Assembly: GCF_000300005.1 (NCBI RefSeq)
Contig: NC_018691.1
Span: 2,604,001-2,668,000, forward strand
Length of the DNA: 64,000 nt
DNA from: Alloalcanivorax dieselolei B5
GTDB taxonomy: Bacteria > Pseudomonadota > Gammaproteobacteria > Pseudomonadales > Alcanivoracaceae
Direction of reading: 5' to 3'
Shown here: positions 1 to 64,000 of the stretch, piece by piece
How positions within the stretch are numbered: the first letter of the stretch is position 1
Layout: each line of letters starts with the position of its first letter
Made by a program: the position numbers and the translations under genes
Notes under the pieces: model-generated
Seen by the model: only the letters and a program-made list of their open reading frames with translations
What the model was told of the DNA's origin: nothing
Database searches by the model: none

Positions 1-1
1 T

Positions 2-337
2 GATGGCGATACCCTGTGGGATCTGGCCCGGCGTTACCAGGTGGCGGTACGTGACCTGGCCCAATGGAACGATCTCGACCCCAAGGATCCACTGCGGGTC
101 GGGCAGACCCTGAAAGTGTGGAGTGGCGACGAAGACGGCGGCCAGACGCAACGTTCCGAAATGGTCCGCCAGGTCCGCTACTCAGTACGCCACGGTGATT
201 CGTTGTACACCATCGCCAATCGCTTTAATGTGTCCGTGAACGACATTCGCAGTTGGAATAATACCCTGAGCAAGCGCCGCTACCTGCGTCCCGGTGATCG
301 TGTCACGCTGTTCGTGGACATTCGCGACGCCCCCTGA
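2..337 (+). CDS. mltD: C-terminal part of membrane-bound lytic murein transglycosylase D (LysM repeats)
   Basis: The reading frame is open from the window edge, so the N-terminus is missing. About 111 residues remain, holding two LysM repeats: the first begins GDTLWDLARRYQV and the second begins HGDSLYTIANRFNVSVNDI. LysM modules bind peptidoglycan. In MltD-type lytic transglycosylases they follow the catalytic SLT domain, which here would lie outside the window. The ending VTLFVDIRDAP and the TGA are clear. It could instead be another LysM-bearing periplasmic hydrolase, because the catalytic domain cannot be seen. MltD is the most likely identity given the paired C-terminal LysM repeats. Confidence 0.75.
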   Translation, partial: DGDTLWDLARRYQVAVRDLAQWNDLDPKDPLRVGQTLKVWSGDEDGGQTQRSEMVRQVRYSVRHGDSLYTIANRFNVSVNDIRSWNNTLSKRRYLRPGDRVTLFVDIRDAP

Positions 338-386
338 TCGAACCGTGCGGGCCGCCGGAACGCCGCGCGCCGCTCATGGTCTATAC

Positions 387-429
387 CCTGTCGAAGGCGC
401 CGAAAGCTGGCACCCAAGCCTTCGACAGG
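387..429. repeat. Inverted repeat between mltD and yejA
   Basis: CCTGTCGAAGGC (387-398) and GCCTTCGACAGG (418-429) form perfect 12-bp arms around a 19-nt loop. There is no T-run, so it is a weak candidate for a terminator and more like a dispersed intergenic palindrome of the TCGACAGGCTC type common in proteobacterial genomes. It lies in the mltD-yejA gap, downstream of mltD and upstream of yejA. Confidence 0.6.
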
Positions 430-472
430 CTCTAATGTGGGATTCGATGACGATCAGGAGTGGATAATAACG

Positions 473-2272
473 ATGAGAGCCGTCACCATTCTGTTGGGTT
501 TGCTGCTGGCCCTGCCGGCCTTCGCCGAAGTGCACAGCGGCCATGCCATCACCATGTACGACGCTCCCAAGTATGGCCCTTCCTTCCGTCAGTTCGACTA
601 CGTCAATGCCGACGCCCCCAAAGGCGGTCAGATCAAGCTCCATGTGATCGGCGGCTTCGACAGCTTCATGCCCTACCTGCCCAAGGGCAGCGCCGCCGCC
701 GGCGTCGGCGGTCTCGGCCCCAGCTTTATTTACGACAGCCTGACCGTGCGCAGCCTGGACGAACCGTTCACCGAATACGGCCTGCTCGCCGAACGCATGG
801 AATGGCCGGACGATCGCAGCTGGATCACTTTTACCCTGCGTGATGAAGCCCGCTTCGCCGACGGCCACCCGGTCACCGCCGAGGACGTGGTATGGAGCTT
901 CAATCAGTTGACCGAACATGGCCAGCCGCTTTACGCCTACTACTACGCCGATGTGGAAAAAGTGGAGGCGCTCTCCAAGCGTAAGGTGAAGTTCACCTTC
1001 AAACCCGGAGACAACCGGGAACTGGTGATGATCGTCGGCCAGCTTCCGGTATTGCCCAAGCACTTTTGGAAAGACAAGGACTTCACTCAGGCCGATCTCA
1101 CCGTACCGATGGGTTCCGGCCCTTATCGCATCGCCAGTTTCAAGCCCGGCAAGCAGGTGGTGTACCAGCGCCGCGATGACTACTGGGCCTGGGACCTGCC
1201 CGTTATCCAGGGCCAGTACAACTTCGGCCGGGTGATCTTTGAGTATTATCTGGATCAGACCGTGGCCCTGGAGGCCTTCAAGAAAGGCGATTACGACTTC
1301 CGCTTCGAGATGAACTCCAAACTCTGGGCCACCGCCTACACCGGACGGGATTTCAACAGCGGCAAGCTGGTCAAGGAAGAAATCCATCACCAGAACCCTT
1401 CGGGCATGCAGGGCTTTATCTTCAATACACGCCGTGCGCTGTTCCAGGACCCGGCGTTACGCGAGGCCATGGCCTATGCGCTGGACTTCGAATGGTCCAA
1501 CAAACAACTGTTCTATAACCAGTACAAGCGCACTCGAAGCTATTTCCAGAACTCGGAAATGGCCGCCACCGGCCTGCCCTCGAAAGCGGAGCTGAAACTG
1601 CTGGAACCGTTGCGCGATCAACTGCCGGAGCGGGTCTTTACCGAGGAGTATCAGCCGCCGGTCTCCGACGGCACCGGCCGTCCGCGGGAGAATCTGCGCA
1701 CCGCCCAGACCCTGCTCAAGAAGGCCGGCTACGAGGTGCGTAACGGTCAGTTGTTCAATCCCGAAGGGAAGCCGGTGAAATTCGAGTTTCTGCTTTACAG
1801 TCCGGCGTTCGAACGTGTGGTCCTGCCGTTCTCCCGCAACCTCAAGGCTCTGGGTATCAGCGCCGATGTGATCCGCGTGGATGAATCCCAGTACCTGCAG
1901 CGGGTGCGAAATTTCAATTTCGACATGATCGTCGGCGGCTGGGGCCAGTCCTCCTCCCCGGGTAACGAACAGCGGGACTTCTGGTCCAGCGAGGCGGCGG
2001 ACCGGCCCAGCAGCCGCAATTACGCCGGCATCAAGGACCCGGCCATCGACAGCCTGGTAAAAACCCTGATTGCCGCCAAGGACCGCGACGCTCTGGTGAC
2101 CAGTAGCCGGGCGCTGGATCGCGCCCTGCAGTGGGGATTCTATGTCATCCCCAATTGGGGGATGGATTACCACCGCTTCGCCTACCGCTCCCGGCTGGCC
2201 CATCCTGATTTGCCGCCGTACCTTGGCGTCGACGGGGCCCTGGATCTTTGGTGGGATACCACGGCGGAATAA
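473..2272 (+). CDS. yejA: Microcin C/oligopeptide ABC transporter, periplasmic binding protein
   Basis: The product is a 599-residue SBP_bac_5 family extracellular solute-binding protein, close to the length of E. coli YejA. The start at 473 is chosen because it gives a clean signal peptide (MRAVTILLGLLLALPAFA, cleavage near residue 18) and has AGGAG 12 nt upstream; an upstream GTG would put charged residues ahead of it. It captures peptides in the periplasm and delivers them to the YejBE permease. The stop codon directly abuts the yejB start, so the four genes yejABEF are clearly one operon. Peptide uptake is the known role of the family; the exact substrate here is not visible. Confidence 0.92.
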   Translation: MRAVTILLGLLLALPAFAEVHSGHAITMYDAPKYGPSFRQFDYVNADAPKGGQIKLHVIGGFDSFMPYLPKGSAAAGVGGLGPSFIYDSLTVRSLDEPFTEYGLLAERMEWPDDRSWITFTLRDEARFADGHPVTAEDVVWSFNQLTEHGQPLYAYYYADVEKVEALSKRKVKFTFKPGDNRELVMIVGQLPVLPKHFWKDKDFTQADLTVPMGSGPYRIASFKPGKQVVYQRRDDYWAWDLPVIQGQYNFGRVIFEYYLDQTVALEAFKKGDYDFRFEMNSKLWATAYTGRDFNSGKLVKEEIHHQNPSGMQGFIFNTRRALFQDPALREAMAYALDFEWSNKQLFYNQYKRTRSYFQNSEMAATGLPSKAELKLLEPLRDQLPERVFTEEYQPPVSDGTGRPRENLRTAQTLLKKAGYEVRNGQLFNPEGKPVKFEFLLYSPAFERVVLPFSRNLKALGISADVIRVDESQYLQRVRNFNFDMIVGGWGQSSSPGNEQRDFWSSEAADRPSSRNYAGIKDPAIDSLVKTLIAAKDRDALVTSSRALDRALQWGFYVIPNWGMDYHRFAYRSRLAHPDLPPYLGVDGALDLWWDTTAE

Positions 2273-3361
2273 ATGCCACGCTATATTCTCAAACGACTAC
2301 TGCTGATCGTCCCCACCCTGTTCGGCATTCTGTTGCTGAACTTCCTGGTGGTGCAGGCAGCCCCCGGCGGCCCGGTGGAGCGCGTGCTCGCCGAGCTCCA
2401 GGGTCAGGGCGGTGGCGCGGGCCCCGGCGGCGGCTTCGCCGGCACCACGGCCGATACCATCGGCGGTGGCGGGCATTCCGGTTATCGTGGCTCCACCGGG
2501 CTGTCACCGGAACTGGTGGCCCGTATCGAGCAGTTCTACGGCTTCGACAAACCGGCCCTGGAACGCTTCTGGATCATGCTGCGCAATTACCTGAGGTTCG
2601 ACTTCGGCGAGTCCTATTATCGTGATCGTCCGGTGTCGGATCTGATCATCGAACGTATTCCCGTATCGGTATCACTGGGGCTGTGGAGCACGCTCATCGC
2701 CTATCTGGTGTCGATTCCGCTGGGCATTCGCAAAGCGGTGAAGGATGGCTCCCGGTTCGATGTCTGGAGCAGCACCGCCATCGCCATCGGTTACGCCATT
2801 CCCAGTTTTCTGTTCGCCATTCTGCTGGTGGTGCTGTTCGCCGGCGGTTCCTATTTTGAGTGGTTCCCGCTGCGCGGCCTGACTTCGGACAATTTCGAAC
2901 AGTTGTCCTGGTTCGGCAAGATCATCGACTATCTGCATCACATCGCCCTGCCCACCCTCGCCATCGTCATCGGCAATTTCGCCACCCTCACCATGCTGAC
3001 CAAGAACTCGTTCCTCGACGAGATCGGCAAGCAGTATGTGCAAACCGCCCGGGCCAAGGGACTGACGGAAAAGCAGGTGCTCTACCGCCATGTTTTCCGC
3101 AACGCCATGCTGATCATCATCGCCGGCTTTCCCGCCGCGTTCGTCAGTGTGTTCTTCACCGGCGTGTTGTTGATCGAGTATATCTTCTCCCTGGACGGTC
3201 TCGGGCTGCTTGGCTTCGAATCGGTGATCAACCGGGACTATCCGGTGGTGTTCGGCACCCTGTTCATCTTCACCCTGCTGGGCATGCTGCTGAAACTGGT
3301 CTCCGACCTGACCTACATGTGGGTGGACCCGCGTATCGATTTCGAGCGGAGGGCCCACTGA
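2273..3361 (+). CDS. yejB: Peptide ABC transporter permease YejB
   Basis: This 362-residue inner-membrane permease of the DppB/OppB family begins [20 protein letters not shown], the usual first transmembrane helix, and has the cytoplasmic coupling loop with ARAKGL and RHVFRNA that contacts the ATPase. A Gly-rich stretch around residues 43-80 lies in the periplasmic part after TM1. The family is known to have an insert at this position, but this one is unusually low in complexity. The start follows the yejA stop without a gap, and the stop overlaps the yejE start (TGATG). It forms the translocation pore together with YejE. Confidence 0.92.
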
Positions 3362-4395
3362 TGATGGCAACGGCAAGCGCGCCTCTTTGGCGGCGGCAAT
3401 GGCGGGCGTTCCGAGGCAACCGCCGCGGCTTCTGGTCCCTGTTGGTGTTCCTGGTGCTGTTTGTGCTCAGTCTCGGCGCGGAATGGATCGCCAACGACAA
3501 GCCGTTGTTGATTCGTTATGACGGCGCTTTCTATACCCCGGTGCTGCACACCTATCCGGAAACCACCTTTGGCGGCTTCTTCGAGACCGAAGCCAATTAC
3601 CGGGATCCGGTGGTGCGGGAGTTGATCGAGGAAAAGGGCTGGATGCTGTGGCCGGCGATCCGCTACCACTACACCACCATCAATTACGAACTCACCGTGC
3701 CGGCACCGGCACCGCCTTCGGCGGAGAACTGGCTCGGCACCGACGATCAGGGTCGGGACGTGCTGGCGCGCCTGATCTACGGTTTCCGCACCTCGGTGCT
3801 GTTCGGTTTGATGCTGACTCTGAGCGCCAGCGCCATTGGCATCATGGTCGGCGCCATCCAGGGCTATTACGGTGGCTGGACCGATCTGGCCGGGCAGCGC
3901 TTCATCGAAATCTGGTCGAGCATGCCGATTCTCTATCTGATCATCATCCTCTCCAGTTTCGTGATTCCCAGTTTCTGGAGCCTGCTGGTGATCATGTTGC
4001 TGTTCTCGTGGATGACATTGGTGGATCTGGTGCGCGCCGAGTTCCTGCGTTGCCGCAACATGGAATACGTGCGCGCCGCGCAGGCCATCGGTGTGCGCAC
4101 CCCGGTAATCATGTTTCGACACATGCTGCCCAACGCCATGGTCGCCACCCTGACCTATCTGCCGTTCGTGCTCAACGCCGCGGTGATCACCCTCACCTCC
4201 CTGGATTTCATCGGCTTCGGCCTGCCGCCGGGTTCGCCGTCACTGGGTGAGTTGCTGGGCCAGGGCAAAGCCAACCTGCAGGCCCCGTGGCTGGGACTCA
4301 GCGCCTTCGTCACCCTGGCGTTGATGCTGTCTCTGCTGGTGTTCATCGGCGAAGCCGTGCGCGATGCCTTCGACCCGAGGAAATTCCTGTCATGA
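3361..4395 (+). CDS. yejE: Peptide ABC transporter permease YejE
   Basis: This 344-residue DppC/OppC-type permease begins [20 protein letters not shown]. It has an N-terminal cytoplasmic tail with TM1 (LLVFLVLFVLSLGAEW), a long periplasmic loop, and then the ABC permease core with the GTDDQGRDVLARLIYG signature and the EAA-like loop near RAAQAIGVRTPVIMFRHMLPNA. The ATG overlaps the yejB stop by one base, indicating translational coupling; an alternative ATG lies one codon later. The stop overlaps the yejF start (ATGA). It pairs with YejB as the channel. Confidence 0.92.
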   Translation: MMATASAPLWRRQWRAFRGNRRGFWSLLVFLVLFVLSLGAEWIANDKPLLIRYDGAFYTPVLHTYPETTFGGFFETEANYRDPVVRELIEEKGWMLWPAIRYHYTTINYELTVPAPAPPSAENWLGTDDQGRDVLARLIYGFRTSVLFGLMLTLSASAIGIMVGAIQGYYGGWTDLAGQRFIEIWSSMPILYLIIILSSFVIPSFWSLLVIMLLFSWMTLVDLVRAEFLRCRNMEYVRAAQAIGVRTPVIMFRHMLPNAMVATLTYLPFVLNAAVITLTSLDFIGFGLPPGSPSLGELLGQGKANLQAPWLGLSAFVTLALMLSLLVFIGEAVRDAFDPRKFLS

Positions 4396-5996
4396 GTCTG
4401 CTGGAACTGGAGCAACTCACGGTCCGTTTTGGTGACGCCGCGCCGGTGGTGGATCAGGTCAGCCTTAAACTGGAACGGGGCCGCATGCTGGCGCTGGTGG
4501 GTGAATCCGGTTCCGGCAAATCACTGACCGCCATGTCGATCCTCGACCTGCTGCCCGCCAGCGCTACCCGCGAGGCCACGGCCCTGCGCCTGGATGACGA
4601 GAATCTACTGGCCTGGTCGGCGATGGAACGGCGGCGGCTGCGCGGCGGCCGTATCGGGACGATATTCCAGGAACCGCTGACCGCGCTGAATCCCTTGCAC
4701 ACGGTGGAAAAACAGATCGGTGAAACGCTGCGCATTCACCAGGGGCTCAGCGGTGCCGCCGCGCGCCAGCGCAGTCTGTCGCTGCTGAGCCAGGTGGAGC
4801 TGCCCGCCAGCGAAGCCATGCTGTCGCGCTATCCCCACCAGCTCAGCGGCGGGCAGCGTCAACGTGTGATGATCGCCATGGCGCTGGCCAATGATCCGGA
4901 GTTACTGATCGCCGACGAGCCCACCACCGCCCTGGACGTGACCGTCCAGGAAACCATCATGGACTTGCTCAAACGCCTGCAGCACGAGCGCAATCTGGGC
5001 ATTCTGCTGATCAGCCATGATCTCGGACTGGTGGGCCGGTTCGCCGAGGACGTGGCGGTGATGCACCACGGCAAGGTGGTGGAAAGCGGCCCGTCGGAGC
5101 AGGTGTTGAGCCAGCCACAAGCGCAGTACACCCGTCATCTGATCGACGCCGAGCCAAGCGGTACCGCGGTACCGGTGGCGGATGACGCCCCAACCTTGCT
5201 CCGGGCGGGTGATCTTGAGGTGAGCTTCAAAGGCAGCCGCCGTGGCTGGTTCGGCCCACGGGAGGAAACCCGGGCGGTGGACCGCATTTCTTTTCAACTG
5301 CGTCGCGGCGAAACCCTGGGCGTGGTGGGCGAATCCGGCTCCGGCAAATCGACCCTGGCGCTGGCCCTGCTGCGGCTGGTCGCCTGTCAGGGGCGCGTCA
5401 TGTTGCTGGATCAGGATCTCACCCGCCTGCGTGGCGGCGCCCTGCGTCCGTGGCGACGTCATATGCAGGTGGTGTTCCAGGACCCGTTCGGCAGTCTGAA
5501 TCCACGTCTGACGGTACTGCGAGCCGTGGAGGAAGGACTTCGCGTGCACCAACCGGATCTGAGCCGCGACCAGCGCCGGGACCGGGTCCGGCAGTTGCTA
5601 CGGGAAGTGGGGCTGGACCCCGATGCCCTGGAGCGCTACCCCCATGAGTTCTCCGGTGGTCAGCGCCAGCGCATCGCCATTGCCCGGGCCCTGATCATGA
5701 AACCGGATCTGCTGATCCTGGACGAGCCCACTTCCGCCCTGGACCGCAGCGTGCAGGCCCAGGTGCTGGATCTGCTGCGCGATCTGCAACGTCGGCACGG
5801 GCTCAGCTATCTTTTCATCAGCCATGACCTCAAGGTGGTGCGCGCCCTCAGCCACCGGTTGCTGGTGATGCGCCAGGGTCAGGTGGTCGAGCATGGCGAC
5901 ACCGAGGCCATCTTCCAGCGGCCTGCTCACGACTACACGCGCACCCTGATCGACGCCGCTTTCAGCACCGAGAAGAAACACGCCGTTGCACATTGA
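4392..5996 (+). CDS. yejF: Peptide ABC transporter ATPase YejF (two fused nucleotide-binding domains)
   Basis: This 534-residue cytoplasmic ATPase has two ABC domains in tandem. Each has a Walker A (GESGSGKS, near residues 37 and 315), a signature motif (LSGGQRQR in the first, FSGGQRQR in the second) and a Walker B (LLIADEPT and LLILDEPT). The start at 4392 overlaps the yejE stop (ATGA), giving [15 protein letters not shown]. It powers uptake through YejBE. The single fused ATPase, rather than separate DppD and DppF proteins, is diagnostic of the Yej system. Confidence 0.93.
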
Positions 5997-6092
5997 AAGG
6001 CCCCCGCCGTTTATCCACGGCCGGTTTTCTCTATACTTGGGCCAACGGCGCTTTATATCGTATTTTTTAACACCAATATTCGAGGACAGACC

Positions 6093-6896
6093 ATGGGTTT
6101 TCTCGCGGGCAAACGCTTCCTTATCGTCGGCATCGCCAGTGATCGTTCCATCGCCACCGGTATCGCCGAAGCCATGCACCGGGAAGGCGCCGAACTGGCC
6201 TTCACCTATCAGAACGACAAACTGAAAAAGCGGGTACTGAAAGCCGCCGAAGCCTACGGCAGCAACGAAAGCCTGTGCTTCCCCTGCGACGTGACCTCTG
6301 ATGAGGAAATCACCCAGGTGTTCGCCGATCTGGGACAACAGTGGGACGGCCTGGACGGCGTGGTGCATGCGGTGGGCTTCGCTCCCGCCAACGAACTGGA
6401 TGGTAACTTCGCCGAGGTCGCCACCCGGGAAGGCTTCCGCATCGCCCACGATATCTCCGCCTACAGCTTCGTGGCGCTGGCCCAAGCTGCGCGGCCGTTG
6501 ATGCAAGGCCGCAACGGCGCCCTGTTGACGCTGTCCTATCACGCTTCCCGCCAAACCGTGCCGAACTACAACGTCATGGGCCTGGCCAAGGCCAGCCTGG
6601 AAGCCTCGGTGCGCTATCTGGCTTCCAGCCTGGGCCCGGAAGGTATTCGCGTGAACGGCGTTTCCGCCGGTCCGATCCGCACCCTGGCCGCCTCCGGCAT
6701 CAAGAAATTCCGCACCATGCTGGAGTACAACGCCGCCAAGGCACCGCTGCGCCGTAACGTCACCATCGAGGAAGTGGGTAATACCGCCGCCTTCCTGTGT
6801 TCCGATCTGGCTTCCGGCATCACCGGCGAAATCACCTACGTGGACGCTGGCGCCGCCACCGTTTCCATGCCGTTCGAGGAACCGGGCGAGGACTGA
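6093..6896 (+). CDS. fabI: Enoyl-[acyl-carrier-protein] reductase (NADH)
   Basis: This 267-residue short-chain dehydrogenase carries out the last reductive step of each fatty acid elongation cycle. The N-terminal nucleotide-binding motif is the divergent FabI form ([14 protein letters not shown]). The catalytic pair is Y159 and K166 in [13 protein letters not shown], with the additional conserved Tyr at 149 (LSYHAS). The [14 protein letters not shown] substrate-loop segment is intact. GAGGA lies 7 nt before the ATG. It is preceded by a 96-bp gap with a TATACT -10-like box near 6032, so it probably has its own promoter. The C-terminus is slightly longer and more acidic than in E. coli FabI. 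Confidence 0.94.
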
Positions 6897-6975
6897 TCCT
6901 CGCCCTCCACCATCACCAAGCTGACATATTCGACTGTCAGGCTGGCGGCTCCGAACCGATCAACAAAGGAGCCTG

Positions 6976-8808
6976 ATGGTGAGCCTGAAAACGTCTCTGG
7001 CCCTGTTGCCGCTGGTATCCGCACTGGCCCTGGCGGGCTGCGGTGGCGACAGCAGCGATAACGATAACAGCGGCGGTGGGGAGCCGCTGTCTCTGACCCT
7101 CCTTCATATCAACGATCATCACTCCAATCTGGAGGCGTCGAGCCTGACGCTGGATATCGCCGGCGCGGCAACCACCTTTGAGTCGGGCGGTTTTCCCCGC
7201 GTGGTGGCCAAGATCGCCGAACGTGAAGCGGCGCTGAACAATGTCCTCAAGCTGCATGCGGGGGACGCCATCACCGGCACCCTGTACTTCTCCAGCTTCG
7301 AGGGTCAGGCCGATGCCGAACTGATGAACCAGGTGTGTTTCGACGCCTTCGCGCTGGGTAATCACGAATTCGACCGCGGTGACGCTGGCCTCAAGAAGTT
7401 TCTCGACTATCTGGCCGAAGGCAGCTGTGGCACCCCGGTTCTGGCCGCCAATGTCAAACCTCAGGTCGGTACGCCGCTGGCGCCCAATGCCGAAGACGAC
7501 TACATCAAGCCCTACGTGATCCACGAAGTGAACGGGCAACAGGTCGGTATCATCGGCATCGATATCGCCGGCAAGACCCAGAACAGCTCCAGCCCGCTGG
7601 ATACCACGGCGTTCCTGGACGAGCAGGAAACCGCCCAGGCCATGATCGACGAGCTGGCCGGTCAGGGCGTCAATAAAATTGTCCTGCTGACCCACTACCA
7701 GTATCAGAATGATCTGGAAATGGCCGCCAATCTGTCCGGCGTCGATGTGGTCATCGGTGGTGACTCACACACTCTGCTGGGCGATTTCGCCGATTACGGC
7801 CTGGCCGCCTCCGGTGATTACCCCACCATTGTGACCAACGCCGATGGCGATCAGGCCTGTGTCGCCCAGGCCTGGCAGTACTCCCAGGTGGTGGGAGAGC
7901 TGAACGTGGAATGGGATGCCGACGGCAACGTCACCGCCTGCGCGGGCGTGCCGCACCTGCTGCTGGGAGAGTCGATCACCCGCAAAACCGCCGATGACGA
8001 ATCCTATGAGCCCGAGGGCGCGGAACGGCAACAGATCCTGGCCGCCGTTGATGCCGACGCTCAGCTCAGCCAGACCAGCCCCGACCTCAATGCCCAGACG
8101 CTGCTCGCCGGTTTTACCGAACAACTGGACGAGTTCCAGAATATCGAGATCGGCACCGCCACCGAAGACCTGTGTCTGGCCCGGATCCCCGGTCGGGACT
8201 ATGGCGATCCCTGCCCCAGTGAGGATCCCGATCGTGGCGGCGATATTCCCAATGTGGTGGCCAACGCCTTCCTGTTCATGAGCAAGGAGGCCGATGTCTC
8301 CATCCAGAATGCCGGCGGCGTGCGCATCGACATCCCGGCAGGCGCCATCACCATCGGTGATGCCTACACCTTGCTGCCGTTCGGCAATACCCTCACCAAC
8401 CTGGAGATGACCGGCGCGGAAATCCGCCAGGTGCTCAACGAGGCGGTGGATTATGCTCACAGCGACTCTTCCGGAGCCTATCCCTATGCCTCCGGACTGC
8501 GCTGGTACGTGGACATGAACCGGGCGGAGGGCGAACGTCTCTACGACGTGGAATACCGTGTGCGCAACGATGGCGAATGGCAGCCACTGGAAGACGGTAC
8601 CGCGTTGACCGTGGTGAGCAACAGCTTCACCGCCAGCGGCCAGGATGGCTACGTCACTTTCGGTACGGTCAGCGACGACGGGCGCGCCGAGGACACCTTC
8701 CTCGATTACGCGCAGTCCTTTGTCGACTACATGATGGAAGTCGGCACGGTCGGCAAGCCTGCCCTGGAAGCTTACTCCACCCGCCACTACACCCCGGCGG
8801 CGGATTAA
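6976..8808 (+). CDS. Lipoprotein bifunctional metallophosphatase/5'-nucleotidase
   Basis: This 610-residue protein has a lipoprotein signal (LALAGC, Cys at residue 21) followed by a Ser/Asn/Gly-rich linker. The calcineurin-like metallophosphatase domain begins near residue 38 (LLHINDHHSN) and has the metal motif GNHEFDRG and the later TLLGD and THYQYQND segments. The 5'-nucleotidase C-terminal domain follows, with NAGGVRIDIPAG and DAYTLLPFGNTL. It should hydrolyse extracytoplasmic nucleotides or related phosphate esters at the membrane surface. The family includes UshA, NutA and CpdB, and the exact substrate cannot be told. A GTG at 6976 is an alternative reading of the N-terminus only if the listed ATG (AAGGAGCCTG ahead) is wrong. 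Confidence 0.85.
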   Translation: MVSLKTSLALLPLVSALALAGCGGDSSDNDNSGGGEPLSLTLLHINDHHSNLEASSLTLDIAGAATTFESGGFPRVVAKIAEREAALNNVLKLHAGDAITGTLYFSSFEGQADAELMNQVCFDAFALGNHEFDRGDAGLKKFLDYLAEGSCGTPVLAANVKPQVGTPLAPNAEDDYIKPYVIHEVNGQQVGIIGIDIAGKTQNSSSPLDTTAFLDEQETAQAMIDELAGQGVNKIVLLTHYQYQNDLEMAANLSGVDVVIGGDSHTLLGDFADYGLAASGDYPTIVTNADGDQACVAQAWQYSQVVGELNVEWDADGNVTACAGVPHLLLGESITRKTADDESYEPEGAERQQILAAVDADAQLSQTSPDLNAQTLLAGFTEQLDEFQNIEIGTATEDLCLARIPGRDYGDPCPSEDPDRGGDIPNVVANAFLFMSKEADVSIQNAGGVRIDIPAGAITIGDAYTLLPFGNTLTNLEMTGAEIRQVLNEAVDYAHSDSSGAYPYASGLRWYVDMNRAEGERLYDVEYRVRNDGEWQPLEDGTALTVVSNSFTASGQDGYVTFGTVSDDGRAEDTFLDYAQSFVDYMMEVGTVGKPALEAYSTRHYTPAAD

Positions 8809-8858
8809 GCTTCAACGACGACCCGCAGGATGACCGCCATGGACGGGCGGCCATAAAT

Positions 8859-8880
8859 AAATCGTCGGGAACGATTTTTA
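8859..8880 (+). terminator. Intrinsic terminator after the nucleotidase
   Basis: AAATCGT and ACGATTT form a 7-bp stem around a 5-nt loop and are followed by TTA, giving a T-run of five. The stem is short and AT-rich, and it lies 50 bp beyond the nucleotidase stop. Confidence 0.55.
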
Positions 8881-8881
8881 A

Positions 8882-8929
8882 CGTCGCTTTGGCGACGGCC
8901 CGGAGGGTGACCGCCATGGATGGCGGTCA
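8882..8929. repeat. Two stacked small hairpins in a repeat-like intergenic segment
   Basis: CGTCGC-TTTG-GCGACG (8882-8897) and TGACCGCC-ATGGAT-GGCGGTCA (8908-8929) are both perfect hairpins. A diverged copy of the second (TGACCGCCATGGACGGGCGG) lies at 8831-8850, so part of the unit is duplicated. It has the look of a dispersed intergenic repeat. Confidence 0.6.
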
Positions 8930-8931
8930 TA

Positions 8932-8965
8932 AAAAAGCCCGCTCTGATTCAAGAGCGGGCTTTTT
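8932..8965. terminator. Bidirectional intrinsic terminator between the nucleotidase gene and ppiD
   Basis: AAAAAGCCCGCTCT and AGAGCGGGCTTTTT form a 14-bp perfect stem with a 6-nt loop. A-run and T-run flank the GC core, so it can stop transcription from both convergent genes. Confidence 0.9.
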
Positions 8966-8988
8966 ATTATCGCCGTGATCGTGTCGGC

Positions 8989-10905
8989 TTATTCCGGTTT
9001 GGCGCGCAGCTCGTCGGCATGGATGGTAACGTCGCGGGTATCACGCAGGAACGCCATGACCTGCTCGAAGTCGCGCTCGCCTTCCATCTCACCCAGTTGC
9101 AGCAAAGCCTGCTTCTGTTGGCTCTCCGGCAGCGACTCCTGACCACCATCAGTAACACCGGTAACCTGGAAGGCCACCCAGCCACCGTTGGGCAGATCCG
9201 CCACCTGAATTTCAGAAGCGCCCTGCTCCTGCGTCCATGGCAACGTGAAGGCTTGCTGTACCACCATCGGCGCCGGTTGCCGGGCGCCGCGATGTACCGC
9301 ACTTTGTTCTTCGACCTGAACATTCGCCAGCGCCGCGATCTCATCCATCGCCTTGCCTTCCTTCGCCAGTGCGCGAGCCTGCTCAGCCAGAGAAAGTGCT
9401 TTTTCCCGTGCTTGTTGCCCTTTAACAGTGTCGCGAATCCGGTCCGCAACCTGCTCGAGCGGCATCGGCTCCGGCTCCTGGCGATCCTCCAGGTGCACCG
9501 CCAGATAACGTCCGCCATCCAGCTCCAGCACGTCGCTGTTATGGCCCTGTTCCTTCACCGCGGGAGCATTCAAGGCGTCACGCACCTTCGGTGAATTCAA
9601 CGCCGCCGGCAGGTCGTTGAGCGCCACCCAATCGGTGGTCTCGACTTTCAGACCCAGTTGCTCCGCCGGGGTTTGCAGATCACCATGCTCGAACACCAGC
9701 TCTTCCATCTGCGCCAGCGCGTCCATCATCATGGACTGAGCGCGGGCGGATTTGAGATCGGCGACAAGACTCTCGCGCATTTCGTCCAGCGGCGGGAAGG
9801 TTTGCTTGTCCTCTCGCAGCACGGTCAGCAAATGCACGCCGGATTCAGACACCACGGGCTCGGAAACGTCTCCCACGGACAAGGTCTTCAGCGCCTCATC
9901 CAGTGCTTCCGGCAGCGAGCCGGGAGCCAGCATGCCCAGATTACCGCCGTTATCGGCGCTGCCCGGATCGTCAGAATAGGTCTTCGCGGCATCGGCGAAA
10001 GACTCACCGCCTTCAATGGCCTGGCGCACTTCACCGGCGCGTTCAAGCGCTTCATCGGCACTGCGGTCGTCCGTGCCGATGAGAATGTGGGCCACTTCCT
10101 TGGAACCGTTGGCGCGGCTCTCCGCCATGCTGCGGCGGGCTTCGTACTCGGCGCGGATGTCATCATCGCTGACTTCAACCTGTCCGGCGTACTGCTCCGG
10201 GCTCAGCACCAGATAGCTGATGCGATACCGCTCGGGGCGCATGAATTGGTCCTGATGATCCTGGTAATACTGCGCCACCTGCTCGTCGGTGGCGTTGAAC
10301 TGGCTTTCCAGATCCGTCAGGGACAACTGCACGTAACGCAGATCACGGGTCTGCTCGCCAAGGCGTCGCTGTTCGGCAAGCTCACCGGGTAACGCGAAGT
10401 CGGTGCCGGTGAAGGCGAACCGATACTGTTGGGTCAGCCGGTCCTGACGATAGCCATCGAGATAGCCACGTGGGGTCATGCCCTGGCTGCGCAGCAAACG
10501 TTCGAACTGTTCGTCGGAAAATTTTCCGTTCTCGAAGAACGCCTGATTGGAACGGATCTCCGCCGCGGCCTGCACTTCGCTGAACGCCATATCGGCGTCG
10601 TTGGCGGCGGACAAAGTCAGCTGCTCGCTGATGATGCCCTCCAGCACCATTTCCGGACGCACATAGGCATCAAGCATGGCCTCGCTGGCACCCGGGCTTT
10701 GCTGACGCAGCATCTGCCGTAACCGCTCGGTTCTCGCGGCCACGTAGTTGCGATAAATCTTGTTGCCGTCCACCTCGGCCACCGAGACCGAGTCACCCCC
10801 ACCGGTGAAATACCCATAAAACCCGGAAATGATAAAAGGGAGAATAATGGCGGCGAGCAGAACCTTGCCCACGGGCCCGCGGACAAATCGCCTGAACTCC
10901 TGCAT
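8989..10905 (-). CDS. ppiD: Periplasmic membrane-anchored chaperone / peptidyl-prolyl isomerase PpiD
   Basis: This 638-residue protein has a short cytoplasmic N-terminus, one transmembrane anchor (VLLAAIILPFIISGFYGYF, about residues 16-34), a SurA-like N-terminal chaperone region, and a parvulin domain from about residue 265 (EVAHILIG to the VSESGVHLLTV segment). A second degenerate PPIase-like region and a C-terminal helix follow. PpiD sits by the SecYEG exit and helps newly exported proteins. Its position downstream of lon-hupB-tRNA-Asp is the conserved gammaproteobacterial order. It is convergent with the nucleotidase gene across the bidirectional terminator. GAGTGAAGC lies just before the ATG. 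Confidence 0.92.
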   Translation of the reverse strand: MQEFRRFVRGPVGKVLLAAIILPFIISGFYGYFTGGGDSVSVAEVDGNKIYRNYVAARTERLRQMLRQQSPGASEAMLDAYVRPEMVLEGIISEQLTLSAANDADMAFSEVQAAAEIRSNQAFFENGKFSDEQFERLLRSQGMTPRGYLDGYRQDRLTQQYRFAFTGTDFALPGELAEQRRLGEQTRDLRYVQLSLTDLESQFNATDEQVAQYYQDHQDQFMRPERYRISYLVLSPEQYAGQVEVSDDDIRAEYEARRSMAESRANGSKEVAHILIGTDDRSADEALERAGEVRQAIEGGESFADAAKTYSDDPGSADNGGNLGMLAPGSLPEALDEALKTLSVGDVSEPVVSESGVHLLTVLREDKQTFPPLDEMRESLVADLKSARAQSMMMDALAQMEELVFEHGDLQTPAEQLGLKVETTDWVALNDLPAALNSPKVRDALNAPAVKEQGHNSDVLELDGGRYLAVHLEDRQEPEPMPLEQVADRIRDTVKGQQAREKALSLAEQARALAKEGKAMDEIAALANVQVEEQSAVHRGARQPAPMVVQQAFTLPWTQEQGASEIQVADLPNGGWVAFQVTGVTDGGQESLPESQQKQALLQLGEMEGERDFEQVMAFLRDTRDVTIHADELRAKPE

Positions 10906-10989
10906 GCTTCACTCCAAAGAGATACCGATCAATCGATTCGTTTTTATTTGGAACACCAAGGCGCCAGACGGTTCCCGGTTCCAGAGAGT

Positions 10990-11050
10990 CTGTTCATGAT
11001 TTTTAGCTCAGCATGCGGAAATCAAAACGCGAGATAAAAATCATGAACAG
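10990..11050. repeat. Long inverted repeat upstream of ppiD
   Basis: CTGTTCATGATTTTTAGCTC (10990-11009) and GAGATAAAAATCATGAACAG (11031-11050) are complementary over 20 bp with one mismatch, around a 21-nt spacer. It lies between the tRNA-Asp terminator and the ppiD start, so it may be an operator for ppiD or an RNA hairpin. There is no coding sequence here. Confidence 0.75.
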
Positions 11051-11061
11051 GTTCTCAAAGC

Positions 11062-11093
11062 AAAAAAGCGCATCCGCTCTCCGGATACGCTTC
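11062..11093 (-). terminator. Intrinsic terminator of the hupB/tRNA-Asp transcript
   Basis: Read on the minus strand, AAGCGTATCCG and CGGATGCGCTT form a stem with one T/G pair around a 5-nt loop, ending in a run of six Ts. It lies 8 bp beyond the tRNA-Asp 3' end. Confidence 0.85.
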
Positions 11094-11100
11094 CTGGAAC

Positions 11101-11177
11101 TGGCGGAGCGGACGGGACTCGAACCCGCGACCCCCGGCGTGACAGGCCGGTATTCTAACCAGCTGAACTACCGCTCC
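11101..11177 (-). tRNA. tRNA-Asp (anticodon GTC)
   Basis: A 77-nt cloverleaf beginning GGAGCGGTAGTTCAGC, with anticodon loop CTGTCAC, T-loop GGTTCGAGTC, and an encoded CCA. The acceptor stem GGAGCGG/CCGCTCC is perfect. It lies between hupB and ppiD and is probably cotranscribed with hupB, since only 10 bp separate them and no terminator intervenes. Confidence 0.97.
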
Positions 11178-11187
11178 CGAAACCAGT

Positions 11188-11460
11188 TTAGTTCACCGCG
11201 TCTTTCAGTGCCTTGCCGGCTTTGAAGCCCGGCACGGTGGCTGCGGCGATCTTGATGGTTTCACCGGTCTGCGGATTGCGGCCTTCACGAGCGGCACGCT
11301 GCTTCACGGAGAAAGTACCGAAGCCAACCAGAGAAACGCTATCGCCTTTCTTCAGTGCACCGGTGATCGCTTCCAGCGTCGCATCCAGAGCACGACCCGC
11401 GTCGGCTTTGGAAATGTCAGCAGCCGCTGCGATCGCATCAATCAGTTCTGATTTATTCAC
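11188..11460 (-). CDS. hupB: DNA-binding protein HU-beta
   Basis: This 90-residue histone-like nucleoid protein has the typical N-terminal helical dimer ([20 protein letters not shown]), the beta-arm segment with [12 protein letters not shown], and the C-terminal [11 protein letters not shown]. It bends and compacts DNA as a dimer. The gene is downstream of lon in the conserved order, and a strong promoter-like pair lies about 70 bp upstream of its start. AAGGGGAATTTT precedes the ATG. Confidence 0.97.
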
Positions 11461-11531
11461 AAAATTCCCCTTTTGCTGTTTCCCGGTTTCGTGGTCGAGG
11501 CGTAACGCACTCTCCTTACGACGAAGCCGCC

Positions 11532-11561
11532 TTTATACCAATGGCTTTAGGCAGGCGTCAA
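11532..11561 (-). promoter_or_regulatory. Sigma-70-type promoter for hupB
   Basis: On the minus strand, TTGACG (11561-11556) and TATAAA (11537-11532) are separated by 18 bp, about 75 bp before the hupB ATG. Both boxes match the consensus at five of six positions. Confidence 0.75.
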
Positions 11562-11646
11562 GAAAGGAAAGGCGCTATACCGACAACTCACGTGATTGTA
11601 AAAAAGTCTGCCAAATCAAACTGTTAAACGCGGAAAAAAAGGCGGC

Positions 11647-14043
11647 TCAATGGGTGCTTGGCCGCTCTGATTCTCGCTGCGCTTTTTCATCGGCCAGGGC
11701 CAGATCCTCTTCCACTTCCGCTTCGCTCAAAGGCGTCGGCGTTTGCGTTAAAGCTACTTCCAGCACCTGATCGATCCATTTTACCGGACGAATATCCAAT
11801 GACGCTTTGATATTTTCCGGCACTTCCTTCAGGTCGCGCTCATTTTCCTGAGGAATCAAGACGGTTTTTATGCCGCCGCGGTGCGCGGCCAGCAGTTTTT
11901 CTTTCAGTCCACCGATGGCCAGAACCTGACCGCGCAGTGTGATCTCCCCGGTCATCGCCACATCGGCGCGAACCGGAATACCACACAATACCGAAACCAA
12001 GGCCGTGCACATAGCGGTCCCGGCACTGGGGCCATCCTTCGGGGTCGCCCCTTCCGGCACGTGAATGTGCAGGTCATTACGCTCCAATTGCCGCCGGCGA
12101 ATCCCCAGCATCCGGGAACGGCTCTTCACCACCGTCCAGGCCGCCTGGATCGACTCCTGCATCACATCCCCCAGGGAGCCGGTGGTGGTGACACGGCCCT
12201 TACCCGGTGTGGACACGCTCTCAATGGTCAGCAGCTCACCACCGACGGACGTCCAGGCCAGGCCGGTAACCTGGCCGATCTGGTCCTGTTCCTCGGCCAG
12301 GCCGTAGGTGAACTTGCGCACCCCCAGATAGTGATCAAGATTGTCCTCGGACAACGTCACCGTCTTGGTGGAACGGCTCAGCGAATGCTCCTTAACCACC
12401 TTGCGGCAGATCTTGCTGATCTCCCGCTCCAACCCACGCACCCCGGCCTCACGGGTATAGTGGCGAACGATATGACGCAGACTGTCGTCGCTGAGCGCCA
12501 CTTCGTTCTTCTTCAGACCGTTGGCTTTGATCTGTTTCGGAATCAGGTATTGAGATGCGATATTGACTTTCTCTTCCTCGGTATAACCGGGAAGACGAAT
12601 CACTTCCATACGATCCAGCAACGGCGCGGGAATGTTCATCGAATTGGAAGTGCAGATGAACAACGTCTCGGAGAGATCGTAATCCACTTCCAGATAATGA
12701 TCGTTGAACGTGTTGTTCTGTTCCGGATCCAGCACTTCCAGCAGCGCGGAAGCGGGATCACCACGCATATCCATGCCCATCTTATCGACTTCGTCGAGCA
12801 GGAACAGCGGATTACGCACGCCCACCTTGGAGAGCTTCTGGATCACCTTGCCCGGCAATGAGCCAATATAAGTACGGCGGTGGCCACGGATTTCCGCTTC
12901 ATCACGGACACCGCCCAGCGCCATTCGCACGAACTTGCGGTTGGTGGCTCTGGCCACGGACTGGCCCAGGGAGGTTTTACCCACCCCCGGTGGTCCCACC
13001 AGACAAAGCACCGGCCCTTTGACCTTGCCAACCCGGCTTTGCACGGCGAGGAACTCCAGAATCCGTTCCTTCACTTCTTCCAGACCATAATGATCCTGGT
13101 CCAGCACTTCACGGGCATGGGCCAGATCGTGGCGCACCCGGCTGCGCTTTTTCCACGGCACCGAGGTCATCCAGTCCAGGTAGCTGCGCACTACCGTGGC
13201 TTCGGCGGACATTGGCGACATCATGCGCAACTTGCTCAATTCGGCCTTGGATTTCTCCAGGGCATCCTTGCTCATGCCGGCGCTGTCGATGCGTTTTTCC
13301 AGATCCTCGAGCTCGTTGCCGCTGTCGTCCAGATCACCGAGTTCTTTCTGAATCGCTTTCATCTGCTCATTCAGATAGTACTCGCGCTGGCTCTTCTCCA
13401 TCTGCTTCTTGACTCGGCCACGGATGCGCTTTTCCATCTTCAGCACATCCATGTCGGATTCCATCAGCGCCACCAGGTGCTCCACCCGCTCGCGCACATC
13501 GGCCATTTCCAGCACGTCCTGTTTTTCTTCCAGCTTCAGCTGAAGATGGGCGGAAATGGTATCCGCCAGACGGCTGATGTCCTCGATCGACTGCACCGAG
13601 CTCATCACTTCCGGTGCCACTTTCTTGGACAGTTTGACGTATTCCTCGAACTGCGCCAGCAGCGAACGGGCCAGGGCTTCCTGCTCGCTCAGCGACGGCA
13701 ACTGGTCATCCAGTTCCCGTACATCCGCCACCCCGCCCTGCTCGTCGAAGCGGGCGCGGGTGACATGACCGCGCACGCCGCCTTCCACCAACACCTTCAC
13801 GGTGCCGTCGGGCAGTCGCAACATTTGCAAGATGGTGGAAACGGTGCCCACCCGGTAGATATCGTCCTCGCCGGGGTCATCGTCCGAGGCATTGCGCTGG
13901 GCGACCAGCATGATCTGCTTGTCGTCGCTCATGGCCGCTTCCAGAGCGGCGATGGATTTCTCCCGCCCGACGAACAGCGGGATCACCATATGGGGATACA
14001 CCACCACGTCTCTGAGCGGAAGCAAAGGAATGTCTTTCAGCAC
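11647..14043 (-). CDS. lon: ATP-dependent protease La (Lon)
   Basis: The product is a 798-residue cytosolic AAA+ protease. The N-terminal substrate-recognition LON domain starts at [15 protein letters not shown]. The ATPase domain has Walker [14 protein letters not shown] (about residues 353-365) and Walker [12 protein letters not shown]. The C-terminal protease domain has catalytic Ser in [11 protein letters not shown] (about residue 678) and Lys in [15 protein letters not shown]. It degrades misfolded and short-lived regulatory proteins. It follows clpX by 32 bp with no terminator, so clpX readthrough is likely. The length matches bacterial LonA with a slightly extended C-tail. Confidence 0.97.
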
Positions 14044-14075
14044 TTAGGGCCTCTATCGGTTCACGGGGCGCCCGA

Positions 14076-15356
14076 TCAATCGGGCGCCACTCGGGACGTT
14101 TGCTCGCTGTTTTCGTAGATCAGCAACGGCTCCGATTCACCTTGGATGGTGGCGCTGTCGATCACCACTTTGACCACGCCCTCCATGGAAGGCACCTGGT
14201 ACATGGTATCCAACAAAACGCTTTCCAGGATGGAACGCAGACCACGGGCGCCGGACTTTCGTTCCATCGCCTTGCGAGCCACGGAACGCAAAGCGTCCTC
14301 GCGGAAGTCCAGTTCCACCCCTTCCATCTCGAACAGGCGCATGTACTGTTTGGTCAGGGCATTGCGCGGCTCGGTGAGAATCTGCACCAGGGCGTCCTCG
14401 GACAACTCTTCCAGGGTCGCCACCACCGGCAGACGGCCGATGAATTCCGGAATCAGGCCGTATTTGACCAGATCCTCCGGCTCCACGCCGACCAGGGTCT
14501 CGCCCACATTGCGGTCCCCTTCCTTGCTCTTCACCTCGGCGGAAAACCCAATGCCGCCCTTCTCGGAACGGTCCCGAATGACCTTGTCCAGGCCGGCGAA
14601 AGCGCCGCCACAGATGAACAGGATATTGGAGGTGTCCACCTGCAGGAATTCCTGCTGCGGATGCTTGCGCCCGCCCTGGGGCGGCACCGAGGCCACCGTG
14701 CCCTCGATCAGCTTCAACAGGGCCTGCTGCACCCCTTCCCCGCTCACGTCACGGGTGATGGAGGGGTTGTCGGATTTACGCGAGATCTTGTCGATCTCGT
14801 CAATGTAGACGATGCCCTTCTGGGCCTTCTCCACATCGTAATCACATTTTTGCAACAGCTTCTGGATAATGTTCTCCACATCCTCACCGACATAACCCGC
14901 TTCGGTCAGCGTGGTGGCGTCGGCGATGGTGAAGGGAACATTGAGCAGGCGCGCGAGGGTTTCGGCCAGCAATGTCTTACCGCTGCCGGTAGGACCGATA
15001 AGCAAGATGTTGCTTTTACCCAGTTCCACGTCGTCACGACCGCGCAGGGTGCTGTTGAGCCGCTTGTAGTGGTTGTATACAGCCACGGAAAGCACTTTCT
15101 TCGCCCGTTCCTGACCGATCACGTACTCGTCGAGCGTGTTTTTGATCTCGTCCGGCTTGGGCAGGCTTTCCTGACCACTGTTGTCGCCGTCTTCCTGGAC
15201 TTCCTCGCGGATGATGTCATTGCACAGATCCACGCACTCATCACAGATGAAGACCGACGGGCCCGCGATCAGCTTGCGGACTTCGTGCTGGCTCTTGCCA
15301 CAGAACGAGCAGTACAGCAGCTTGCCGTCGTCGCTCTTTCCGGTGTTATCGGTCAT
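14076..15356 (-). CDS. clpX: ATP-dependent Clp protease ATP-binding subunit ClpX
   Basis: This 426-residue AAA+ unfoldase begins with a Cys4 zinc-binding domain ([10 protein letters not shown] and CDECVDLCN, about residues 14-47) that binds adaptors and substrates. Walker A is [14 protein letters not shown], Walker B is [11 protein letters not shown], and the sensor and [18 protein letters not shown] segments are intact. ClpX hexamers feed unfolded substrates such as ssrA-tagged proteins into ClpP. It sits 101 bp downstream of clpP in the usual clpP-clpX-lon arrangement. Confidence 0.97.
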
Positions 15357-15457
15357 CGAATCGCCTCTGAACCTGATTTAACTTTGAAGATGCAGGGAGA
15401 ACCCGCTTTTTTCAAGCCCGGAAGCTCCGGGGAGGTGCCCCGGAGCGCTCCAGACCC

Positions 15458-16108
15458 TCAGCGCCGATGGACCACCTGGTCAATCAGACCGTATTCCCTC
15501 GCCTGCTCCGCGGACATGAAATTGTCGCGGTCGGTGTCACGCTCCAGCACTTCCAGAGGCTGGCCAGTGTGTTTGGCCAGCAGCTCATTGAGCTGGGCCT
15601 TGATCTTGAGAATCTCCTTGGCGTGGATCTCAATATCGGAAGCCTGACCCTGGAAGCCGCCCAGCGGCTGGTGAATCATCACCCGGGAGTGCGGCAACGC
15701 CAGGCGTTTGCCTTCGGCGCCAGCCGCGAGCAGGAAAGCGCCCATGCTGGCCGCCTGCCCCACGCACATGGTGGAAACCTCCGGCTTGATGAATTGCATG
15801 GTGTCGTAAATGGACATCCCGGCGGTTACCGAACCGCCCGGGCTGTTGATATACAGATGAATATCCTTGTCCGGGTTCTCGGACTCAAGAAACAGCATCT
15901 GCGCCACGATCAGGTTGGCCATGTAGTCTTCCACCTGGCCAATCAGGAAGATCACCCGCTCCTTGAGCAGTCGGGAGTATATATCGAACTGCCGCTCGCC
16001 CCGGGAGGTTTGCTCCACCACGATTGGCACCAGCCCCGTGGCGGTGGGGTCGGCCATCAGCGTTTTCATCTCCGGGGTCAGGGAGGTAATCCGGCTCAGA
16101 TCGATCAT
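15458..16108 (-). CDS. clpP: ATP-dependent Clp protease proteolytic subunit ClpP
   Basis: This 216-residue serine protease subunit forms the double-heptamer chamber of ClpXP and ClpAP. The catalytic triad is visible as S121 ([11 protein letters not shown]), H146 ([11 protein letters not shown]) and D195 (RDTDRDNF). A short N-terminal propeptide precedes [15 protein letters not shown] possible heat-shock promoter is seen upstream. A GC-rich 8-bp hairpin (GACGCCCT/AGGGCGTC, 16220-16240) of unknown role lies further up in the tig-clpP gap. Confidence 0.97.
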
Positions 16109-16165
16109 CTAGCGTTTCCTTTGTCTACGGGATCAGGGGCAACGTGCCCGGCATGATACCGCGGG

Positions 16166-16195
16166 TGTTGGGGCGGCACCCTCGAATCACAAGGG
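16166..16195 (-). promoter_or_regulatory. Candidate heat-shock (sigma-32) promoter for clpP
   Basis: On the minus strand, CCCTTGTG and CCCCAACA are separated by 14 bp and lie about 60-90 bp before the clpP start. This resembles the sigma-32 pattern CCCTTGAA-N13-15-CCCCATnT. Two mismatches in the -35 and some in the -10 leave it a candidate only. Confidence 0.45.
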
Positions 16196-16304
16196 CCTGC
16201 CCGTTTTTTCCGATACTATGACGCCCTTCGGCAGGGCGTCCACAAAGGCGGTGCCAGAAGTGGGTTAACTGCGCAAAACTTGCTCAATACGGTTACTTTC
16301 ACAG

Positions 16305-16326
16305 CAAAACGGGGCCAAAAGGCCCC
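16305..16326 (-). terminator. Intrinsic terminator of tig
   Basis: CGGGGCC and GGCCCCG form a 7-bp stem around a 4-nt loop, followed on the minus strand by TTTT. It lies 22 bp after the tig stop. Confidence 0.8.
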
Positions 16327-16348
16327 GCTCTTCGTAGGTCTATTCGGC

Positions 16349-17674
16349 TCAGGCCGTCTCGTCGGCCTGCTCCGGCTGGCGGGGTTTCACCGCCTCCTGG
16401 TAGGACATGGTCTTCTCTTCGACCTTGGCCCCTTCCAGCACCAGATCCACCACCTGGTCCTCCAGCACCGCGCCCTCGATCTGCTGCAGCTGCTGCGGGT
16501 TGCTGTAGACCCAGTTGATCAGTTCCTGCGGCTGTTCGTACTGAGCGGCGATCTCTTCCACCCGGGCCTTGACGCGATCCGCATCCGGTTTCAGGTCGTT
16601 CTTCTCGAGGATAGTGCGCACCACCAGGCCCAGACGAACGGAACGCTCGGCCTGGTCACGGAACAGCTCTTCGGGAAGCATGGACGCATCGAACTGCTGA
16701 CCACCACCGAACTGCTGCACCATTTGCTGACGCATACGGTCCACTTCCTGCTTGATCAGCGCCGCCGGCAGGTCGAACTCGTGCAGCTTGGCCAGCCCGT
16801 CCATGGTTTGTTCTTTCACCTTGCCGGAGACGGCGTTTTTCAGCTCGCGTTCCATATTGTTGCGAACCTCGGTCTTGAAGGTGTCAAGATCACCGTCTTC
16901 AACGCCAAAAGCCTTCATGAACTCGGCGTCCACTTCCGGCAGCGCCTTGGCTTCCACTTTGTTGACCTTGATCTGGAACACCACCGCCTGACCTTTCAAT
17001 TCCTCGGAGTGGTACTCCTCCGGGAAGGTCACGTTGATGTCCTTCTCTTCACCGGCTTTCATGCCGACGATGCCATCCTCGAAGCCGGGGATCATGCTGC
17101 CGGAGCCCAGCTCCAGGTTCTGACCTTCGGCGCTGCCGCCTTCAAAGGCTTCGCCGTCTTTCAGGCCTTTATAGTCGATATTGACGCGATCACCCTGCTC
17201 AGCGGCACGGTCCACTTCAGCGAAGTCGGAGCGCTGGGTGCGCAGGGTTTCGATCATTTCATCAACGTCGGCGTCGGTGATTTCCGCTACCGGTTTCTCC
17301 ACCTCGATGGTGGACAGATCGGCCAGTTCCACTTCCGGGAACACTTCGAAGGTGGCCACGAACTCCAGGTCCTGACCGCCTTCGTTACGGGTGGCTTCGA
17401 AACCCGGCAGACCGGCGGGTTGCAGGTTTTCCTTCTCAACCGCTTCCAGGAAGGACTCGCGCATCACATCGGCCAGCACTTCGTTACGCACGGCGGCGCC
17501 AAAACGACGCTTTACTTCACGCAACGGCACTTTGCCAGGGCGGAAACCGTCCAGACGGATGTTTTTCTGCGCTTCGCGCAGCTTGCTTTCCACCGCCTGA
17601 TCCACTTTATCCGCGGGGACACCAACGGTCATGCGCCGTTCCAGACCTGAAGTCGTTTCTACAGAAACCTGCAT
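16349..17674 (-). CDS. tig: Trigger factor (ribosome-associated chaperone and PPIase)
   Basis: This 441-residue chaperone binds nascent chains at the ribosomal exit. The N-terminal ribosome-binding domain contains the GFRPGKVPLREVKRRFG signature (about residues 44-60). An FKBP-type PPIase domain runs from about 160 to 245 (GDRVNIDYKGLKDGEAFEGG), followed by the helical C-terminal chaperone domain, here with an unusual Glu/Ala/Pro-rich tail. AGAGGATGTT precedes the ATG. Upstream lie the tRNA genes and their terminator, and downstream clpP, as is usual in the group. Confidence 0.96.
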   Translation of the reverse strand: MQVSVETTSGLERRMTVGVPADKVDQAVESKLREAQKNIRLDGFRPGKVPLREVKRRFGAAVRNEVLADVMRESFLEAVEKENLQPAGLPGFEATRNEGGQDLEFVATFEVFPEVELADLSTIEVEKPVAEITDADVDEMIETLRTQRSDFAEVDRAAEQGDRVNIDYKGLKDGEAFEGGSAEGQNLELGSGSMIPGFEDGIVGMKAGEEKDINVTFPEEYHSEELKGQAVVFQIKVNKVEAKALPEVDAEFMKAFGVEDGDLDTFKTEVRNNMERELKNAVSGKVKEQTMDGLAKLHEFDLPAALIKQEVDRMRQQMVQQFGGGQQFDASMLPEELFRDQAERSVRLGLVVRTILEKNDLKPDADRVKARVEEIAAQYEQPQELINWVYSNPQQLQQIEGAVLEDQVVDLVLEGAKVEEKTMSYQEAVKPRQPEQADETA

Positions 17675-17822
17675 AACATCCTCTATTTAAAAGACTTTTC
17701 AAATCCCGCGGTCCCCGGTGTACGGATGGACCCCGTATGAAGGGCGCAAATTATAATCAATGGCAGCCGCCCTGCCTACGCCCATCGGCGGCGCGGCGCC
17801 CTGCGGAATGTTCCGTTCAAAC

Positions 17823-17854
17823 AAAAAAAGCCTCCGGGTTTTCACCCGAAGGCT
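17823..17854 (-). terminator. Intrinsic terminator of the tRNA operon
   Basis: Read on the minus strand, AGCCT-T-CGGGT and ACCCG-G-AGGCT form an 11-bp stem with one mismatch around GAAA, then a run of seven Ts. It ends 8 bp after the tRNA-His 3' end. Confidence 0.85.
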
Positions 17855-17861
17855 CCATGTA

Positions 17862-17938
17862 TGGGGTGACTGATGGGATTTGAACCCACGACCACCGGAG
17901 TCACAATCCGGGGCTCTACCAACTGAGCTACAGTCACC
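17862..17938 (-). tRNA. tRNA-His (anticodon GTG)
   Basis: A 77-nt cloverleaf beginning GGTGACTGTAGCTCAG. The extra 5' G (G-1) pairs with C73, the histidine identity element. The anticodon loop is TTGTGAC, the T-loop GGTTCAAATC, and CCA is encoded. It is the last gene of the Pro-Arg-His tRNA operon. Confidence 0.97.
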
Positions 17939-17962
17939 ATTAATCGCTTGAGCCGCCAGCGA

Positions 17963-18039
<77 letters not shown>

Positions 18040-18066
18040 TTAGCTACCTCTCAACCTTCGCTGAGT

Positions 18067-18143
18067 TGGTCGGGGTGGAGGGATTCGAACCCCCGACATC
18101 CTGCTCCCAAAGCAGGCGCGCTACCAGGCTGCGCTACACCCCG
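18067..18143 (-). tRNA. tRNA-Pro (anticodon TGG)
   Basis: A 77-nt cloverleaf beginning CGGGGTGTAGCGCAGCC, with anticodon loop TTTGGGA and T-loop GGTTCGAATC. CCA is encoded. It is the first gene of the operon, directly below a good promoter. E. coli has a comparable argX-hisR-leuT-proM cluster; no tRNA-Leu is present here. Confidence 0.97.
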
Positions 18144-18166
18144 CCGAGCAGGTCGAGCGAGGCGGC

Positions 18167-18195
18167 ATAATACTCGCCGCCTCCTGGAGCGTCAA
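18167..18195 (-). promoter_or_regulatory. Promoter of the tRNA-Pro/Arg/His operon
   Basis: On the minus strand, TTGACG (18195-18190) and TATTAT (18172-18167) are separated by exactly 17 bp. A GC-rich discriminator (GCCGCC) follows, as expected for a stringently controlled stable-RNA promoter. It lies 24 bp before the first tRNA. Confidence 0.82.
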
Positions 18196-18364
18196 CGCCG
18201 CGAACCGGCTATCCGGCCCGTTCGCTGGAATTATAAACAACCGGGTTGCGAACGAGCCTTTCGGCGGCGAAGCCGCCTTTTGCTCCAGCCCGCCGACCGT
18301 GCGAGAATCGCCGCGCGATCCCCACCGCTTTCCTTTTATATGTTCCAAGGACCAAGAGAGACCC

Positions 18365-19213
18365 ATGAGCGCGCAGATTCTGGACGGCAAGGCCCTGGCT
18401 CAACGCTTCGAGCAAGAGATGTCACAACGGGTGGAAGCCCTGAAAGCCGCCTCCGGCGGCCGCACGCCGATTCTCGCCACCATTCTGGTGGGCGCCGATC
18501 CGGCCTCCGCCACCTATGTAAAGATGAAGGGCAATGCCTGCCGCCGCGTCGGCATGGATTCCCAGGCCATCGAGCTGCCCCAGGACACCACCACCGAGCA
18601 GTTGCTGCAGCGCATTGAGGAACTCAATGCCAATCCGGACGTGCACGGCATTCTGCTGCAGCACCCGGTGCCGGAACAGATCGACGAGCGCTTGTGCTTT
18701 GACGCCATTGCCCTGGGCAAGGACGTGGACGGTGTCACCTGCCTCGGTTTTGGCCGCATGGCCATGGGCGAGCACGCCTATGGCTGTGCCACGCCCAAGG
18801 GCATCATGCGTTTGCTGGAGCACTATCAGGTGCCGCTGGAGGGCCAGCATGCCGTGGTGATAGGCCGCAGCGCCATTCTCGGCAAACCGATGGCAATGAT
18901 GCTGCTGGGCGCCAATGCCACCGTCACCATTTGCCACAGCCGGACCCGCAATCTGCCGGAGCTGGTGAAACAGGCCGACATCGTGGTGGGCGCGGTGGGC
19001 AAACCGGAATTCATCAAGGCCGATTGGATCAAGGACGGCGCCGTGGTGGTGGACGCCGGTTACCATCCGCAGAAGTGCGGCGACATCGAGCTGGCACCGG
19101 TGATCGATCGTGTGGCCGCGTATACTCCGGTACCCGGCGGTGTTGGTCCGATGACCATCAATACGCTGATTTTTCAGACCCTGGAAGCGGCGGAGAAAGC
19201 GCTGAACGACTGA
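18365..19213 (+). CDS. folD: Bifunctional methylenetetrahydrofolate dehydrogenase / methenyltetrahydrofolate cyclohydrolase
   Basis: This 282-residue cytoplasmic enzyme interconverts 5,10-methylene-, 5,10-methenyl- and 10-formyl-tetrahydrofolate with NADP. The catalytic Lys lies in the YVKMK segment (about residue 55). Other family marks are [20 protein letters not shown], the Rossmann [11 protein letters not shown] and the C-terminal [11 protein letters not shown]. The start at 18365 is chosen because it begins the family N-terminus [13 protein letters not shown] and has an AAGAGAG site upstream. It is divergent from the tRNA operon, and the intervening 220 bp hold the tRNA promoter. Confidence 0.96.
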
Positions 19214-19333
19214 GACACGCAACACGCAGGTAAAGCGTGCCGGGTCTGCCCCGTCCGTCAACGCCCGCCCCTAAAGCAGTCAGTGCGGCCATCCGGCCGC
19301 CATCTCATTTCGCCTGCAAGCGTGTTGCGTGTC
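19214..19333. repeat. Inverted repeat flanking the folD-aaeA-like gap
   Basis: GACACGCAACACGC (19214-19227) and GCGTGTTGCGTGTC (19320-19333) are perfect 14-bp arms 92 bp apart. The first begins at the folD stop and the second overlaps the stop codon of the convergent efflux gene. A small hairpin GCGGCC-ATCC-GGCCGC lies inside (19285-19300). No T-run follows. It might act as a weak two-way terminator or be a repeat remnant. Confidence 0.6.
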
Positions 19334-20219
19334 AGCGTGTCTGCGTCTTTTCCGGCAACACCTGCACGCTGGCGGTCATGCCGGCACTGAGCAGCAGCGT
19401 TTCCGGGATCTCATCGAACTCCACCCGCACCGGAATCCGCTGCGCCAGCCTTACCCACTCGAAGGTCGGCGCCACCGAAGGCAGTCCCTTGTCCGCCGTC
19501 ACCGCGTTGCTGTTGGCGATACCGCGACCGATGCCGGTGACCTTGCCGGTCAGCGCCTTGCCCGCGCCCAGCAGATGGATACGGGCCACATCCCCCACCC
19601 TAATCTGATGCACCTGGGTTTCCTTCAGATAGGCCTCGACCCAGAACGACTGGTCATCCACCAGTGTCACCACCGGCTGCCCGATCTGGGCGTAATCGCC
19701 GGTATGCGCCAGCAAATGGGTGACAAAGCCGGCCACTGGCGCCTTTACCTCGCTGCGCGCCAGATCCAGCTCCGCCCGTGCCATAGCCGCCTCCGCCGCT
19801 TGCAGATCGGCCCGCGCCAAGGCCGCCTTGTTATCCGCTTCCTCCCGTTCCTCCTGGGAAATGGCGCGCCCGAGACTGCGGCGGCGGCTGGCCTCCCGGG
19901 ACAGCAGATTCAGTTCCTGGCGCCGGTGCGCCACCTCCGCCCGGGCCTGATCCAGCGCCAGTTGATAACGGCGCGGATCCACCAGCAGAAGGGTTTGACC
20001 CTCCTCCACGTACTGATTATCCACCACCTTCAGGGACTGGATCGCTCCGGACACATCCGGGGCCACGCTCACCACCACCGCACGCACCCGGGCATCCCGG
20101 GTCCAGACATCCTCGAAATAGTGGCGCCACAGATACCACACCGCCACCGCCGCGGCCGCCACCAGCAGCGCGGTGAACAGATAAGCGCGCCAGCGACCGC
20201 CTTCCTTATTATCAGCCAT
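19332..20219 (-). CDS. HlyD-family efflux periplasmic adaptor (AaeA-like)
   Basis: This 295-residue membrane fusion protein has one N-terminal transmembrane helix (YLFTALLVAAAAVAVWYLW), a biotinyl-lipoyl-like segment (VSVAPDVSGAIQSLKVVDNQYVEEG across about residues 49-73), a coiled-coil hairpin rich in Arg/Glu/Ala, and a beta-barrel domain (FWVEAYLKETQVHQIRVGD). It links the FUSC-type inner-membrane pump to an outer-membrane channel. Its start overlaps the end of the DUF1656 gene by 8 bp, so the three-gene operon is translationally coupled. The order matches aaeB/aaeX/aaeA-type p-hydroxybenzoate efflux sets, though the substrate here is unknown. Confidence 0.85.
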   Translation of the reverse strand: MADNKEGGRWRAYLFTALLVAAAAVAVWYLWRHYFEDVWTRDARVRAVVVSVAPDVSGAIQSLKVVDNQYVEEGQTLLLVDPRRYQLALDQARAEVAHRRQELNLLSREASRRRSLGRAISQEEREEADNKAALARADLQAAEAAMARAELDLARSEVKAPVAGFVTHLLAHTGDYAQIGQPVVTLVDDQSFWVEAYLKETQVHQIRVGDVARIHLLGAGKALTGKVTGIGRGIANSNAVTADKGLPSVAPTFEWVRLAQRIPVRVEFDEIPETLLLSAGMTASVQVLPEKTQTR

Positions 20220-20430
20220 GCATACTCCCCAGCGACAGCCACGCCCCCATCACCAGGGCGAGCACGATCAAGAACACGCAGAATCCGGCCAGGGCCGGAT
20301 GCCAAAGGTACCGGTAGCCATCAAAACGACTGATCAGGCCGTGCACCGGCAGAAACAACAGCAGGGCCAGCAGCACCTGCGGCACCAAGGGCGGCAGCAA
20401 CACGCCGCCCAGCTCAATCTCATACAGCAT
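20212..20430 (-). CDS. DUF1656 small membrane protein (AaeX-like)
   Basis: This 72-residue protein starts MLYEIELGGVLLPPLVPQV and has two transmembrane helices (LLALLLFLPVHGLI and FCVFLIVLALVMGAWL). DUF1656 proteins accompany FUSC pumps and HlyD adaptors in aromatic acid efflux operons. Its role is unknown but is probably assembly or stability of the pump. It overlaps both neighbours, by 11 bp upstream and 8 bp downstream. Confidence 0.88.
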   Translation of the reverse strand: MLYEIELGGVLLPPLVPQVLLALLLFLPVHGLISRFDGYRYLWHPALAGFCVFLIVLALVMGAWLSLGSMHG

Positions 20431-22525
20431 GTGCTGTCTCCAACCCCTGCCAGCGACCGGCTCCGGACCCGGCCAGGAAAAAGCCGCCGTAGTTACCGAT
20501 CATATTGATCTGCATACGCAGGCGCACCACCGCCCGCACCAGCCGGCGCCGCTGACCCTCGCCTTCCGCTTTGTTATAGGCCTGCTGGCACTGCCGTAAT
20601 ACCCGCTCGGTGTCCGCCGATAATTGCCGCCAACGGGCCTCGTCACCGTCTCTCAACACTCTCTGGGTATCCCGGATCAGCCGCGTCAGAGCGAGCCGGA
20701 TCGGATCGGGCACACCGCGCCGACACAGGGCGTCGAGAAACAGCAACCCCAGCCCCAGCGTCACCGCCGCCATGGCGCCGTGCAGCAATTCCCCGTCCTT
20801 TTCGTTCTCCGGGCTCAGTCGCGGCAGGGTTCGGGCAATGCGATCGTACAGTACGGTTTCCATTTCGTGACGGGGGCGGCGGCGGTACATGGGCCAGCGC
20901 CCGAGGGTGCGGCACAGATCCCGGCACAGCCGGTTGCGAGCGGTGGCCGCGTCATCGCCGGGCCAGATCAGCAGAAATGCCAGCACCGGCAATATTAACC
21001 CCATCGCCAGCCCGAGCATGTTGTTAAACAGCGGCAGAGCCGAGAAGTCCTGTTGCGGCCCGAGATCCAGCAGGATCGGGAAAAAGATCACGGTGGCGGT
21101 CCCCATGGCCATGCTCGGCAACCGCGTCATGGCCAGACCGGCCAGCAGATACACCGGCGCCAGCCACAGTACCAGAGCGGCGAAGCCTTCCGTGCCCGGC
21201 AGCAGAACCAGACGATAAAGCGTGGCCAATACCGCCGCCAGGGACGCCCCCTTGAGGAACCCGGACACCGCCTTGAGCGGATCGTCCCGGGTGGAGAACA
21301 GCGCGCAGACCACCCCGGTCTGGATCACCATCAAAGTGCCTTGATCCAGTGGCGCGGCGCTCCAGAACCACAGGCTCAGGGCCGCGGCGATGGCAATCGC
21401 GGTACGCGCGGCGCTGCGCAACGCCTGGCCGTGATCCAGGTGCAATCGTGACGTGCCGGAGCGCCACGACTGCGTCAGGGCCTGATCGCTGAGCATGGCG
21501 TAAAGCACGACACTGGAGCGCAGGCGATCGCACAGCTCGCCGCAGTGTTCCAGTGCCAGTTGCAAGGCATGGAAGCGGTGTTCGTTGTCGCCCACCGCCT
21601 CCTTGCGCAGACCGCGGGCCAGATCCCGGGCCTGGTCGTGGAGTCCGGAGAGACACACCCGCAGGCTTTCCGGATCCAGTTCGCCATCCAGCTCCGACAT
21701 GCCACGCAGCAACTCGTCGAGGCGGTCCTGCTGATGCACCGAGGCATAACGATTGACGTAGGTTCCCAACGGCCCCACCGAGGAAATCAGCGCCAGCATC
21801 TCGTGACCGAGGCGGCGGCACAGCCCGGCCCGCCGCCGCAGCTGTTGGGAGTCGAACAGAGCATTCTCACGCAGGGCTTCCAGTGCCATGCCGCTGGCGA
21901 TCAGTTCGCGCCGGCGCTGCTGCAGGGTGCGATTGTCCGCGCGACCGCCGGCGGTGTCCGCCACCAGTGCGATCAAATCCCGCAGTTGCTGCCGACACCG
22001 GTGCAAGTAGGCGGTGGCGGCGGAACGGGGCCAGATCAGCACACTGGCGGCGGAAGCACAGAGGATGCCAAGGCCGATCTCGGTGACCCGGGCCACCGCC
22101 ACGGTGAACATCTGGTCCGGCTGCGACAGGGCCGGCAAACCAATGATCAGCGCGGTGTAACCGGAAAGCACGAAGGCGTAGGAGCGGAAGTTGCGCAGCA
22201 GATTGGCCAGGTAGGTACACAGGGCCAGCCAGGCCCCGATGGCGATAAAGAAGAGTAGCGGCTGCTGCGCGAACCCGCCCACCAACATCAGCGCCATCGC
22301 CGCGCCCAGCACCGTGCCCACCAGCCGTGACAACCCCTTGGCGATCACCATGCCGCCCAGCGGCTGGGCGACGATGTACACCGTCATCAGCGCCCACTGG
22401 GGCTGATCCAGCCCCAACAGCAGCGCCAGATACAGTGCCAGCATGCCGGCGGCAAAAGTCCGCACGGCGAAGTGCCACTCCTTGCGCCCGGATTCGCGTA
22501 TGAACGCCGGCACCGCCAAGATCAT
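20420..22525 (-). CDS. FUSC-family inner-membrane transporter (AaeB-like)
   Basis: This protein of about 701 residues has two membrane blocks: an N-terminal set (about residues 20-190, starting FAVRTFAAGMLALYLALLLG) and a C-terminal set (about 380-540), separated by cytoplasmic domains. This is the FUSC/AaeB architecture of aromatic carboxylic acid exporters. The start at 22525 is preferred to one 26 codons upstream, because AAGGGGAAG lies just before it and MILAVPAFIRESGRKEW fits the family N-terminus. It leads the operon with the DUF1656 and HlyD proteins. No adjacent LysR regulator is present. Confidence 0.85.
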   Translation of the reverse strand: MILAVPAFIRESGRKEWHFAVRTFAAGMLALYLALLLGLDQPQWALMTVYIVAQPLGGMVIAKGLSRLVGTVLGAAMALMLVGGFAQQPLLFFIAIGAWLALCTYLANLLRNFRSYAFVLSGYTALIIGLPALSQPDQMFTVAVARVTEIGLGILCASAASVLIWPRSAATAYLHRCRQQLRDLIALVADTAGGRADNRTLQQRRRELIASGMALEALRENALFDSQQLRRRAGLCRRLGHEMLALISSVGPLGTYVNRYASVHQQDRLDELLRGMSELDGELDPESLRVCLSGLHDQARDLARGLRKEAVGDNEHRFHALQLALEHCGELCDRLRSSVVLYAMLSDQALTQSWRSGTSRLHLDHGQALRSAARTAIAIAAALSLWFWSAAPLDQGTLMVIQTGVVCALFSTRDDPLKAVSGFLKGASLAAVLATLYRLVLLPGTEGFAALVLWLAPVYLLAGLAMTRLPSMAMGTATVIFFPILLDLGPQQDFSALPLFNNMLGLAMGLILPVLAFLLIWPGDDAATARNRLCRDLCRTLGRWPMYRRRPRHEMETVLYDRIARTLPRLSPENEKDGELLHGAMAAVTLGLGLLFLDALCRRGVPDPIRLALTRLIRDTQRVLRDGDEARWRQLSADTERVLRQCQQAYNKAEGEGQRRRLVRAVVRLRMQINMIGNYGGFFLAGSGAGRWQGLETAHAV

Positions 22526-22693
22526 CCGCGCTTCCCCTTTCCCGGTCCTCGTTGCGGCAGTATACAACGAGGCGACGCTGGCGCTTCTACGAAGCGAAAC
22601 CAACGCTAAACACTTTTACAACCCTTGTCACAGCACAATGGCACACTCTCTTATAGCCCCCGCTTCCGGAGGCGCGAACCAAGGAGAGACACC

Positions 22694-23029
22694 ATGGCAG
22701 GAAAGTTTGAACTGGATAAAGCCAGCAATGGACAATTCATCTTCCGGCTGAAAGCCGCCAACGGTCAGGTCATTCTCGGCAGCGAGCAGTACACCACCAA
22801 GGAGGCCTGCAAGAACGGCATCGAGTCGGTGCAGACCAACGCCGCCAAGGATGAGCGTTATCAACGCAAGGAAGCCAAGGATGGCCGGCATTACTTCAAT
22901 CTGCTGGCCGGCAACCATCAGGTCATCGGCACCAGCCAGATGTACAAGGACACCGGTGGCATGGAAAACGGTATCGACTCGGTGAAGAGCAACGCTCCGG
23001 GCGCCGCCGTGGACGATCTTACCGACTGA
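22694..23029 (+). CDS. yegP: UPF0339 / DUF1508 family protein YegP
   Basis: This 111-residue protein is made of two tandem repeats of about 50 residues: GKFELDKASNGQFIFRLKAA with a TKEACKNGIESV ending, and DGRHYFNLLAGNHQVIGTSQ with a GMENGIDSVKSNA ending. The start at 22694 follows AAGGAGAGACACC. It is a small cytoplasmic protein of unknown function found in many proteobacteria. It sits alone between the divergent efflux operon and the convergent glnS. Confidence 0.9.
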   Translation: MAGKFELDKASNGQFIFRLKAANGQVILGSEQYTTKEACKNGIESVQTNAAKDERYQRKEAKDGRHYFNLLAGNHQVIGTSQMYKDTGGMENGIDSVKSNAPGAAVDDLTD

Positions 23030-23065
23030 TGTTCAGGGGCGGCGGCGGCCGCCCCTTACATCCAT

Positions 23066-24748
23066 TCAGGCCTCGCGAGGCCAGGATTCGCGCAACCCCA
23101 CGGTGCGATTGAAGATCAGACCATTCTCATCGCTGTCCGTGTCCACGCAGAAGTACCCTTCCCGCTCGAACTGGTAACGGGTTTCCGGCAGTACCCCCTT
23201 GAGGCCCGGCTCCACCACGCAGTGGTCCAGCACCTGCAGGGACGCTTCGTTGATGTGATCAAGAAAGTCCTCGCCCTCACCCACCCGGGTCGGCATCGGC
23301 ACCTTGAACAGACGGTCGTACAGACGAACCTGACACGGCAGCCCCAGAGGAGCACTGACCCAGTGGATCACCCCACGCAGTTTGCCCTGCCCTTCATCGT
23401 TCTCCGGATTCTTGCCAAGCGTGTCCGGATCATAGCTGCAGTGGATCTCGATGATCTCCCCGGCATCGTCGCGCACCACCTCGTCGGCGCGCACCACATA
23501 GCCATAGCGCAACCGCACCCGATCCCCGAGCACCAACCGCTTGTACTTCTTGTTGGCTTCTTCGCGGAAGTCTTCGCGATCGATATAGACCTCGCGGGTC
23601 AACGGCATTTGCCGGGTGCCCATGGTCTCGTTTTGTGGATGCACCGGCGCCTGCAGCCACTCGGTCTTGTCTTCGGGCCAGTTGCGGATCACCAGTTTGA
23701 GCGGATTGAGCACACAGAAAGCCCTGGGCGCGTGCTGATTGAGGTCATCGCGCACCGAGTCTTCCAGGATCGACATGTCGATCACCGAGTCCGCGCGGCT
23801 GACACCCAGATTCTCGCAGAACCCGCGGATCGAGGCCGGCGTGAAACCACGGCGGCGCAGGCCGCTGAGCGTGGGCATGCGCGGATCGTCCCAACCGGCC
23901 ACGTGGCCTTCGTCCACCAGTTGTTTGAGGCGACGCTTGCTGGTCACGGTGTAATTGAGGTTGAGCCGGGCGAATTCGTATTGCCGGGGCCGCGCGGACA
24001 CTTCCACGTGTTCCACCAGCCAGTCGTACAAGGGGCGGTGATCCTCGAACTCCAAGGTGCAGAGACTGTGCGTGATGCCCTCGATGGCGTCCGACAGCGG
24101 GTGGGTAAAGTCGTACATCGGGTAGATCACCCACTTGTCACCGGTCTGGTGGTGCGCTTTTTTGCGCACCCGGTACAGGATCGGGTCACGCAGGTTGATG
24201 TTGGCGCTGGCCATGTCGATCCTGGCCCGCAACACCGCCTCGCCCTCCTCGAAGCCGCCGTCCCTCATGCGCTCGAACAAGGCCCGGTTCTCTTCCACGG
24301 ACCGCTCCCGGTGCGGGCTGTTCTGGCCCGGCCGGTTGTAGTTACCGCGCATTTCCGCGATTTGCTCCGGGCTCTGGGTGTCCACATAGGCCAGGCCCTT
24401 GTCGATCAACTGCAGCGCATATTGATACAGTTGATCAAAATAGCCACTGGCGAAACGCACCGGTCCGGCCCACTGGAACCCGAGCCATTCCACGTCCCGC
24501 TGGATGGAGACAATGTACTCCTCCTCTTCCTTCTCCGGATTGGTGTCGTCGAAGCGCAGATGGCAGGCGCCACCATAGCTTTCGGCGATACCGAAATTCA
24601 GGCAGATGGACTTGGCGTGACCAATATGCAGGTAGCCATTGGGTTCCGGTGGGAACCGGGTGACCACCTGGCCGTCGTTTTTACCTTCGGCGAGGTCACG
24701 ATCGATGATCTGTCTGATAAAATTACTGGGCGCTTTCACGTCACTCAT
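23066..24748 (-). CDS. glnS: Glutaminyl-tRNA synthetase
   Basis: This 560-residue class I synthetase has the HIGH box in [18 protein letters not shown] (about residues 34-51) and the KMSKS-like motif as [10 protein letters not shown] (about residues 268-277). The anticodon-binding beta-barrels follow, ending in [20 protein letters not shown]. It charges tRNA-Gln with glutamine in the cytoplasm. It is divergent from the ppiB-ppiA-lpxH operon with a 129-bp gap that should hold both promoters. Confidence 0.97.
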
Positions 24749-24877
24749 TAAGCCGCCTGCGGCTGAAATACGGGGGGCATTAGTGTACAGTGCGCCCCTT
24801 TACAGTCAAAGACTCAGGAGTCGGTCGAAGCGCCCCCAGACGCGCCAGACCTTCCGGCTCCCACCAAGGAGAACTCC

Positions 24878-25375
24878 ATGAAAGTGGTGCTGACGACCAC
24901 CTACGGCAAGATCACTCTGCAATTGGATAGCGAACGTGCGCCGAAAACCACGGAAAACTTCCTGTCTTATGTGCGGGAAGGCTTCTATGACGGCACCATT
25001 TTCCATCGCGTCATCGGCAACTTCATGATCCAGGGCGGCGGTTTCACCACGCAAATGGAACAAAAACCGACCCAGGCGACGATCGAGAACGAAGCCGCCA
25101 ACGGCCTCTCCAACGAGATCGGCACCATCGCCATGGCGCGCACCTCCGATCCGCACTCCGCCACCGCTCAGTTTTTCATCAACGTGGCGGACAACCACTT
25201 TCTGGACCAGGCCCGCTCCCCGGACGGCTGGGGCTACGCGGTGTTCGGCAAGGTAGTGGAAGGCATGGAAACCGTGGAGAAGATCAAGGAAGTACCCACC
25301 GGCCGCAGCGGTTTCCATCAGGACGTGCCGCAGGATCCGGTGCTGATCGAATCCGCCCAAGTCATCGAGGACTGA
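24878..25375 (+). CDS. ppiB: Cytoplasmic cyclophilin-type peptidyl-prolyl isomerase
   Basis: This 165-residue cyclophilin has no signal peptide. The catalytic Arg lies in [15 protein letters not shown], and [12 protein letters not shown] and [13 protein letters not shown] are conserved. It speeds Xaa-Pro isomerisation during cytoplasmic folding. AAGGAG sits 8 nt before the ATG. It is followed after 3 nt by a second, secreted cyclophilin, so a local duplication has given one copy per compartment. Confidence 0.93.
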
Positions 25376-25378
25376 TCC

Positions 25379-25969
25379 ATGCGTCTGCTGATCGCTCTGT
25401 CCGCCCTGCTGATAAGCTCCCTGACCTGGGCCGCCAACCCTCAGGTGCGCCTGCAGACCTCCATGGGCAACATCACCATCGAGCTGTTCGCGGAACAGGC
25501 GCCTGAAACGGTGAAGAACATTCTGCGCTATGTGGACGAGGGCTTCTACGACGGCACCGTGTTTCACCGCGTGGTGCCGGGATTCGTGATCCAGGGCGGC
25601 GGTTTTGACCGCGATCTGCAGCAAAAGAAGACCCACGCTCCGATCAGGAATGAAGCGGACAACGGTCTGAAGAATGAGCGCGGCACCCTGTCCATGGCAC
25701 GCACTTCCAACCCCGATTCCGGCACCTCCCAGTTCTTCGTCAACCTCAAGGACAATGCCATGCTTGATCACACCGCCCCGACCCCGCGCGGCTGGGGCTA
25801 CGCAGTGTTCGGTAAGGTGGTGGACGGCATGGACACGGTGGACCGGATCGCCAAGGTGCGCACCGGCGCCGGCCGCCTCAACGGCGCCCACAGCGTCCGC
25901 GACGTGCCCAGCACCCCGGTGATCATCGAGCGGGCGATGCGCCTGGATGAAGACGGCCAGGCCGACTGA
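25379..25969 (+). CDS. ppiA: Periplasmic cyclophilin-type peptidyl-prolyl isomerase
   Basis: This 196-residue cyclophilin has a signal peptide ([19 protein letters not shown]). Catalytic motifs [15 protein letters not shown] and [12 protein letters not shown] are present. Gammaproteobacterial PpiA acts in the periplasm. It lies 3 nt after ppiB and 5 nt before lpxH, so all three are in one transcript. It is about half identical to its neighbour by eye. The acidic tail RLDEDGQAD is short and probably unstructured. Confidence 0.92.
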
Positions 25970-25974
25970 GCACC

Positions 25975-26712
25975 ATGAGCTATACGCTGTTTATCTCCGA
26001 TCTGCATCTGGACCCGGCACGGCCGGAGCATCTGGCCGCCCTGGAACGCTTGCTGGAAGAGCACGCCGGCAAGGCCGACGCCCTGTATGTGCTCGGCGAT
26101 CTGTTCGAGGCCTGGATCGGCGACGACGACGATGCCCCCTTCAACCGCCAGGCCATCGACGCCTTCCGCCGCTTCAGCGACACTGGCAGCGGTCTCTATT
26201 TCATGCACGGCAATCGCGACTTCCTGCTGGGCGACCAGTTCGCCGCCCAGTGTGGTGGCCGGCTGCTGGATGAAGGCACCGTGGTGGATCTGTACGGAAC
26301 CCGCGCCCTGCTCATGCACGGCGACAGCCTGTGCACCCTGGATACGGCCTATCAGCAGTTCCGGACGCTGGCCCGCAATCCGCAATGGCAGCAGGCAATG
26401 CTGGCCAAGCCCCTGGAAGAACGCCGCGCCATCGCCCAGGGCATGCGCATGCAGAGCCAGGGCAACAACGCCAACAAAGCCGAGAACATCATGGACGTGA
26501 CCCCGGAGGAAGTGATCCGGGTGATGGATGAGGCCGGCGTCAAACACCTGATCCACGGCCACACCCACCGCCCTGATGTCCATGAGGTTCCCCTCTCCGG
26601 CGGCACCGGCACCCGCTGGGTACTCGGCGACTGGGGCGACCTGGGCTGGTGGATCATTGCCGACGAGACGGGACTGCGGCTGGAAAGCTGGGAACTCAGT
26701 AGAGATAGTTGA
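25975..26712 (+). CDS. lpxH: UDP-2,3-diacylglucosamine hydrolase
   Basis: This 245-residue calcineurin-like phosphoesterase cleaves UDP-2,3-diacylglucosamine to lipid X, the fourth step of lipid A synthesis, at the inner face of the inner membrane. Metal-binding motifs in order are FISDLHLD, GDLFEAWIGDD, HGNRDF, MHGDSLC and HGHTHRP. The gene follows ppiA by 5 nt, a widespread linkage. Its stop codon overlaps the left arm of a heptamer-phased inverted repeat. Confidence 0.95.
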   Translation: MSYTLFISDLHLDPARPEHLAALERLLEEHAGKADALYVLGDLFEAWIGDDDDAPFNRQAIDAFRRFSDTGSGLYFMHGNRDFLLGDQFAAQCGGRLLDEGTVVDLYGTRALLMHGDSLCTLDTAYQQFRTLARNPQWQQAMLAKPLEERRAIAQGMRMQSQGNNANKAENIMDVTPEEVIRVMDEAGVKHLIHGHTHRPDVHEVPLSGGTGTRWVLGDWGDLGWWIIADETGLRLESWELSRDS

Positions 26713-26808
26713 CAGTTGATAGTGGACAGTTGACAGCGAAAAAAAACAAAAAACGAGAACAGGCTGATTTTTGGGTTTCGCTGTCAACTATCAACTGTCC
26801 ACTGTCAA
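26709..26808. repeat. Heptamer-phased inverted repeat after lpxH
   Basis: The left arm (26709-26741) reads as four 7-bp units TTGACAG, TTGATAG, TGGACAG, TTGACAG, then CGAAA. The right arm (26776-26808) is TTTCG followed by the complementary units CTGTCAA, CTATCAA, CTGTCCA, CTGTCAA. The two 33-bp arms pair along their length, but the two middle units are swapped in order. The loop is A-rich and holds no gene. It may serve as a terminator for the convergent lpxH and miaE. Confidence 0.8.
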
Positions 26809-26811
26809 TTT

Positions 26812-26857
26812 GGCCTTCCGCTTTCATTCCGGTACTCCGGAATGAAAGCGGAAGGCC
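26812..26857. repeat. Perfect 21-bp-arm hairpin overlapping the miaE 3' end
   Basis: The arms 26812-26832 and 26837-26857 are exactly complementary over 21 bp around the 4-nt loop TACT. The right arm and loop encode the last residues and stop of MiaE, so the palindrome is partly coding. It directly follows the heptamer repeat. In RNA it would be a very stable hairpin at the 3' end of the miaE message. Confidence 0.85.
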
Positions 26858-27426
26858 TCATCCGGCTCCTCGATTAACGCCCTTTCCTTCTCCTTAAAGA
26901 ACGCCATCCGGTCCTCGATGTCCGTGTCGCTGTAGCGGCGGGCGAGGTCGAGGTAATCCTCGAAATGACGGGATTCGCTTTTCAGCAGGTAGCGGTAGTA
27001 GCGGCCCAGTTCCTCGTCCACATGGGGGGCCAGCGCGGCGAAGCGCTCGCAGGAGCGGGCTTCGATCAGGGCGCCGATGATCAGGGTGTCCACCAGTCGC
27101 CCGGGCTCACTGGTGCGCACATGACGGCGCAACCCCTGAGCGTAGCGTGACGGCGACAGGTGGTCATAACGCACGCCGCGCTCGCGCATCATTTTCACCA
27201 CCTGTTCGAAATGCAGCAGTTCCTCCCTGGCCAACTGACTCAAGGCATCCAGCAGTTCCGGCCGGTCCACATAGCGGAACATCAGGTTGAGCGCCGTGGA
27301 CGCCGCCTTTTTCTCGCAGTGGGCGTGGTCGATCATCAGCAGATCGGGGTTTTCCAGCGCCCAGTCGATCCAGGCCCGGGGCGTGGCACAAGGCAGAAAG
27401 GCTTGCAGGGCGGAAATATCGGTCAT
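26824..27426 (-). CDS. miaE: tRNA-(ms2io6A)-hydroxylase
   Basis: This 200-residue diiron enzyme hydroxylates the isopentenyl group of 2-methylthio-N6-isopentenyladenosine at tRNA position 37. Iron-binding motifs of the ferritin-like four-helix bundle are visible as IDHAHCEKKAAST, REELLHFEQV, EARSCERF and SESRHFEDY. The last codons (about FHSGVPE) lie within a perfect hairpin, so the C-terminal residues may have been set by a repeat insertion rather than by selection on the protein. The gene is divergent from the acyltransferase gene. Confidence 0.94.
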   Translation of the reverse strand: MTDISALQAFLPCATPRAWIDWALENPDLLMIDHAHCEKKAASTALNLMFRYVDRPELLDALSQLAREELLHFEQVVKMMRERGVRYDHLSPSRYAQGLRRHVRTSEPGRLVDTLIIGALIEARSCERFAALAPHVDEELGRYYRYLLKSESRHFEDYLDLARRYSDTDIEDRMAFFKEKERALIEEPDEAFRFHSGVPE

Positions 27427-27551
27427 GGCGTCCTCGTTTGCTCCGGCGGCGATTATAGCGGTACGTCGGCGCCAACGTCTCTACAGCCGACAACCATTCC
27501 CTCTGGCATTCCCTCTGGCGTCCCGCGCCCAGCGCCGTATACTTGCCCGCC

Positions 27552-28454
27552 ATGGGACGTCGAACCAATCCACGCATACAAAAACTGAAAGGGAATCTGG
27601 CGGTGGCCGGATTGCGCCTGCTCGGCCTGCTGCCTTTCAGCCTGAACCGGGCGCTCGCCACCGCCGTGGGCCGCCTGCTCGCCGCCCTGCCCACCGAGGC
27701 CCGGCGCGTCACCCGCATCAATTTATCGCTGTGTCTGCCGAATCAGCCGAACCCGGATCAACTGGCCAGGGATTCCCTGGTGGAAACGGTGAAGAACACG
27801 TTCGAGATCGCCCTGTTCTGGCGTCGCCCGGAGGAAGGCCTGGACCGGGTGGTGTCGGTGGATGGCGACGGCCCGCTGCGCGAAGCGGTGGACGCCGGTC
27901 AGCCGGTACTGATCCTGGCACCGCATATCGGCTGCTGGGAGGTGCTGAATTTCTGGCTGGCGCGGGATTTCCCACTGCATGTGATGTTCGCCCCTTCCGG
28001 CATGGCCGAGGTGGACGATCTGATCAAGCAGGGCCGCGAGCATTTCGGTTCCACCATGTACCCGGCCAGCGCCCGTGGTGTCGCCGGTCTGGTACGGGCC
28101 ATGCGCAAAGGGGCAATGACCGCGATTCTGCCGGATCAGGTGGCGGACCGCCGCAGCGGCCGGTTCGCGCCGTTTTTCGGCCAGCCCGCCTACACCGGCA
28201 CGCTCAGTTGCAAGCTGGTGCAACAGACCGGTGCCCGGGTGTTCATGGCCTGGGCCCGCCGTTTGCCCGGCACCGGCGGTTTCGAAATCCGCGTGCGCCC
28301 GGCCCACCAGGACATTCACGACAGCGATCTGGATCACGCACTGAAGGCCATGAACCAGTCCATTGAAGCGCTGATTCTGGAAGAACCCTCGCAGTATCTG
28401 TGGAGCTACAAGCGTTTTCGCCGCCAGCCCCCCGGCGGCACGCTGCCGTACTAG
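27552..28454 (+). CDS. Lipid A biosynthesis lauroyl/myristoyl acyltransferase family protein (LpxL/HtrB-like)
   Basis: This 300-residue protein belongs to the LpxL/LpxM acyltransferase family, which adds secondary acyl chains to lipid A at the inner membrane. The catalytic HX4D/E motif is LAPHIGCWE (about residues 120-128), followed by family segments AILPDQVADRRSG and the C-terminal PSQYLWSYKRFRRQP. The ATG at 27552 is preferred to an in-frame TTG three codons upstream. A hydrophobic N-terminal region (LRLLGLLPFSLNRALATAVG) fits membrane association. Which acyl position it modifies cannot be read from the sequence. Confidence 0.88.
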   Translation: MGRRTNPRIQKLKGNLAVAGLRLLGLLPFSLNRALATAVGRLLAALPTEARRVTRINLSLCLPNQPNPDQLARDSLVETVKNTFEIALFWRRPEEGLDRVVSVDGDGPLREAVDAGQPVLILAPHIGCWEVLNFWLARDFPLHVMFAPSGMAEVDDLIKQGREHFGSTMYPASARGVAGLVRAMRKGAMTAILPDQVADRRSGRFAPFFGQPAYTGTLSCKLVQQTGARVFMAWARRLPGTGGFEIRVRPAHQDIHDSDLDHALKAMNQSIEALILEEPSQYLWSYKRFRRQPPGGTLPY

Positions 28455-28466
28455 GGCCTGTTCACA

Positions 28467-29045
28467 CTACTTGCGTCCCGCCTCCAGCGCCGCCGCCGAT
28501 GCGGCTCGCCGCAGGCCCCGGGCCAGATCGGCATCGTCGGTGGCGCGGGACAGTACCAGGGCCCCCACCAAGGTCGACAGCACCGCCATGGCCCGCTCCT
28601 GGCGCTGCTCCTCGCCATCGCCGTCGCACAACCCGGCCACGAACTCCAGGAAGGTCCGCAGGTTATCGGTGAACGCCTCTTTCAATGCTTCCGGCTGGCG
28701 GGCCGTGTCCACCGCCAGCGCCGCCAGAGCGCAGCCATCTTCCGGGTGTTGTTGGTGATAGCGCGACAGATAACCGCCGATAAGATTCTGCAAAGCCTGT
28801 TGCCGGGGTTGCTCCGCCAACGGACGCCAGCGCTCCAGATTGTGCTGCTGGGCCCGGCTCAAAGCCCGCACCGCCAGATCCAGCTTTGACTCGAACTGCC
28901 CGTAGAATCCGCCCCGGGTCAGCCCGGCCGCCTGCATCAGGTCGTTCAGGCCAACACCGTCAAACCCTTTTTCGCGGAACAATCGTCCCGCCGTTTCGAT
29001 GACCCGCTCACGGTTCTCTTCGGCCTGAGCCCGAGTGACCCTCAT
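28467..29045 (-). CDS. TetR-family transcriptional regulator
   Basis: This 192-residue regulator has an N-terminal helix-turn-helix (DGVGLNDLMQAAGLTRGGFY, about residues 31-50) and an AcrR-type C-terminal ligand domain. The start at 29045 follows a near-perfect AAGGAGG 8 nt upstream. It is divergent from a hydrolase-MFS operon, and a large palindrome in the shared 148-bp gap is the obvious operator. It probably represses that operon and itself. The HTH and size resemble the YxaF/LmrA- and NemR-like subgroup; the inducer is unknown. Confidence 0.9.
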   Translation of the reverse strand: MRVTRAQAEENRERVIETAGRLFREKGFDGVGLNDLMQAAGLTRGGFYGQFESKLDLAVRALSRAQQHNLERWRPLAEQPRQQALQNLIGGYLSRYHQQHPEDGCALAALAVDTARQPEALKEAFTDNLRTFLEFVAGLCDGDGEEQRQERAMAVLSTLVGALVLSRATDDADLARGLRRAASAAALEAGRK

Positions 29046-29111
29046 GATCCATCCTCCTTGCCGCGGAGCGGAAATCGCCCCGCCCATCGGTCAGAAAGTG
29101 CTTGACGCATT

Positions 29112-29157
29112 TTAAATGATGAGCGACATTTAATCAAACATGTCACCCATCATTTAA
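29112..29157. promoter_or_regulatory. Nested palindromic operator between TetR and hydrolase/MFS genes
   Basis: TTAAATGATGAGCGACAT (29112-29129) and ATGTCACCCATCATTTAA (29140-29157) are complementary at 16 of 18 positions around the 10-nt spacer TTAATCAAAC. The outer 10 bp and the inner 5 bp of each arm match perfectly. It lies midway between the divergent starts, as expected for a TetR operator overlapping both promoters; TTGACG at 29102 could be a -35 box. Confidence 0.75.
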
Positions 29158-29193
29158 CCAGCTCGTCACTGTGAGCTCTCTTCAGGAGGCCCC

Positions 29194-30024
29194 ATGCCCT
29201 CTCCGCAACAGCCAACATCCATGCCACCGGCCCTCATCAACGCCTTCGCGGTGCCGGAGCGTCCGCCCTTGATGCCGTCGGAGCTGGACAAGCTCAGCCG
29301 TGCCGAAAAAAAAACGCACTCCACCGCCATGGGCACCCTGGTTAGCTGGACCTTCGGCGTCGGCCCCCGGGTGGTTCTGGTGCACGGTTGGAGCAGCCGC
29401 GCTGCGCACCTGCTGGGTTTCGTCGATCCGCTGCTTGCCGCCGGCTACAGTGTCACGCTGTTCGACGGCCCGGCCCACGGCGAATCCAGTGGCGAACGGG
29501 CCAGCGTGGTGCACCTGGGAGAAGCTCTGCTGGCACTGGCCCGGGAATGGGAACCGGTGCATGGCGTCATCGCCCATTCAGTGGGCTCCGCCGCGGCCCT
29601 GTGGGCGTTTCATCGCGGGCTGAGCGTTCACGCCAGTATCCATCTGGGCGGCCCCGTCTCGTTGTCGGCAATGGTGCGACAGCTGGCCATTGGCGTGGGG
29701 CTGGATCAGGCGGGCACCGCCGCTTTCGAGAAATGGGTGGAGGACTTCATCGGCCATCCGCTGGCGGCGTTGGATCTTGAAATCTTGAAGGATGGCCTGC
29801 GTCATCCCGGATTGATCGTGCATGACCCGGAAGACGACACCGTGCCGTTCAGCGCCGCCGACACCTTGCATCGAAACTGGCCGCAATCCGAGCTGATCCG
29901 TGCCGACGGGCTGGGACACCGGCGTCTGCTGCGGGAGCCCGCGATGATCGGGCTTTGCAGCGACTTCATCGCCACCGCTGGATCCCGGGAGATGACGCGG
30001 GTGAACGCGGGAGGCGAAGCGTGA
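29194..30024 (+). CDS. Alpha/beta hydrolase
   Basis: This 276-residue alpha/beta-fold hydrolase has no signal peptide. The oxyanion region is VVLVHGWSSRAAH, the nucleophile elbow AHSVGSAAAL (Ser near residue 130), the acid is within HDPEDDTVPF, and the catalytic His is in DGLGHRRLL (near residue 245). The substrate is unknown. CAGGAGG precedes the ATG. The stop overlaps the start of the MFS exporter (GTGA), so the pair is translationally coupled and probably handles the same TetR-sensed compound. Confidence 0.88.
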   Translation: MPSPQQPTSMPPALINAFAVPERPPLMPSELDKLSRAEKKTHSTAMGTLVSWTFGVGPRVVLVHGWSSRAAHLLGFVDPLLAAGYSVTLFDGPAHGESSGERASVVHLGEALLALAREWEPVHGVIAHSVGSAAALWAFHRGLSVHASIHLGGPVSLSAMVRQLAIGVGLDQAGTAAFEKWVEDFIGHPLAALDLEILKDGLRHPGLIVHDPEDDTVPFSAADTLHRNWPQSELIRADGLGHRRLLREPAMIGLCSDFIATAGSREMTRVNAGGEA

Positions 30025-31253
30025 CCGGTCCGATATCCGAGCGTGGTGACGCCTCCGGGCTGGCTCTGGAAACCACTCGAGAATTCGGCGGTAACTTATT
30101 GATATTACTCGCCGGTCTCGCGGCTATTGGCACCCTTTCCACCAACATTATTCTGCCTTCCTTTACCTCCATGGCCACCGATATCGGCGTGCCGGCGCGG
30201 GAACTGGGACTGCTGCTGTCGAGTTTTTTCGCCGCCTTCGCCATCGGCCAGCTGCTGGTCGGCCCATTATCCGATCGTTATGGCCGCCGGCCCCTGGTGG
30301 TACTGGGACTGGCGGTATTCATCGCCGGCAGTCTCTGGTGCAGCCGTGCCGACGATATCAATGAACTGATCCTGGGCCGGGTGATTCAGGCGCTCGGGGT
30401 ATGCGCGGCCTCGGTTCTGTCCCGGGCCATTGCCCGTGATCTGTTTGACGGTGAGGTTCTGACCCGGGCCCTGGCGTTGACCATGGTGGCGATGGCCGCG
30501 GCCCCCGGCTTCTCGCCGTTGCTGGGCGGTGCTCTGGAGCAGGCTCTTGGCTGGCGGGCCAACTTTCTGATGGTGGCCGTGCTTGGCGCCGCCCTGATTC
30601 CTCTTTATCTGTCAGGCGCGGGGGAAACCCTGCCGCCATCCCGCCGCAGCCGGAAGGCGCTGGCCACCGCCGCACCGGGTTACCTGCGCCTGTTGCTCGA
30701 TCCGCGTTTTCTGCTGCCAGCCCTGGCGGTGAGTCTGGTGATCGGCGGCCTGTACAGTTTCTTCGCCGCAGCGCCGGCGATTCTGATGGGGCACCTCGGG
30801 CTCAGTGCTTTGCAATTGGGGTGGTTCTTCGCCGCCACGGTCTTCGTGGTGTTTGCCGCCGGTTTACTGGCCCCGCGCTTCGCTCGGCGGTTCGGCGTCG
30901 TCAAGGTGGGGCTGGCGGGCATTCTCATTGCCCTGATCGGCGGCCTCACTCTGCTGCCCGCCAGCGCCGAGGGGCTGATCCCGTTTTCCCTGGCGATCAC
31001 CGTTTTTCTGTTCGGCATGGGGCTGATCAATCCGCTGGGCACCGCCCTCACCCTGCATCCCTTTCCCGACAGAGCCGGGCTGGCTTCGGCGCTGCTCGGT
31101 TGTCTGCAAATGAGTTGCGCGGCGGCGATGACGGCGCTGGTCTCGGCACTGCCGCTGCCACCGGTAACGGCTCTGGGGGCGATTCTGGCCACGGTCTCGG
31201 CGCTGGCCCTGGCCGCTTTTCTGCTGTACCGGAGCCGAGGGAACAACGGTTAA
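30021..31253 (+). CDS. Bcr/CflA-type MFS multidrug exporter
   Basis: This 410-residue, 12-helix major facilitator begins at a GTG that overlaps the hydrolase stop, with GGAGG 7 nt before it. The first helix is LLILLAGLAAIGTLSTNI. The loop 2-3 motif is GPLSDRYGRRPLVVLG, and RVIQALGVCAASVLSRAIARD is typical of the Bcr/CflA drug:H+ antiporters. With the adjacent TetR regulator it looks like a drug- or metabolite-inducible efflux operon. Confidence 0.88.
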   Translation: MTGPISERGDASGLALETTREFGGNLLILLAGLAAIGTLSTNIILPSFTSMATDIGVPARELGLLLSSFFAAFAIGQLLVGPLSDRYGRRPLVVLGLAVFIAGSLWCSRADDINELILGRVIQALGVCAASVLSRAIARDLFDGEVLTRALALTMVAMAAAPGFSPLLGGALEQALGWRANFLMVAVLGAALIPLYLSGAGETLPPSRRSRKALATAAPGYLRLLLDPRFLLPALAVSLVIGGLYSFFAAAPAILMGHLGLSALQLGWFFAATVFVVFAAGLLAPRFARRFGVVKVGLAGILIALIGGLTLLPASAEGLIPFSLAITVFLFGMGLINPLGTALTLHPFPDRAGLASALLGCLQMSCAAAMTALVSALPLPPVTALGAILATVSALALAAFLLYRSRGNNG

Positions 31254-31458
31254 CGCCGGACGCCGGTGTCTGGCGTCCGGCTTCCCATCTCTTCCCCCAG
31301 TGATTACGAACATTCATCTCATGAATGGCTGCAGGCCCCGTTTGGCTTAACAGATGATGGGGTTTCCGCTATACTCCGCGCGCAATTCCGACCCCCAGAG
31401 ACACCCTAACCAGCTGATTTTCAAAAGAAATCGGCCAAGACGAAACGAGGGATACGCT

Positions 31459-34059
31459 GTGCTAGACGCCTATCGCAAACATGTCGAAGAGCGCGCCGCC
31501 GAAGGTGTGCCGCCCAAGCCGCTGAACGAGCAGCAAGTTGCCGAACTGGTTGAACTGCTGAAAAACCCGCCGGCCGGCGAAGAGGAGTTCATTCAGGATC
31601 TGTTCGTCAACCGCGTTCCGCCGGGCGTGGACCAGGCTGCTTATGTCAAGGCCGCGTTCCTGACCGCGATCGTCAAAGGCGAAGCCAGTTCTCCCCTGAT
31701 CGACCGCAAACGTGCCGTTCAACTGCTGGGCACCATGCAGGGCGGGTACAACGTCGCCACTCTGGTGGAAGCGCTGGACGATGCCGAGCTGGCGGAAATC
31801 GCCGCCGACGAACTCAAGCACACCCTGCTGGTATTCGATGCCTTCCACGACGTGGAAGACAAAATGAAAGCTGGCAACGCCAAAGCCAAGGAAGTGATTG
31901 AATCCTGGGCCGAAGGCGAGTGGTTCACCAAACGCCCGGACCTGGCCGAGAAAATGTCTCTGACCGTGTTCAAGGTCACCGGCGAAACCAACACCGACGA
32001 TCTGTCCCCGGCCCAGGATGCCTGGAGCCGCCCGGACATCCCGCTGCACGGCAACGCCATGCTGAAGAATGCCCGTGAAGGCATCTTCCCCGAGAAAGAC
32101 GGCGAAATCGGCCCGCTCAAGCAAATGGAAGAGCTAAAGGCCAAAGGCCTGCCCGTTGCCTATGTGGGCGACGTGGTCGGCACCGGTTCCTCCCGTAAGT
32201 CCGCCACCAACTCCGTGCTGTGGCACTTCGGTGACGACATTCCTTACGTGCCGAACAAGCGCGCCGGCGGTGTTTGCATCGGCGGCAAGATCGCTCCGAT
32301 CTTCTTCAACACCATGGAAGATTCCGGCGCTCTGCCGTTCGAGTGTGACGTTTCCAAAATGGAAACCGGCGACCAGATCGACATCTACCCGTTCGAAGGC
32401 AAGGTGGAGAAAAACGGCGAAGTGATCGCCGAGTTCGAGCTGCGCTCTCAAGTGCTGCTGGACGAAGTGCGCGCCGGCGGCCGGATCAACCTGATCATCG
32501 GCCGCGGCCTGACCACCAAGGCGCGTGAAGCTCTGGGGCTGGCTCCGTCCGAACTGTTCCGCAAACCGGAACAGCCCGGCGATTCCGACAAGGGTTACAC
32601 CCTGGCCCAGAAGATGGTCGGCAAGGCCTGTGGCATGGAAGGCGTGCGCGCCGGCATGTACTGCGAGCCGAAGATGACCACCGTGGGCTCCCAGGACACC
32701 ACCGGTCCGATGACCCGTGACGAACTGAAAGACCTGGCCTGTCTGGGCTTCCAGGCGGATCTGGTGATGCAGTCCTTCTGCCACACCGCCGCATACCCGA
32801 AACCGGTGGACGTGGAAACTCAGCACACCCTGCCCGACTTCATCATGAACCGTGGTGGTGTCTCCCTGCGTCCGGGCGACGGCATCATCCACTCCTGGCT
32901 GAACCGCATGCTGCTGCCCGACACCGTGGGCACCGGCGGTGACTCCCATACCCGTTTCCCGATGGGCATTTCCTTCCCGGCCGGCTCCGGTCTGGTGGCC
33001 TTCGCCGCCGCCACCGGTGTGATGCCGCTGGATATGCCGGAATCCGTACTGGTGCGCTTCAAAGGCAAACGCCAGCCGGGCATCACCCTGCGTGACCTGG
33101 TCCATGCGATTCCGCTGCAGGCCATCAAGGAAGGCCACCTGACCGTCGCCAAAGCCGGCAAGGTCAATGTGTTCTCGGGCCGCATCCTGGAAATCGAAGG
33201 CCTGGAAGATCTCACCGTGGAGCAGGCGTTCGAGCTGTCCGACGCTTCCGCCGAGCGCTCCGCCGCGGGCTGTACCATCACCCTGTCCGAGGACAGCGTG
33301 ACCGAGTACCTGAAGTCCAACATCACCATGCTCAAGTGGATGATCGCCAATGGCTACGGCGACGCCCGTACCATTGAGCGCCGTATCCAGGGCATGGAAG
33401 AGTGGCTGGCCAACCCGAGCCTGATGCGTGCCGACGCCGATGCCGAGTACCATACCGTCATCGAAATCGACATGGATCAGATCCAGGAGCCGGTACTGTG
33501 CTGCCCGAACGATCCGGACGACGCCAAGACCCTGTCCGACGTGGCCGGCGCCAAGATCGACGAAGTGTTCATCGGTTCCTGCATGACCAACATCGGCCAC
33601 TTCCGCGCCGCCGGCAAGCTGCTGCAGAAAGTGGAAAGCGGCACCATGCCGACCCGTCTGTGGATCGCTCCGCCGACCAAGATGGATCAGCGTCAGCTCA
33701 CCGAAGAGGGTTACTACAACATCTTCGGCAGCGCCGGTGCCCGTACCGAAATGCCCGGCTGCTCCCTGTGCATGGGCAACCAGGCCCGGATCGCGCCGAA
33801 GTCCACCGCGGTGTCCACCTCCACCCGTAACTTCCCCAACCGTCTGGGGCAAGGCGCCGACGTTTACCTGGCGTCCGCGGAGTTGGCGGCGGTGTCTTCC
33901 ATTCTCGGCAAGCTGCCGAGCGTGGAGGAGTACATGGAATACGCGGATACCATCGATTCCATGTCCGGTGAGATCTACCGCTACCTGAACTTCGACCAGA
34001 TGGAGGAGTATCAGGAAGTAGCGGACACGGTGAAGATTCCGGTAGCCCAGGCGGTGTGA
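31459..34059 (+). CDS. acnB: Bifunctional aconitate hydratase 2 / 2-methylisocitrate dehydratase
   Basis: This 866-residue protein has AcnB domain order: an N-terminal HEAT-like helical domain, the swivel domain, then the catalytic domains. The start is the GTG at 31459 (reading [20 protein letters not shown]), with GAGGG upstream, matching E. coli AcnB; upstream in-frame codons do not resemble the family. The [4Fe-4S] ligands are the Cys in [10 protein letters not shown] and the pair in [11 protein letters not shown]. It converts citrate to isocitrate in the TCA cycle and can act as an iron-responsive RNA-binding protein. Codon use is visibly more biased than its neighbours, as in a highly expressed gene. 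Confidence 0.96.
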
Positions 34060-34080
34060 TGGAAACGCTTCGCTGTTGAT

Positions 34081-34110
34081 AAAAAGCCCGGCCTCGCGCC
34101 GGGCTTTTTT
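34081..34110 (+). terminator. Intrinsic terminator of acnB
   Basis: AAAAAGCCCGGC and GCCGGGCTTTTT form a 12-bp perfect stem with a 5-nt loop and a run of six Ts, 22 bp after the acnB stop. Confidence 0.95.
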
Positions 34111-34216
34111 ATGGCCGCCATACAAACCCGCATCCCCCAAATGGAGCCCCCACCTTCAACCGGGTATGATGTTTTTTTTGTGACCTTTTTGAACGCTTGC
34201 GCCAGGAGCTTTTTTC

Positions 34217-35599
34217 TTGCCTGACAGTACATCGGGCCAACACCGTTCGGACCAGGACGGCCTGCCCACGGAACAACGGCGCCGGGCCATGTTCGCTATC
34301 GTGGTCAGCGTCGGCCTGGCGGTGCTGGACAGCAACATCGTCAACGTGGCGCTGCCCACCATTGCCCGGGACCTGGAGATCAGTCCCTCGCAATCGGTGT
34401 GGATCGTCAATGCCTATCTGCTCGCCGTGGCCACCACCTTGCTGCCGCTGTCGTCATTGGGCGACATCGTCGGTTATCGCCGCGTCTACCAGACCGGGCT
34501 GGCGGTGTTCACCATCGCGTCCCTGGTATGCACGCTTGCTGATTCCCTGGTGACACTCACCGCCGCCCGTTTTTTTCAGGGGCTGGGCGCCGCCGGGGTA
34601 ATGAGCGTCAACGCCGCTCTGGTGCGTTTTATCTATCCGTCACGCTTATTGGGCCGGGGCATCGGCCTGATCGCCATGGTGGTGGCCTTATCCTCGGCGG
34701 TCGGCCCCACCGTGGCATCCGGTATTCTGTCGGTGGGATCCTGGTCCTGGTTGTTCGCGGTGAACATCCCGTTGGGCTGTCTGGCCTTCGTACTGGCCCG
34801 CCACACTCTTCCCGAGACCGGACAGGCCCCGCGCCGCTTTGACTGGGGCAGCGCGCTCCTCAACGCACTGGGCATCGGCTTGCTGGTCATGGCGGTGGAC
34901 AGTCTCGCCCATGGCATGGGCGGCACCGTGGCGGCGCTGGCGCTGGCCGCCTCGCTGGTGGTGATCACGCTGCTGGTACGCCGACAGTTGTCCCAGTCCT
35001 CGCCGTTGCTGCCGGTGGATCTACTACGTATTCCGCCGTTCGCGCTGGCCATTGGCACCTCGTTTTGCGCCTTCACCAGCCAAATGGCGGCGTTCATCGC
35101 CCTGCCCTTTTATCTGCATGACATTCTCGGCTACAGCGCGGTGGAAACCGGGCTGCTGATGACACCCTGGCCGGCGGCGGTGGCGATCACCGCGCCCATC
35201 GCCGGACGGCTGGCGGATCGTTATCCCATCGGTGTGCTGTGCTCGACGGGGCTGGTACTGCAAATGGCGGGACTGGTGTTGCTGGCCCTGCTGCCGGAGC
35301 AACCGCCTTTACCGGCACTGCTGGGCTCCATGGCGTTGTGCGGCATTGGTTTTGGACTATTCCAGGCGCCCAACAATCGCGCCATGATCGGTTCCGCGCC
35401 ACGGGAGCGCAGTGGCGGCGCAGGAGGAATGCAAGGCACTACCCGATTGATCGGACAAACCCTGGGCGCGGCACTCACCGCTCTGATGTTCGGGCAATTG
35501 GCACACGGCATCACCCCGGCGTTGTTCATGGCCGCCGCCTTTGCCGCCGTCGCCGCGGCGATCAGCCTGTTCCGGATCCGCTCCACACCCCGGCTGTAG
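34217..35599 (+). CDS. DHA2-type MFS drug exporter
   Basis: This 460-residue major facilitator starts at a TTG with AGGAG 11 nt upstream. The first helix carries LAVLDSNIVNVALPTIARDL, the motif of 14-helix DHA2 (EmrB/QacA/SmvA-like) exporters, followed by SLGDIVGYRRVYQTGL. At 460 residues it is shorter than most 14-helix members, and about 13-14 hydrophobic segments can be counted. The gene is convergent with a TetR regulator 4 bp away, which may control it. The substrate is unknown. Confidence 0.85.
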   Translation: MPDSTSGQHRSDQDGLPTEQRRRAMFAIVVSVGLAVLDSNIVNVALPTIARDLEISPSQSVWIVNAYLLAVATTLLPLSSLGDIVGYRRVYQTGLAVFTIASLVCTLADSLVTLTAARFFQGLGAAGVMSVNAALVRFIYPSRLLGRGIGLIAMVVALSSAVGPTVASGILSVGSWSWLFAVNIPLGCLAFVLARHTLPETGQAPRRFDWGSALLNALGIGLLVMAVDSLAHGMGGTVAALALAASLVVITLLVRRQLSQSSPLLPVDLLRIPPFALAIGTSFCAFTSQMAAFIALPFYLHDILGYSAVETGLLMTPWPAAVAITAPIAGRLADRYPIGVLCSTGLVLQMAGLVLLALLPEQPPLPALLGSMALCGIGFGLFQAPNNRAMIGSAPRERSGGAGGMQGTTRLIGQTLGAALTALMFGQLAHGITPALFMAAAFAAVAAAISLFRIRSTPRL

Positions 35600-35603
35600 C
35601 CGG

Positions 35604-36185
35604 TCAGGCGGCCAACGCACTCCAGGTCACGGCCACCAATTCCCGCAGATGCGTGGTTGGCGCCGCGGCGCTCTCCGACGCCAGCCAGGCCCGGCACAGC
35701 AACTGGGCCGGACCCAGCAGAGTGGCCACCACCACCTCCGGGGACAACACGGGTTTGAGTGTGCCCTCCGCCACGTGCCGCCGCACCCAGGCGGAAACCG
35801 TCGACATCAAAGCGGTATTGGCCTGTTCCACCTGACGGGCCAGATCCTCGCCCCATCCCGTGTAGCCGCGCTCGGACAGGAATCGCGCCCAGTCCCGGTT
35901 TCCCTCGGTCCATTCCAGGTGGTAACGCAACACCGCCGCCACGACGTCACGAGCGCCACCGCCCTGATCCAACTGTGCCGCCAGGCCGCTCTGATAGTCC
36001 CGGACCCCCTCCAGGTAAACCGCCTCGCACAGACTCTGTTTGTTGGCGAAGAAGTGAAACAGGCTGCCATTGCTCACTTCGGCGCGCTCACGAATCGCCT
36101 GCATGGTGGCGCTGGCCACGCCCTTTTCCACGAAAGTGGCCAGTGCGGCGGCAACGATCTTGTCACGTGTGTCCGAACTCGGCAT
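35604..36185 (-). CDS. TetR-family transcriptional regulator
   Basis: This 193-residue protein has an N-terminal HTH (ATMQAIRERAEVSNGSLFHF, about residues 28-47) followed by an AcrR/FabR-like ligand domain. The start at 36185 gives the normal TetR N-terminus MPSSDTRDKIVAAALATF; the upstream in-frame extension is non-homologous. It is convergent with the DHA2 exporter and divergent from the thioesterase gene. The 174-bp upstream gap contains an 11-bp palindrome GAGTAATACTC (36299-36309), a possible operator. Confidence 0.88.
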   Translation of the reverse strand: MPSSDTRDKIVAAALATFVEKGVASATMQAIRERAEVSNGSLFHFFANKQSLCEAVYLEGVRDYQSGLAAQLDQGGGARDVVAAVLRYHLEWTEGNRDWARFLSERGYTGWGEDLARQVEQANTALMSTVSAWVRRHVAEGTLKPVLSPEVVVATLLGPAQLLCRAWLASESAAAPTTHLRELVAVTWSALAA

Positions 36186-36206
36186 TCCCGGCCCTCGGCA
36201 GTGGGG

Positions 36207-36227
36207 GTGGAAAGTAGAAAGTGGAGA
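36207..36227. repeat. Heptamer tandem (GTGGAAA, GTAGAAA, GTGGAGA)
   Basis: Three imperfect 7-bp units lie in tandem upstream of the TetR gene. They share the 7-bp period of the lpxH-miaE repeat, though not its sequence. No function is seen. Confidence 0.5.
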
Positions 36228-36359
36228 GCAAAGCACCCTAATGCGATTCGCAACAAGGCACAACCTGAGAGGATTGACGCCATTGGAGCAAATATCTAGA
36301 GTAATACTCCACACACGGTATCGCCATGCCGGTGATGCCCCGAACCCGGGAGACTCTCC

Positions 36360-36779
36360 ATGCACGCCTCTTTGCAGCAGGCCCGGCAGGTCCTGGCCGA
36401 GCAGGCTTTCAGCGCCCTGCTGGGGACGGAATTACTGGAATACCAGCGGGAAAAAGCGGTTTTGCGCCTGAAGGTGAAGGACGATTTGCGCCAGCAATAC
36501 GGTTTCGTCCATGGCGGCGTGCTGAGCTATCTGGCCGATAACGCGCTGGCGTTCGCCGGCGGCACGGTGCTGGAACCGTTGGTGTTTTCCTCGGAATTCA
36601 AGATCAATTACCTGCGCCCCGCCGGCGGCGACACCCTGCTGGCGGAGGCCACGGTGATTCATGCCGGCCGCAATCAGGCCGTGGTCCGTTGCGACATTTA
36701 CGATTGCCGTGAGGAGCAGCGCAAACTCTGCGTGGCGGCCCAGGGCACCATCGTCCGCAGTCCGCCGCCCGCCAATTGA
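36360..36779 (+). CDS. PaaI-family hotdog-fold thioesterase
   Basis: This 139-residue 4HBT thioesterase has the family motif QYGFVHGGVLSYLADNALAF (about residues 47-66; HGG and the Asp in the helix) and the strand segment VFSSEFKINYLRPAGGD. Such proteins hydrolyse acyl- or aryl-CoA thioesters in the cytoplasm as tetramers. It is divergent from the TetR gene and convergent with a LysR gene. The natural substrate is not visible. Confidence 0.9.
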   Translation: MHASLQQARQVLAEQAFSALLGTELLEYQREKAVLRLKVKDDLRQQYGFVHGGVLSYLADNALAFAGGTVLEPLVFSSEFKINYLRPAGGDTLLAEATVIHAGRNQAVVRCDIYDCREEQRKLCVAAQGTIVRSPPPAN

Positions 36780-36790
36780 GACCGGCGGCA

Positions 36791-37723
36791 TTAGCGCCAA
36801 GGTGAATCGCCGCCTTTGACCAGCAGTTGCCAGACCCGGGCCGCGGCGTCGGACAACGGATGAGAGCGCAGCCGGCAGGCACTGACATCGACTCGCACAC
36901 CGGTATCCAAAGGCAGCGTCAGCAGATGTCCCGAGGCGATATCCGCCTCGATCAGCAGATCCGGCGCCACCGTGATCGCCTGGCCGGCCCGGCACAATGC
37001 CAGGCAGGAACTGATCGCCGCCATCTGGTATTCGGCGCCCTTGCGCTGCTCCAGCAAGGCCTGGAACCAGGGTGACAGCCTTTGCCGATACTCCATGGGC
37101 ACAATCGGCAATGCCCATGGCATCCGTGCCATGAATGCCCGGGCAGCGGCAGGATCCTCTCCGACCGGTTCTTTCTCCCCACGGACCCAGGCCGCCGGCG
37201 CCACCACCCGCAGCGGCAAATGGCGCAACGGCTGAACCACCGTATCAGCTTGATCCGCCAGGGTTTCCAATTGCGGGCGGTCATAGACCAGAAAGTCGTA
37301 CCGGTAGGCGTACAGCCCTTCTTGCAGAGCATCAAACTGATCCGCGTGCAGATCCAGCCGGATGCCGCTGCCCTCACGTCGTAACGGCCCGGCCAGACTC
37401 TGGCCGAGAATATCCGGCGCGAAGGGCCCGCAGCCGATCCGCACCAGGCCACTGCGTCCTTCATGGAAACGGGCTACCAGCAGGTCCAGCCCGGCCACTT
37501 CGTCGAGCACCCTGCCCGCCTGTTTATACAGTGCTCGCGCCAATTCCGTGGGGCGCAAGGAACGCGTGTGCCGCTGAAACAGGGCCCCGCCCACACGCGC
37601 CTCCAGCTTACTCAGGCTGTGGCTCAAAGCCGGCTGTGACATGCCCAGGGCGCGCGCCGCCGCCGACAGGCTGTCGTGCTCGTACACCGCCCGGAACTGA
37701 ACCAGCTGCTGTAGAGGCCACAT
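36791..37723 (-). CDS. LysR-family transcriptional regulator
   Basis: This 310-residue LysR protein has a winged HTH at the N-terminus (SLSAAARALGMSQPALSHSL, about residues 18-37) followed by a periplasmic-binding-protein-like inducer domain. It is divergent from the sulfatase gene across 130 bp and is the likely activator of that gene. That gap has AT-rich candidate promoter sequence and an imperfect GAATGGATTCATTC element near 37778. Confidence 0.9.
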   Translation of the reverse strand: MWPLQQLVQFRAVYEHDSLSAAARALGMSQPALSHSLSKLEARVGGALFQRHTRSLRPTELARALYKQAGRVLDEVAGLDLLVARFHEGRSGLVRIGCGPFAPDILGQSLAGPLRREGSGIRLDLHADQFDALQEGLYAYRYDFLVYDRPQLETLADQADTVVQPLRHLPLRVVAPAAWVRGEKEPVGEDPAAARAFMARMPWALPIVPMEYRQRLSPWFQALLEQRKGAEYQMAAISSCLALCRAGQAITVAPDLLIEADIASGHLLTLPLDTGVRVDVSACRLRSHPLSDAAARVWQLLVKGGDSPWR

Positions 37724-37853
37724 CGTTGCTCTCCTTAATGGTCACTCATGGCACGCAAGAATAATCATAAGTAAAGAGAATGGATTCATTCACCCTGTTT
37801 ATCAATGATCCCGGCATACTCCGCTCATCCAATAATCAATAACAGGGAACATC

Positions 37854-39560
37854 ATGACCGGACCGGATCGGCGCACCGTTCTCAAACAACTGGCCCTCGG
37901 GGCCGCCGCGCTGGGAGTCAGCCGCCGCGCCGGCGCCCGCGCACCATCGCCGGTCCGCGGCGACCGTCCGCTCAACGTACTGCTACTGGTGTCGGATCAG
38001 GAGCGGTCGTGGATGGATTTGCCGGCGGAGCTGGACCTGCCGGCCCATCGGACCCTGCTCGCCGAGGGGGTGGGTTTCAATCAATATCATGTGAACACCT
38101 CGCCGTGTTCACCATCGCGTTCGGTGATGTACACCGGACAACACACCATGCACACCGGTATGACCGCTAACCTGCATGCGCCGCCCTTTCCTACTCTGAA
38201 TCCGGACCTGCCCACCGTCGGCCATTTCTTCCAAGAGATGGGCTACCACACCGCTTACAAGGGCAAATGGCATTTATCGGATATCGAGGACGGCCCGGGT
38301 CTGCTCTATGGCAGCTACCCGAGCCGTGACAAAGCTCTGGAGGAGCACGGCTTCCACGACTACAACCTCACCGGCGATGTGCACGGCTCGGTATGGCAGG
38401 GTTATCTGGCCGACCGCATGGTGGCCGGCGAGGCCAGCCACTGGCTTGCGCGGCGCAGTCATCAACTGGACAAACCGTGGATGCTGGCGGTGAACTTCGT
38501 CAATCCCCACGACATCATGTTCTTCTCCAGTGGCGCCCGGCAGGAACAGTCGCGGGTCAATCCGGATTTCATGGCGCCGCTGCGGCCGCCGCCCAACGAC
38601 CCGGTGTACGAGGCGGATTGGCGGCATATTCCGCTACCGCGCTCCTTCCACCACGCCAATCTGATGGACAAGCCCTGGTGCCACCGCTCCTACGCCCAGG
38701 TGCTCGATGCCATTTATGGCCACATCGACAAACAGGACGAAGCCGCCTGGCGCGCCAACCAAAGCTACTACTTCAACTGCATTCGCGATGTGTCCCGCCA
38801 GGTGGAGCACGTGCTGCAGGCGCTCAAGGCCAGCGGCCAGTGGGACAACACCATCATCGTCTATACCGCCGACCACGGCGAAATGGCCGGCGCCCAGGGA
38901 CTGCGCCAGAAAGGCCCGCTGATCTACAAGGAAAACAGCCGCGTGCCCCTGATCATCCGCCATCCGGATGTGCAGGGCGGACGCCGGGTGGACAACCTGG
39001 GCAGCACGGTGGATTTGCTGCCCACCCTGGTGGGGCTCGCCAGCGCGGGCAAGCACAAGAGCGAAACGCCGGGGGTTGACCTGAGCCCGGCACTCAACGG
39101 CAAGAATACCGAACGCGATGATCGGGGCGTGCTGTTTGCCTATGGCGTGCTGCTTTATACCGATCCGGAAGCCACCCGGCGGCTGGCCAAAGAGGGCGAC
39201 GAGATCACCCCCATGGCCATGCTCGCCGACTTTTTCAAGCAACTGCGCCTGGGCCCCGAATTGGGTAATCGGGGCCTGCATAGGGGGGTGCACGACGGCC
39301 GCTATAAGTTCGCGCGCTATTTCAGTCCCGACAGCCATCACACGCCGACGGACTGGGAAACGCTGCGAGCACATAACGATCTGGAGTTGTATGACACTCA
39401 TTCCGATCCGGATGAGCTCAACAATCTCGCGGCCGACCCGGAGAAGGTAAAGCCTCTGCTGATGGCCATGAACGAAAAGACCAACCAACTGGTGGCCGCC
39501 GAGATTGGCAAGGACGAGGGCCAGGAATTCCCCGGTCCGACGTTTCTTTACCGACTTTAA
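37854..39560 (+). CDS. Tat-exported sulfatase family hydrolase
   Basis: This 568-residue protein of the sulfatase/alkaline phosphatase superfamily has an N-terminus DRRTVLKQLALGAAALGV that reads as a twin-arginine signal. The sulfatase signature is SPCSPSRSVMYTGQ (about residues 84-97). The Cys in CSPSR should be converted to formylglycine. Other metal-binding segments are LVSDQER, YKGKWHL and YTADHGEMAG. It would release sulfate from an unknown sulfate ester in the periplasm, or act on a phosphonate or phosphodiester as some family members do. The divergent LysR gene suggests substrate induction. No formylglycine-generating enzyme is seen nearby. Confidence 0.85.
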   Translation: MTGPDRRTVLKQLALGAAALGVSRRAGARAPSPVRGDRPLNVLLLVSDQERSWMDLPAELDLPAHRTLLAEGVGFNQYHVNTSPCSPSRSVMYTGQHTMHTGMTANLHAPPFPTLNPDLPTVGHFFQEMGYHTAYKGKWHLSDIEDGPGLLYGSYPSRDKALEEHGFHDYNLTGDVHGSVWQGYLADRMVAGEASHWLARRSHQLDKPWMLAVNFVNPHDIMFFSSGARQEQSRVNPDFMAPLRPPPNDPVYEADWRHIPLPRSFHHANLMDKPWCHRSYAQVLDAIYGHIDKQDEAAWRANQSYYFNCIRDVSRQVEHVLQALKASGQWDNTIIVYTADHGEMAGAQGLRQKGPLIYKENSRVPLIIRHPDVQGGRRVDNLGSTVDLLPTLVGLASAGKHKSETPGVDLSPALNGKNTERDDRGVLFAYGVLLYTDPEATRRLAKEGDEITPMAMLADFFKQLRLGPELGNRGLHRGVHDGRYKFARYFSPDSHHTPTDWETLRAHNDLELYDTHSDPDELNNLAADPEKVKPLLMAMNEKTNQLVAAEIGKDEGQEFPGPTFLYRL

Positions 39561-39570
39561 CGGAGAACAA

Positions 39571-39597
39571 CACCGCGGCTCCCCCGCGGTGCTTTTT
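39571..39597 (+). terminator. Intrinsic terminator of the sulfatase gene
   Basis: CACCGCGG and CCGCGGTG form an 8-bp stem with a 5-nt loop, followed by CTTTTT, 11 bp beyond the sulfatase stop. Confidence 0.85.
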
Positions 39598-39601
39598 ATG
39601 G

Positions 39602-39637
39602 CGGTCCCCTGTGAAACGGCATGGGACCGTTTTTTTT
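39602..39637 (+). terminator. Second intrinsic terminator after the sulfatase gene
   Basis: CGGTCCC (39602-39608) and GGGACCG (39623-39629) pair around a 14-nt loop and are followed by eight Ts, which run into the stop codon of the convergent lipoprotein gene. Confidence 0.65.
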
Positions 39638-41159
39638 AACCTTCCCGTCCCCAATAGAAGTCCTCCCGCCAATAACGGAACTTGCCAAAGTCGCCGTGAT
39701 TCTGCGGCACGCTGTCGTCGTTGGCGGGAAACACTTTCAGGTAGGCATTGCCCGCGTCCTCGTAAAACGGAAGCAGGTGACGGGCGTTGGTCCAGCGGCC
39801 GGAGCGGCGATCCAGCATGTGATCCGGTTGTGTCAGCATGTCATCCAGCCACACCAGCAGGCTGCCGTTGGGAATCAGGAAATAGCCGCGCACCTCCCGT
39901 TCTTCACTGGTGGGATGCAAGACCAGATTATAAAACGCCACGTCCGGATCATCGGCGTGGTCTTTCAGCCAGGGATACATTTTGTCGATCCAGTTGCGGC
40001 TGCTGTCGGCGGCGCCCATATGAATGATGGTTTTATACGGCAGCTGCGGGTACAGAGACACCAACTCGTTGGCGACGATGGCGCCCATACTGTGCCCCAC
40101 CAGCGTGATTTCCATGGTCATGCCCGCCGGCAAACGCTGATTCATCGCATCGAGACGCCGCGCCAGTACCGCCACCACGCCATTGCCTTCCACTGCGCAA
40201 GCGTCACCACAATAATCCTCGTTATAGCCAAGCACGTCCGCTTCCATGGTGGTCAAGTGCTTGGTGCGGCGCAGCATCATGCTCCAGGCCGGTGTGCCCA
40301 GGCCCTGCACCGCCGGCGTGGTGACCAGACGGACCACGCCCGGCAATACCAGGCCGGTGCGATACAAGGTCTGATCCAGGAAGGAATAAGAGTCACTGGC
40401 CGGCCAGTAGAGCGCATCACTCGGAAGGTAATCAGAGCGGTCCCGGTCCACGCCCCGCCGTCTCGCATCGGCGGCGGCGAAGCTGTCGGCCGCCGCATCC
40501 CAGCCGGTTTCCGGCGCTTTCGCCAAACCGCTCAGAGCATCACTGAGGGTATAGATGGTACCGCGCACCGGCGCCACCGGCCCCGTGGCGATGCCGCCAT
40601 TGCGCACCGCGGTGAAGCGGTCCCAGAACGACACGAAAGCACCGGAACGCCAACTGACATAGAGCGGATAGAAGCCGTCGGCCTCCATATCTTTCAGATA
40701 ATGGTCCAGGCGTTCATCGTTATAACGGGGATGATTGAGGCCGCCATGAAAAAACAGCAGCACCTTGAGAGTGTCACCACCGCGCCCCTTTTCCTGCCAC
40801 GCCTGCCCCAGCATCTCCAATTCGATGTCATCGAGCAGAGACTGATACTGTGCATAAAGGGCGCGGTTGCCAGCATCATCCGTCGCCGCCCTGCTTTTCT
40901 CCGCCTCGGTTTTCTTCGCCTTGAAACGCTCCGCGTTGAAGCGCTCAACGGATTTGAAATTGGCTTCGTGCTCGCGTGAGTAAGGGTCATAGGCCCCGTT
41001 GAGATCACTGCCAATATGGTGCAGACGGTTGGGGTCGCCCTGATCGTACTGGGGTTTGGGGAAAAGCCGGGCACAGCCGGACAACATCATCAGGCTGACG
41101 GCAAGCAGCAATACACCTGACAAACGGGCCCGGCCAGTCACTTCGCGGGTGGCTGGCAT
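39636..41159 (-). CDS. Lipoprotein with alpha/beta-hydrolase domain
   Basis: This 507-residue protein has a lipoprotein signal ending in MMLSGC (Cys at residue 29). A hydrolase fold starts at VLLFFHGGLNHPRYND, with a nucleophile elbow ITLVGHSMGAIVANEL (Ser near residue 358) and a candidate catalytic His in SVPQNHGDF. The wide separation of oxyanion strand and nucleophile shows a large insertion of about 200 residues. It is probably an outer-membrane-anchored esterase or lipase of unknown substrate. The gene stands alone, convergent with the sulfatase gene. Confidence 0.8.
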   Translation of the reverse strand: MPATREVTGRARLSGVLLLAVSLMMLSGCARLFPKPQYDQGDPNRLHHIGSDLNGAYDPYSREHEANFKSVERFNAERFKAKKTEAEKSRAATDDAGNRALYAQYQSLLDDIELEMLGQAWQEKGRGGDTLKVLLFFHGGLNHPRYNDERLDHYLKDMEADGFYPLYVSWRSGAFVSFWDRFTAVRNGGIATGPVAPVRGTIYTLSDALSGLAKAPETGWDAAADSFAAADARRRGVDRDRSDYLPSDALYWPASDSYSFLDQTLYRTGLVLPGVVRLVTTPAVQGLGTPAWSMMLRRTKHLTTMEADVLGYNEDYCGDACAVEGNGVVAVLARRLDAMNQRLPAGMTMEITLVGHSMGAIVANELVSLYPQLPYKTIIHMGAADSSRNWIDKMYPWLKDHADDPDVAFYNLVLHPTSEEREVRGYFLIPNGSLLVWLDDMLTQPDHMLDRRSGRWTNARHLLPFYEDAGNAYLKVFPANDDSVPQNHGDFGKFRYWREDFYWGREG

Positions 41160-41246
41160 GGTGAAATCCTTATTGTGTTGTTATGTGGTTTTAGTCATTC
41201 CCGCCCTGAATAGAGCACGGAACAAAATGTGACGTCAATCACAAAG

Positions 41247-42242
41247 TCAGCGTTCCCCATGGCCGAGCATCACCGTGGCCTCGCGGCCGGCCAGCACCAG
41301 AAGACAGCCGCCACCGACCAGTAAATACAGATAAAAGGTCATGAAACGCCACACCAGCAACACCGTGGCGGTGGTCACCGCTCCCAGCCAGGGCGTCAGC
41401 AAGGCGGCGCCGGCGACCTCCGCCCCGCCGGCGCCGCCGGGCAGCAAGGTCAGATACCCTGCTCCCATCGCCATCATCTGCACGAAAAAGCCATACACCC
41501 AGTCCACATGTTCGTCCAGTGCCAGCACGGTGAGATAAATCACCGAATAACGCAGCAGCCAGTGCGCCAGACACAGACCGAACAAGGCCATCAACCGACG
41601 GCGCGGCACCCGCAGTGTTTCCGCCATGCTCTGGCGAAAGCGCAGCAACGCCCGGGCCAGGGCGCGACGCCGCCGCAGCGGCACCTGCCAGCGTTCCAGC
41701 CAGGGGTCGGTCAATCGCAGGATGTCACTGAACCGGTTCGCCACCGCCCAACACAACAACAGTGCCAGCCCCAGCAATACCATCGGCAATGCCAGTTGCC
41801 ACCAGCCTTCCAGATTCAGATAACGGCTCAGCCCGTACAGCGCCACCGTTGGCAGCAACACCAGAAACACCACCAGGTCGGTGATCTGATCCACCGCGAA
41901 CACCGCCGTGGCGGTGGCCGGTGTCACCTGGTAACGGCGCAACAGCGCCACCAGCGTAAAGGGCGCGCCGCTACCGCCGGGGGTGGCGTTGAGCACGCAT
42001 TCGGTGGCCATCACCGTGACGAGCGCGCCACCGTGGCCCAACCCCAGGGCACGGTCCGCCAACATGATGCGCAATCGCCACGCATTGAGGTTCCAGCACA
42101 GGAAGATCATCGCCGCCATCAGCAGCAACCAGCCCACCGGAACACGCGCCAGCCCGTGAAAGGCGCCGGCGCCCCCCAGCAGCAGCGGCACCAGAGCCCC
42201 CAGCCCCAGAGCCAGGAGCAACAGCCACCAGCGGCGCCTCAC
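41247..42242 (-). CDS. Lysylphosphatidylglycerol synthetase/UPF0104-type multi-TM flippase-like protein
   Basis: This 331-residue membrane protein has about eight helices and matches the LPG_synthase_TM / UPF0104 family (signature FLCWNLNAWRLRIMLA, ATPGGSGAPFTLVALLRRY and YLTLLPGGAGGAEVAGA). I place the start at the GTG at 42242, because it overlaps the deacetylase stop as GTGA and has GGGGAGG 4 nt before it; an ATG ten codons upstream is possible. Members without the synthase domain are linked to lipid or isoprenoid-carrier handling. It is the last gene of a three-gene operon with a glycosyltransferase and a deacetylase. Confidence 0.82.
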   Translation of the reverse strand: MRRRWWLLLLALGLGALVPLLLGGAGAFHGLARVPVGWLLLMAAMIFLCWNLNAWRLRIMLADRALGLGHGGALVTVMATECVLNATPGGSGAPFTLVALLRRYQVTPATATAVFAVDQITDLVVFLVLLPTVALYGLSRYLNLEGWWQLALPMVLLGLALLLCWAVANRFSDILRLTDPWLERWQVPLRRRRALARALLRFRQSMAETLRVPRRRLMALFGLCLAHWLLRYSVIYLTVLALDEHVDWVYGFFVQMMAMGAGYLTLLPGGAGGAEVAGAALLTPWLGAVTTATVLLVWRFMTFYLYLLVGGGCLLVLAGREATVMLGHGER

Positions 42243-43012
42243 GCGGCCTCCCCGGTCAACTCGTCCAGCCATTGGGATTTGGTCAACGCCCGGCGACAGC
42301 CGGCCAGCCGCTCAATGGTGGCGATCCAGGCGCGCCGTGAACGTTGATGGCGCATGTCCACCGGGTGCACCGCCAGGCGCAATACAGGGGCGGCGCGATG
42401 CGCCCATTCGCGTGCCCGATTGACCCCCTGGAACAGCCCGCGGCGCCACGGCGAGCGGGCCGACCATACCAGCGTTGGTGTCTGCAGAAACAGGCCGCTG
42501 CCGGGGCAATGGAAGCCGTCCCGGTCGGTCCAATAGGTAAATCCGGCTTCGGCGATGGCGGCGCGGGAACCGGCGCTGGTCATCCACCCCGGCGGCACGA
42601 ATCCGTGGGCCGGCCAGCCGAGTTGGTGAAACATCGCCAGTCCTTGCTGTATTCGCGCTGCCGCCGTTTCTCCATCGAGGGCAGCGAACTCGCCTTCGTG
42701 GGTCAACACACGCCGACGCAGCCAGTCCCCCGGCGTGATCGGTGGCGGACTGTCGTCATGATGGAAATAGCCGTGCAACACCAACTCGTCACCGCGCTGG
42801 CGGCGCTGTTCCAGCGCCTGGCAAAAGGCCTTGTCCTCGGTAAAGCGCCCGCCGCCATGAAAGTCCGGCACCACTAGCAACGTCAGCGGAATTCGCGGGT
42901 GGCGCTCCAGGGCACGCAACAACGGTTGATAATCCGCCCAGGTCGCCGGACACACATCGTGCAGCGACAACAGGAAGGCACTGTCGGGGCGGGAATCAGG
43001 TCTGGGGGCCAT
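42239..43012 (-). CDS. DUF2334-like polysaccharide deacetylase family protein
   Basis: This 257-residue protein has the NodB-like core: the Asp in FLLSLHDVCPATW, the HGYFHHDD metal-binding segment, and the GFVPPGWMTSAGSRAAIAEAGF region. This is the carbohydrate esterase 4 pattern, with DUF2334 spacing. There is no signal peptide, so it is probably cytoplasmic and acts on a lipid-linked or nucleotide sugar intermediate. The ATG at 43012 lies within the 3' end of the glycosyltransferase gene (17-bp overlap) and its stop overlaps the next start, so translation is coupled on both sides. Confidence 0.82.
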   Translation of the reverse strand: MAPRPDSRPDSAFLLSLHDVCPATWADYQPLLRALERHPRIPLTLLVVPDFHGGGRFTEDKAFCQALEQRRQRGDELVLHGYFHHDDSPPPITPGDWLRRRVLTHEGEFAALDGETAAARIQQGLAMFHQLGWPAHGFVPPGWMTSAGSRAAIAEAGFTYWTDRDGFHCPGSGLFLQTPTLVWSARSPWRRGLFQGVNRAREWAHRAAPVLRLAVHPVDMRHQRSRRAWIATIERLAGCRRALTKSQWLDELTGEAA

Positions 43013-44126
43013 GGTGTTCCGATATCCGCGTTTCAGGACGGGCGCCAACCAGCCTGCGGTAGTGGCGCACCAGACTGTCCACCACCTTGTCCCAGCCGTG
43101 CTCCGCTTCCACATGGCGGCGGGCGCGCTCGCCCATGGCCACCGGATCGTGCTCCTCGAACAAGGCGCGCACCGCCGCCGCCATGGCCACCCCGTCATGG
43201 GGCGGCACTCTTAACCCGCAACCCGCCGGCACGACTTCCGGCAAGGCGCCACCGTCGGCGCAAATCACCGGGATGGCCGAAGCCATTGCCTCCAGCGCGA
43301 CCAGCCCGAAGGTTTCCTGATCCCCGGCGTGCAGCAGCGCATCCGATGACGCCAGCCAGGCCGCCACTTGCGCCGCCGGCAGGAAGTCCTCGAACACGGT
43401 GGTATTACCCGGCGCGTCCGGTTGCGGCCCGGTGCCGATCAGCAACAGGTGATAACCCGGGCCCAGTTGCCGCAAGGCGTCGAACAGCACCGGCAGATGT
43501 TTTTCCTGGGAGCCGCGGCCGGCGAACACCAATAAACGTGCGTGCTCACCGAGCCCCAACCGCGCCCGGGCCAGAGGGTCGGCACGATTGGGATGGAAAG
43601 TATGAGCGTCCACGCCCAGCGGCTGGACCTCCACGTTATGCAGCCCGCAGTCCCACAGCCGCTCGGCCATCACCCGGGATGGACTCAGCACCAGGTCGAA
43701 TCCGTCGTACAGCTTCCTGAGGTAGGCACGGGTGGCACCGTCCAGCATCGGGCTGATGCGGTTGTGCAGGAGCGTGATCAGATCGGAGTGGTAAAACGCC
43801 ACCGCCGGCACGTCCAGCATTCGGGCCGCCCGGAGCGCCGCCCAGGCCGGCGTATAGGGATCGCCGGCCTCGATCAGATCCGGTTGCAAACCGGCGATGA
43901 TATGACTCCACAGCCCCACCCGGGTGGGAAAACGAAAGCCCGGCGCCATCGGCAGGTTGAGTGCCGGCAGTTGAATGAAATCACCCTGCAGTACCGTCTC
44001 CGCGCCCGGGTACACCACCTTGTGCTCCATCTCCCTGGCCAACAGTCCCTTGCGCTTGCTGTCCACATAGGTATGCACCCCGCCGCTGGATTGCGCATAA
44101 AACAAAGTGGTATCGACGACTCTCAA
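42996..44126 (-). CDS. GT4-family glycosyltransferase
   Basis: This 376-residue protein has a GT-B fold. The N-terminal GGVHTYVDSKRKGLL loop contains the acceptor/donor glycine motif, and the C-terminal donor domain has FAGRGSQEKHLPVLFDAL and the EX7E segment ETFGLVALEAMASAIPV. The start is a TTG at 44126 with AAAGGAGT 5 nt before it, and this gives the family N-terminus LRVVDTTLFYAQSSGG. It leads an operon with a deacetylase and a UPF0104 membrane protein and probably builds a glycolipid or lipid-linked oligosaccharide. Confidence 0.85.
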   Translation of the reverse strand: MRVVDTTLFYAQSSGGVHTYVDSKRKGLLAREMEHKVVYPGAETVLQGDFIQLPALNLPMAPGFRFPTRVGLWSHIIAGLQPDLIEAGDPYTPAWAALRAARMLDVPAVAFYHSDLITLLHNRISPMLDGATRAYLRKLYDGFDLVLSPSRVMAERLWDCGLHNVEVQPLGVDAHTFHPNRADPLARARLGLGEHARLLVFAGRGSQEKHLPVLFDALRQLGPGYHLLLIGTGPQPDAPGNTTVFEDFLPAAQVAAWLASSDALLHAGDQETFGLVALEAMASAIPVICADGGALPEVVPAGCGLRVPPHDGVAMAAAVRALFEEHDPVAMGERARRHVEAEHGWDKVVDSLVRHYRRLVGARPETRISEHHGPQT

Positions 44127-44210
44127 GCGTGACTCCTTTCTCTCGCCTGTGGTGAGCGCCCGGGACAGCACCGATTTGTGACCCGGTAATGACCCGGGGG
44201 TTTCAATATT

Positions 44211-44239
44211 GTGATAGGACGAACGGCGCAAGCGTTCAA
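44211..44239 (-). promoter_or_regulatory. Candidate promoter of the glycosyltransferase operon
   Basis: On the minus strand, TTGAAC (44239-44234) and TATCAC (44216-44211) are 17 bp apart and about 85 bp before the TTG start. Each box matches consensus at four of six positions. Confidence 0.4.
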
Positions 44240-44311
44240 TAGAAAAGGAGGAAAAATTTCACAAGCCCGCGAATTCCCTGGGGTCGGGCTGGTAAAGGGT
44301 TGTAAAACGCA

Positions 44312-45073
44312 TCAATGGGCGTGCAGCGGGTCCTGGCGATAGAACAGTGCCAGCTGGCCATAGACCTCCGGCAGAATCTGTTCGAGGGGCTCCGGAGTCT
44401 CGAAAAAGCTTTCCGTGATCACCGCGAAAAACTCCCCCGGATCCTGCAGGGCGTAGGGATCGAGGAAAGGCTCCCCCTCCCGCTCGGCCTGTTCCAGCGC
44501 GCTCCAGGCCCGCGTGAAGGTGTCGTGCCAGAGCCGCGCGTCCATGCCGTGATGCAGAGGAGGCGCGCCATTGGCACCGCCGCTGCGCATATCCAGCTTG
44601 TGCGCCATCTCGTGCAGCACCACATTGAACCCCGGCTCCGATGACGCCGCCTGCACATCCTGCCAGGACAGCAGCACCGGTCCCCGGTCCCAGGCTTCCC
44701 CGGCCAGCACCCGCCCCTCACTGTGAACAATACCGAACTCGTCCATCTCATCACCGGGGGTGACGAAAGCGTCCTCGTAGACGATCACTGTGTACCAGCC
44801 GTCATACCAACCCAGGTCCAGGCCCATGATCATCACCACCGCCATGGTGGCGATCTTCAGTTCCATGGCCGGGGTCACCTGGAAATCGCCACCGCCACGA
44901 AACTCCTTACGCAACAGGAAACGCAGCGTCTGCTGGAACAGCCGCTCGCGGCGCTCTCCCTGGTAACGCCGTGCTGGCGCCCAGTCGGCGATGGCGTCTT
45001 CCCATTGCGCCCGGGTCACCGGCAAACGGGCCAAACGTCGGTTTTCCAGCCACAGACGGGTACGGTCGAACAT
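44312..45073 (-). CDS. mtfA: Zinc-dependent peptidase MtfA-like (M90)
   Basis: This 253-residue cytoplasmic metallopeptidase has the zinc motif VLHEMAHKLD (HExxH, about residues 150-159) and downstream Glu-containing FFAVITESFFE. The N-terminal MFDRTRLWLENRRL and the LGWYDGWYTVIVYEDAF segment fit the family. In E. coli, MtfA binds the glucose PTS repressor Mlc. The start at 45073 is chosen because upstream in-frame residues do not resemble the family. The ribosome site is weak. The gene stands alone. Confidence 0.88.
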   Translation of the reverse strand: MFDRTRLWLENRRLARLPVTRAQWEDAIADWAPARRYQGERRERLFQQTLRFLLRKEFRGGGDFQVTPAMELKIATMAVVMIMGLDLGWYDGWYTVIVYEDAFVTPGDEMDEFGIVHSEGRVLAGEAWDRGPVLLSWQDVQAASSEPGFNVVLHEMAHKLDMRSGGANGAPPLHHGMDARLWHDTFTRAWSALEQAEREGEPFLDPYALQDPGEFFAVITESFFETPEPLEQILPEVYGQLALFYRQDPLHAH

Positions 45074-45277
45074 GAGAGGTCCAGCAGATGGAACAGGGTC
45101 GCGCGGAAGCGCTCTGGCAGCTTGCCCCGTTCCCGCCACACGTACAAGCACGGAACGATTGCAGGCTGTTTCAAAACCCAGGCGCGCGGACCGCGATTGT
45201 CGTGCTGCCCACCCCGCCGCCTGCTACACTCCGCTCCTGCATCCGTGTTAGCGCTTTTATCCCCGGGAGAGAAAACA

Positions 45278-45745
45278 ATGGTGTTGTCCATGGCCGTGCC
45301 TTTGGTGCTGCATATACTGGCGGCGGTGATTTGGGTCGGCGGCATGTTTTTCGCCTACATGGCATTGCGCCCCGCCATGGGCGCCACTCTGGATCCGCAG
45401 TCCCGGCCACGCCTGTGGCTTCACACTCTGGACCGTTTTTTCCGTTGGGTGTGGGGTTGCGTGGCGGTGTTGCTGGTCACCGGTCTGTGGATGGTATTCG
45501 GCGTCTATGGCGGCATGGGTGCCACCGGCGCCTATGTGCACACCATGCTGGCACTGGGCCTGGTGATGATGGCGCTGTTCGCTCACGTCTACTTTGCGCC
45601 CTTTCGCCGTCTGCGCCAGGCGGTAACGGTCCGTCATAACGCCGATGCCGCTTTTCAGATCGGACAGATCCGGCGCATTGTCGGCATCAACCTGCTGCTG
45701 GGTCTGCTGGTGATCAGCATCGCCGCCGCCGGCCCCTATTTCTAA
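45278..45745 (+). CDS. CopD-like four-helix membrane protein
   Basis: This 155-residue protein has four transmembrane helices: VPLVLHILAAVIWVGGMFF, VWGCVAVLLVTGLWMVFGVY, YVHTMLALGLVMMALFAHVY and IVGINLLLGLLVISIAAAG. The conserved His residues in helices 1 and 3 and the WVGGMFF motif match the CopD domain family, thought to be linked to copper or haem. GGGAGAG lies 7 nt before the ATG. The function is not established. Confidence 0.8.
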   Translation: MVLSMAVPLVLHILAAVIWVGGMFFAYMALRPAMGATLDPQSRPRLWLHTLDRFFRWVWGCVAVLLVTGLWMVFGVYGGMGATGAYVHTMLALGLVMMALFAHVYFAPFRRLRQAVTVRHNADAAFQIGQIRRIVGINLLLGLLVISIAAAGPYF

Positions 45746-45862
45746 GAGCCTGCATGTAACGAAACAGGCGCCACGGCCAGGTTCGTGGCCGGTGAAGCCG
45801 CCATGCCGCCGTGCTAGAATCCGCATCGCCGTGCAATGCGGTCCCACACTTGTAGCGGAGTT

Positions 45863-46831
45863 ATGGCCCTTCCCAGTTCGACCAAATCGGATCTTCTGCT
45901 GGTCTGCGTGACCTTATTGGCGGCAGTCAGTTGGATGTTCTCCAAGGAGGCGGTGCTGCTGATGCCGCCGCTTTTGTTCATGTGTCTGCGTTTTCTGCTG
46001 GCCGGCCTGATTCTGGCCTTGGTGGGACAGCGGCAATTGCGCCGCATGAATCGGGACAAGTACTGGCGCAGCATCCAGGTAGGCATGGTGTTCGGCGCCG
46101 CCATGAGTTTCTGGATCATGGGGCTGCACTACGGCAATCACGTCGGTGAAGGCGCTTTCATCACCAGCCTTGGCGTGGTGCTGGTCCCGGTCATGGCGCG
46201 CCTGGTGTTCAAGGAGCATCCGCCGCTGAGCACCTGGCTGGCGCTGCCGGTGGCGGTGTGTGGGCTGGCGCTGTTGTCGCTGGACGGCGGCTTCCAGGGC
46301 GAACTGGGGCAATTGTTCTTCCTTGCCTCGGCGATGATTTTCGCGTTGTTTTTCACCCTCAACACCCGCGCCGCCAATAACGCCACCATCACCGCTACCG
46401 GCGGCCGGACCACCACCCGAGAACGGGTGCCGGCACTGGCGCTGACCTCGGTGGTGCTGGTCACGGTGGGCCTGGTCACCGGCACCGCGTCCTTGCTGCT
46501 GGAGCCCTGGAGCCCCACTTTCCATTCCGGCGAACTGGGACTGGTGATCGCCGCCTGGGTGATCGCCAGCGCCACCCTGGGTACCGCCGCGCGTTTCTTT
46601 CTGCAGACCTACGCGCAGAGCCTGTCCATGCACAGTCATGGCGTGGTGATCATGATCCTGGAGCCGATGTGGACCGCGCTGTTGGCGGCGCTGTGGTTCG
46701 GCGAAACCATGAACGCCACCCAGTTGGGCGGTTGCGCGATGATCTTCCTGGCGCTACTGGTGAACCGCTGGAGCGCGATACGGCGAGTGCTCAAACGTTG
46801 GGTCGATCAGCGCCGGGCAGCCCGCGCGTGA
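45863..46831 (+). CDS. EamA/DMT-family transporter
   Basis: This 322-residue protein has ten hydrophobic helices in two EamA repeats, the first starting LLLVCVTLLAAVSWMFSKEAV and the second around TSVVLVTVGLVTGTASLLL. An unusual short soluble loop (NATITATGGRTTTRERVP) separates them. The family exports amino acids, nucleotide sugars or other metabolites; the substrate here is unknown. GTAGCGGAG precedes the ATG. The stop overlaps the start of the next small gene (GTGA). Confidence 0.85.
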   Translation: MALPSSTKSDLLLVCVTLLAAVSWMFSKEAVLLMPPLLFMCLRFLLAGLILALVGQRQLRRMNRDKYWRSIQVGMVFGAAMSFWIMGLHYGNHVGEGAFITSLGVVLVPVMARLVFKEHPPLSTWLALPVAVCGLALLSLDGGFQGELGQLFFLASAMIFALFFTLNTRAANNATITATGGRTTTRERVPALALTSVVLVTVGLVTGTASLLLEPWSPTFHSGELGLVIAAWVIASATLGTAARFFLQTYAQSLSMHSHGVVIMILEPMWTALLAALWFGETMNATQLGGCAMIFLALLVNRWSAIRRVLKRWVDQRRAARA

Positions 46832-47073
46832 TCCAGCCGGATCGTGGCGGCACGCTGCTGGCACTGGCGGTGGTCAGCCTGTTGCTGTTCGCGCCCCTGG
46901 GGCCGGTGGTCTGGTGGTGGGCGCAAAAGGATCTGGACGCCATGGCGGCGGGCCGCATGGATGCGGTGGGGCGCCCCTCCACGCTGTGGGCCCGGGGGCT
47001 GTCGATGGCGGCCACGTTGCTTTTGATGATGATGTTGATTGGAATTTCAATTGCTTTAATTTCAATGATATAG
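46828..47073 (+). CDS. Small two-helix membrane protein (DUF4190-like)
   Basis: This 81-residue protein begins at a GTG overlapping the EamA gene stop. Helix 1 is LLALAVVSLLLFAPLGPVVW and helix 2 is LSMAATLLLMMMLIGISIALI. The loop WAQKDLDAMAAGRMDAVGRP resembles DUF4190-type proteins, which have a KDL..M..G.MD loop. The last 15 codons are strikingly AT-rich compared with the rest and contain a 9-bp direct repeat. Function is unknown. Confidence 0.65.
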   Translation: MIQPDRGGTLLALAVVSLLLFAPLGPVVWWWAQKDLDAMAAGRMDAVGRPSTLWARGLSMAATLLLMMMLIGISIALISMI

Positions 47074-47130
47074 ACAATCTTATTAATGCCAATTCTATAT
47101 CACGATTTCGATTTTCCATTACCCCCGTTG
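47029..47130 (+). other. AT-rich island upstream of the secDF leader
   Basis: About 100 bp of clearly AT-rich sequence lies in an otherwise GC-rich region, overlapping the end of the small membrane protein gene. It contains AATTTCAAT twice (47043-47051 and 47058-47066, 15 bp apart). It also has promoter-like boxes: TTGCTT (47051) with GACAAT (47073), and TAGACA (47071) with TATATC (47096). It is the most likely place for the promoter of the downstream secretion-monitor/secDF operon. Confidence 0.5.
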
Positions 47131-47232
47131 AAGCCGATGCTCGCCGCCCCCATTTGATGGCGCTACTCTATTGGGCTGGATTGGGCCGGTTTAACCCGGC
47201 GATCCTGAATCCACCACCACCGGATACCCGAC

Positions 47233-47616
47233 TTGGCCGCACCGTCATCCCGTAGCTTGCGCCCCAACCGCCGTGAACCGGCCGGGAGCCTGCTCGCCCA
47301 TCTGCTATGGGTGCTGATGCTGCTTGCCACGCCGCATTCCGGTCAGGCGTTTGACGCCCGCGAAGGCGGGCCGCACACCCAACCCCTCGACGGGGCCGCT
47401 CAACTTGCTCTGCCCTCCGGCTATCAGGTCCGTAGCGACGCTTTTGCCACTGATCACCACGACGACGGCAACGCGGCTCTATTACCGTGGCTGCCGTCGG
47501 CAACGCCGACACCGTCGCGCCCCGGCCCGCTTTCCCTGAACCGCCCCCTGGCGGTGGTTGCTGAGCACTACCGGCCACAGGCTCCCCGCGCCCCACCCGC
47601 GTTCTCCACGCTCTGA
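47233..47616 (+). CDS. Putative secretion-monitoring arrest peptide with C-terminal RAPP motif, upstream of secDF
   Basis: I read a 127-residue protein from a TTG with a weak GGA site; a second TTG lies at codon 9. It has a Sec signal peptide: basic n-region with four Arg, hydrophobic core LLAHLLWVLMLLA, and cleavage near SGQA/FDA. The rest is low in complexity and Pro/Ala-rich and resembles no enzyme. It ends PQAPRAPPAFSTL, with R119-A120-P121-P122 five residues from the stop. R-A-P-P is the stalling motif of the ApdA/ApdP arrest peptides, which sit upstream of secDF in actinobacteria and alphaproteobacteria; VemP does the same job before secDF2 in Vibrio. The gene precedes secDF by 74 bp. 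I infer a nascent-chain sensor that stalls until its own export pulls it free. No similarity beyond signal plus RAPP is claimed. Confidence 0.75.
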   Translation: MAAPSSRSLRPNRREPAGSLLAHLLWVLMLLATPHSGQAFDAREGGPHTQPLDGAAQLALPSGYQVRSDAFATDHHDDGNAALLPWLPSATPTPSRPGPLSLNRPLAVVAEHYRPQAPRAPPAFSTL

Positions 47617-47687
47617 CCCCAACAACACCGCCACACGGCGGCACCTTCGCGTGCGCGCCCGGCGGAGAGTGGTTTTAATGGAGAACG
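47600..47687 (+). promoter_or_regulatory. mRNA switch masking the secDF Shine-Dalgarno
   Basis: CGTTCTCCA (47600-47608), the codons immediately after the RAPP motif, is perfectly complementary to TGGAGAACG (47679-47687), which contains the secDF ribosome site GGAG 7 nt before its TTG start. A small hairpin CCGCC-ACAC-GGCGG (47628-47641) lies inside the closed loop. With Pro121 in the P site (codon 47593-47595), the front edge of a stalled ribosome should reach about 47608-47611. It would therefore cover the masking strand and free the secDF site. Confidence 0.7.
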
Positions 47688-47690
47688 AAC

Positions 47691-50174
47691 TTGAACCGAT
47701 TTCGCTTACGGGCGACGGCTTATGCCCTCGTCATTCTGCTTGGTGTGCTCGCCGCGCTGCCGAGTATCCTGCCGCCGGCGGCGTTGCAACAGGCGCCGGA
47801 CTGGTATCGCCAGCACCATCTGTCCCTGGGGCTGGATCTCCAGGGCGGCTCCCATGTGCTGCTGAAAGTCGAACAAGGACCACTGCTGGCGGAGAAAACC
47901 CGCAAGATCGCGCAGGAACTGGGGCAGCGCCTGGACCGCAACGGCATTCAACACGGCCGCCCGGTGGTCGATGGTGATCATGTGCGCCTGGCCATCCGCC
48001 CGGCTGCCGCCATGGAGGCCGCCCTGCGGCTTGCCTCGGACATCCGGGATGATCAGGGCCGCCGCCAGCTTTCCGTGACCCACGACGGTCCGTCCCTGGT
48101 GTTGCGGCCCTCTTCCAGTTTGTCGCAACAGGTGGTCAGCGATGCGGTGGAACGCAGTCTGGATGTGGTGCGCCGCCGCATTGATGAAACCGGCGTGGTG
48201 GAACCCCGGGTCACCCGCCAGGGCGACGATGCCATTCTGGTGCAACTGCCCGGCGTCACCGATCCGGAACGCATCACCGCCCTGCTTGGCCGCACCGCGC
48301 GATTGACCTTCCATCTGGTCGCCGATGGCAGCGGCCCGGATCGCCCCCTGGTGCTGCCGGGCGCGGAAGACGGCCGGCGTTACCAGGTCGAAGCCACACC
48401 TTTACTGGACGGCGGCCAGTTGGCCGACGCCCGGCTGGGCTTCGACAGCCGCACCCATCAGCCGGTGGTGAACTTCACGCTGGACGGCGACGGTGCCCGC
48501 CTGTTCGGCGACATCACCACCCACAACGTGGGGCGGCCCTTCGCGGTGGTGCTGGACGGCGAAGTGATTACCGCGCCGGTCATCCGTACCCCGATCACCG
48601 CCGGTCGCGGCGAGATCAGCGGCAACTTCACCCCGCGGCAGGCCGGTGACCTGGCCATGTTGTTGCGCGCCGGCTCCTTGCCCGCCCCGCTGCACGTCGT
48701 GGAGCAGCGAACGGTGGGCGCGGAACTCGGCGGCGACACCATTCGCATGGGCGTGCTCAGCGGTGCCCTCGGCGCGGCTCTGGTGCTGGTGTTCATGATC
48801 TCGATTTATCGCCGCTGGGGTGTGATCGCCAATACCGCTCTGGCCATCAATGTTCTGCTGGTACTGGGTTTACTGGCCAGTTTCGGCGCGACGCTGACGC
48901 TGCCGGGCATCGCCGGTCTGATCCTTGGCGTCGGCATGGCGGTGGACGCCAATATTCTGATCAATGAACGCATCCGCGAGGAAACAGAGAAAGGCAAGAA
49001 TGCCATGGCGGCGCTGCGCGCCGGCTTCCAGCGCGCCTTCGCCACCATCGTCGACGCCAACATCACCACGCTGATCGCTGTGGGACTGCTGTTCGGTTTC
49101 GGCAGCGGTCCGGTGCGCGGTTTCGCCGTGACCATGGCGGTGGGGCTGCTGGTGTCCATGTTCACCTCGGTGTCGGTGACCCGGTTACTGATGGAGTGGC
49201 GGCTGCGACGGCGGCAGCGGCAACCGCTGGTCCTGCCGGAGGTACCCGGATTTCAGCGCCTGCGGCAACGCCAACAGCCGATCCAGTTCATGCGTGTGAA
49301 GGCGTTGGGCATCACGCTGTCAGTGCTGCTGTCGGTACTGTCCCTGGGCTCTCTGGCCTGGCCGGGATTGAATCAGGGCATCGATTTCCTCGGCGGCATC
49401 GCCATGGAGGTTCAGGTGCCCTCGTCGCTGTCGGAGAACGCTCTGCGGCAGGCATTGCGGGACGCCGGCCTCACCGACGCGGCGTTGCAGCCGTTCGCCG
49501 ATGACGGCCACTTTCTGGTGCGGATGCCCGCCAGTGACGATGGTAACGCGGTGGTGGAAACAGCGAAGACGGCGATCAGCGGTCTGCACGCCGACAGCCG
49601 TTTCCCACGGGTGGATATGGTCGGCCCGGCGGTCAGCGGCGGCTTCGTCGAAGCCAGTATTCTGGCGGTGCTGCTGGCCGGGGCGGGCATGTTCGCCTAC
49701 CTGCGGCTACGCTTCGAACGGCATTTCGCCTGGGCGGCGCTGATCACCCTGCTGCTGGATGTGAGCAAGACACTGGGGTTCTTCGTGTTGACCGGCGTGG
49801 AATTCAATCTTACCGCCATCGCCGCCTTGCTGACGCTGATCGGTTACTCGGTGAACGACAAGGTGGTGGTCTTCGACCGCATCCGCGAAAACCAGAAGCT
49901 CAATCCGGATCAGCCGCTGGAGACGCTGCTCAATGTCAGTCTGACCCAGGTGCTGACCCGCACGCTGTTCACCTCCGCCACCACCTTCCTGGCGCTGCTG
50001 CCGATGGGGCTGCTGGGTGGTGGCGCGGTGGCCAGCTTCGCCCTGCCGGTGCTGTTCGGCATTGTTGTCGGCACCACTTCTTCCATGTACATCGCCGCGC
50101 CCATGGCCCTGTTCCTGGCGCGCTGGCGACCGACGCCACGGGCTGACACGGAGGTGTTGGCGGAGCGGCCTTGA
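47691..50174 (+). CDS. secDF: Fused protein translocase subunit SecDF
   Basis: This 827-residue single-chain SecD+SecF has twelve helices. The SecD half runs to about residue 500 with SLGLDLQGGSHVLLK after TM1, the large P1 periplasmic head, and VNFTLDGDGARLFGDIT. The SecF half starts near residue 520, with INQGIDFLGGIAMEVQV as the SecF D1-like motif and a last block FALPVLFGIVVGTTSSMYIA. It uses proton motive force to pull exported proteins off SecYEG. The TTG start with GGAGAA is within the proposed mRNA switch. Gammaproteobacteria usually have separate secD and secF next to yajC, so this is probably a second, inducible copy. Confidence 0.92.
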   Translation: MNRFRLRATAYALVILLGVLAALPSILPPAALQQAPDWYRQHHLSLGLDLQGGSHVLLKVEQGPLLAEKTRKIAQELGQRLDRNGIQHGRPVVDGDHVRLAIRPAAAMEAALRLASDIRDDQGRRQLSVTHDGPSLVLRPSSSLSQQVVSDAVERSLDVVRRRIDETGVVEPRVTRQGDDAILVQLPGVTDPERITALLGRTARLTFHLVADGSGPDRPLVLPGAEDGRRYQVEATPLLDGGQLADARLGFDSRTHQPVVNFTLDGDGARLFGDITTHNVGRPFAVVLDGEVITAPVIRTPITAGRGEISGNFTPRQAGDLAMLLRAGSLPAPLHVVEQRTVGAELGGDTIRMGVLSGALGAALVLVFMISIYRRWGVIANTALAINVLLVLGLLASFGATLTLPGIAGLILGVGMAVDANILINERIREETEKGKNAMAALRAGFQRAFATIVDANITTLIAVGLLFGFGSGPVRGFAVTMAVGLLVSMFTSVSVTRLLMEWRLRRRQRQPLVLPEVPGFQRLRQRQQPIQFMRVKALGITLSVLLSVLSLGSLAWPGLNQGIDFLGGIAMEVQVPSSLSENALRQALRDAGLTDAALQPFADDGHFLVRMPASDDGNAVVETAKTAISGLHADSRFPRVDMVGPAVSGGFVEASILAVLLAGAGMFAYLRLRFERHFAWAALITLLLDVSKTLGFFVLTGVEFNLTAIAALLTLIGYSVNDKVVVFDRIRENQKLNPDQPLETLLNVSLTQVLTRTLFTSATTFLALLPMGLLGGGAVASFALPVLFGIVVGTTSSMYIAAPMALFLARWRPTPRADTEVLAERP

Positions 50175-50182
50175 GAGGCAAG

Positions 50183-50215
50183 GCCGCCGGACGCCGGAAA
50201 GGCATCCGGCGGCCG
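50183..50215. repeat. Strong GC hairpin between secDF and the ACBP gene
   Basis: GGCCGCCGGA and TCCGGCGGCC pair perfectly over 10 bp. An inner GCC-GGAAA-GGC continues the stem after one mismatch. No T-run follows on either side, so it may stabilise the 3' ends of the two convergent transcripts rather than act as a classic terminator. Confidence 0.6.
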
Positions 50216-50219
50216 GCTC

Positions 50220-50483
50220 TCAACCGTGACTCTTCTGCAACGCTTCCACTTTGCTGATGTAGTTTTGCCGCGCGCTGTCCTGGTCCATGCCCTTGAGCTT
50301 GGCCCAGGCGTCGTACTTGGCGCGCCCCACCATATCCAGCATGCCCGGCCGCTTGCCGGTGACGTCGCCGACGCTGCCCTGCTTGAAATGGGCGTACAGA
50401 TACAACAGGTCATCGTTGCCCGGTTTGCGTGACAGGGTCTGTACGTCCTTCCGGGCCTGTTCAAACTGCTCTTCATACGCCAT
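50220..50483 (-). CDS. Acyl-CoA-binding protein
   Basis: This 87-residue four-helix protein has the ACBP signature: FEQARKDVQTLSRKPGNDDLLYLYAHFKQ in the first half and MVGRAKYDAWAKLKGMDQD in the second, with the conserved Tyr and Lys ligands. It binds medium- and long-chain acyl-CoA esters in the cytosol. Such proteins are scattered in bacteria and fit a lipid- or alkane-degrading lifestyle. It is convergent with secDF across the GC hairpin. Confidence 0.93.
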   Translation of the reverse strand: MAYEEQFEQARKDVQTLSRKPGNDDLLYLYAHFKQGSVGDVTGKRPGMLDMVGRAKYDAWAKLKGMDQDSARQNYISKVEALQKSHG

Positions 50484-50639
50484 TATTCGTACCTTCAGGT
50501 TGTGTTACCCATTTATCATTAGTCCGTTGCCCGGCGCGCTATCATGCTCCGGTTCGGCAAATAGTGTCCGCACCCGCCAACGGAAGCAACCGGGCAGCGA
50601 CCACATAATAAGCAGCAACGTCAAAGAACGGGGGACTCC

Positions 50640-51875
50640 ATGGCCACTGACAGCACCCAGACGCGACCTCTGGAAGCGGAACAGGAACGCGCCCTGAAAC
50701 GCGCGTTGAGCACTCTCTGGGTACGTTTTCCCGGATCCCTGGAAGACGACTACATCGTCTACGCGGAACATCGCGCCACCAAGCTGATCCGGCGATCGGT
50801 GTACATCCTGCTGGCGATTTTCCTGATCGTGGTGGTGCCGGTATCGCTGCTGGTGAAGGACCCATCGCTGGGCCGCTGGCAGGCGCTCGGCGTTTATCCC
50901 ATTGCCTGTTCACTGGCGTTGCTGTTGGCGGCCATCCATGTCCCCGCGGTACAGCGGCTGGTGGCCACGCTGATCGGGCTGGCACTGATGATCTCGCTGA
51001 CCGGCACCCTGATCGGCGCGATCCACTTGCAGGACCATTTCCTCGGCCAGGTGGCGGCGTTTGAAACGATCTACGTACTGATCATCGGCTTCTCCATTCT
51101 GCGGCTGCCTCCGACCCGCACCCTGTTCTGGTCCCTCGGCGCCCTGATCATCGCCCTGGGCGTGGCGCTTTATCAGGATTGGCGCATCACGCCGATCTCA
51201 CTGCTGCTGTACTACGGCTTCCCGCTGCTGGTGTGCGCCCTGAACGGCTACATGCTCGACGCCAGCGCCCGCAGCAACTTCGCCAACATGCTGCTGCGCA
51301 ACGCCGAATCACAACGGCTGCGGCGCTGGCGCGACAATGCCGACCGGGAAGCCCGGCGGCAGCGTCTGCTGAATGAATTCACCGCCCACATCGCCGGCAA
51401 TCCGCGCGTCACCGAACTGCTCGACAAGGCACTGGCGTTTCTGATCGAAAACACCCCGGCGGTGGCCGGCGCCGGCTACCGGTTGGAGGAGGACGGCCTG
51501 CACCTGGAAGCGGCACGCGGCCTCGGCCAGACGGCGCGGGAACAGTCCCATGTCGAAACCGATGGTTTTCTCGCCTCGGCCCTGGAGATTCAGGGCGCCT
51601 CGGTGCGCCACGAGGTGCCCGGCGGCTATATGGACCTGGAAACCGGCCACAGCCAGATCCGCCCCGGCGAGGTGCTGTTCCTGCCGATCCGGCAGGGCAA
51701 ACACACCCTTGGCATCCTGGAGCTGGCGTCCCTGGACTCGTTCGATGAACACGTTCGTTCCGCCTGTGACGCCATTGCCACGCCGCTGGGTTACGCCATG
51801 ATCGCGGCCCTCGGCCGGGAGTCCTTCATCCGCCGCGCCCGGGAGAAACAGCAACCGCAAGGTACCGTGACATAA
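50640..51875 (+). CDS. Multi-TM sensor-like protein with C-terminal GAF domain
   Basis: This 411-residue protein has a cytoplasmic N-terminus, six hydrophobic helices between about residues 52 and 205 (VYILLAIFLIVVVPVSLLV first; SLLLYYGFPLLVCALNGYML last), a linker with coiled-coil character (QRLRRWRDNADREARRQR), and a GAF-like domain to the end. No GGDEF, EAL, HAMP or histidine kinase module is attached, so any output must come from a partner. AACGGGGGACTCC precedes the ATG. Confidence 0.72.
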   Translation: MATDSTQTRPLEAEQERALKRALSTLWVRFPGSLEDDYIVYAEHRATKLIRRSVYILLAIFLIVVVPVSLLVKDPSLGRWQALGVYPIACSLALLLAAIHVPAVQRLVATLIGLALMISLTGTLIGAIHLQDHFLGQVAAFETIYVLIIGFSILRLPPTRTLFWSLGALIIALGVALYQDWRITPISLLLYYGFPLLVCALNGYMLDASARSNFANMLLRNAESQRLRRWRDNADREARRQRLLNEFTAHIAGNPRVTELLDKALAFLIENTPAVAGAGYRLEEDGLHLEAARGLGQTAREQSHVETDGFLASALEIQGASVRHEVPGGYMDLETGHSQIRPGEVLFLPIRQGKHTLGILELASLDSFDEHVRSACDAIATPLGYAMIAALGRESFIRRAREKQQPQGTVT

Positions 51876-51888
51876 GACCTTCATTTTC

Positions 51889-51911
51889 GCATTGATAACC
51901 ATTATCAATGC
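51889..51911. promoter_or_regulatory. Fur box upstream of the TonB receptor
   Basis: GCATTGATAA and TTATCAATGC are perfect 10-bp arms around CCA. The core TGATAAC-C-ATTATCA matches the 7-1-7 Fur consensus TGATAAT-N-ATTATCA at all but one position. It lies 46 bp before the receptor start, so the receptor should be induced under iron limitation. Confidence 0.92.
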
Positions 51912-51956
51912 CCCTATCCTCCCCGGCGAATTACAAAGCTGACCTGGGGAGTGCCA

Positions 51957-54173
51957 ATGTCACGTGCGAACACCTTCAAGGGCCTTGCCGTCCTGTCACC
52001 GTTACTGCTGGCCGTGACCGCCGCCAGCCATGCCGAGAACCGTCTCGACAGCGTGGTGGTCACCGGCTCCCGGGCGCCGACGCAGATCAGCCAGGTGCCC
52101 GGCAGTATCCATGTGGTTTATCAGGAACAGATCGAAGAGCAGGTCCGTTCCGGCAAATCATTGAAGGAAGCTCTGGGCACGCTGATCCCGAGCATGGACG
52201 TGGGCCCGCAGGGCCGTACCAACTATGGCCAGAACATGCGCGGCCGCTCGGTGCTGGTGATGATCGACGGCGTGTCGCTGAACTCTTCCCGGGGACTGAG
52301 CCGCCAGTTCGACAGCATCGATCCGTTCAACATCGAGCGCATAGAGGTGCTCTCCGGCGCCTCCGCGATTTACGGCGGCGGCGCCACCGGCGGCATCGTC
52401 AACATCATCACCAAGAAGGGCCAGGGCGGGCCGGCCGTCTATGAAACCGAACTGGGCGTGACCAGCGGCTTCAACAACAGCGACGATCGCGACCTGCGCG
52501 CCGCCCAGTCCATTTCCGGCGGCAACGACACCCTGCACGGCCGCCTCGGCGTGGCGGTGCAGAAGAACGGCAGCTTTTACGACGGCAACGGTGACGCCGT
52601 GCTGCCCGACATCAGCCAGACCGACCTGCAGGAGAACCGCAGCGTGGACCTGCTCGGCTCGCTGCAATGGCAGCCGGACGAAAACCAGAACCTGCAACTG
52701 CTCGGTCAGTTCTATGATTCCGGTTACGACGGTGACAAAGGATTGTATCTGGGCGAGAACCTGTCGGCGGTGACCGGCGCCGATCCGGAAGCGTTCGACG
52801 TGCGCTCCGGCTTCAACTCCGACCGGGAACCCGCCACGCGCCGCTACCAGCTCAGCGCCAATTACCGCCATGGCGACGTGCTCGGCCAGACTTTGTATCT
52901 GCAAGCCTTCACCCGCAGCGAAACCATGGATTTCCACCCCTTCCCCTATCTGGACCGGGGCAGCGACCCGAACGCCCCCACCGGATACTATTCGGCGTCC
53001 CGGCAGAACACCGACCTGGCCGGCCTCAAGGCCATGCTGGTGAAGGACTGGAACCGGTTCCGGGTGTCCTATGGCGTGGACTACGACCGTGAAACTTTCG
53101 ACTCCGACCAGATGCTGTTCGACTTCCAGCGGGTGCTGGACAGCGGTGGCCTCGATCTGGACCGGGTCAACAAACTGGGCCGCTATCCCGACTATCAGGT
53201 GGACAGCCTGGCTGCCTTCGTTCAGGCCGACTGGCAGATCACCGACACGCTTCGCTTCAGCAGCGGGCTGCGCCATCAGCGCATGGACGTGGAGGTGGAT
53301 GACTTCATCGCCGTGGCTCAGCAGGTCAAAATCGCACGCGGCCAATTAAGTGGCGCCGACGCCATCCCCGGCGGCAGCAATGACTACCACGCCACCCTGT
53401 TCAATGCCGGCTTTATCCAGGAGCTGAACAACGGTCACCAGCTCTGGATCAACTACAGCCAGGGCTTCGAACTGGCCGATCCGGCCAAGTACTATGGCCG
53501 TGGCAGCTACGACGAGAGCAGCGGTTACGCGGAACTGAAGCGCGGCATCGACGTGGACGGCCAGCCCATGGATGCGATCAAGACCGAGCAGGTGGAACTG
53601 GGTTGGCGCGGCTACGGCGAGCGTTGGAACGCGCAGAGCGCGGTTTACTACAGCTGGTCGGACAAGACGCTGCAGATCAACAGCGGCGATCTGTCGGTGG
53701 ACGTGGAAGACGACAAGAAGCGCAACTACGGCATCGAAGCTCAGTTGGATTACTCTCTCACCGACCAGTGGAGCCTCGGCGGCAACGCCCATATTGTCCG
53801 TTCAGAAGAAAAGAACGACGGCGAATGGGACCCGCAGCTGGCCACCACCGCCAGCCTGTCAAAAGCCACCGCCTACCTCGGCTGGCAGCAGCGCGGCACC
53901 CGTGCCCGCGTGCAGAGCACCTATGTCCACGATCTGGACGACGACTACGATAACGAGATCGACGGCTATACCCTGGTGGATCTGATGGCCAGCCAGCGCT
54001 TGCCGGTGGGCACCGTGTCCGTGGGCATCCAGAACCTGTTCGATCGCGACTACGGCACCATCTGGGGCCAGCGGGCGCAACTGTTCTACGGCGGTTACTA
54101 CGGCCCGGATGCCATGTTCGATCAGCGTGGCCGGGGGCGGACCTACACCCTCTCCTACTCGGTCAAGTACTGA
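51957..54173 (+). CDS. TonB-dependent siderophore receptor (IutA-like)
   Basis: This 738-residue outer-membrane receptor has a signal peptide ending ASHA, a TonB-box region near LDSVVVTGSRAP, the plug domain to about residue 155 (IERIEVLSGASAIYGGGATGGIVNIITKKG), and a 22-strand barrel ending in YTLSYSVKY with the C-terminal aromatic. Plug features resemble hydroxamate or carboxylate siderophore receptors of the IutA type; the ligand is not certain. The start at 51957 is preferred because GGGGAG lies 5 nt before it. The Fur box upstream supports iron control. Confidence 0.9.
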   Translation: MSRANTFKGLAVLSPLLLAVTAASHAENRLDSVVVTGSRAPTQISQVPGSIHVVYQEQIEEQVRSGKSLKEALGTLIPSMDVGPQGRTNYGQNMRGRSVLVMIDGVSLNSSRGLSRQFDSIDPFNIERIEVLSGASAIYGGGATGGIVNIITKKGQGGPAVYETELGVTSGFNNSDDRDLRAAQSISGGNDTLHGRLGVAVQKNGSFYDGNGDAVLPDISQTDLQENRSVDLLGSLQWQPDENQNLQLLGQFYDSGYDGDKGLYLGENLSAVTGADPEAFDVRSGFNSDREPATRRYQLSANYRHGDVLGQTLYLQAFTRSETMDFHPFPYLDRGSDPNAPTGYYSASRQNTDLAGLKAMLVKDWNRFRVSYGVDYDRETFDSDQMLFDFQRVLDSGGLDLDRVNKLGRYPDYQVDSLAAFVQADWQITDTLRFSSGLRHQRMDVEVDDFIAVAQQVKIARGQLSGADAIPGGSNDYHATLFNAGFIQELNNGHQLWINYSQGFELADPAKYYGRGSYDESSGYAELKRGIDVDGQPMDAIKTEQVELGWRGYGERWNAQSAVYYSWSDKTLQINSGDLSVDVEDDKKRNYGIEAQLDYSLTDQWSLGGNAHIVRSEEKNDGEWDPQLATTASLSKATAYLGWQQRGTRARVQSTYVHDLDDDYDNEIDGYTLVDLMASQRLPVGTVSVGIQNLFDRDYGTIWGQRAQLFYGGYYGPDAMFDQRGRGRTYTLSYSVKY

Positions 54174-54227
54174 GCACCGTGACCCTTTATTTGAGATGAC
54201 TTTCTAACACACCTACACGCTACGAAG

Positions 54228-54239
54228 CCGCTGTAGGAG
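54228..54239 (+). repeat. Left half of the REP palindrome split by the IS110 element
   Basis: CCGCTGTAGGAG is exactly complementary to CTCCTACAGCGG at 55495-55506 beyond the element. It is the left end of a REP sequence whose remainder lies at 55437-55506. The last AG (54238-54239) is the core dinucleotide, CT on the transposase strand. Confidence 0.8.
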
Positions 54240-54261
54240 ATTCTATGGTGCCCCGCAACCC

Positions 54262-55206
54262 TTAAAAGAGCTTTGCGGGGCAATATTCTTGTTGCTGCTT
54301 CATCAGGGCGAAAGCGGTGCGGGCGATCTTCCGGGCCAGGATCACCAAGGCTTGGGTGGTGTGCAGTCCCCGATCCCGATAGCGCTGATAGAAGGCGCGC
54401 CAGACCGGGTGTCGAGAGGCGCTCATGGCGGCACAGTGCAGCAGTCGCCTGACCTCGGTATCCCCTTGCTTGGTCAGCTTACGCTTGCCTGTGAGTTTAC
54501 CAGAGTCACGCACTCGGACATCCAGCCCCAGGAAGGCCACGAAGGCATCGCTGTTCTTGAAGTCCCCTCTCAGGAAGGCCATGACCAAGGCGGTGGCGGT
54601 GAGCTCGCCGACCCCATCGATGGCGTCGCAGCGTTGGACCTGGGTCTGTAAGCCTGCGGCCCTCACCGCACTCTTGAGCCGTTTCTGGATCAGAGTGTCA
54701 ATCCGGTCCATTTCGGCGATCAGGGCCTGTAGCGGGGCCTTGAGCTCCGGTTCTCCGCTCAGGCTCTGGCGTAATGCCGTGCGGGCCTTAACCAAGGCGG
54801 CGCGGCGACGCAGCAGGCTCTGCAGCACCCGGTACGCCTTTGGGGGTGGGCTCCATGGGCGTAACTCGTCTTTCTCCCTGCGCAGATAGCGGGCCAGCAA
54901 CTGGGCATCGGCCAGATCCGTCTTGGCCCGCCCTCCAACGCCTTTGCGGTAGTTGCTGAGGCGGTAGCCGTCCACCACATAGACCCGGTGGCCCTTGGCG
55001 TGTGCGCGCTCGGTAATGTCCAGGTGATAGGTGCTGGTCGCCTCAATGGCGATATCGCAGCCCTTGGGGAGGGTGGCCAGCCATTGGCGGATGGCCTGGG
55101 GGGTATTGTCGATGGTGACGGTTTGGTTCAGGTCCTGGAGGTGAATCACCAGGTCGTCTTTGGCCACATCAATCCCGATCTCCGGGCGGCTTGCCGGCAT
55201 TGCCAT
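54262..55206 (-). CDS. IS110-family transposase (bridge RNA-guided recombinase)
   Basis: This 314-residue protein has an N-terminal RuvC-like DEDD domain with D13 (GIDVAKDD), E55 (AIEATSTYH), D97 and D100 (KTDLADAQ). A coiled-coil middle and the C-terminal Transposase_20 domain follow, with the helix-hairpin AIDGVGELTATALV and the catalytic Ser near S235 (RVRDSGKLTGKRK). All expected catalytic positions are present. The stop lies within a 9-bp hairpin GCCCCGCAA/TTGCGGGGC (54250-54281) near the right end. IS110 enzymes are guided by an RNA made from the element's own non-coding end. Confidence 0.95.
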   Translation of the reverse strand: MAMPASRPEIGIDVAKDDLVIHLQDLNQTVTIDNTPQAIRQWLATLPKGCDIAIEATSTYHLDITERAHAKGHRVYVVDGYRLSNYRKGVGGRAKTDLADAQLLARYLRREKDELRPWSPPPKAYRVLQSLLRRRAALVKARTALRQSLSGEPELKAPLQALIAEMDRIDTLIQKRLKSAVRAAGLQTQVQRCDAIDGVGELTATALVMAFLRGDFKNSDAFVAFLGLDVRVRDSGKLTGKRKLTKQGDTEVRRLLHCAAMSASRHPVWRAFYQRYRDRGLHTTQALVILARKIARTAFALMKQQQEYCPAKLF

Positions 55207-55241
55207 GGGGCACCCCTGTCAGCTAGGTTAAATGGGCTTGT

Positions 55242-55423
55242 CGGGGCGCACCGTAACGCTGGCTTGCAGAGTATCGTCGGTCTGAGTGTGCGCTCAGCCG
55301 ATGGATTCCTTATCGGCGTTTGAAGGTGCGGGGTGGGGCCATATCTCCCACAGTCTGTACCCTAGGGTCAGAAGCTTGCCTGGTCCCTCCACCCCGACAA
55401 GTCTTTTCTTTCTAAGACTTGCC
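55242..55423 (-). ncRNA. Predicted bridge RNA of the IS110 element
   Basis: Read on the minus strand from 55423, three structures follow in order. First, a 5' stem-loop pairs 55414-55421 with 55398-55405 (AAGACTTG/CAAGTCTT on the plus strand). Second, a target-binding loop is closed by GGGGTGG/CCACCCC (55389-55395 with 55330-55336). It holds AGGCAAGCT (55381-55373) and CTGTGGGAG (55353-55345) on either side of a hairpin ACCCTAGGGT. Third, a donor-binding loop is closed by GCACC/GGTGC and AACGC/GCGTT. It holds GGAATC (55309-55304) and TGCAAG (55268-55263) around CTGAG/CTCAG. The first guide pair matches the flanking REP; the second matches the element ends. RNA ends are approximate. Confidence 0.75.
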
Positions 55424-55436
55424 GGGAAACCATACA

Positions 55437-55506
55437 AGCTTGCCTTGCAAGCGAATTTCTGGGGCCCGAAAGCCCGATTCGCTTGCAGGGCAAGCTCCTA
55501 CAGCGG
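55437..55506. repeat. REP palindrome (right part) disrupted by the IS110 element
   Basis: AGCTTGCCTTGCAAGCGAAT (55437-55456) pairs with ATTCGCTTGCAGGGCAAGCT (55477-55496), with one G-T type mismatch. An inner GGGC-CCGAAA-GCCC hairpin lies between, and CTCCTACAGCGG at the end pairs with the left remnant at 54228-54239. The sequence style matches Pseudomonas-type REP elements. The distal arm still carries an intact GGCAAG-CT-CCTACAG target. From here to the acyltransferase stop (55507-55561) I see nothing else. Confidence 0.8.
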
Positions 55507-55561
55507 CCTTGTAGCAATCTCTGAATTCATGTCCCTGGGATCTGTCCGAGCGCGAGTTTTT

Positions 55562-56203
55562 TCACAGATGTTGCCGGCGGCGCTTGAGCGGCGCCGACAA
55601 CCTTTCCGGATGGCGCGGTTCGACATCGTCCAGCAAGGCGTAAATCGCTTCCAGATCCTTCTCCACATCGCCGGTGGGCCAGAACGCGTCCAGGATCCGT
55701 GCCTCCTTGCGGCGGTAGCAGAACGTCACCACGATGATCGGCAGTTCCAGCGTCACAGCAATCCGATAGAAACCGGTCTTCCATTCTTGCGCCCCGGTGC
55801 GGGTGCCTTCCGGCGTGATGCCCAGCCAGAACGGATCGCCTGCCGCCAATAATCGTTGCGTTTCCTCCACCAGCCCGCCGGCGCGGTCCCGGTGCACGGG
55901 GATACCGCCAAGTGCCTTGAGCAGCACACCGGTGGGGCCCCGAAACAAGGTGTGCTTGGCCATGAAACGGATGTCCAGGCGCAGGCTCTGGATCGCGCTG
56001 ATGCCCACCAGCCCGTCGTAATTGGACGTGTGCGGGGCGGCGATCATCACCGCCCGCGAAATATCGGGCAAACGCCCGACCACTTTCCAGCCGATGGCGC
56101 GAAGAATCCAGCGGCCCAGCAGCGCCATCGGCGCACTGCCGCGGCGCGGCACCCGCGCTCCCAGGTCCGCCGGATGCAGAGGAGGCAGCTCAAGCCCGCT
56201 CAT
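55562..56203 (-). CDS. 1-acyl-sn-glycerol-3-phosphate acyltransferase family protein
   Basis: This protein of about 213 residues has the PlsC-family motif IAAPHTSNYDG (HX4D, about residues 52-62), the FMAKHTLFRGPTG segment, and GITPEGTRTG. It should transfer an acyl chain to lysophosphatidic acid or a related lipid at the inner membrane. The start at 56203 lies 4 bp after the thioesterase stop. A later Met (56128) is possible, as the ribosome site is poor at both. It is probably cotranscribed with the thioesterase. Confidence 0.85.
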   Translation of the reverse strand: MSGLELPPLHPADLGARVPRRGSAPMALLGRWILRAIGWKVVGRLPDISRAVMIAAPHTSNYDGLVGISAIQSLRLDIRFMAKHTLFRGPTGVLLKALGGIPVHRDRAGGLVEETQRLLAAGDPFWLGITPEGTRTGAQEWKTGFYRIAVTLELPIIVVTFCYRRKEARILDAFWPTGDVEKDLEAIYALLDDVEPRHPERLSAPLKRRRQHL

Positions 56204-56207
56204 GGAA

Positions 56208-57002
56208 TCAGCCAAACACCACGATGGTCTGGCGGCTGAACGCCACCGGACGGCCTTCGCCATCCCAGATCACCGAGCGATTCTGGCCGTAGCCGTCGGC
56301 GAAGCTGTCAGTGTGCACGGTGTACTGCCAATGATCAGTCCAGGGCAGCTCGGCCGGGTCCTCCAGGAATTCCATGATCCAGGTCATGGAGCTGGAAGGC
56401 ACCCGCTTGGTCAGCATCGGAATCACCGACGGCGGCCAGACATCCACCAGGCAGGCCAGACAGGCGGCATCCTGGCGTTGTGGACGCTCACGGAAGCTCA
56501 TGTAGCCTTCGAAGTCCGGCTTGTCGCTGCCGGAGTAGGGAAACTGGCCGGTCACCGGGCGCATTTCGAACTCGCGCAGGAAATCCGGGGAGACGCCTTC
56601 CATGAACGGAATGGCGTGGTAGTCTTCGGCGGGTTTCCAGTCCGGCGCCGCCGGTCCCTGGACCCGGATGGAAGACTCACGGGCATGGCCCAGGCTGGCC
56701 AGCATGGTGCTCACTACCTGGCCGTCCTGACGGGCGGTCACTTGCATCTGGGTCACGGATTTTCCGCTGCGCAGGATTTCCGCGTCCAGCGCCAGCGGCC
56801 CCGGAACGGCGGGACCGACAAAAGTCAGGGCGAACGAACGCAACGGCGGCGGCTCCGGCAGTTCCCGCGCCAGATGAGCCTGCATGTGGCGGATCAGAAT
56901 AGCGCCCATCAAACCGCCAAAGGTGGCACGGCCCTGCCCCCAACCTTCGGGCAGAATCATTTCATTGGCTTCAGCCGCAACCATAATGGAATCAAATTTC
57001 AT
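56208..57002 (-). CDS. TesB-like double-hotdog acyl-CoA thioesterase
   Basis: This 264-residue protein has two hotdog halves, as in 4HBT_3/TesB-like thioesterases: GRATFGGLMGAILIRHMQAH in the first and VPSSSMTWIMEFLEDPAELP in the second. Both carry the expected central helix and strand. It would hydrolyse acyl-CoA in the cytoplasm. The start follows GGGAGCG 5 nt upstream. It is 4 bp upstream of the acyltransferase gene, a lipid-remodelling pair. Confidence 0.85.
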   Translation of the reverse strand: MKFDSIMVAAEANEMILPEGWGQGRATFGGLMGAILIRHMQAHLARELPEPPPLRSFALTFVGPAVPGPLALDAEILRSGKSVTQMQVTARQDGQVVSTMLASLGHARESSIRVQGPAAPDWKPAEDYHAIPFMEGVSPDFLREFEMRPVTGQFPYSGSDKPDFEGYMSFRERPQRQDAACLACLVDVWPPSVIPMLTKRVPSSSMTWIMEFLEDPAELPWTDHWQYTVHTDSFADGYGQNRSVIWDGEGRPVAFSRQTIVVFG

Positions 57003-57124
57003 ATTTCGCTCCCTCCGAAAGCGGCTATTGATAGCAGAGGGCGTGTTCCAGGGAAAGGGCCGAAACGATCACACTGCGGGATGCGTGGTCAATCAGGCTA
57101 ATAGCGACATGGACAAGTCGGACG

Positions 57125-59602
57125 TCAGACGTCCGACGCCTTCCTCTTCTTCGTCTTTGCCGTCGCCTCGGCCCGCAGCGGATCCTCCGGCCACGGGTGT
57201 TTGGGATAACGGCCGCGCAGGTCCTTGCGGACCTCGGCGTAGCCCTCCCGCCAGAAACGGCCGAGATCCCCGGTGATGGCGGCCGGACGTCCGGCCGGGG
57301 TCAACAGCGAGGCGGTCAGAGGCAGTTGCCCGTCAGCCAGGGACGGCAGCGCTTCCATGCCGAAACACTCCTGCAACTTTACCTCCAGGCGCGGGCCGCC
57401 GTCGGGCAAATAATCGATCGGTACCGAACGCCCCGACGCCACCGTGCAGCGCTCCGGCAGCCACTGATCCAACCGCGCCTGCCGTTCGTGGCCAAGCCAC
57501 AGGGACAACGCCTGCCCCAGCGGCAAAGCACGCAGATCCCGCAAGCCACGGTGCCCGGCCAGGAACGGCAGTAGCCAGGATTCCAGCGTAGCGAGCAGGC
57601 TGCCGTCGTCCGCCGCCGGCCACTCTTGCGGGCGCAGCCGATGCATCCAGTTCACCCGTGCCTGCCACTGGCGCCAGCGTGGCTCCCACGGCAGCACCGC
57701 CAGTCCCCGCTGACGAATACCGGCCAGCAAACCCTGTTCGATCATCGCCGGCGGTGGCGAGGGCAACGGACGCTGCTCAATCACCAGCTGACCCAGGACG
57801 CGTATCCGCTCGGCCACTACCCGCTCGCGGTGCTCGTCCCATCCCACCCGTTCTTTCCAGGGAGCCGACTCCAGGACCGTGGCCAGCGCTTCCCCGTCCA
57901 ATCCCCAAGCCAACCGGATCCGGCCCTCCCTGGGATCACCGTCGGTGTCCAGCACCACCAGCCATTCATGGCCGGCCAGCGCCGAGCCCGGTTGCAGACG
58001 GGCGCCAGAGCCGTCAGCGAGAACGTAACGAGCACCATCAGCGACGCTATGACGACTTGTGCCTTGCTCCCGCCGGCGGGCCAGGCCGTCCGGAAAGGCC
58101 TCCGCCAACACCCGTCCCAACAGATTGGCATCGGCTTCTTGTCGATCCGCTTGCACGCCGCGTAAACGCCTCAACGCTTTACGCAGCAACGGCCAATCCC
58201 CGGGGCGGGCTCGATACCGCTGCCAACGCCGTTGCAAATCCACTTCCCGGTCCAGCCCCGCCGGCGCGTCCTGAATCAGCAACGCCAGTATCGCCGCGCT
58301 TTCCGAGCAGCCGTGTTGATGACCGCGCACCACCAAAGCCCCCTGCTCCGGATCCATTGGCAGCGTCGCCAGCGCTCGGCCCAGCTCGCTGAGCGCGCCC
58401 TTCTCATCGAGCGCGCCCAACCGTTGCAGCCGCGCCCGCGCCGCCCGCCAGGGCCCCGCCGGCGGTGGCGTCAGCCAGAACAATTCACCAGGGTCGCGAC
58501 ACCCCCAGCGGGCCAGATCCAGCACCAAACCGTCCAGCGCCACCTGGCTGGTCTCCGCTTCGATATGACGGGCCAGCACTTCCTCCCGGGACCACAACCG
58601 CAGGCACTGGCCCGGCCCAAGCCGCCCGGCGCGCCCGGCGCGCTGGTCAGCGTTGGCCTGGCTGATACGCCGGGTGGTCAGGCGGCTGCGATGGCGCCGT
58701 GGATCGTATTGCGGGCTACGCTGCAAACCGCTGTCCACCACTGTGGTAACGCCGTCCAACGTCACGCTGGTCTCCGCCACATTGGTGGCCAGCACCACCC
58801 GCGGCCCCTGACTGGCGCGCAGGACCCGCTGTTGCTCATCACCATCGAGGCGACCGTGCAGAACCTCCACCGCGCAGTCGAGTCCGGCCAGGGCCTCGCT
58901 CAATCGGCGAATTTCCCCGGCGCCGGGCAAGAACACCAGCACCGTGCCCTCCCCCGCCACCTCACGCACGCAGTCGGCGCAATGATCCAGCCAATGGCGC
59001 TCCCGTCCCGGCGCCCGATAGTGCACCTCCACCGGATACTGCCGCCCTTCGCTGCGCACCACCGGCAACGCCAGCCCTTCGCCCAGCGGCTCCGCGTCCA
59101 GGGTCGCCGACATCACCAACAGACGCAGGTCCTCGCGCAACGCCTGCCGCACTTCCTGCACCAGGGCCAGGCCCAGATCCGCCTGCAGGGAACGCTCGTG
59201 AAACTCGTCGAACAGCACCGCCGCATACCGCTCCAGAGCCGGGTCCTCATGCAGCATGCGGGTGAGCACACCTTCGGTGACCACTTCGATCACCGTGTCC
59301 TTGCCCGCGCGGCTGTCCAGCCGGGTGCGATAGCCAATTCTCTGCCCCACCGGCTCGCCCAGTTGCAACGCCATATAAGTGGCCACCGAGCGGGCCGCCA
59401 CCCGGCGCGGCTCCAGCATCAGAATGCGGCGCTCCTGGCGCCAGTCGGCATCCAGCAGGGCCAGCGGCACCCGGGTGGATTTACCGGCTCCCGGCGGCGC
59501 TTCCAGCACGGCACCGCCGTGCTGTCGCAGGGCATCGAGCAGGTCCGGCAGAACCTCGTCCACCGGCAGGGAATCGGATGGGATAAAAGCATTCGTGGTC
59601 AT
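57125..59602 (-). CDS. hrpB: ATP-dependent helicase HrpB
   Basis: This 825-residue DEAH/RHA-type helicase has Walker A EAPPGAGKSTRVPLAL (about residues 35-50), the DEFH box LFDEFHERSLQADLG, SAT motif VMSATLDAEPLG, and motif VI QRAGRAGRLGPG. The HA2 and HrpB-specific C-terminal domains follow, ending in a basic tail ATAKTKKRKASDV. It is thought to act on RNA; its exact role is not known. It is a single gene, and the 122-bp gap before the thioesterase shows no clear terminator. Confidence 0.93.
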   Translation of the reverse strand: MTTNAFIPSDSLPVDEVLPDLLDALRQHGGAVLEAPPGAGKSTRVPLALLDADWRQERRILMLEPRRVAARSVATYMALQLGEPVGQRIGYRTRLDSRAGKDTVIEVVTEGVLTRMLHEDPALERYAAVLFDEFHERSLQADLGLALVQEVRQALREDLRLLVMSATLDAEPLGEGLALPVVRSEGRQYPVEVHYRAPGRERHWLDHCADCVREVAGEGTVLVFLPGAGEIRRLSEALAGLDCAVEVLHGRLDGDEQQRVLRASQGPRVVLATNVAETSVTLDGVTTVVDSGLQRSPQYDPRRHRSRLTTRRISQANADQRAGRAGRLGPGQCLRLWSREEVLARHIEAETSQVALDGLVLDLARWGCRDPGELFWLTPPPAGPWRAARARLQRLGALDEKGALSELGRALATLPMDPEQGALVVRGHQHGCSESAAILALLIQDAPAGLDREVDLQRRWQRYRARPGDWPLLRKALRRLRGVQADRQEADANLLGRVLAEAFPDGLARRREQGTSRHSVADGARYVLADGSGARLQPGSALAGHEWLVVLDTDGDPREGRIRLAWGLDGEALATVLESAPWKERVGWDEHRERVVAERIRVLGQLVIEQRPLPSPPPAMIEQGLLAGIRQRGLAVLPWEPRWRQWQARVNWMHRLRPQEWPAADDGSLLATLESWLLPFLAGHRGLRDLRALPLGQALSLWLGHERQARLDQWLPERCTVASGRSVPIDYLPDGGPRLEVKLQECFGMEALPSLADGQLPLTASLLTPAGRPAAITGDLGRFWREGYAEVRKDLRGRYPKHPWPEDPLRAEATAKTKKRKASDV

Positions 59603-59656
59603 GGCGCGTCATGATACAGACGCACCCGCCCGGCGGGCAGTGGCGCTGAAGCCCCG

Positions 59657-60535
59657 TCAGTGCACAGGCGCGCCGTCCACCAGAGCGCTGACCACGTTCA
59701 GCAACGGGTCGTCCGCCCGGTCCGCGCGATGGGCGAATACCAGGCGCACTGGCGGGCCCGCTTCACAGAGCACGGTCACTCCGTCCTGCCGCCGTGCCTC
59801 ATCGGTGCCGCCTTCATGCACCAGGCCCAATCCGGCACCGGCGGCGACCAGGCCCCGGGTCATGCTTTCCTTGTCGACCCGGATGATGCGCGGGGGACGG
59901 ATGCCGTGCCGCCGGAACAGCGCTTCCGCCGCCCGGCCGCAGCCGCTATCGGCGCCGGGACAAATCCACGGCAACGTCTCCAGACGCCGCCAATCGAGCG
60001 GCCCCGGTGTCACCCAATCCGACGGCGCCACCAACTGAATGCTGAAGCGGGCCAGTTCCCAGGCGATCAGGCCTTCCTCCGCCGGCCCGGCGCGGTGATA
60101 GAAAGCCGCGTCCAGGGCTCCTCGCTGCAGCGCTTCGGCGAGGTCCCGGGAAGCACCGTATTCCAGCGCCACGTCCACATCGGGATGATGGCGCGCCAAT
60201 TCGGTAAGCAAACGCCGTAACGGTGCCGGCTGAATGTTATGGCCAGCACCCAGCCGCAACCGGCCCGCCGGCCCACCGCCCAGGCGGGCGGCTTGCCGCA
60301 ACAGGTCCTGGCGGGCCGCCAGCACCGCTTCCGCCCTGGTCAGCAGGATTTCACCGTCGGCGGTGAGGCTCATGCCCCGGGGGGTACGTTGGAACAGGGT
60401 CAGTGACAGGGATTGCTCCAGCGCCTGAACGCGGGCGCTGATCGCCGGCTGGCTCAGGCACAGACGGCGGGAGGCGCGGGTGATGGAGCCTTCCCGGGCC
60501 ACCGTCACGAATACGGTCAGTTGCTGCAGATCCAT
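59657..60535 (-). CDS. LysR-family transcriptional regulator
   Basis: This 292-residue protein has an N-terminal HTH (SITRASRRLCLSQPAISARV, about residues 17-36) and an effector domain with LRLGAGHNIQPAPLRRLL. It lies between hrpB and the methyltransferase gene, all on the same strand, with 99 bp upstream containing a tandem direct repeat CGCTCTTTATCCGA (60538-60565). There is no divergent partner, so its target is not obvious. Confidence 0.9.
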   Translation of the reverse strand: MDLQQLTVFVTVAREGSITRASRRLCLSQPAISARVQALEQSLSLTLFQRTPRGMSLTADGEILLTRAEAVLAARQDLLRQAARLGGGPAGRLRLGAGHNIQPAPLRRLLTELARHHPDVDVALEYGASRDLAEALQRGALDAAFYHRAGPAEEGLIAWELARFSIQLVAPSDWVTPGPLDWRRLETLPWICPGADSGCGRAAEALFRRHGIRPPRIIRVDKESMTRGLVAAGAGLGLVHEGGTDEARRQDGVTVLCEAGPPVRLVFAHRADRADDPLLNVVSALVDGAPVH

Positions 60536-60634
60536 TCGCTCTTTATCCGATCGCTCTTTATCCGACCGATTGGACTTTCGGCCAGATCCGCATCATGGCC
60601 CGAATCGGATAGCGTTGAGAAGCTCGCCGGACCT

Positions 60635-61471
60635 TCAGCGCCGTCCGCTGACCAGGTGGACCCGCGCGCCCATCCATACTTCGCCGTTGCTCACATGGGC
60701 GCGGAACCGCTTCGTCAGCCGTTCCCGGGCGGTCTGGCGCTGGGCCTCATCCGCCTCCGCCAGACGCTCCGAGATGGCGAAACTGGACAAGGCGAAATCC
60801 GCCGCCGGTTCCGGCGCCAGTCCGCCCCCCACCGGCAACCGCCCGCGCCATTCCTCCACATGCAAGCCACTGAAGCCGGCGGCCGCCAGCAGCGCCAGCA
60901 ACGGATCGGGATCGCCGTAACGAAACGGTCCCGGCGCCCGCCAGTCCGGCTCCGGCAGATTCATCACCGCGGCCACCTCACGGCGCGCCCCGTCCATCCA
61001 CAGGTTGTCATCCGCCGGTCCCCAGACCGCAAAAGTGAAACCGCCGCCGGGTGTCAACCAGTCCGCCAATCGCGCGAACGCCGCCGCCGGCTCAGCGAAG
61101 AACATAATGCCAAAGCGGGACACCAGTTGATCAAACCGGGGGAAGGGAAGATCGACAACGGTGACATCGGACTGCTCGAAGAGCACCGGAGCGTCCGCGG
61201 CGGCCGCACGCTCACGGGCACTGGCCACCAGTTCCGGGGCGATATCGAAACCATACACCTGGCTGCCGGCGGCCGCCCGTGCCGCGATGGCCAGACTGGT
61301 GCCCCCTCCTCCGCAACCGATATCGGCGATACGGCCGGGCCGGCTCAGATCCATGGCGTCCAGCAGGGGCCTGTCCACCGGTTTGAGCATGGCTTCGATG
61401 GCGCCCAGCTGAGCCTGCCATTTACCGCCTCGCCCATTGGCCCAATCCCGGGATTGCAATGCATCGCTCAT
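60635..61471 (-). CDS. SAM-dependent class I methyltransferase
   Basis: This 278-residue protein has the SAM-binding motif IADIGCGGGGTSLAIA (about residues 46-61), motif II VYGFDIAPELVASARERA, and LVSRFGIMFFAEPAAAFARL as post-motifs. It resembles the UbiE/COQ5-like Methyltransf_11 and 25 families. The substrate is not known. The gene stands between a GST gene and a LysR regulator. Confidence 0.87.
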   Translation of the reverse strand: MSDALQSRDWANGRGGKWQAQLGAIEAMLKPVDRPLLDAMDLSRPGRIADIGCGGGGTSLAIAARAAAGSQVYGFDIAPELVASARERAAAADAPVLFEQSDVTVVDLPFPRFDQLVSRFGIMFFAEPAAAFARLADWLTPGGGFTFAVWGPADDNLWMDGARREVAAVMNLPEPDWRAPGPFRYGDPDPLLALLAAAGFSGLHVEEWRGRLPVGGGLAPEPAADFALSSFAISERLAEADEAQRQTARERLTKRFRAHVSNGEVWMGARVHLVSGRR

Positions 61472-61601
61472 TCACTTCCCCTGCTTCTTCTGCCTGAAAC
61501 CCGGGAGTGTGCCGACGCCGGCCCACGCCATCCAATCGTTTTTGCCGAGGGCCACCCCCGGCAAAACGAATACCCCCTTGTCCCGAGCCCGGCGGCGTTG
61601 G

Positions 61602-62207
61602 CTATGAAGCGGCTTCCCCCCGCAGTGCCGCCCGCACCGCCGGGCGTTCACCGACACGTTCCAGGTACCGTTTCAGCGCCGGCCAGGGATTCAGGTCGAT
61701 GGAAAAAAGCGGGCACCAGCGCAACACCGTGAACAAATAGATATCGGCAACGCTGTAACCGCTTTCCATCAGATAACGACGTTCCGCCAGAATCGGCTGC
61801 AGATAATCCAGACGCCGGCGCAGCCGCTCGACGAAATGCCCTCCCGCGGTCTCCGCTAATGCCCTGTTGAATAACGGCGCCAGGCCGGCATGGATTTCAC
61901 AGGTGACAAAGTTGAGCCATTCCTGCAATCGCACCCGCTCCCAGGTAGCGGCCGGCGGTGCCAGCCCCTGCTCTGGTCGCAGATCCGCCAGGTACTGGAC
62001 GATCACCGCGCCTTCAGTCAGCACCCGCCCATCGTCCAGTTCCAGGGCGGCAACATAGCCCTTGGGATTGATGGTGAGGAAGTCGCGGCCATCGGCGGTT
62101 TTCTTGGTGCGGTTATCCACCAGAATCCGTTCAAACGGCAGCGCCAGCTCGTGCAATACGATGTGCGGCGACAAGGAACAGGTACGCGGGGCGTCATAGA
62201 GCTTCAT
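61602..62207 (-). CDS. Glutathione S-transferase family protein
   Basis: This 201-residue protein begins MKLYDAPRTCSLSPHIVLHE, a thioredoxin-fold N-terminal domain with the bacterial beta-class-like catalytic Cys/Ser region. NPKGYVAALELDDGRVLTEG is the glutathione-binding cis-Pro and Glu-Gly-Ala segment, and the helical C-terminal domain includes SVADIYLFTVLRWC. The start at 62207 is set by GGAG 6 nt before it; a Met two codons upstream overlaps that site. Probable detoxification or lignin-type ether cleavage function. Confidence 0.9.
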   Translation of the reverse strand: MKLYDAPRTCSLSPHIVLHELALPFERILVDNRTKKTADGRDFLTINPKGYVAALELDDGRVLTEGAVIVQYLADLRPEQGLAPPAATWERVRLQEWLNFVTCEIHAGLAPLFNRALAETAGGHFVERLRRRLDYLQPILAERRYLMESGYSVADIYLFTVLRWCPLFSIDLNPWPALKRYLERVGERPAVRAALRGEAAS

Positions 62208-62235
62208 CGGCATCTCCAAGGCATTGGTAAACCAA

Positions 62236-62355
62236 GGAACCTCTGAACAACACCCCGTCATCCCGGGCTTGACCCGGGATCTCCATCTACAGGGCGCATG
62301 GCTTCGTAGAGGGGGATGCCGGATCGAGTCCGGCATGACGTTTTTCAGAGGCTCC
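62236..62355. repeat. MITE-like 120-bp repeat with imperfect terminal inverted repeats
   Basis: GGAACCTCTGAA (62236-62247) and TTCAGAGGCTCC (62344-62355) match at 11 of 12 positions. Inside are two strong hairpins: ATCCCGGGCTTGACCCGGGAT (62260-62280) and GATGCCGGATCGAGTCCGGCAT (62315-62336). The sequence is typical of a non-coding mobile repeat that lacks its own gene. It sits between the GST and LysR genes. Confidence 0.7.
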
Positions 62356-62450
62356 CTACTCATCGGGAAACAGTGCCGGCAGTTTGCGTCCCCGCGGAAA
62401 AGCTGAGAAATTAATATTCGATTTCCCAATCATTAGCCTGACTACTGACG

Positions 62451-63326
62451 ATGATGAACCTCAGCCATTGGCGCCTGATGGTGGCGGTCGCCGACACCGG
62501 CAACATCACCCACGCCGCCGAACAGTCGGGCATGACCCAGTCCGCCGCCAGCCAGGCCATCACCCGGCTGGAATCGACGCTCGGCCTGGCGCTGTTCGTC
62601 CGTTCCCGACAGCAGGTTCGGGTTACCGCCCTGGGGGAACCGATGCTGGAGCATGCCCGCGCCATGCTGGCCCATCTGGACGCGATCCGCGCGCTGGTCG
62701 ATGACAGCCACGGCCTGCGTCATGGGCGTCTCCGCCTGGGCAGTTTTCCTTCGGTCATCTCGACGCTGTTGCCACCCATGCTGCGTGATTTCCAGCTGCG
62801 CCACCCCGGCATCGAGGTGGTTTCCCTGGAAGGCACCGATGAGGAAGTGGAAGCCTGGTTGGCGGACGACGCCATTGACCTGGGGGTCGTGTTAAATCCC
62901 GCCCCCGGGCGTCAGGCGCTGCTGCTCGGCGGTGATGCCTGGGTCGCGCTGGTTCCCGGCACCCATGAACTTGCCCGCCGCGCCACCTCGCGGGGCATCA
63001 CGCTGGCGGAGCTGGCGGCACAGCCATTTATTCTCGCCACCGGCGGTTGCAAGGTGAACGGGCACAGCCTGGCCCGCCAGGCCGGTCTTGAGTTGGCCGA
63101 TGTGCGCGTCACCGTGCGGGACTGGGCAAGCGCCTGTGCGCTGGTTCGCGAAGGCATGGGGGTTTCCCTGGTGCCGGAATCCAGCCTGCCCGACAACCTG
63201 CGTGGACTGCGGCATTTCCCCCTGGATCCTGGAATCCGGCGGGAGTTCGGCCTGGTCTGCTCGGCACGGGGACAAACGTCGCCAGCCGCGCAGGCACTCC
63301 GGGAGCATCTGGCCGCCGCGATCTGA
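62451..63326 (+). CDS. LysR-family transcriptional regulator
   Basis: This protein of about 291 residues starts MMNLSHWRLMVAVADTGNIT, with HTH AAEQSGMTQSAASQAITRLE (about residues 22-41) and an effector domain starting RLRLGSFPSVIST. The second Met is an equally good start. There is no clear ribosome site. The gene is convergent with the GMC oxidoreductase gene. Its target is not evident, and the divergent GST gene behind the MITE-like repeat is one candidate. Confidence 0.9.
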   Translation: MMNLSHWRLMVAVADTGNITHAAEQSGMTQSAASQAITRLESTLGLALFVRSRQQVRVTALGEPMLEHARAMLAHLDAIRALVDDSHGLRHGRLRLGSFPSVISTLLPPMLRDFQLRHPGIEVVSLEGTDEEVEAWLADDAIDLGVVLNPAPGRQALLLGGDAWVALVPGTHELARRATSRGITLAELAAQPFILATGGCKVNGHSLARQAGLELADVRVTVRDWASACALVREGMGVSLVPESSLPDNLRGLRHFPLDPGIRREFGLVCSARGQTSPAAQALREHLAAAI

Positions 63327-63363
63327 GCCGCGTCCGCGTCATCAGTGACGGCACGGCGAAGCG

Positions 63364-63999
63364 TTAATCCGGCATTCGCGTGGCGGCGTACTCGGCCAGG
63401 GCGGCGATGGTCTTGGACGGGTTCAATCCCAGGGCACGGGGCACCATGGCACCGTCCACCACGTATAGGCCGGGATAGTGGAATACCGCGCCGCTGTGAT
63501 CCACCACCCCCTGCTTGGGGTCGTCGGCCATACCGCAGCCACCCAGCGGATGGGGGGTCACCAGATTCTTGAACCACTTCCAGGTGGCCGGCGTCATGCC
63601 CCGCCCGCCGGTGGCTTCGGTCAACGCCAGGTGGCGGTCGGCCAGCGCCTGCACCGCTTTTTCCGCCTTGCGGTAATCCCATTTCAGCCGCAGCCGGTCC
63701 TTTTTCCAGGGCGCGTACCAGCGCCGGCCCAGGCGGAAACGGCCGCCGGGGTCGTCCACGGCCTGGCCGAACCACGGCATCATGCGCAGGAACGGGTTAC
63801 TGTCCTCGCCATATTCCAGCATCGCCGCGCCAAGGCGGGTGCGGGCCAGCCGCGGGTGCCGGGCGGTGTGCTCCAGCAGGTTACCCAGCAGGTCCGGTAA
63901 ACCGCCGTCCTCCACCAGGTAGCGGGCGCCATTGTCGCTGCCGTCCAGGTAATCGATGGCGCTGGTGATGGTGGGGCCGCGGGTCGGCGCGATCTCGCG
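63364..63999 (-). CDS. C-terminal part of a GMC-family oxidoreductase (cholesterol oxidase-like)
   Basis: The frame is open to the right edge, and the N-terminal FAD-binding domain is missing. The visible 211 residues hold the C-terminal GMC signature TPHPLGGCGMADDPKQGVVD and the closing LYVVDGAMVPRALGLNPSKT, with the catalytic His/Asn region. This resembles bacterial cholesterol oxidase or other steroid/alcohol GMC flavoproteins. Its place next to a LysR gene and lipid enzymes fits catabolism of a hydrophobic alcohol. Substrate unknown. Confidence 0.85.
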   Translation of the reverse strand, partial: REIAPTRGPTITSAIDYLDGSDNGARYLVEDGGLPDLLGNLLEHTARHPRLARTRLGAAMLEYGEDSNPFLRMMPWFGQAVDDPGGRFRLGRRWYAPWKKDRLRLKWDYRKAEKAVQALADRHLALTEATGGRGMTPATWKWFKNLVTPHPLGGCGMADDPKQGVVDHSGAVFHYPGLYVVDGAMVPRALGLNPSKTIAALAEYAATRMPD

Positions 64000-64000
64000 A

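Follow-up and report, generated by a model that had tools for sequence, protein, structure and literature searches.

Within the window (the whole 64,000-nucleotide stretch analysed), an open reading frame of 127 aa runs on the plus strand from a TTG start to a TGA stop (47233..47616). It is followed, after a gap of 74 bp, by a fused SecD-SecF paralogue of 827 aa (secDF2, 47691..50174, plus strand), which itself starts at a TTG, behind a GGAG at 47680-47683, and carries SecD/SecF domains (Pfam, E up to 1). Because the genome also holds a canonical yajC-secD-secF set (G000:C1, about 4074703-4077979), the fused gene is a second copy. By eye, no RAPP-type ORF of at least 50 aa precedes secA or yidC in the examined stretches of this genome. 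The TTG at 47233 is common to all four close genomes (the window's own and its three closest relatives), with a second in-frame TTG, at 47257, present in one of the four. A weak GGA site precedes the start, and a consensus scan upstream of the ORF returned no plus-strand promoter. The leader is GC-rich, a composition in which hairpins are favoured; one GC-rich hairpin lies in the intergenic region, with a short run of T (TTTT) behind it. For the ORF itself, a Pfam scan at E up to 1 gave zero matches, and a phmmer search against solved structures gave a single match (E 0.051) that we judged to be chance.

The predicted product begins with an N-terminal export signal (47233..47352, plus strand), assigned by inspection and hydropathy rather than by a signal predictor, with an n-region charge of +3, the h-region LLAHLLWVLMLLA and a cleavage-type site reading GQA|F. 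Its C-terminus is YRPQAPRAPPAFSTL, i.e. PRAPPAFSTL before the stop, and contains the candidate arrest motif R119-A120-P121-P122 (47587..47598, plus strand). By analogy with published toeprints of RQH members (PMC10987492), the stall is placed at RAP-P, with 47593-47595 as the predicted P-site codon and 47596-47598 as the predicted A-site codon. The initial annotation had described a 127-codon ORF with an export signal and a RAPP C-terminus 74 bp before a fused secDF, and this description is confirmed from the sequence. With dN/dS of 0.32-0.47 among the four close genomes and 0.16-0.53 across five groups of relatives, the upstream ORF is under selection as a protein.

The combination extends well beyond these close relatives. 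An upstream ORF ending in (R/H/Q)(A/G/S/D)PP is found at 63 of 65 homologous gammaproteobacterial secDF2 loci (35/36 in the first batch and 28/29 in the later one), the exceptions being L038, which lacks such an ORF, and L110, which reads RAAP. Among the 62 loci scored by script, RAPP accounts for 51, RGPP for 4, RSPP for 3, HAPP for 2, and QAPP and RDPP for 1 each; in 61 of them the motif lies 1-7 residues from the stop. As background, 19 segments of 20 kb, spaced evenly over this genome, yielded 3375 stop-to-stop frames of 55-300 aa; the last 17 residues contained RAPP in 6 of these frames and (R/Q/H)(A/G/D)PP, a pattern without the S variant, in 14. Matches only as long as SecD, or whose halves are separated by a stop, were taken as canonical and are not among the 65 loci (L015-L030, L055, further match rows and L058-L062); upstream ORFs were inspected for part of this set, and L058-L062 have, by eye, a yajC-like ORF upstream. 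L031-L034 were dropped as duplicates of loci already counted. A chance ORF is ruled out by the conservation of the motif across loci together with the protein-level selection.

The initial annotation had proposed as its refutation check that RAPP and the signal peptide be sought in the secDF-upstream ORFs of relatives. Both are retained: the motif in the 63 loci above, and an N-terminal hydrophobic segment in 61/61 scored loci. The end of that segment lies a median of 91 aa before the P site (61 loci, the search being confined to about 60-115), with 89 residues in the window's ORF. Between these elements the bodies cannot be aligned, median identity among 32 representatives being 0.25 vs 0.24 in shuffles. 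One part of them, an acidic cluster, is nevertheless conserved.

Immediately downstream of the motif lies an anti-Shine-Dalgarno arm, CGTTCTCCA (47600..47608, plus strand), inside the expected footprint of a ribosome stalled at RAPP. In computed folds of the free RNA it forms a 9-bp helix with the secDF2 Shine-Dalgarno (SD) region TGGAGAACG (47679..47687, plus strand), and a lower stem arm, CGCTCT (47609..47614, plus strand), pairs with 47666-47671. The mean unpaired probability of the window's SD is 0.01 in the free RNA and 0.48 when nucleotides up to 47607 are removed. Averaged over 35 loci, SD accessibility rises from 0.17 to 0.38 on removal of the footprint, against 0.33 to 0.34 in shuffles; eight of the 35 show no gain (L013, L014, L042, L045, L050, L052, L054 and L056) and five more a gain of at most 0.06. 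Folding of the whole region is only mildly above shuffles in the window (z -1.36, 19/200 shuffles as good). The signal is positional: in 15-nt windows over 20 groups, a scan in which base composition was controlled, SD-pairing energy peaks 3 nt beyond the A site at -11.7 kcal/mol, compared with -5.3 to -8.1 kcal/mol outside -3 to +9. In 8/35 loci (L035, L036, L037, L039, L042, L046, L050 and L051) the arm does not stand out, a fraction of at least 0.3 of the coding or upstream windows being as strong. Swap tests, which carry no composition control of their own, gave -15.1 for cognate arm/SD pairs against -10.0 for swapped pairs in 20 representatives (0/20,000 swaps as good), -14.5 against -9.5 with other representatives, and -12.5 against -8.2 in 12 further representatives (0/20,000 as good); in this last set 7 of the 12 arms had their cognate SD as the best partner, whereas for L090 and L098 it was a poor one. 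Arm and SD co-vary across lineages, with a minority of loci that do not fit.

The conserved part of the body is an acidic cluster, which in the window spans 47437..47475 on the plus strand (residues 69-81, -50 to -38 before R119) and includes D69, D74, D77 and D78. All 62 scored loci (62/62) have such a cluster, some 46 residues ahead of the stall site. Positive charge is nearly absent from -46 to -29, and negative charge is the most sharply conserved property. A hydrophobic peak follows the cluster at -37 to -35 (0.70 hydrophobic, 32 groups), and in 10 of 61 scored loci this part is widened into a full segment, whose end is 18-28 residues away from the P site on the N-terminal side. The cluster was first spotted by eye, and the first rotation test was therefore post hoc. 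In a second rotation test the window was fixed beforehand and applied to 12 groups comprising 22 of the later 29 loci, omitting L089, L091, L093, L099 and L101 (nearest relatives of earlier groups) as well as L107 and L110. These 12 groups are not phylogenetically independent, because each has an earlier locus in its own family and most have one in their own genus; identity between bodies is at background level. Since the cluster acids are spread over GAC (81), GAT (75), GAA (25) and GAG (21), an RNA-level cause is unlikely. The cluster is an extra element of this branch and may sense membrane pull.

We propose that the ORF very probably encodes an arrest peptide of the RAPP/RQH kind, which monitors Sec and exerts translational control over secDF2. 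Its product would be exported through Sec by means of its signal. When pulling fails, the motif and the published stalls suggest that the ribosome would halt while the P-site tRNA carries RAP and Pro122 occupies the A site. The halted ribosome would cover 47600-47608 and free the SD from the 9-bp helix, so that secDF2 is translated; the arm, its position and its co-variation are computed features, and the effect on expression is what we infer from them. Normal export would pull the chain, release the stall and let the helix re-form, turning secDF2 off. The acidic cluster and the short hydrophobic stretch, whose conservation is computed, probably tune this last step. Of the E. coli and B. subtilis proteins that contain RAPP-like motifs, the majority are reported not to stall (PMC10987492), and for this reason the motif alone is no proof of stalling.

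Two rival accounts of the locus have to be weighed. The ORF might encode an ordinary small exported protein and merely share an operon with secDF2, in which case the RAPP end and the hairpin would be incidental; this would accord with selection on the ORF as a protein and with the ease with which GC-rich leaders form hairpins. We consider it very improbable, as the body has drifted to background identity while signal, motif and acidic cluster were kept, the motif hugs the stop at nearly every scored locus, and the arm co-varies with the SD. Equally improbable is that transcription attenuation or plain RNA structure controls secDF2, with ORF translation serving for coupling only. The GC-rich intergenic hairpin with its TTTT run would fit attenuation, but a consensus scan covering 46850-47760 detected no terminator on the plus strand in the intergenic gap, its two matches (1.1 expected) lying at 46997-47013 on the plus strand and 47643-47629 on the minus strand, and a search of Rfam at gathering thresholds gave no match; a terminator or known RNA family is rejected on this basis. 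Plain coupling, moreover, leaves unexplained both the conserved RAPP and its constant position with respect to the arm.

What the acidic cluster does within an arrest-peptide switch is more finely balanced. There is close to an even chance that the switch is real and that the cluster serves for docking or holding, comparable to the short hydrophobic segment and neighbouring elements of VemP at SecY and PpiD, rather than as an electrical sensor. The hydrophobic peak directly after the cluster and the ten loci with a full hydrophobic segment favour docking, as does VemP, in which arrest at SecY/PpiD is controlled through Arg-85, an (Hphi)xP element and a short hydrophobic segment (PMC11470409). 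Against it stands the sharp conservation of negative charge and near-absence of positive charge, with which docking is still compatible. In the electrical alternative, the cluster, which is maintained at 40-52 residues from the P site, would sit inside the translocon at stalling; membrane potential would pull on its negative charge, and a failure of the potential, or of Sec pulling, would switch on SecDF2 synthesis. The position of the cluster is close to the distance at which engineered SecM force sensors feel membrane potential. It is a tentative and rather doubtful suggestion that the leaders are voltage-tuned force sensors, and that peptide and SecDF2 entered the Gammaproteobacteria jointly from an ApdP-like alphaproteobacterial cassette and then spread. 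If the single-cassette reading were true, unalignable RAPP peptides would share one origin, whereas published work prefers the view that they arose repeatedly and independently.

The proposed switch would extend a recently described family to a marine oil-degrading bacterial lineage and its relatives. New here are the acidic cluster ahead of the stall site and the tree placing secDF2 beside ApdP-type secDF. The main text of PMC10987492 does not describe an acidic cluster in its peptides of this kind: it contains no occurrence of 'acidic' and two of 'negatively charged', both in a single passage concerning MifM. A positionally fixed natural cluster makes the question of whether Sec monitors read membrane energy directly testable with existing reporters. 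The initial annotation had not mentioned that the fused secDF is a second copy, nor the RNA arm after the motif, nor the acidic cluster in the body.

Among known systems, ApdP of Alphaproteobacteria shares the RAPP end, a signal or membrane anchor and a fused SecDF downstream, and differs in a body sequence unrelated to the window's ORF. In the SecDF2 tree, the present genes stand apart from ordinary gammaproteobacterial secDF and from a single Vibrio record, and the RAPP-linked (ApdP-type) SecDF of another class forms their sister clade (bootstrap 100, SH-aLRT 98). The host here is gammaproteobacterial and its SecDF2 lies beside, not inside, the ApdP-type clade, so the leader is not ApdP itself. 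By joining ApdP-type and gammaproteobacterial RQH-type loci, the tree bears on one versus many RAPP origins. At ApdP-type loci the acid enrichment is much weaker (0.120 vs 0.079 elsewhere, 6/9 groups, rotation 198/10,000), and arm/SD pairing is no better than swapped (-10.3 vs -11.4, 8 representatives), although the L117 arm is strong; L141 was in the acid test and not the arm test, and L118 was not among the arm-test representatives.

VemP and secD2-secF2 of Vibrio resemble the present locus in an exported arrest peptide, a masked SD, a second SecDF and a marine host (PMC5449182). VemP is without the RAPP motif and stalls at Q156 by compaction; its C-terminus is unlike the present ones by eye, and a different SecD lineage is seen in one Vibrio record, an unannotated one in which a VemP-like leader was identified by eye. 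As the SecD of this record falls among canonical gammaproteobacterial SecD, though its branch is long and its placement uncertain, VemP seems to be analogous to the present leaders and not related to them. SecM-secA of E. coli likewise has a masked SD, with the stall motif RAGP, and differs in its body and in controlling secA, not secDF (PMC10987492, PMC7897499).

Also close is the RQH kind (PMC10987492, Fujiwara 2024), defined by (R/Q/H)(A/G/D)(P/G/S)(P/G) near the C-terminus in more than two species of an order. Judged by its sequence, the window's leader is one of this kind: its RAPP is shared with relatives (RSPP, at three loci, falls outside the published pattern), its uORF of 127 aa lacks a Pfam match and lies 74 bp upstream of secDF2 in the same orientation, a secretion signal is indicated by hydropathy and charge, and the distance from signal to arrest site, more than 30 residues in the published definition, is 89 here and 91 in the median over 61 loci. 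The initial annotation's proposal of a RAPP sensor for secDF outside Vibrio gains support from conservation, protein-level selection and arm/SD co-variation. Because the Alteromonas naphthalenivorans case (uDF_RQH_Enterobacterales) is already published (PMC10987492), the present ORF would be a further member and not the first. That peptide, too, is an exported uORF with a RAPP-like C-terminal motif before secDF2, and the opening of its SD-masking stem-loop by the stalled ribosome has been shown experimentally (PMC10987492); it differs in reading RGPP rather than RAPP (PMC10987492) and in belonging to another bacterial order.

The leader ORF (47233-47616, + strand) encodes 127 aa with a signal-like N-terminus and the C-terminal end PRAPPAFSTL, and a fused SecD-SecF of 827 aa begins on the same strand at 47691, 74 bp past it; the exported-type ORF with a RAPP end that the initial annotation had described ahead of a fused secDF is thus borne out. 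The genome containing the window (4,928,223 bp, single contig) also carries a separate ordinary yajC-secD-secF cluster, so the fused gene is a second copy, here named secDF2. Among named contigs, its product is closest to those of Alloalcanivorax xenomutans JC109, A. balearicus MACL04 and Alcanivorax sp. 24 (95-97 percent identity). Leader (47233) and secDF2 (47691) alike start with TTG, as they do in the genome's three closest relatives, which perhaps keeps both rates low. An acyl-CoA-binding protein gene (50223-50483, minus strand) is convergent to secDF2, and an ORF resembling it was seen by eye close to secDF2 in two relatives (L009, L010).

The distribution of secDF2 is patchy, with the gene in 13/46 genomes of the family and 29/390 of the order, where 32 genomes matched and three (G067, G274 and G411), whose sole match has a stop between the halves, were not counted. 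We compared 65 gammaproteobacterial secDF2 loci, 36 in a first set and 29 in a later one. An upstream ORF with a RAPP-like end is present at 63 of them, comprising 35 of the first set (exception L038) and 28 of the later set (27 by script, L107 by eye; exception L110), a conservation in relatives on which the proposed sensor depended. In the 62 script-scored loci the motif reads RAPP in 51, RGPP in 4, RSPP in 3, HAPP in 2, and QAPP and RDPP in 1 each, lying 1-7 residues from the stop in 61 and 13 in the remaining one. As background, 6/3375 open frames of the window's genome (19 stretches of 20 kb) have RAPP within their last 17 residues. Leader dN/dS between close relatives is 0.16-0.53 (five groups), and we therefore consider the ORF to be translated and selected as a protein. 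The 82-residue bodies of 32 group representatives have a median identity of 0.25, versus 0.24 in shuffled bodies. L038, a deep branch within the secDF2 clade, is alone among the 65 loci in lacking any RAPP-type ORF. The L110 leader, with RAAP in the motif's place and the body acidic residues still there, is possibly a weakened or decaying sensor. The secDF2 genes of L047 and L107 contain one in-frame stop each, reflecting either a pseudogene or a sequencing error.

Immediately after the motif, a nine-nucleotide arm (47600-47608, + strand; first nucleotide 1 nt past the PP codons) pairs with 47679-47687 on the same strand, which includes the secDF2 Shine-Dalgarno (SD). A stalled ribosome covers about 15 nt counted from the first P-site nucleotide. 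All toeprinted members of RQH, a class of RAPP-like upstream ORFs of sec genes, are reported to stall with codon three of the motif in the P site (PMC10987492); placed likewise, a ribosome stalled on the present leader would reach about 47607-47608. Across 35 loci, SD accessibility is 0.17 in free RNA versus 0.33 in shuffles, and 0.38 versus 0.34 once the footprint is removed (Wilcoxon p 5e-5 for the gain). Cognate arm and SD pair at -15.1 kcal/mol versus -10.0 when swapped in 20 groups, and at -12.5 versus -8.2 kcal/mol in 12 further groups (0/20,000 permutations in each case). With windows from the same locus as a control for base composition, the arm ranks in the top 5 percent against 100 secDF2 coding windows in 12/20 groups, and against upstream windows in 10/20 (group means). 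Pairing with the SD along the locus is strongest at +3 nt relative to the A site. Nonetheless, the footprint model opens the SD not at all in 8/35 loci and by at most 0.06 in 5 more, arm strength does not exceed that of ordinary windows in 8/35 loci, and the arm's own SD is the top-ranked partner for 7 of the 12 arms from the further groups.

Gap-free alignment of the leaders on the motif, with positions counted from its Arg, brings out a common acidic cluster between -50 and -38; its centroid over 32 groups is -43.9 (interquartile range -46 to -43), about 46 residues ahead of the P-site residue. Hydrophobicity then peaks between -37 and -35, and there is almost no positive charge from -46 to -29. 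At least two D/E occur in the cluster window in 62/62 scored loci, versus 257/1216 windows elsewhere in the representatives, whose sequence around the cluster is no more alike than background. The pattern arose in 0/5000 rotations for the first 20 groups, a post hoc figure as it was first noticed there. A fixed-window test on 12 other groups gave acidic values of 0.237 versus 0.062 (12/12 groups; 0/10,000 rotations); each of these groups comes from the same family as some earlier locus, and part of the signal is therefore inherited.

The effect of membrane potential on acidic residues, as reportedly found by Ismail in 2015, is maximal 47-49 residues from the P site. A review describes the potential as stimulating the movement of acidic residues and freeing SecM arrest (PMC6028853). 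Because the cluster lies some 46 residues from the P site and the potential acts on acidic residues in this way, we read it, by analogy, as a candidate voltage-sensitive handle. The same review records that basic and uncharged stretches were freed to some degree as well, the potential not being the sole force. The main rival to a voltage-sensitive handle is a holding element of the kind reported for VemP (PMC11470409). Ten loci have a second hydrophobic segment that ends 18-28 residues ahead of the P site, soon past the acidic cluster: six of the seven loci of one family (L039, L047, L051, L054, L091 and L093), together with L087, L100, L111 and L112. These leaders might read membrane insertion in addition to export.

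In a tree of the SecD part (76 rows, LG+G4, bootstrap/SH-aLRT, midpoint root), gammaproteobacterial SecDF2, L038 included, form a single clade (100/100). Its sister clade (100/99) consists of ten RAPP-linked SecDF, termed ApdP-type, and L121, which is without a RAPP-type ORF; four of the ten are from alphaproteobacterial plasmid records and six from genomes of the same phylum, another class. The pair (100/98) nests among non-gammaproteobacterial SecDF of the phylum and an Azospirillum record, away from canonical gammaproteobacterial SecD. On the simplest account, secDF2 would have been transferred from Alphaproteobacteria, perhaps with its leader; this is suggestive only, because by parsimony a single gain followed by losses at L038 and L121 costs about the same as two gains. 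Fujiwara et al. preferred repeated origins of RAPP-like arrest peptides (PMC10987492). RAPP leader and SecDF occur together on large plasmids in L141 (Tistrella mobilis pTM3, typed conjugative) and L139 (Sinorhizobium meliloti pSymB), and such plasmids are a plausible route of spread.

This kind of switch is already known. RQH and ApdP peptides, and control of secDF2 in Alteromonas, have been published (PMC10987492), and structures of ApdA and ApdP account for the RAP-P stall (PMC10951233). The initial annotation had proposed a RAPP sensor for secDF outside Vibrio; the link between RAPP and secDF stands, but its novelty does not, given the Alteromonas work. PMC10987492 refers to eleven secDF groups, and the present group may already be among those in its supplement; our literature search found neither a paper naming Alcanivorax together with an arrest peptide nor the group name uDF_RQH_Pseudomonadales, while Alcanivorax and SecDF are named together in three papers. 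ApdP-type leaders differ from the present ones in having a weak acidic cluster (6/9 groups) and, across eight representatives, no such arm overall (L117 has one), so the arm is not universal among RAPP peptides. The VemP-like leader of L144 (Vibrio sp. THAF191d; recognised by eye) places acidic residues immediately ahead of a hydrophobic stretch (EIDTDVLAIV), which is similar to the acidic-then-hydrophobic order of the secDF2 leaders described here.
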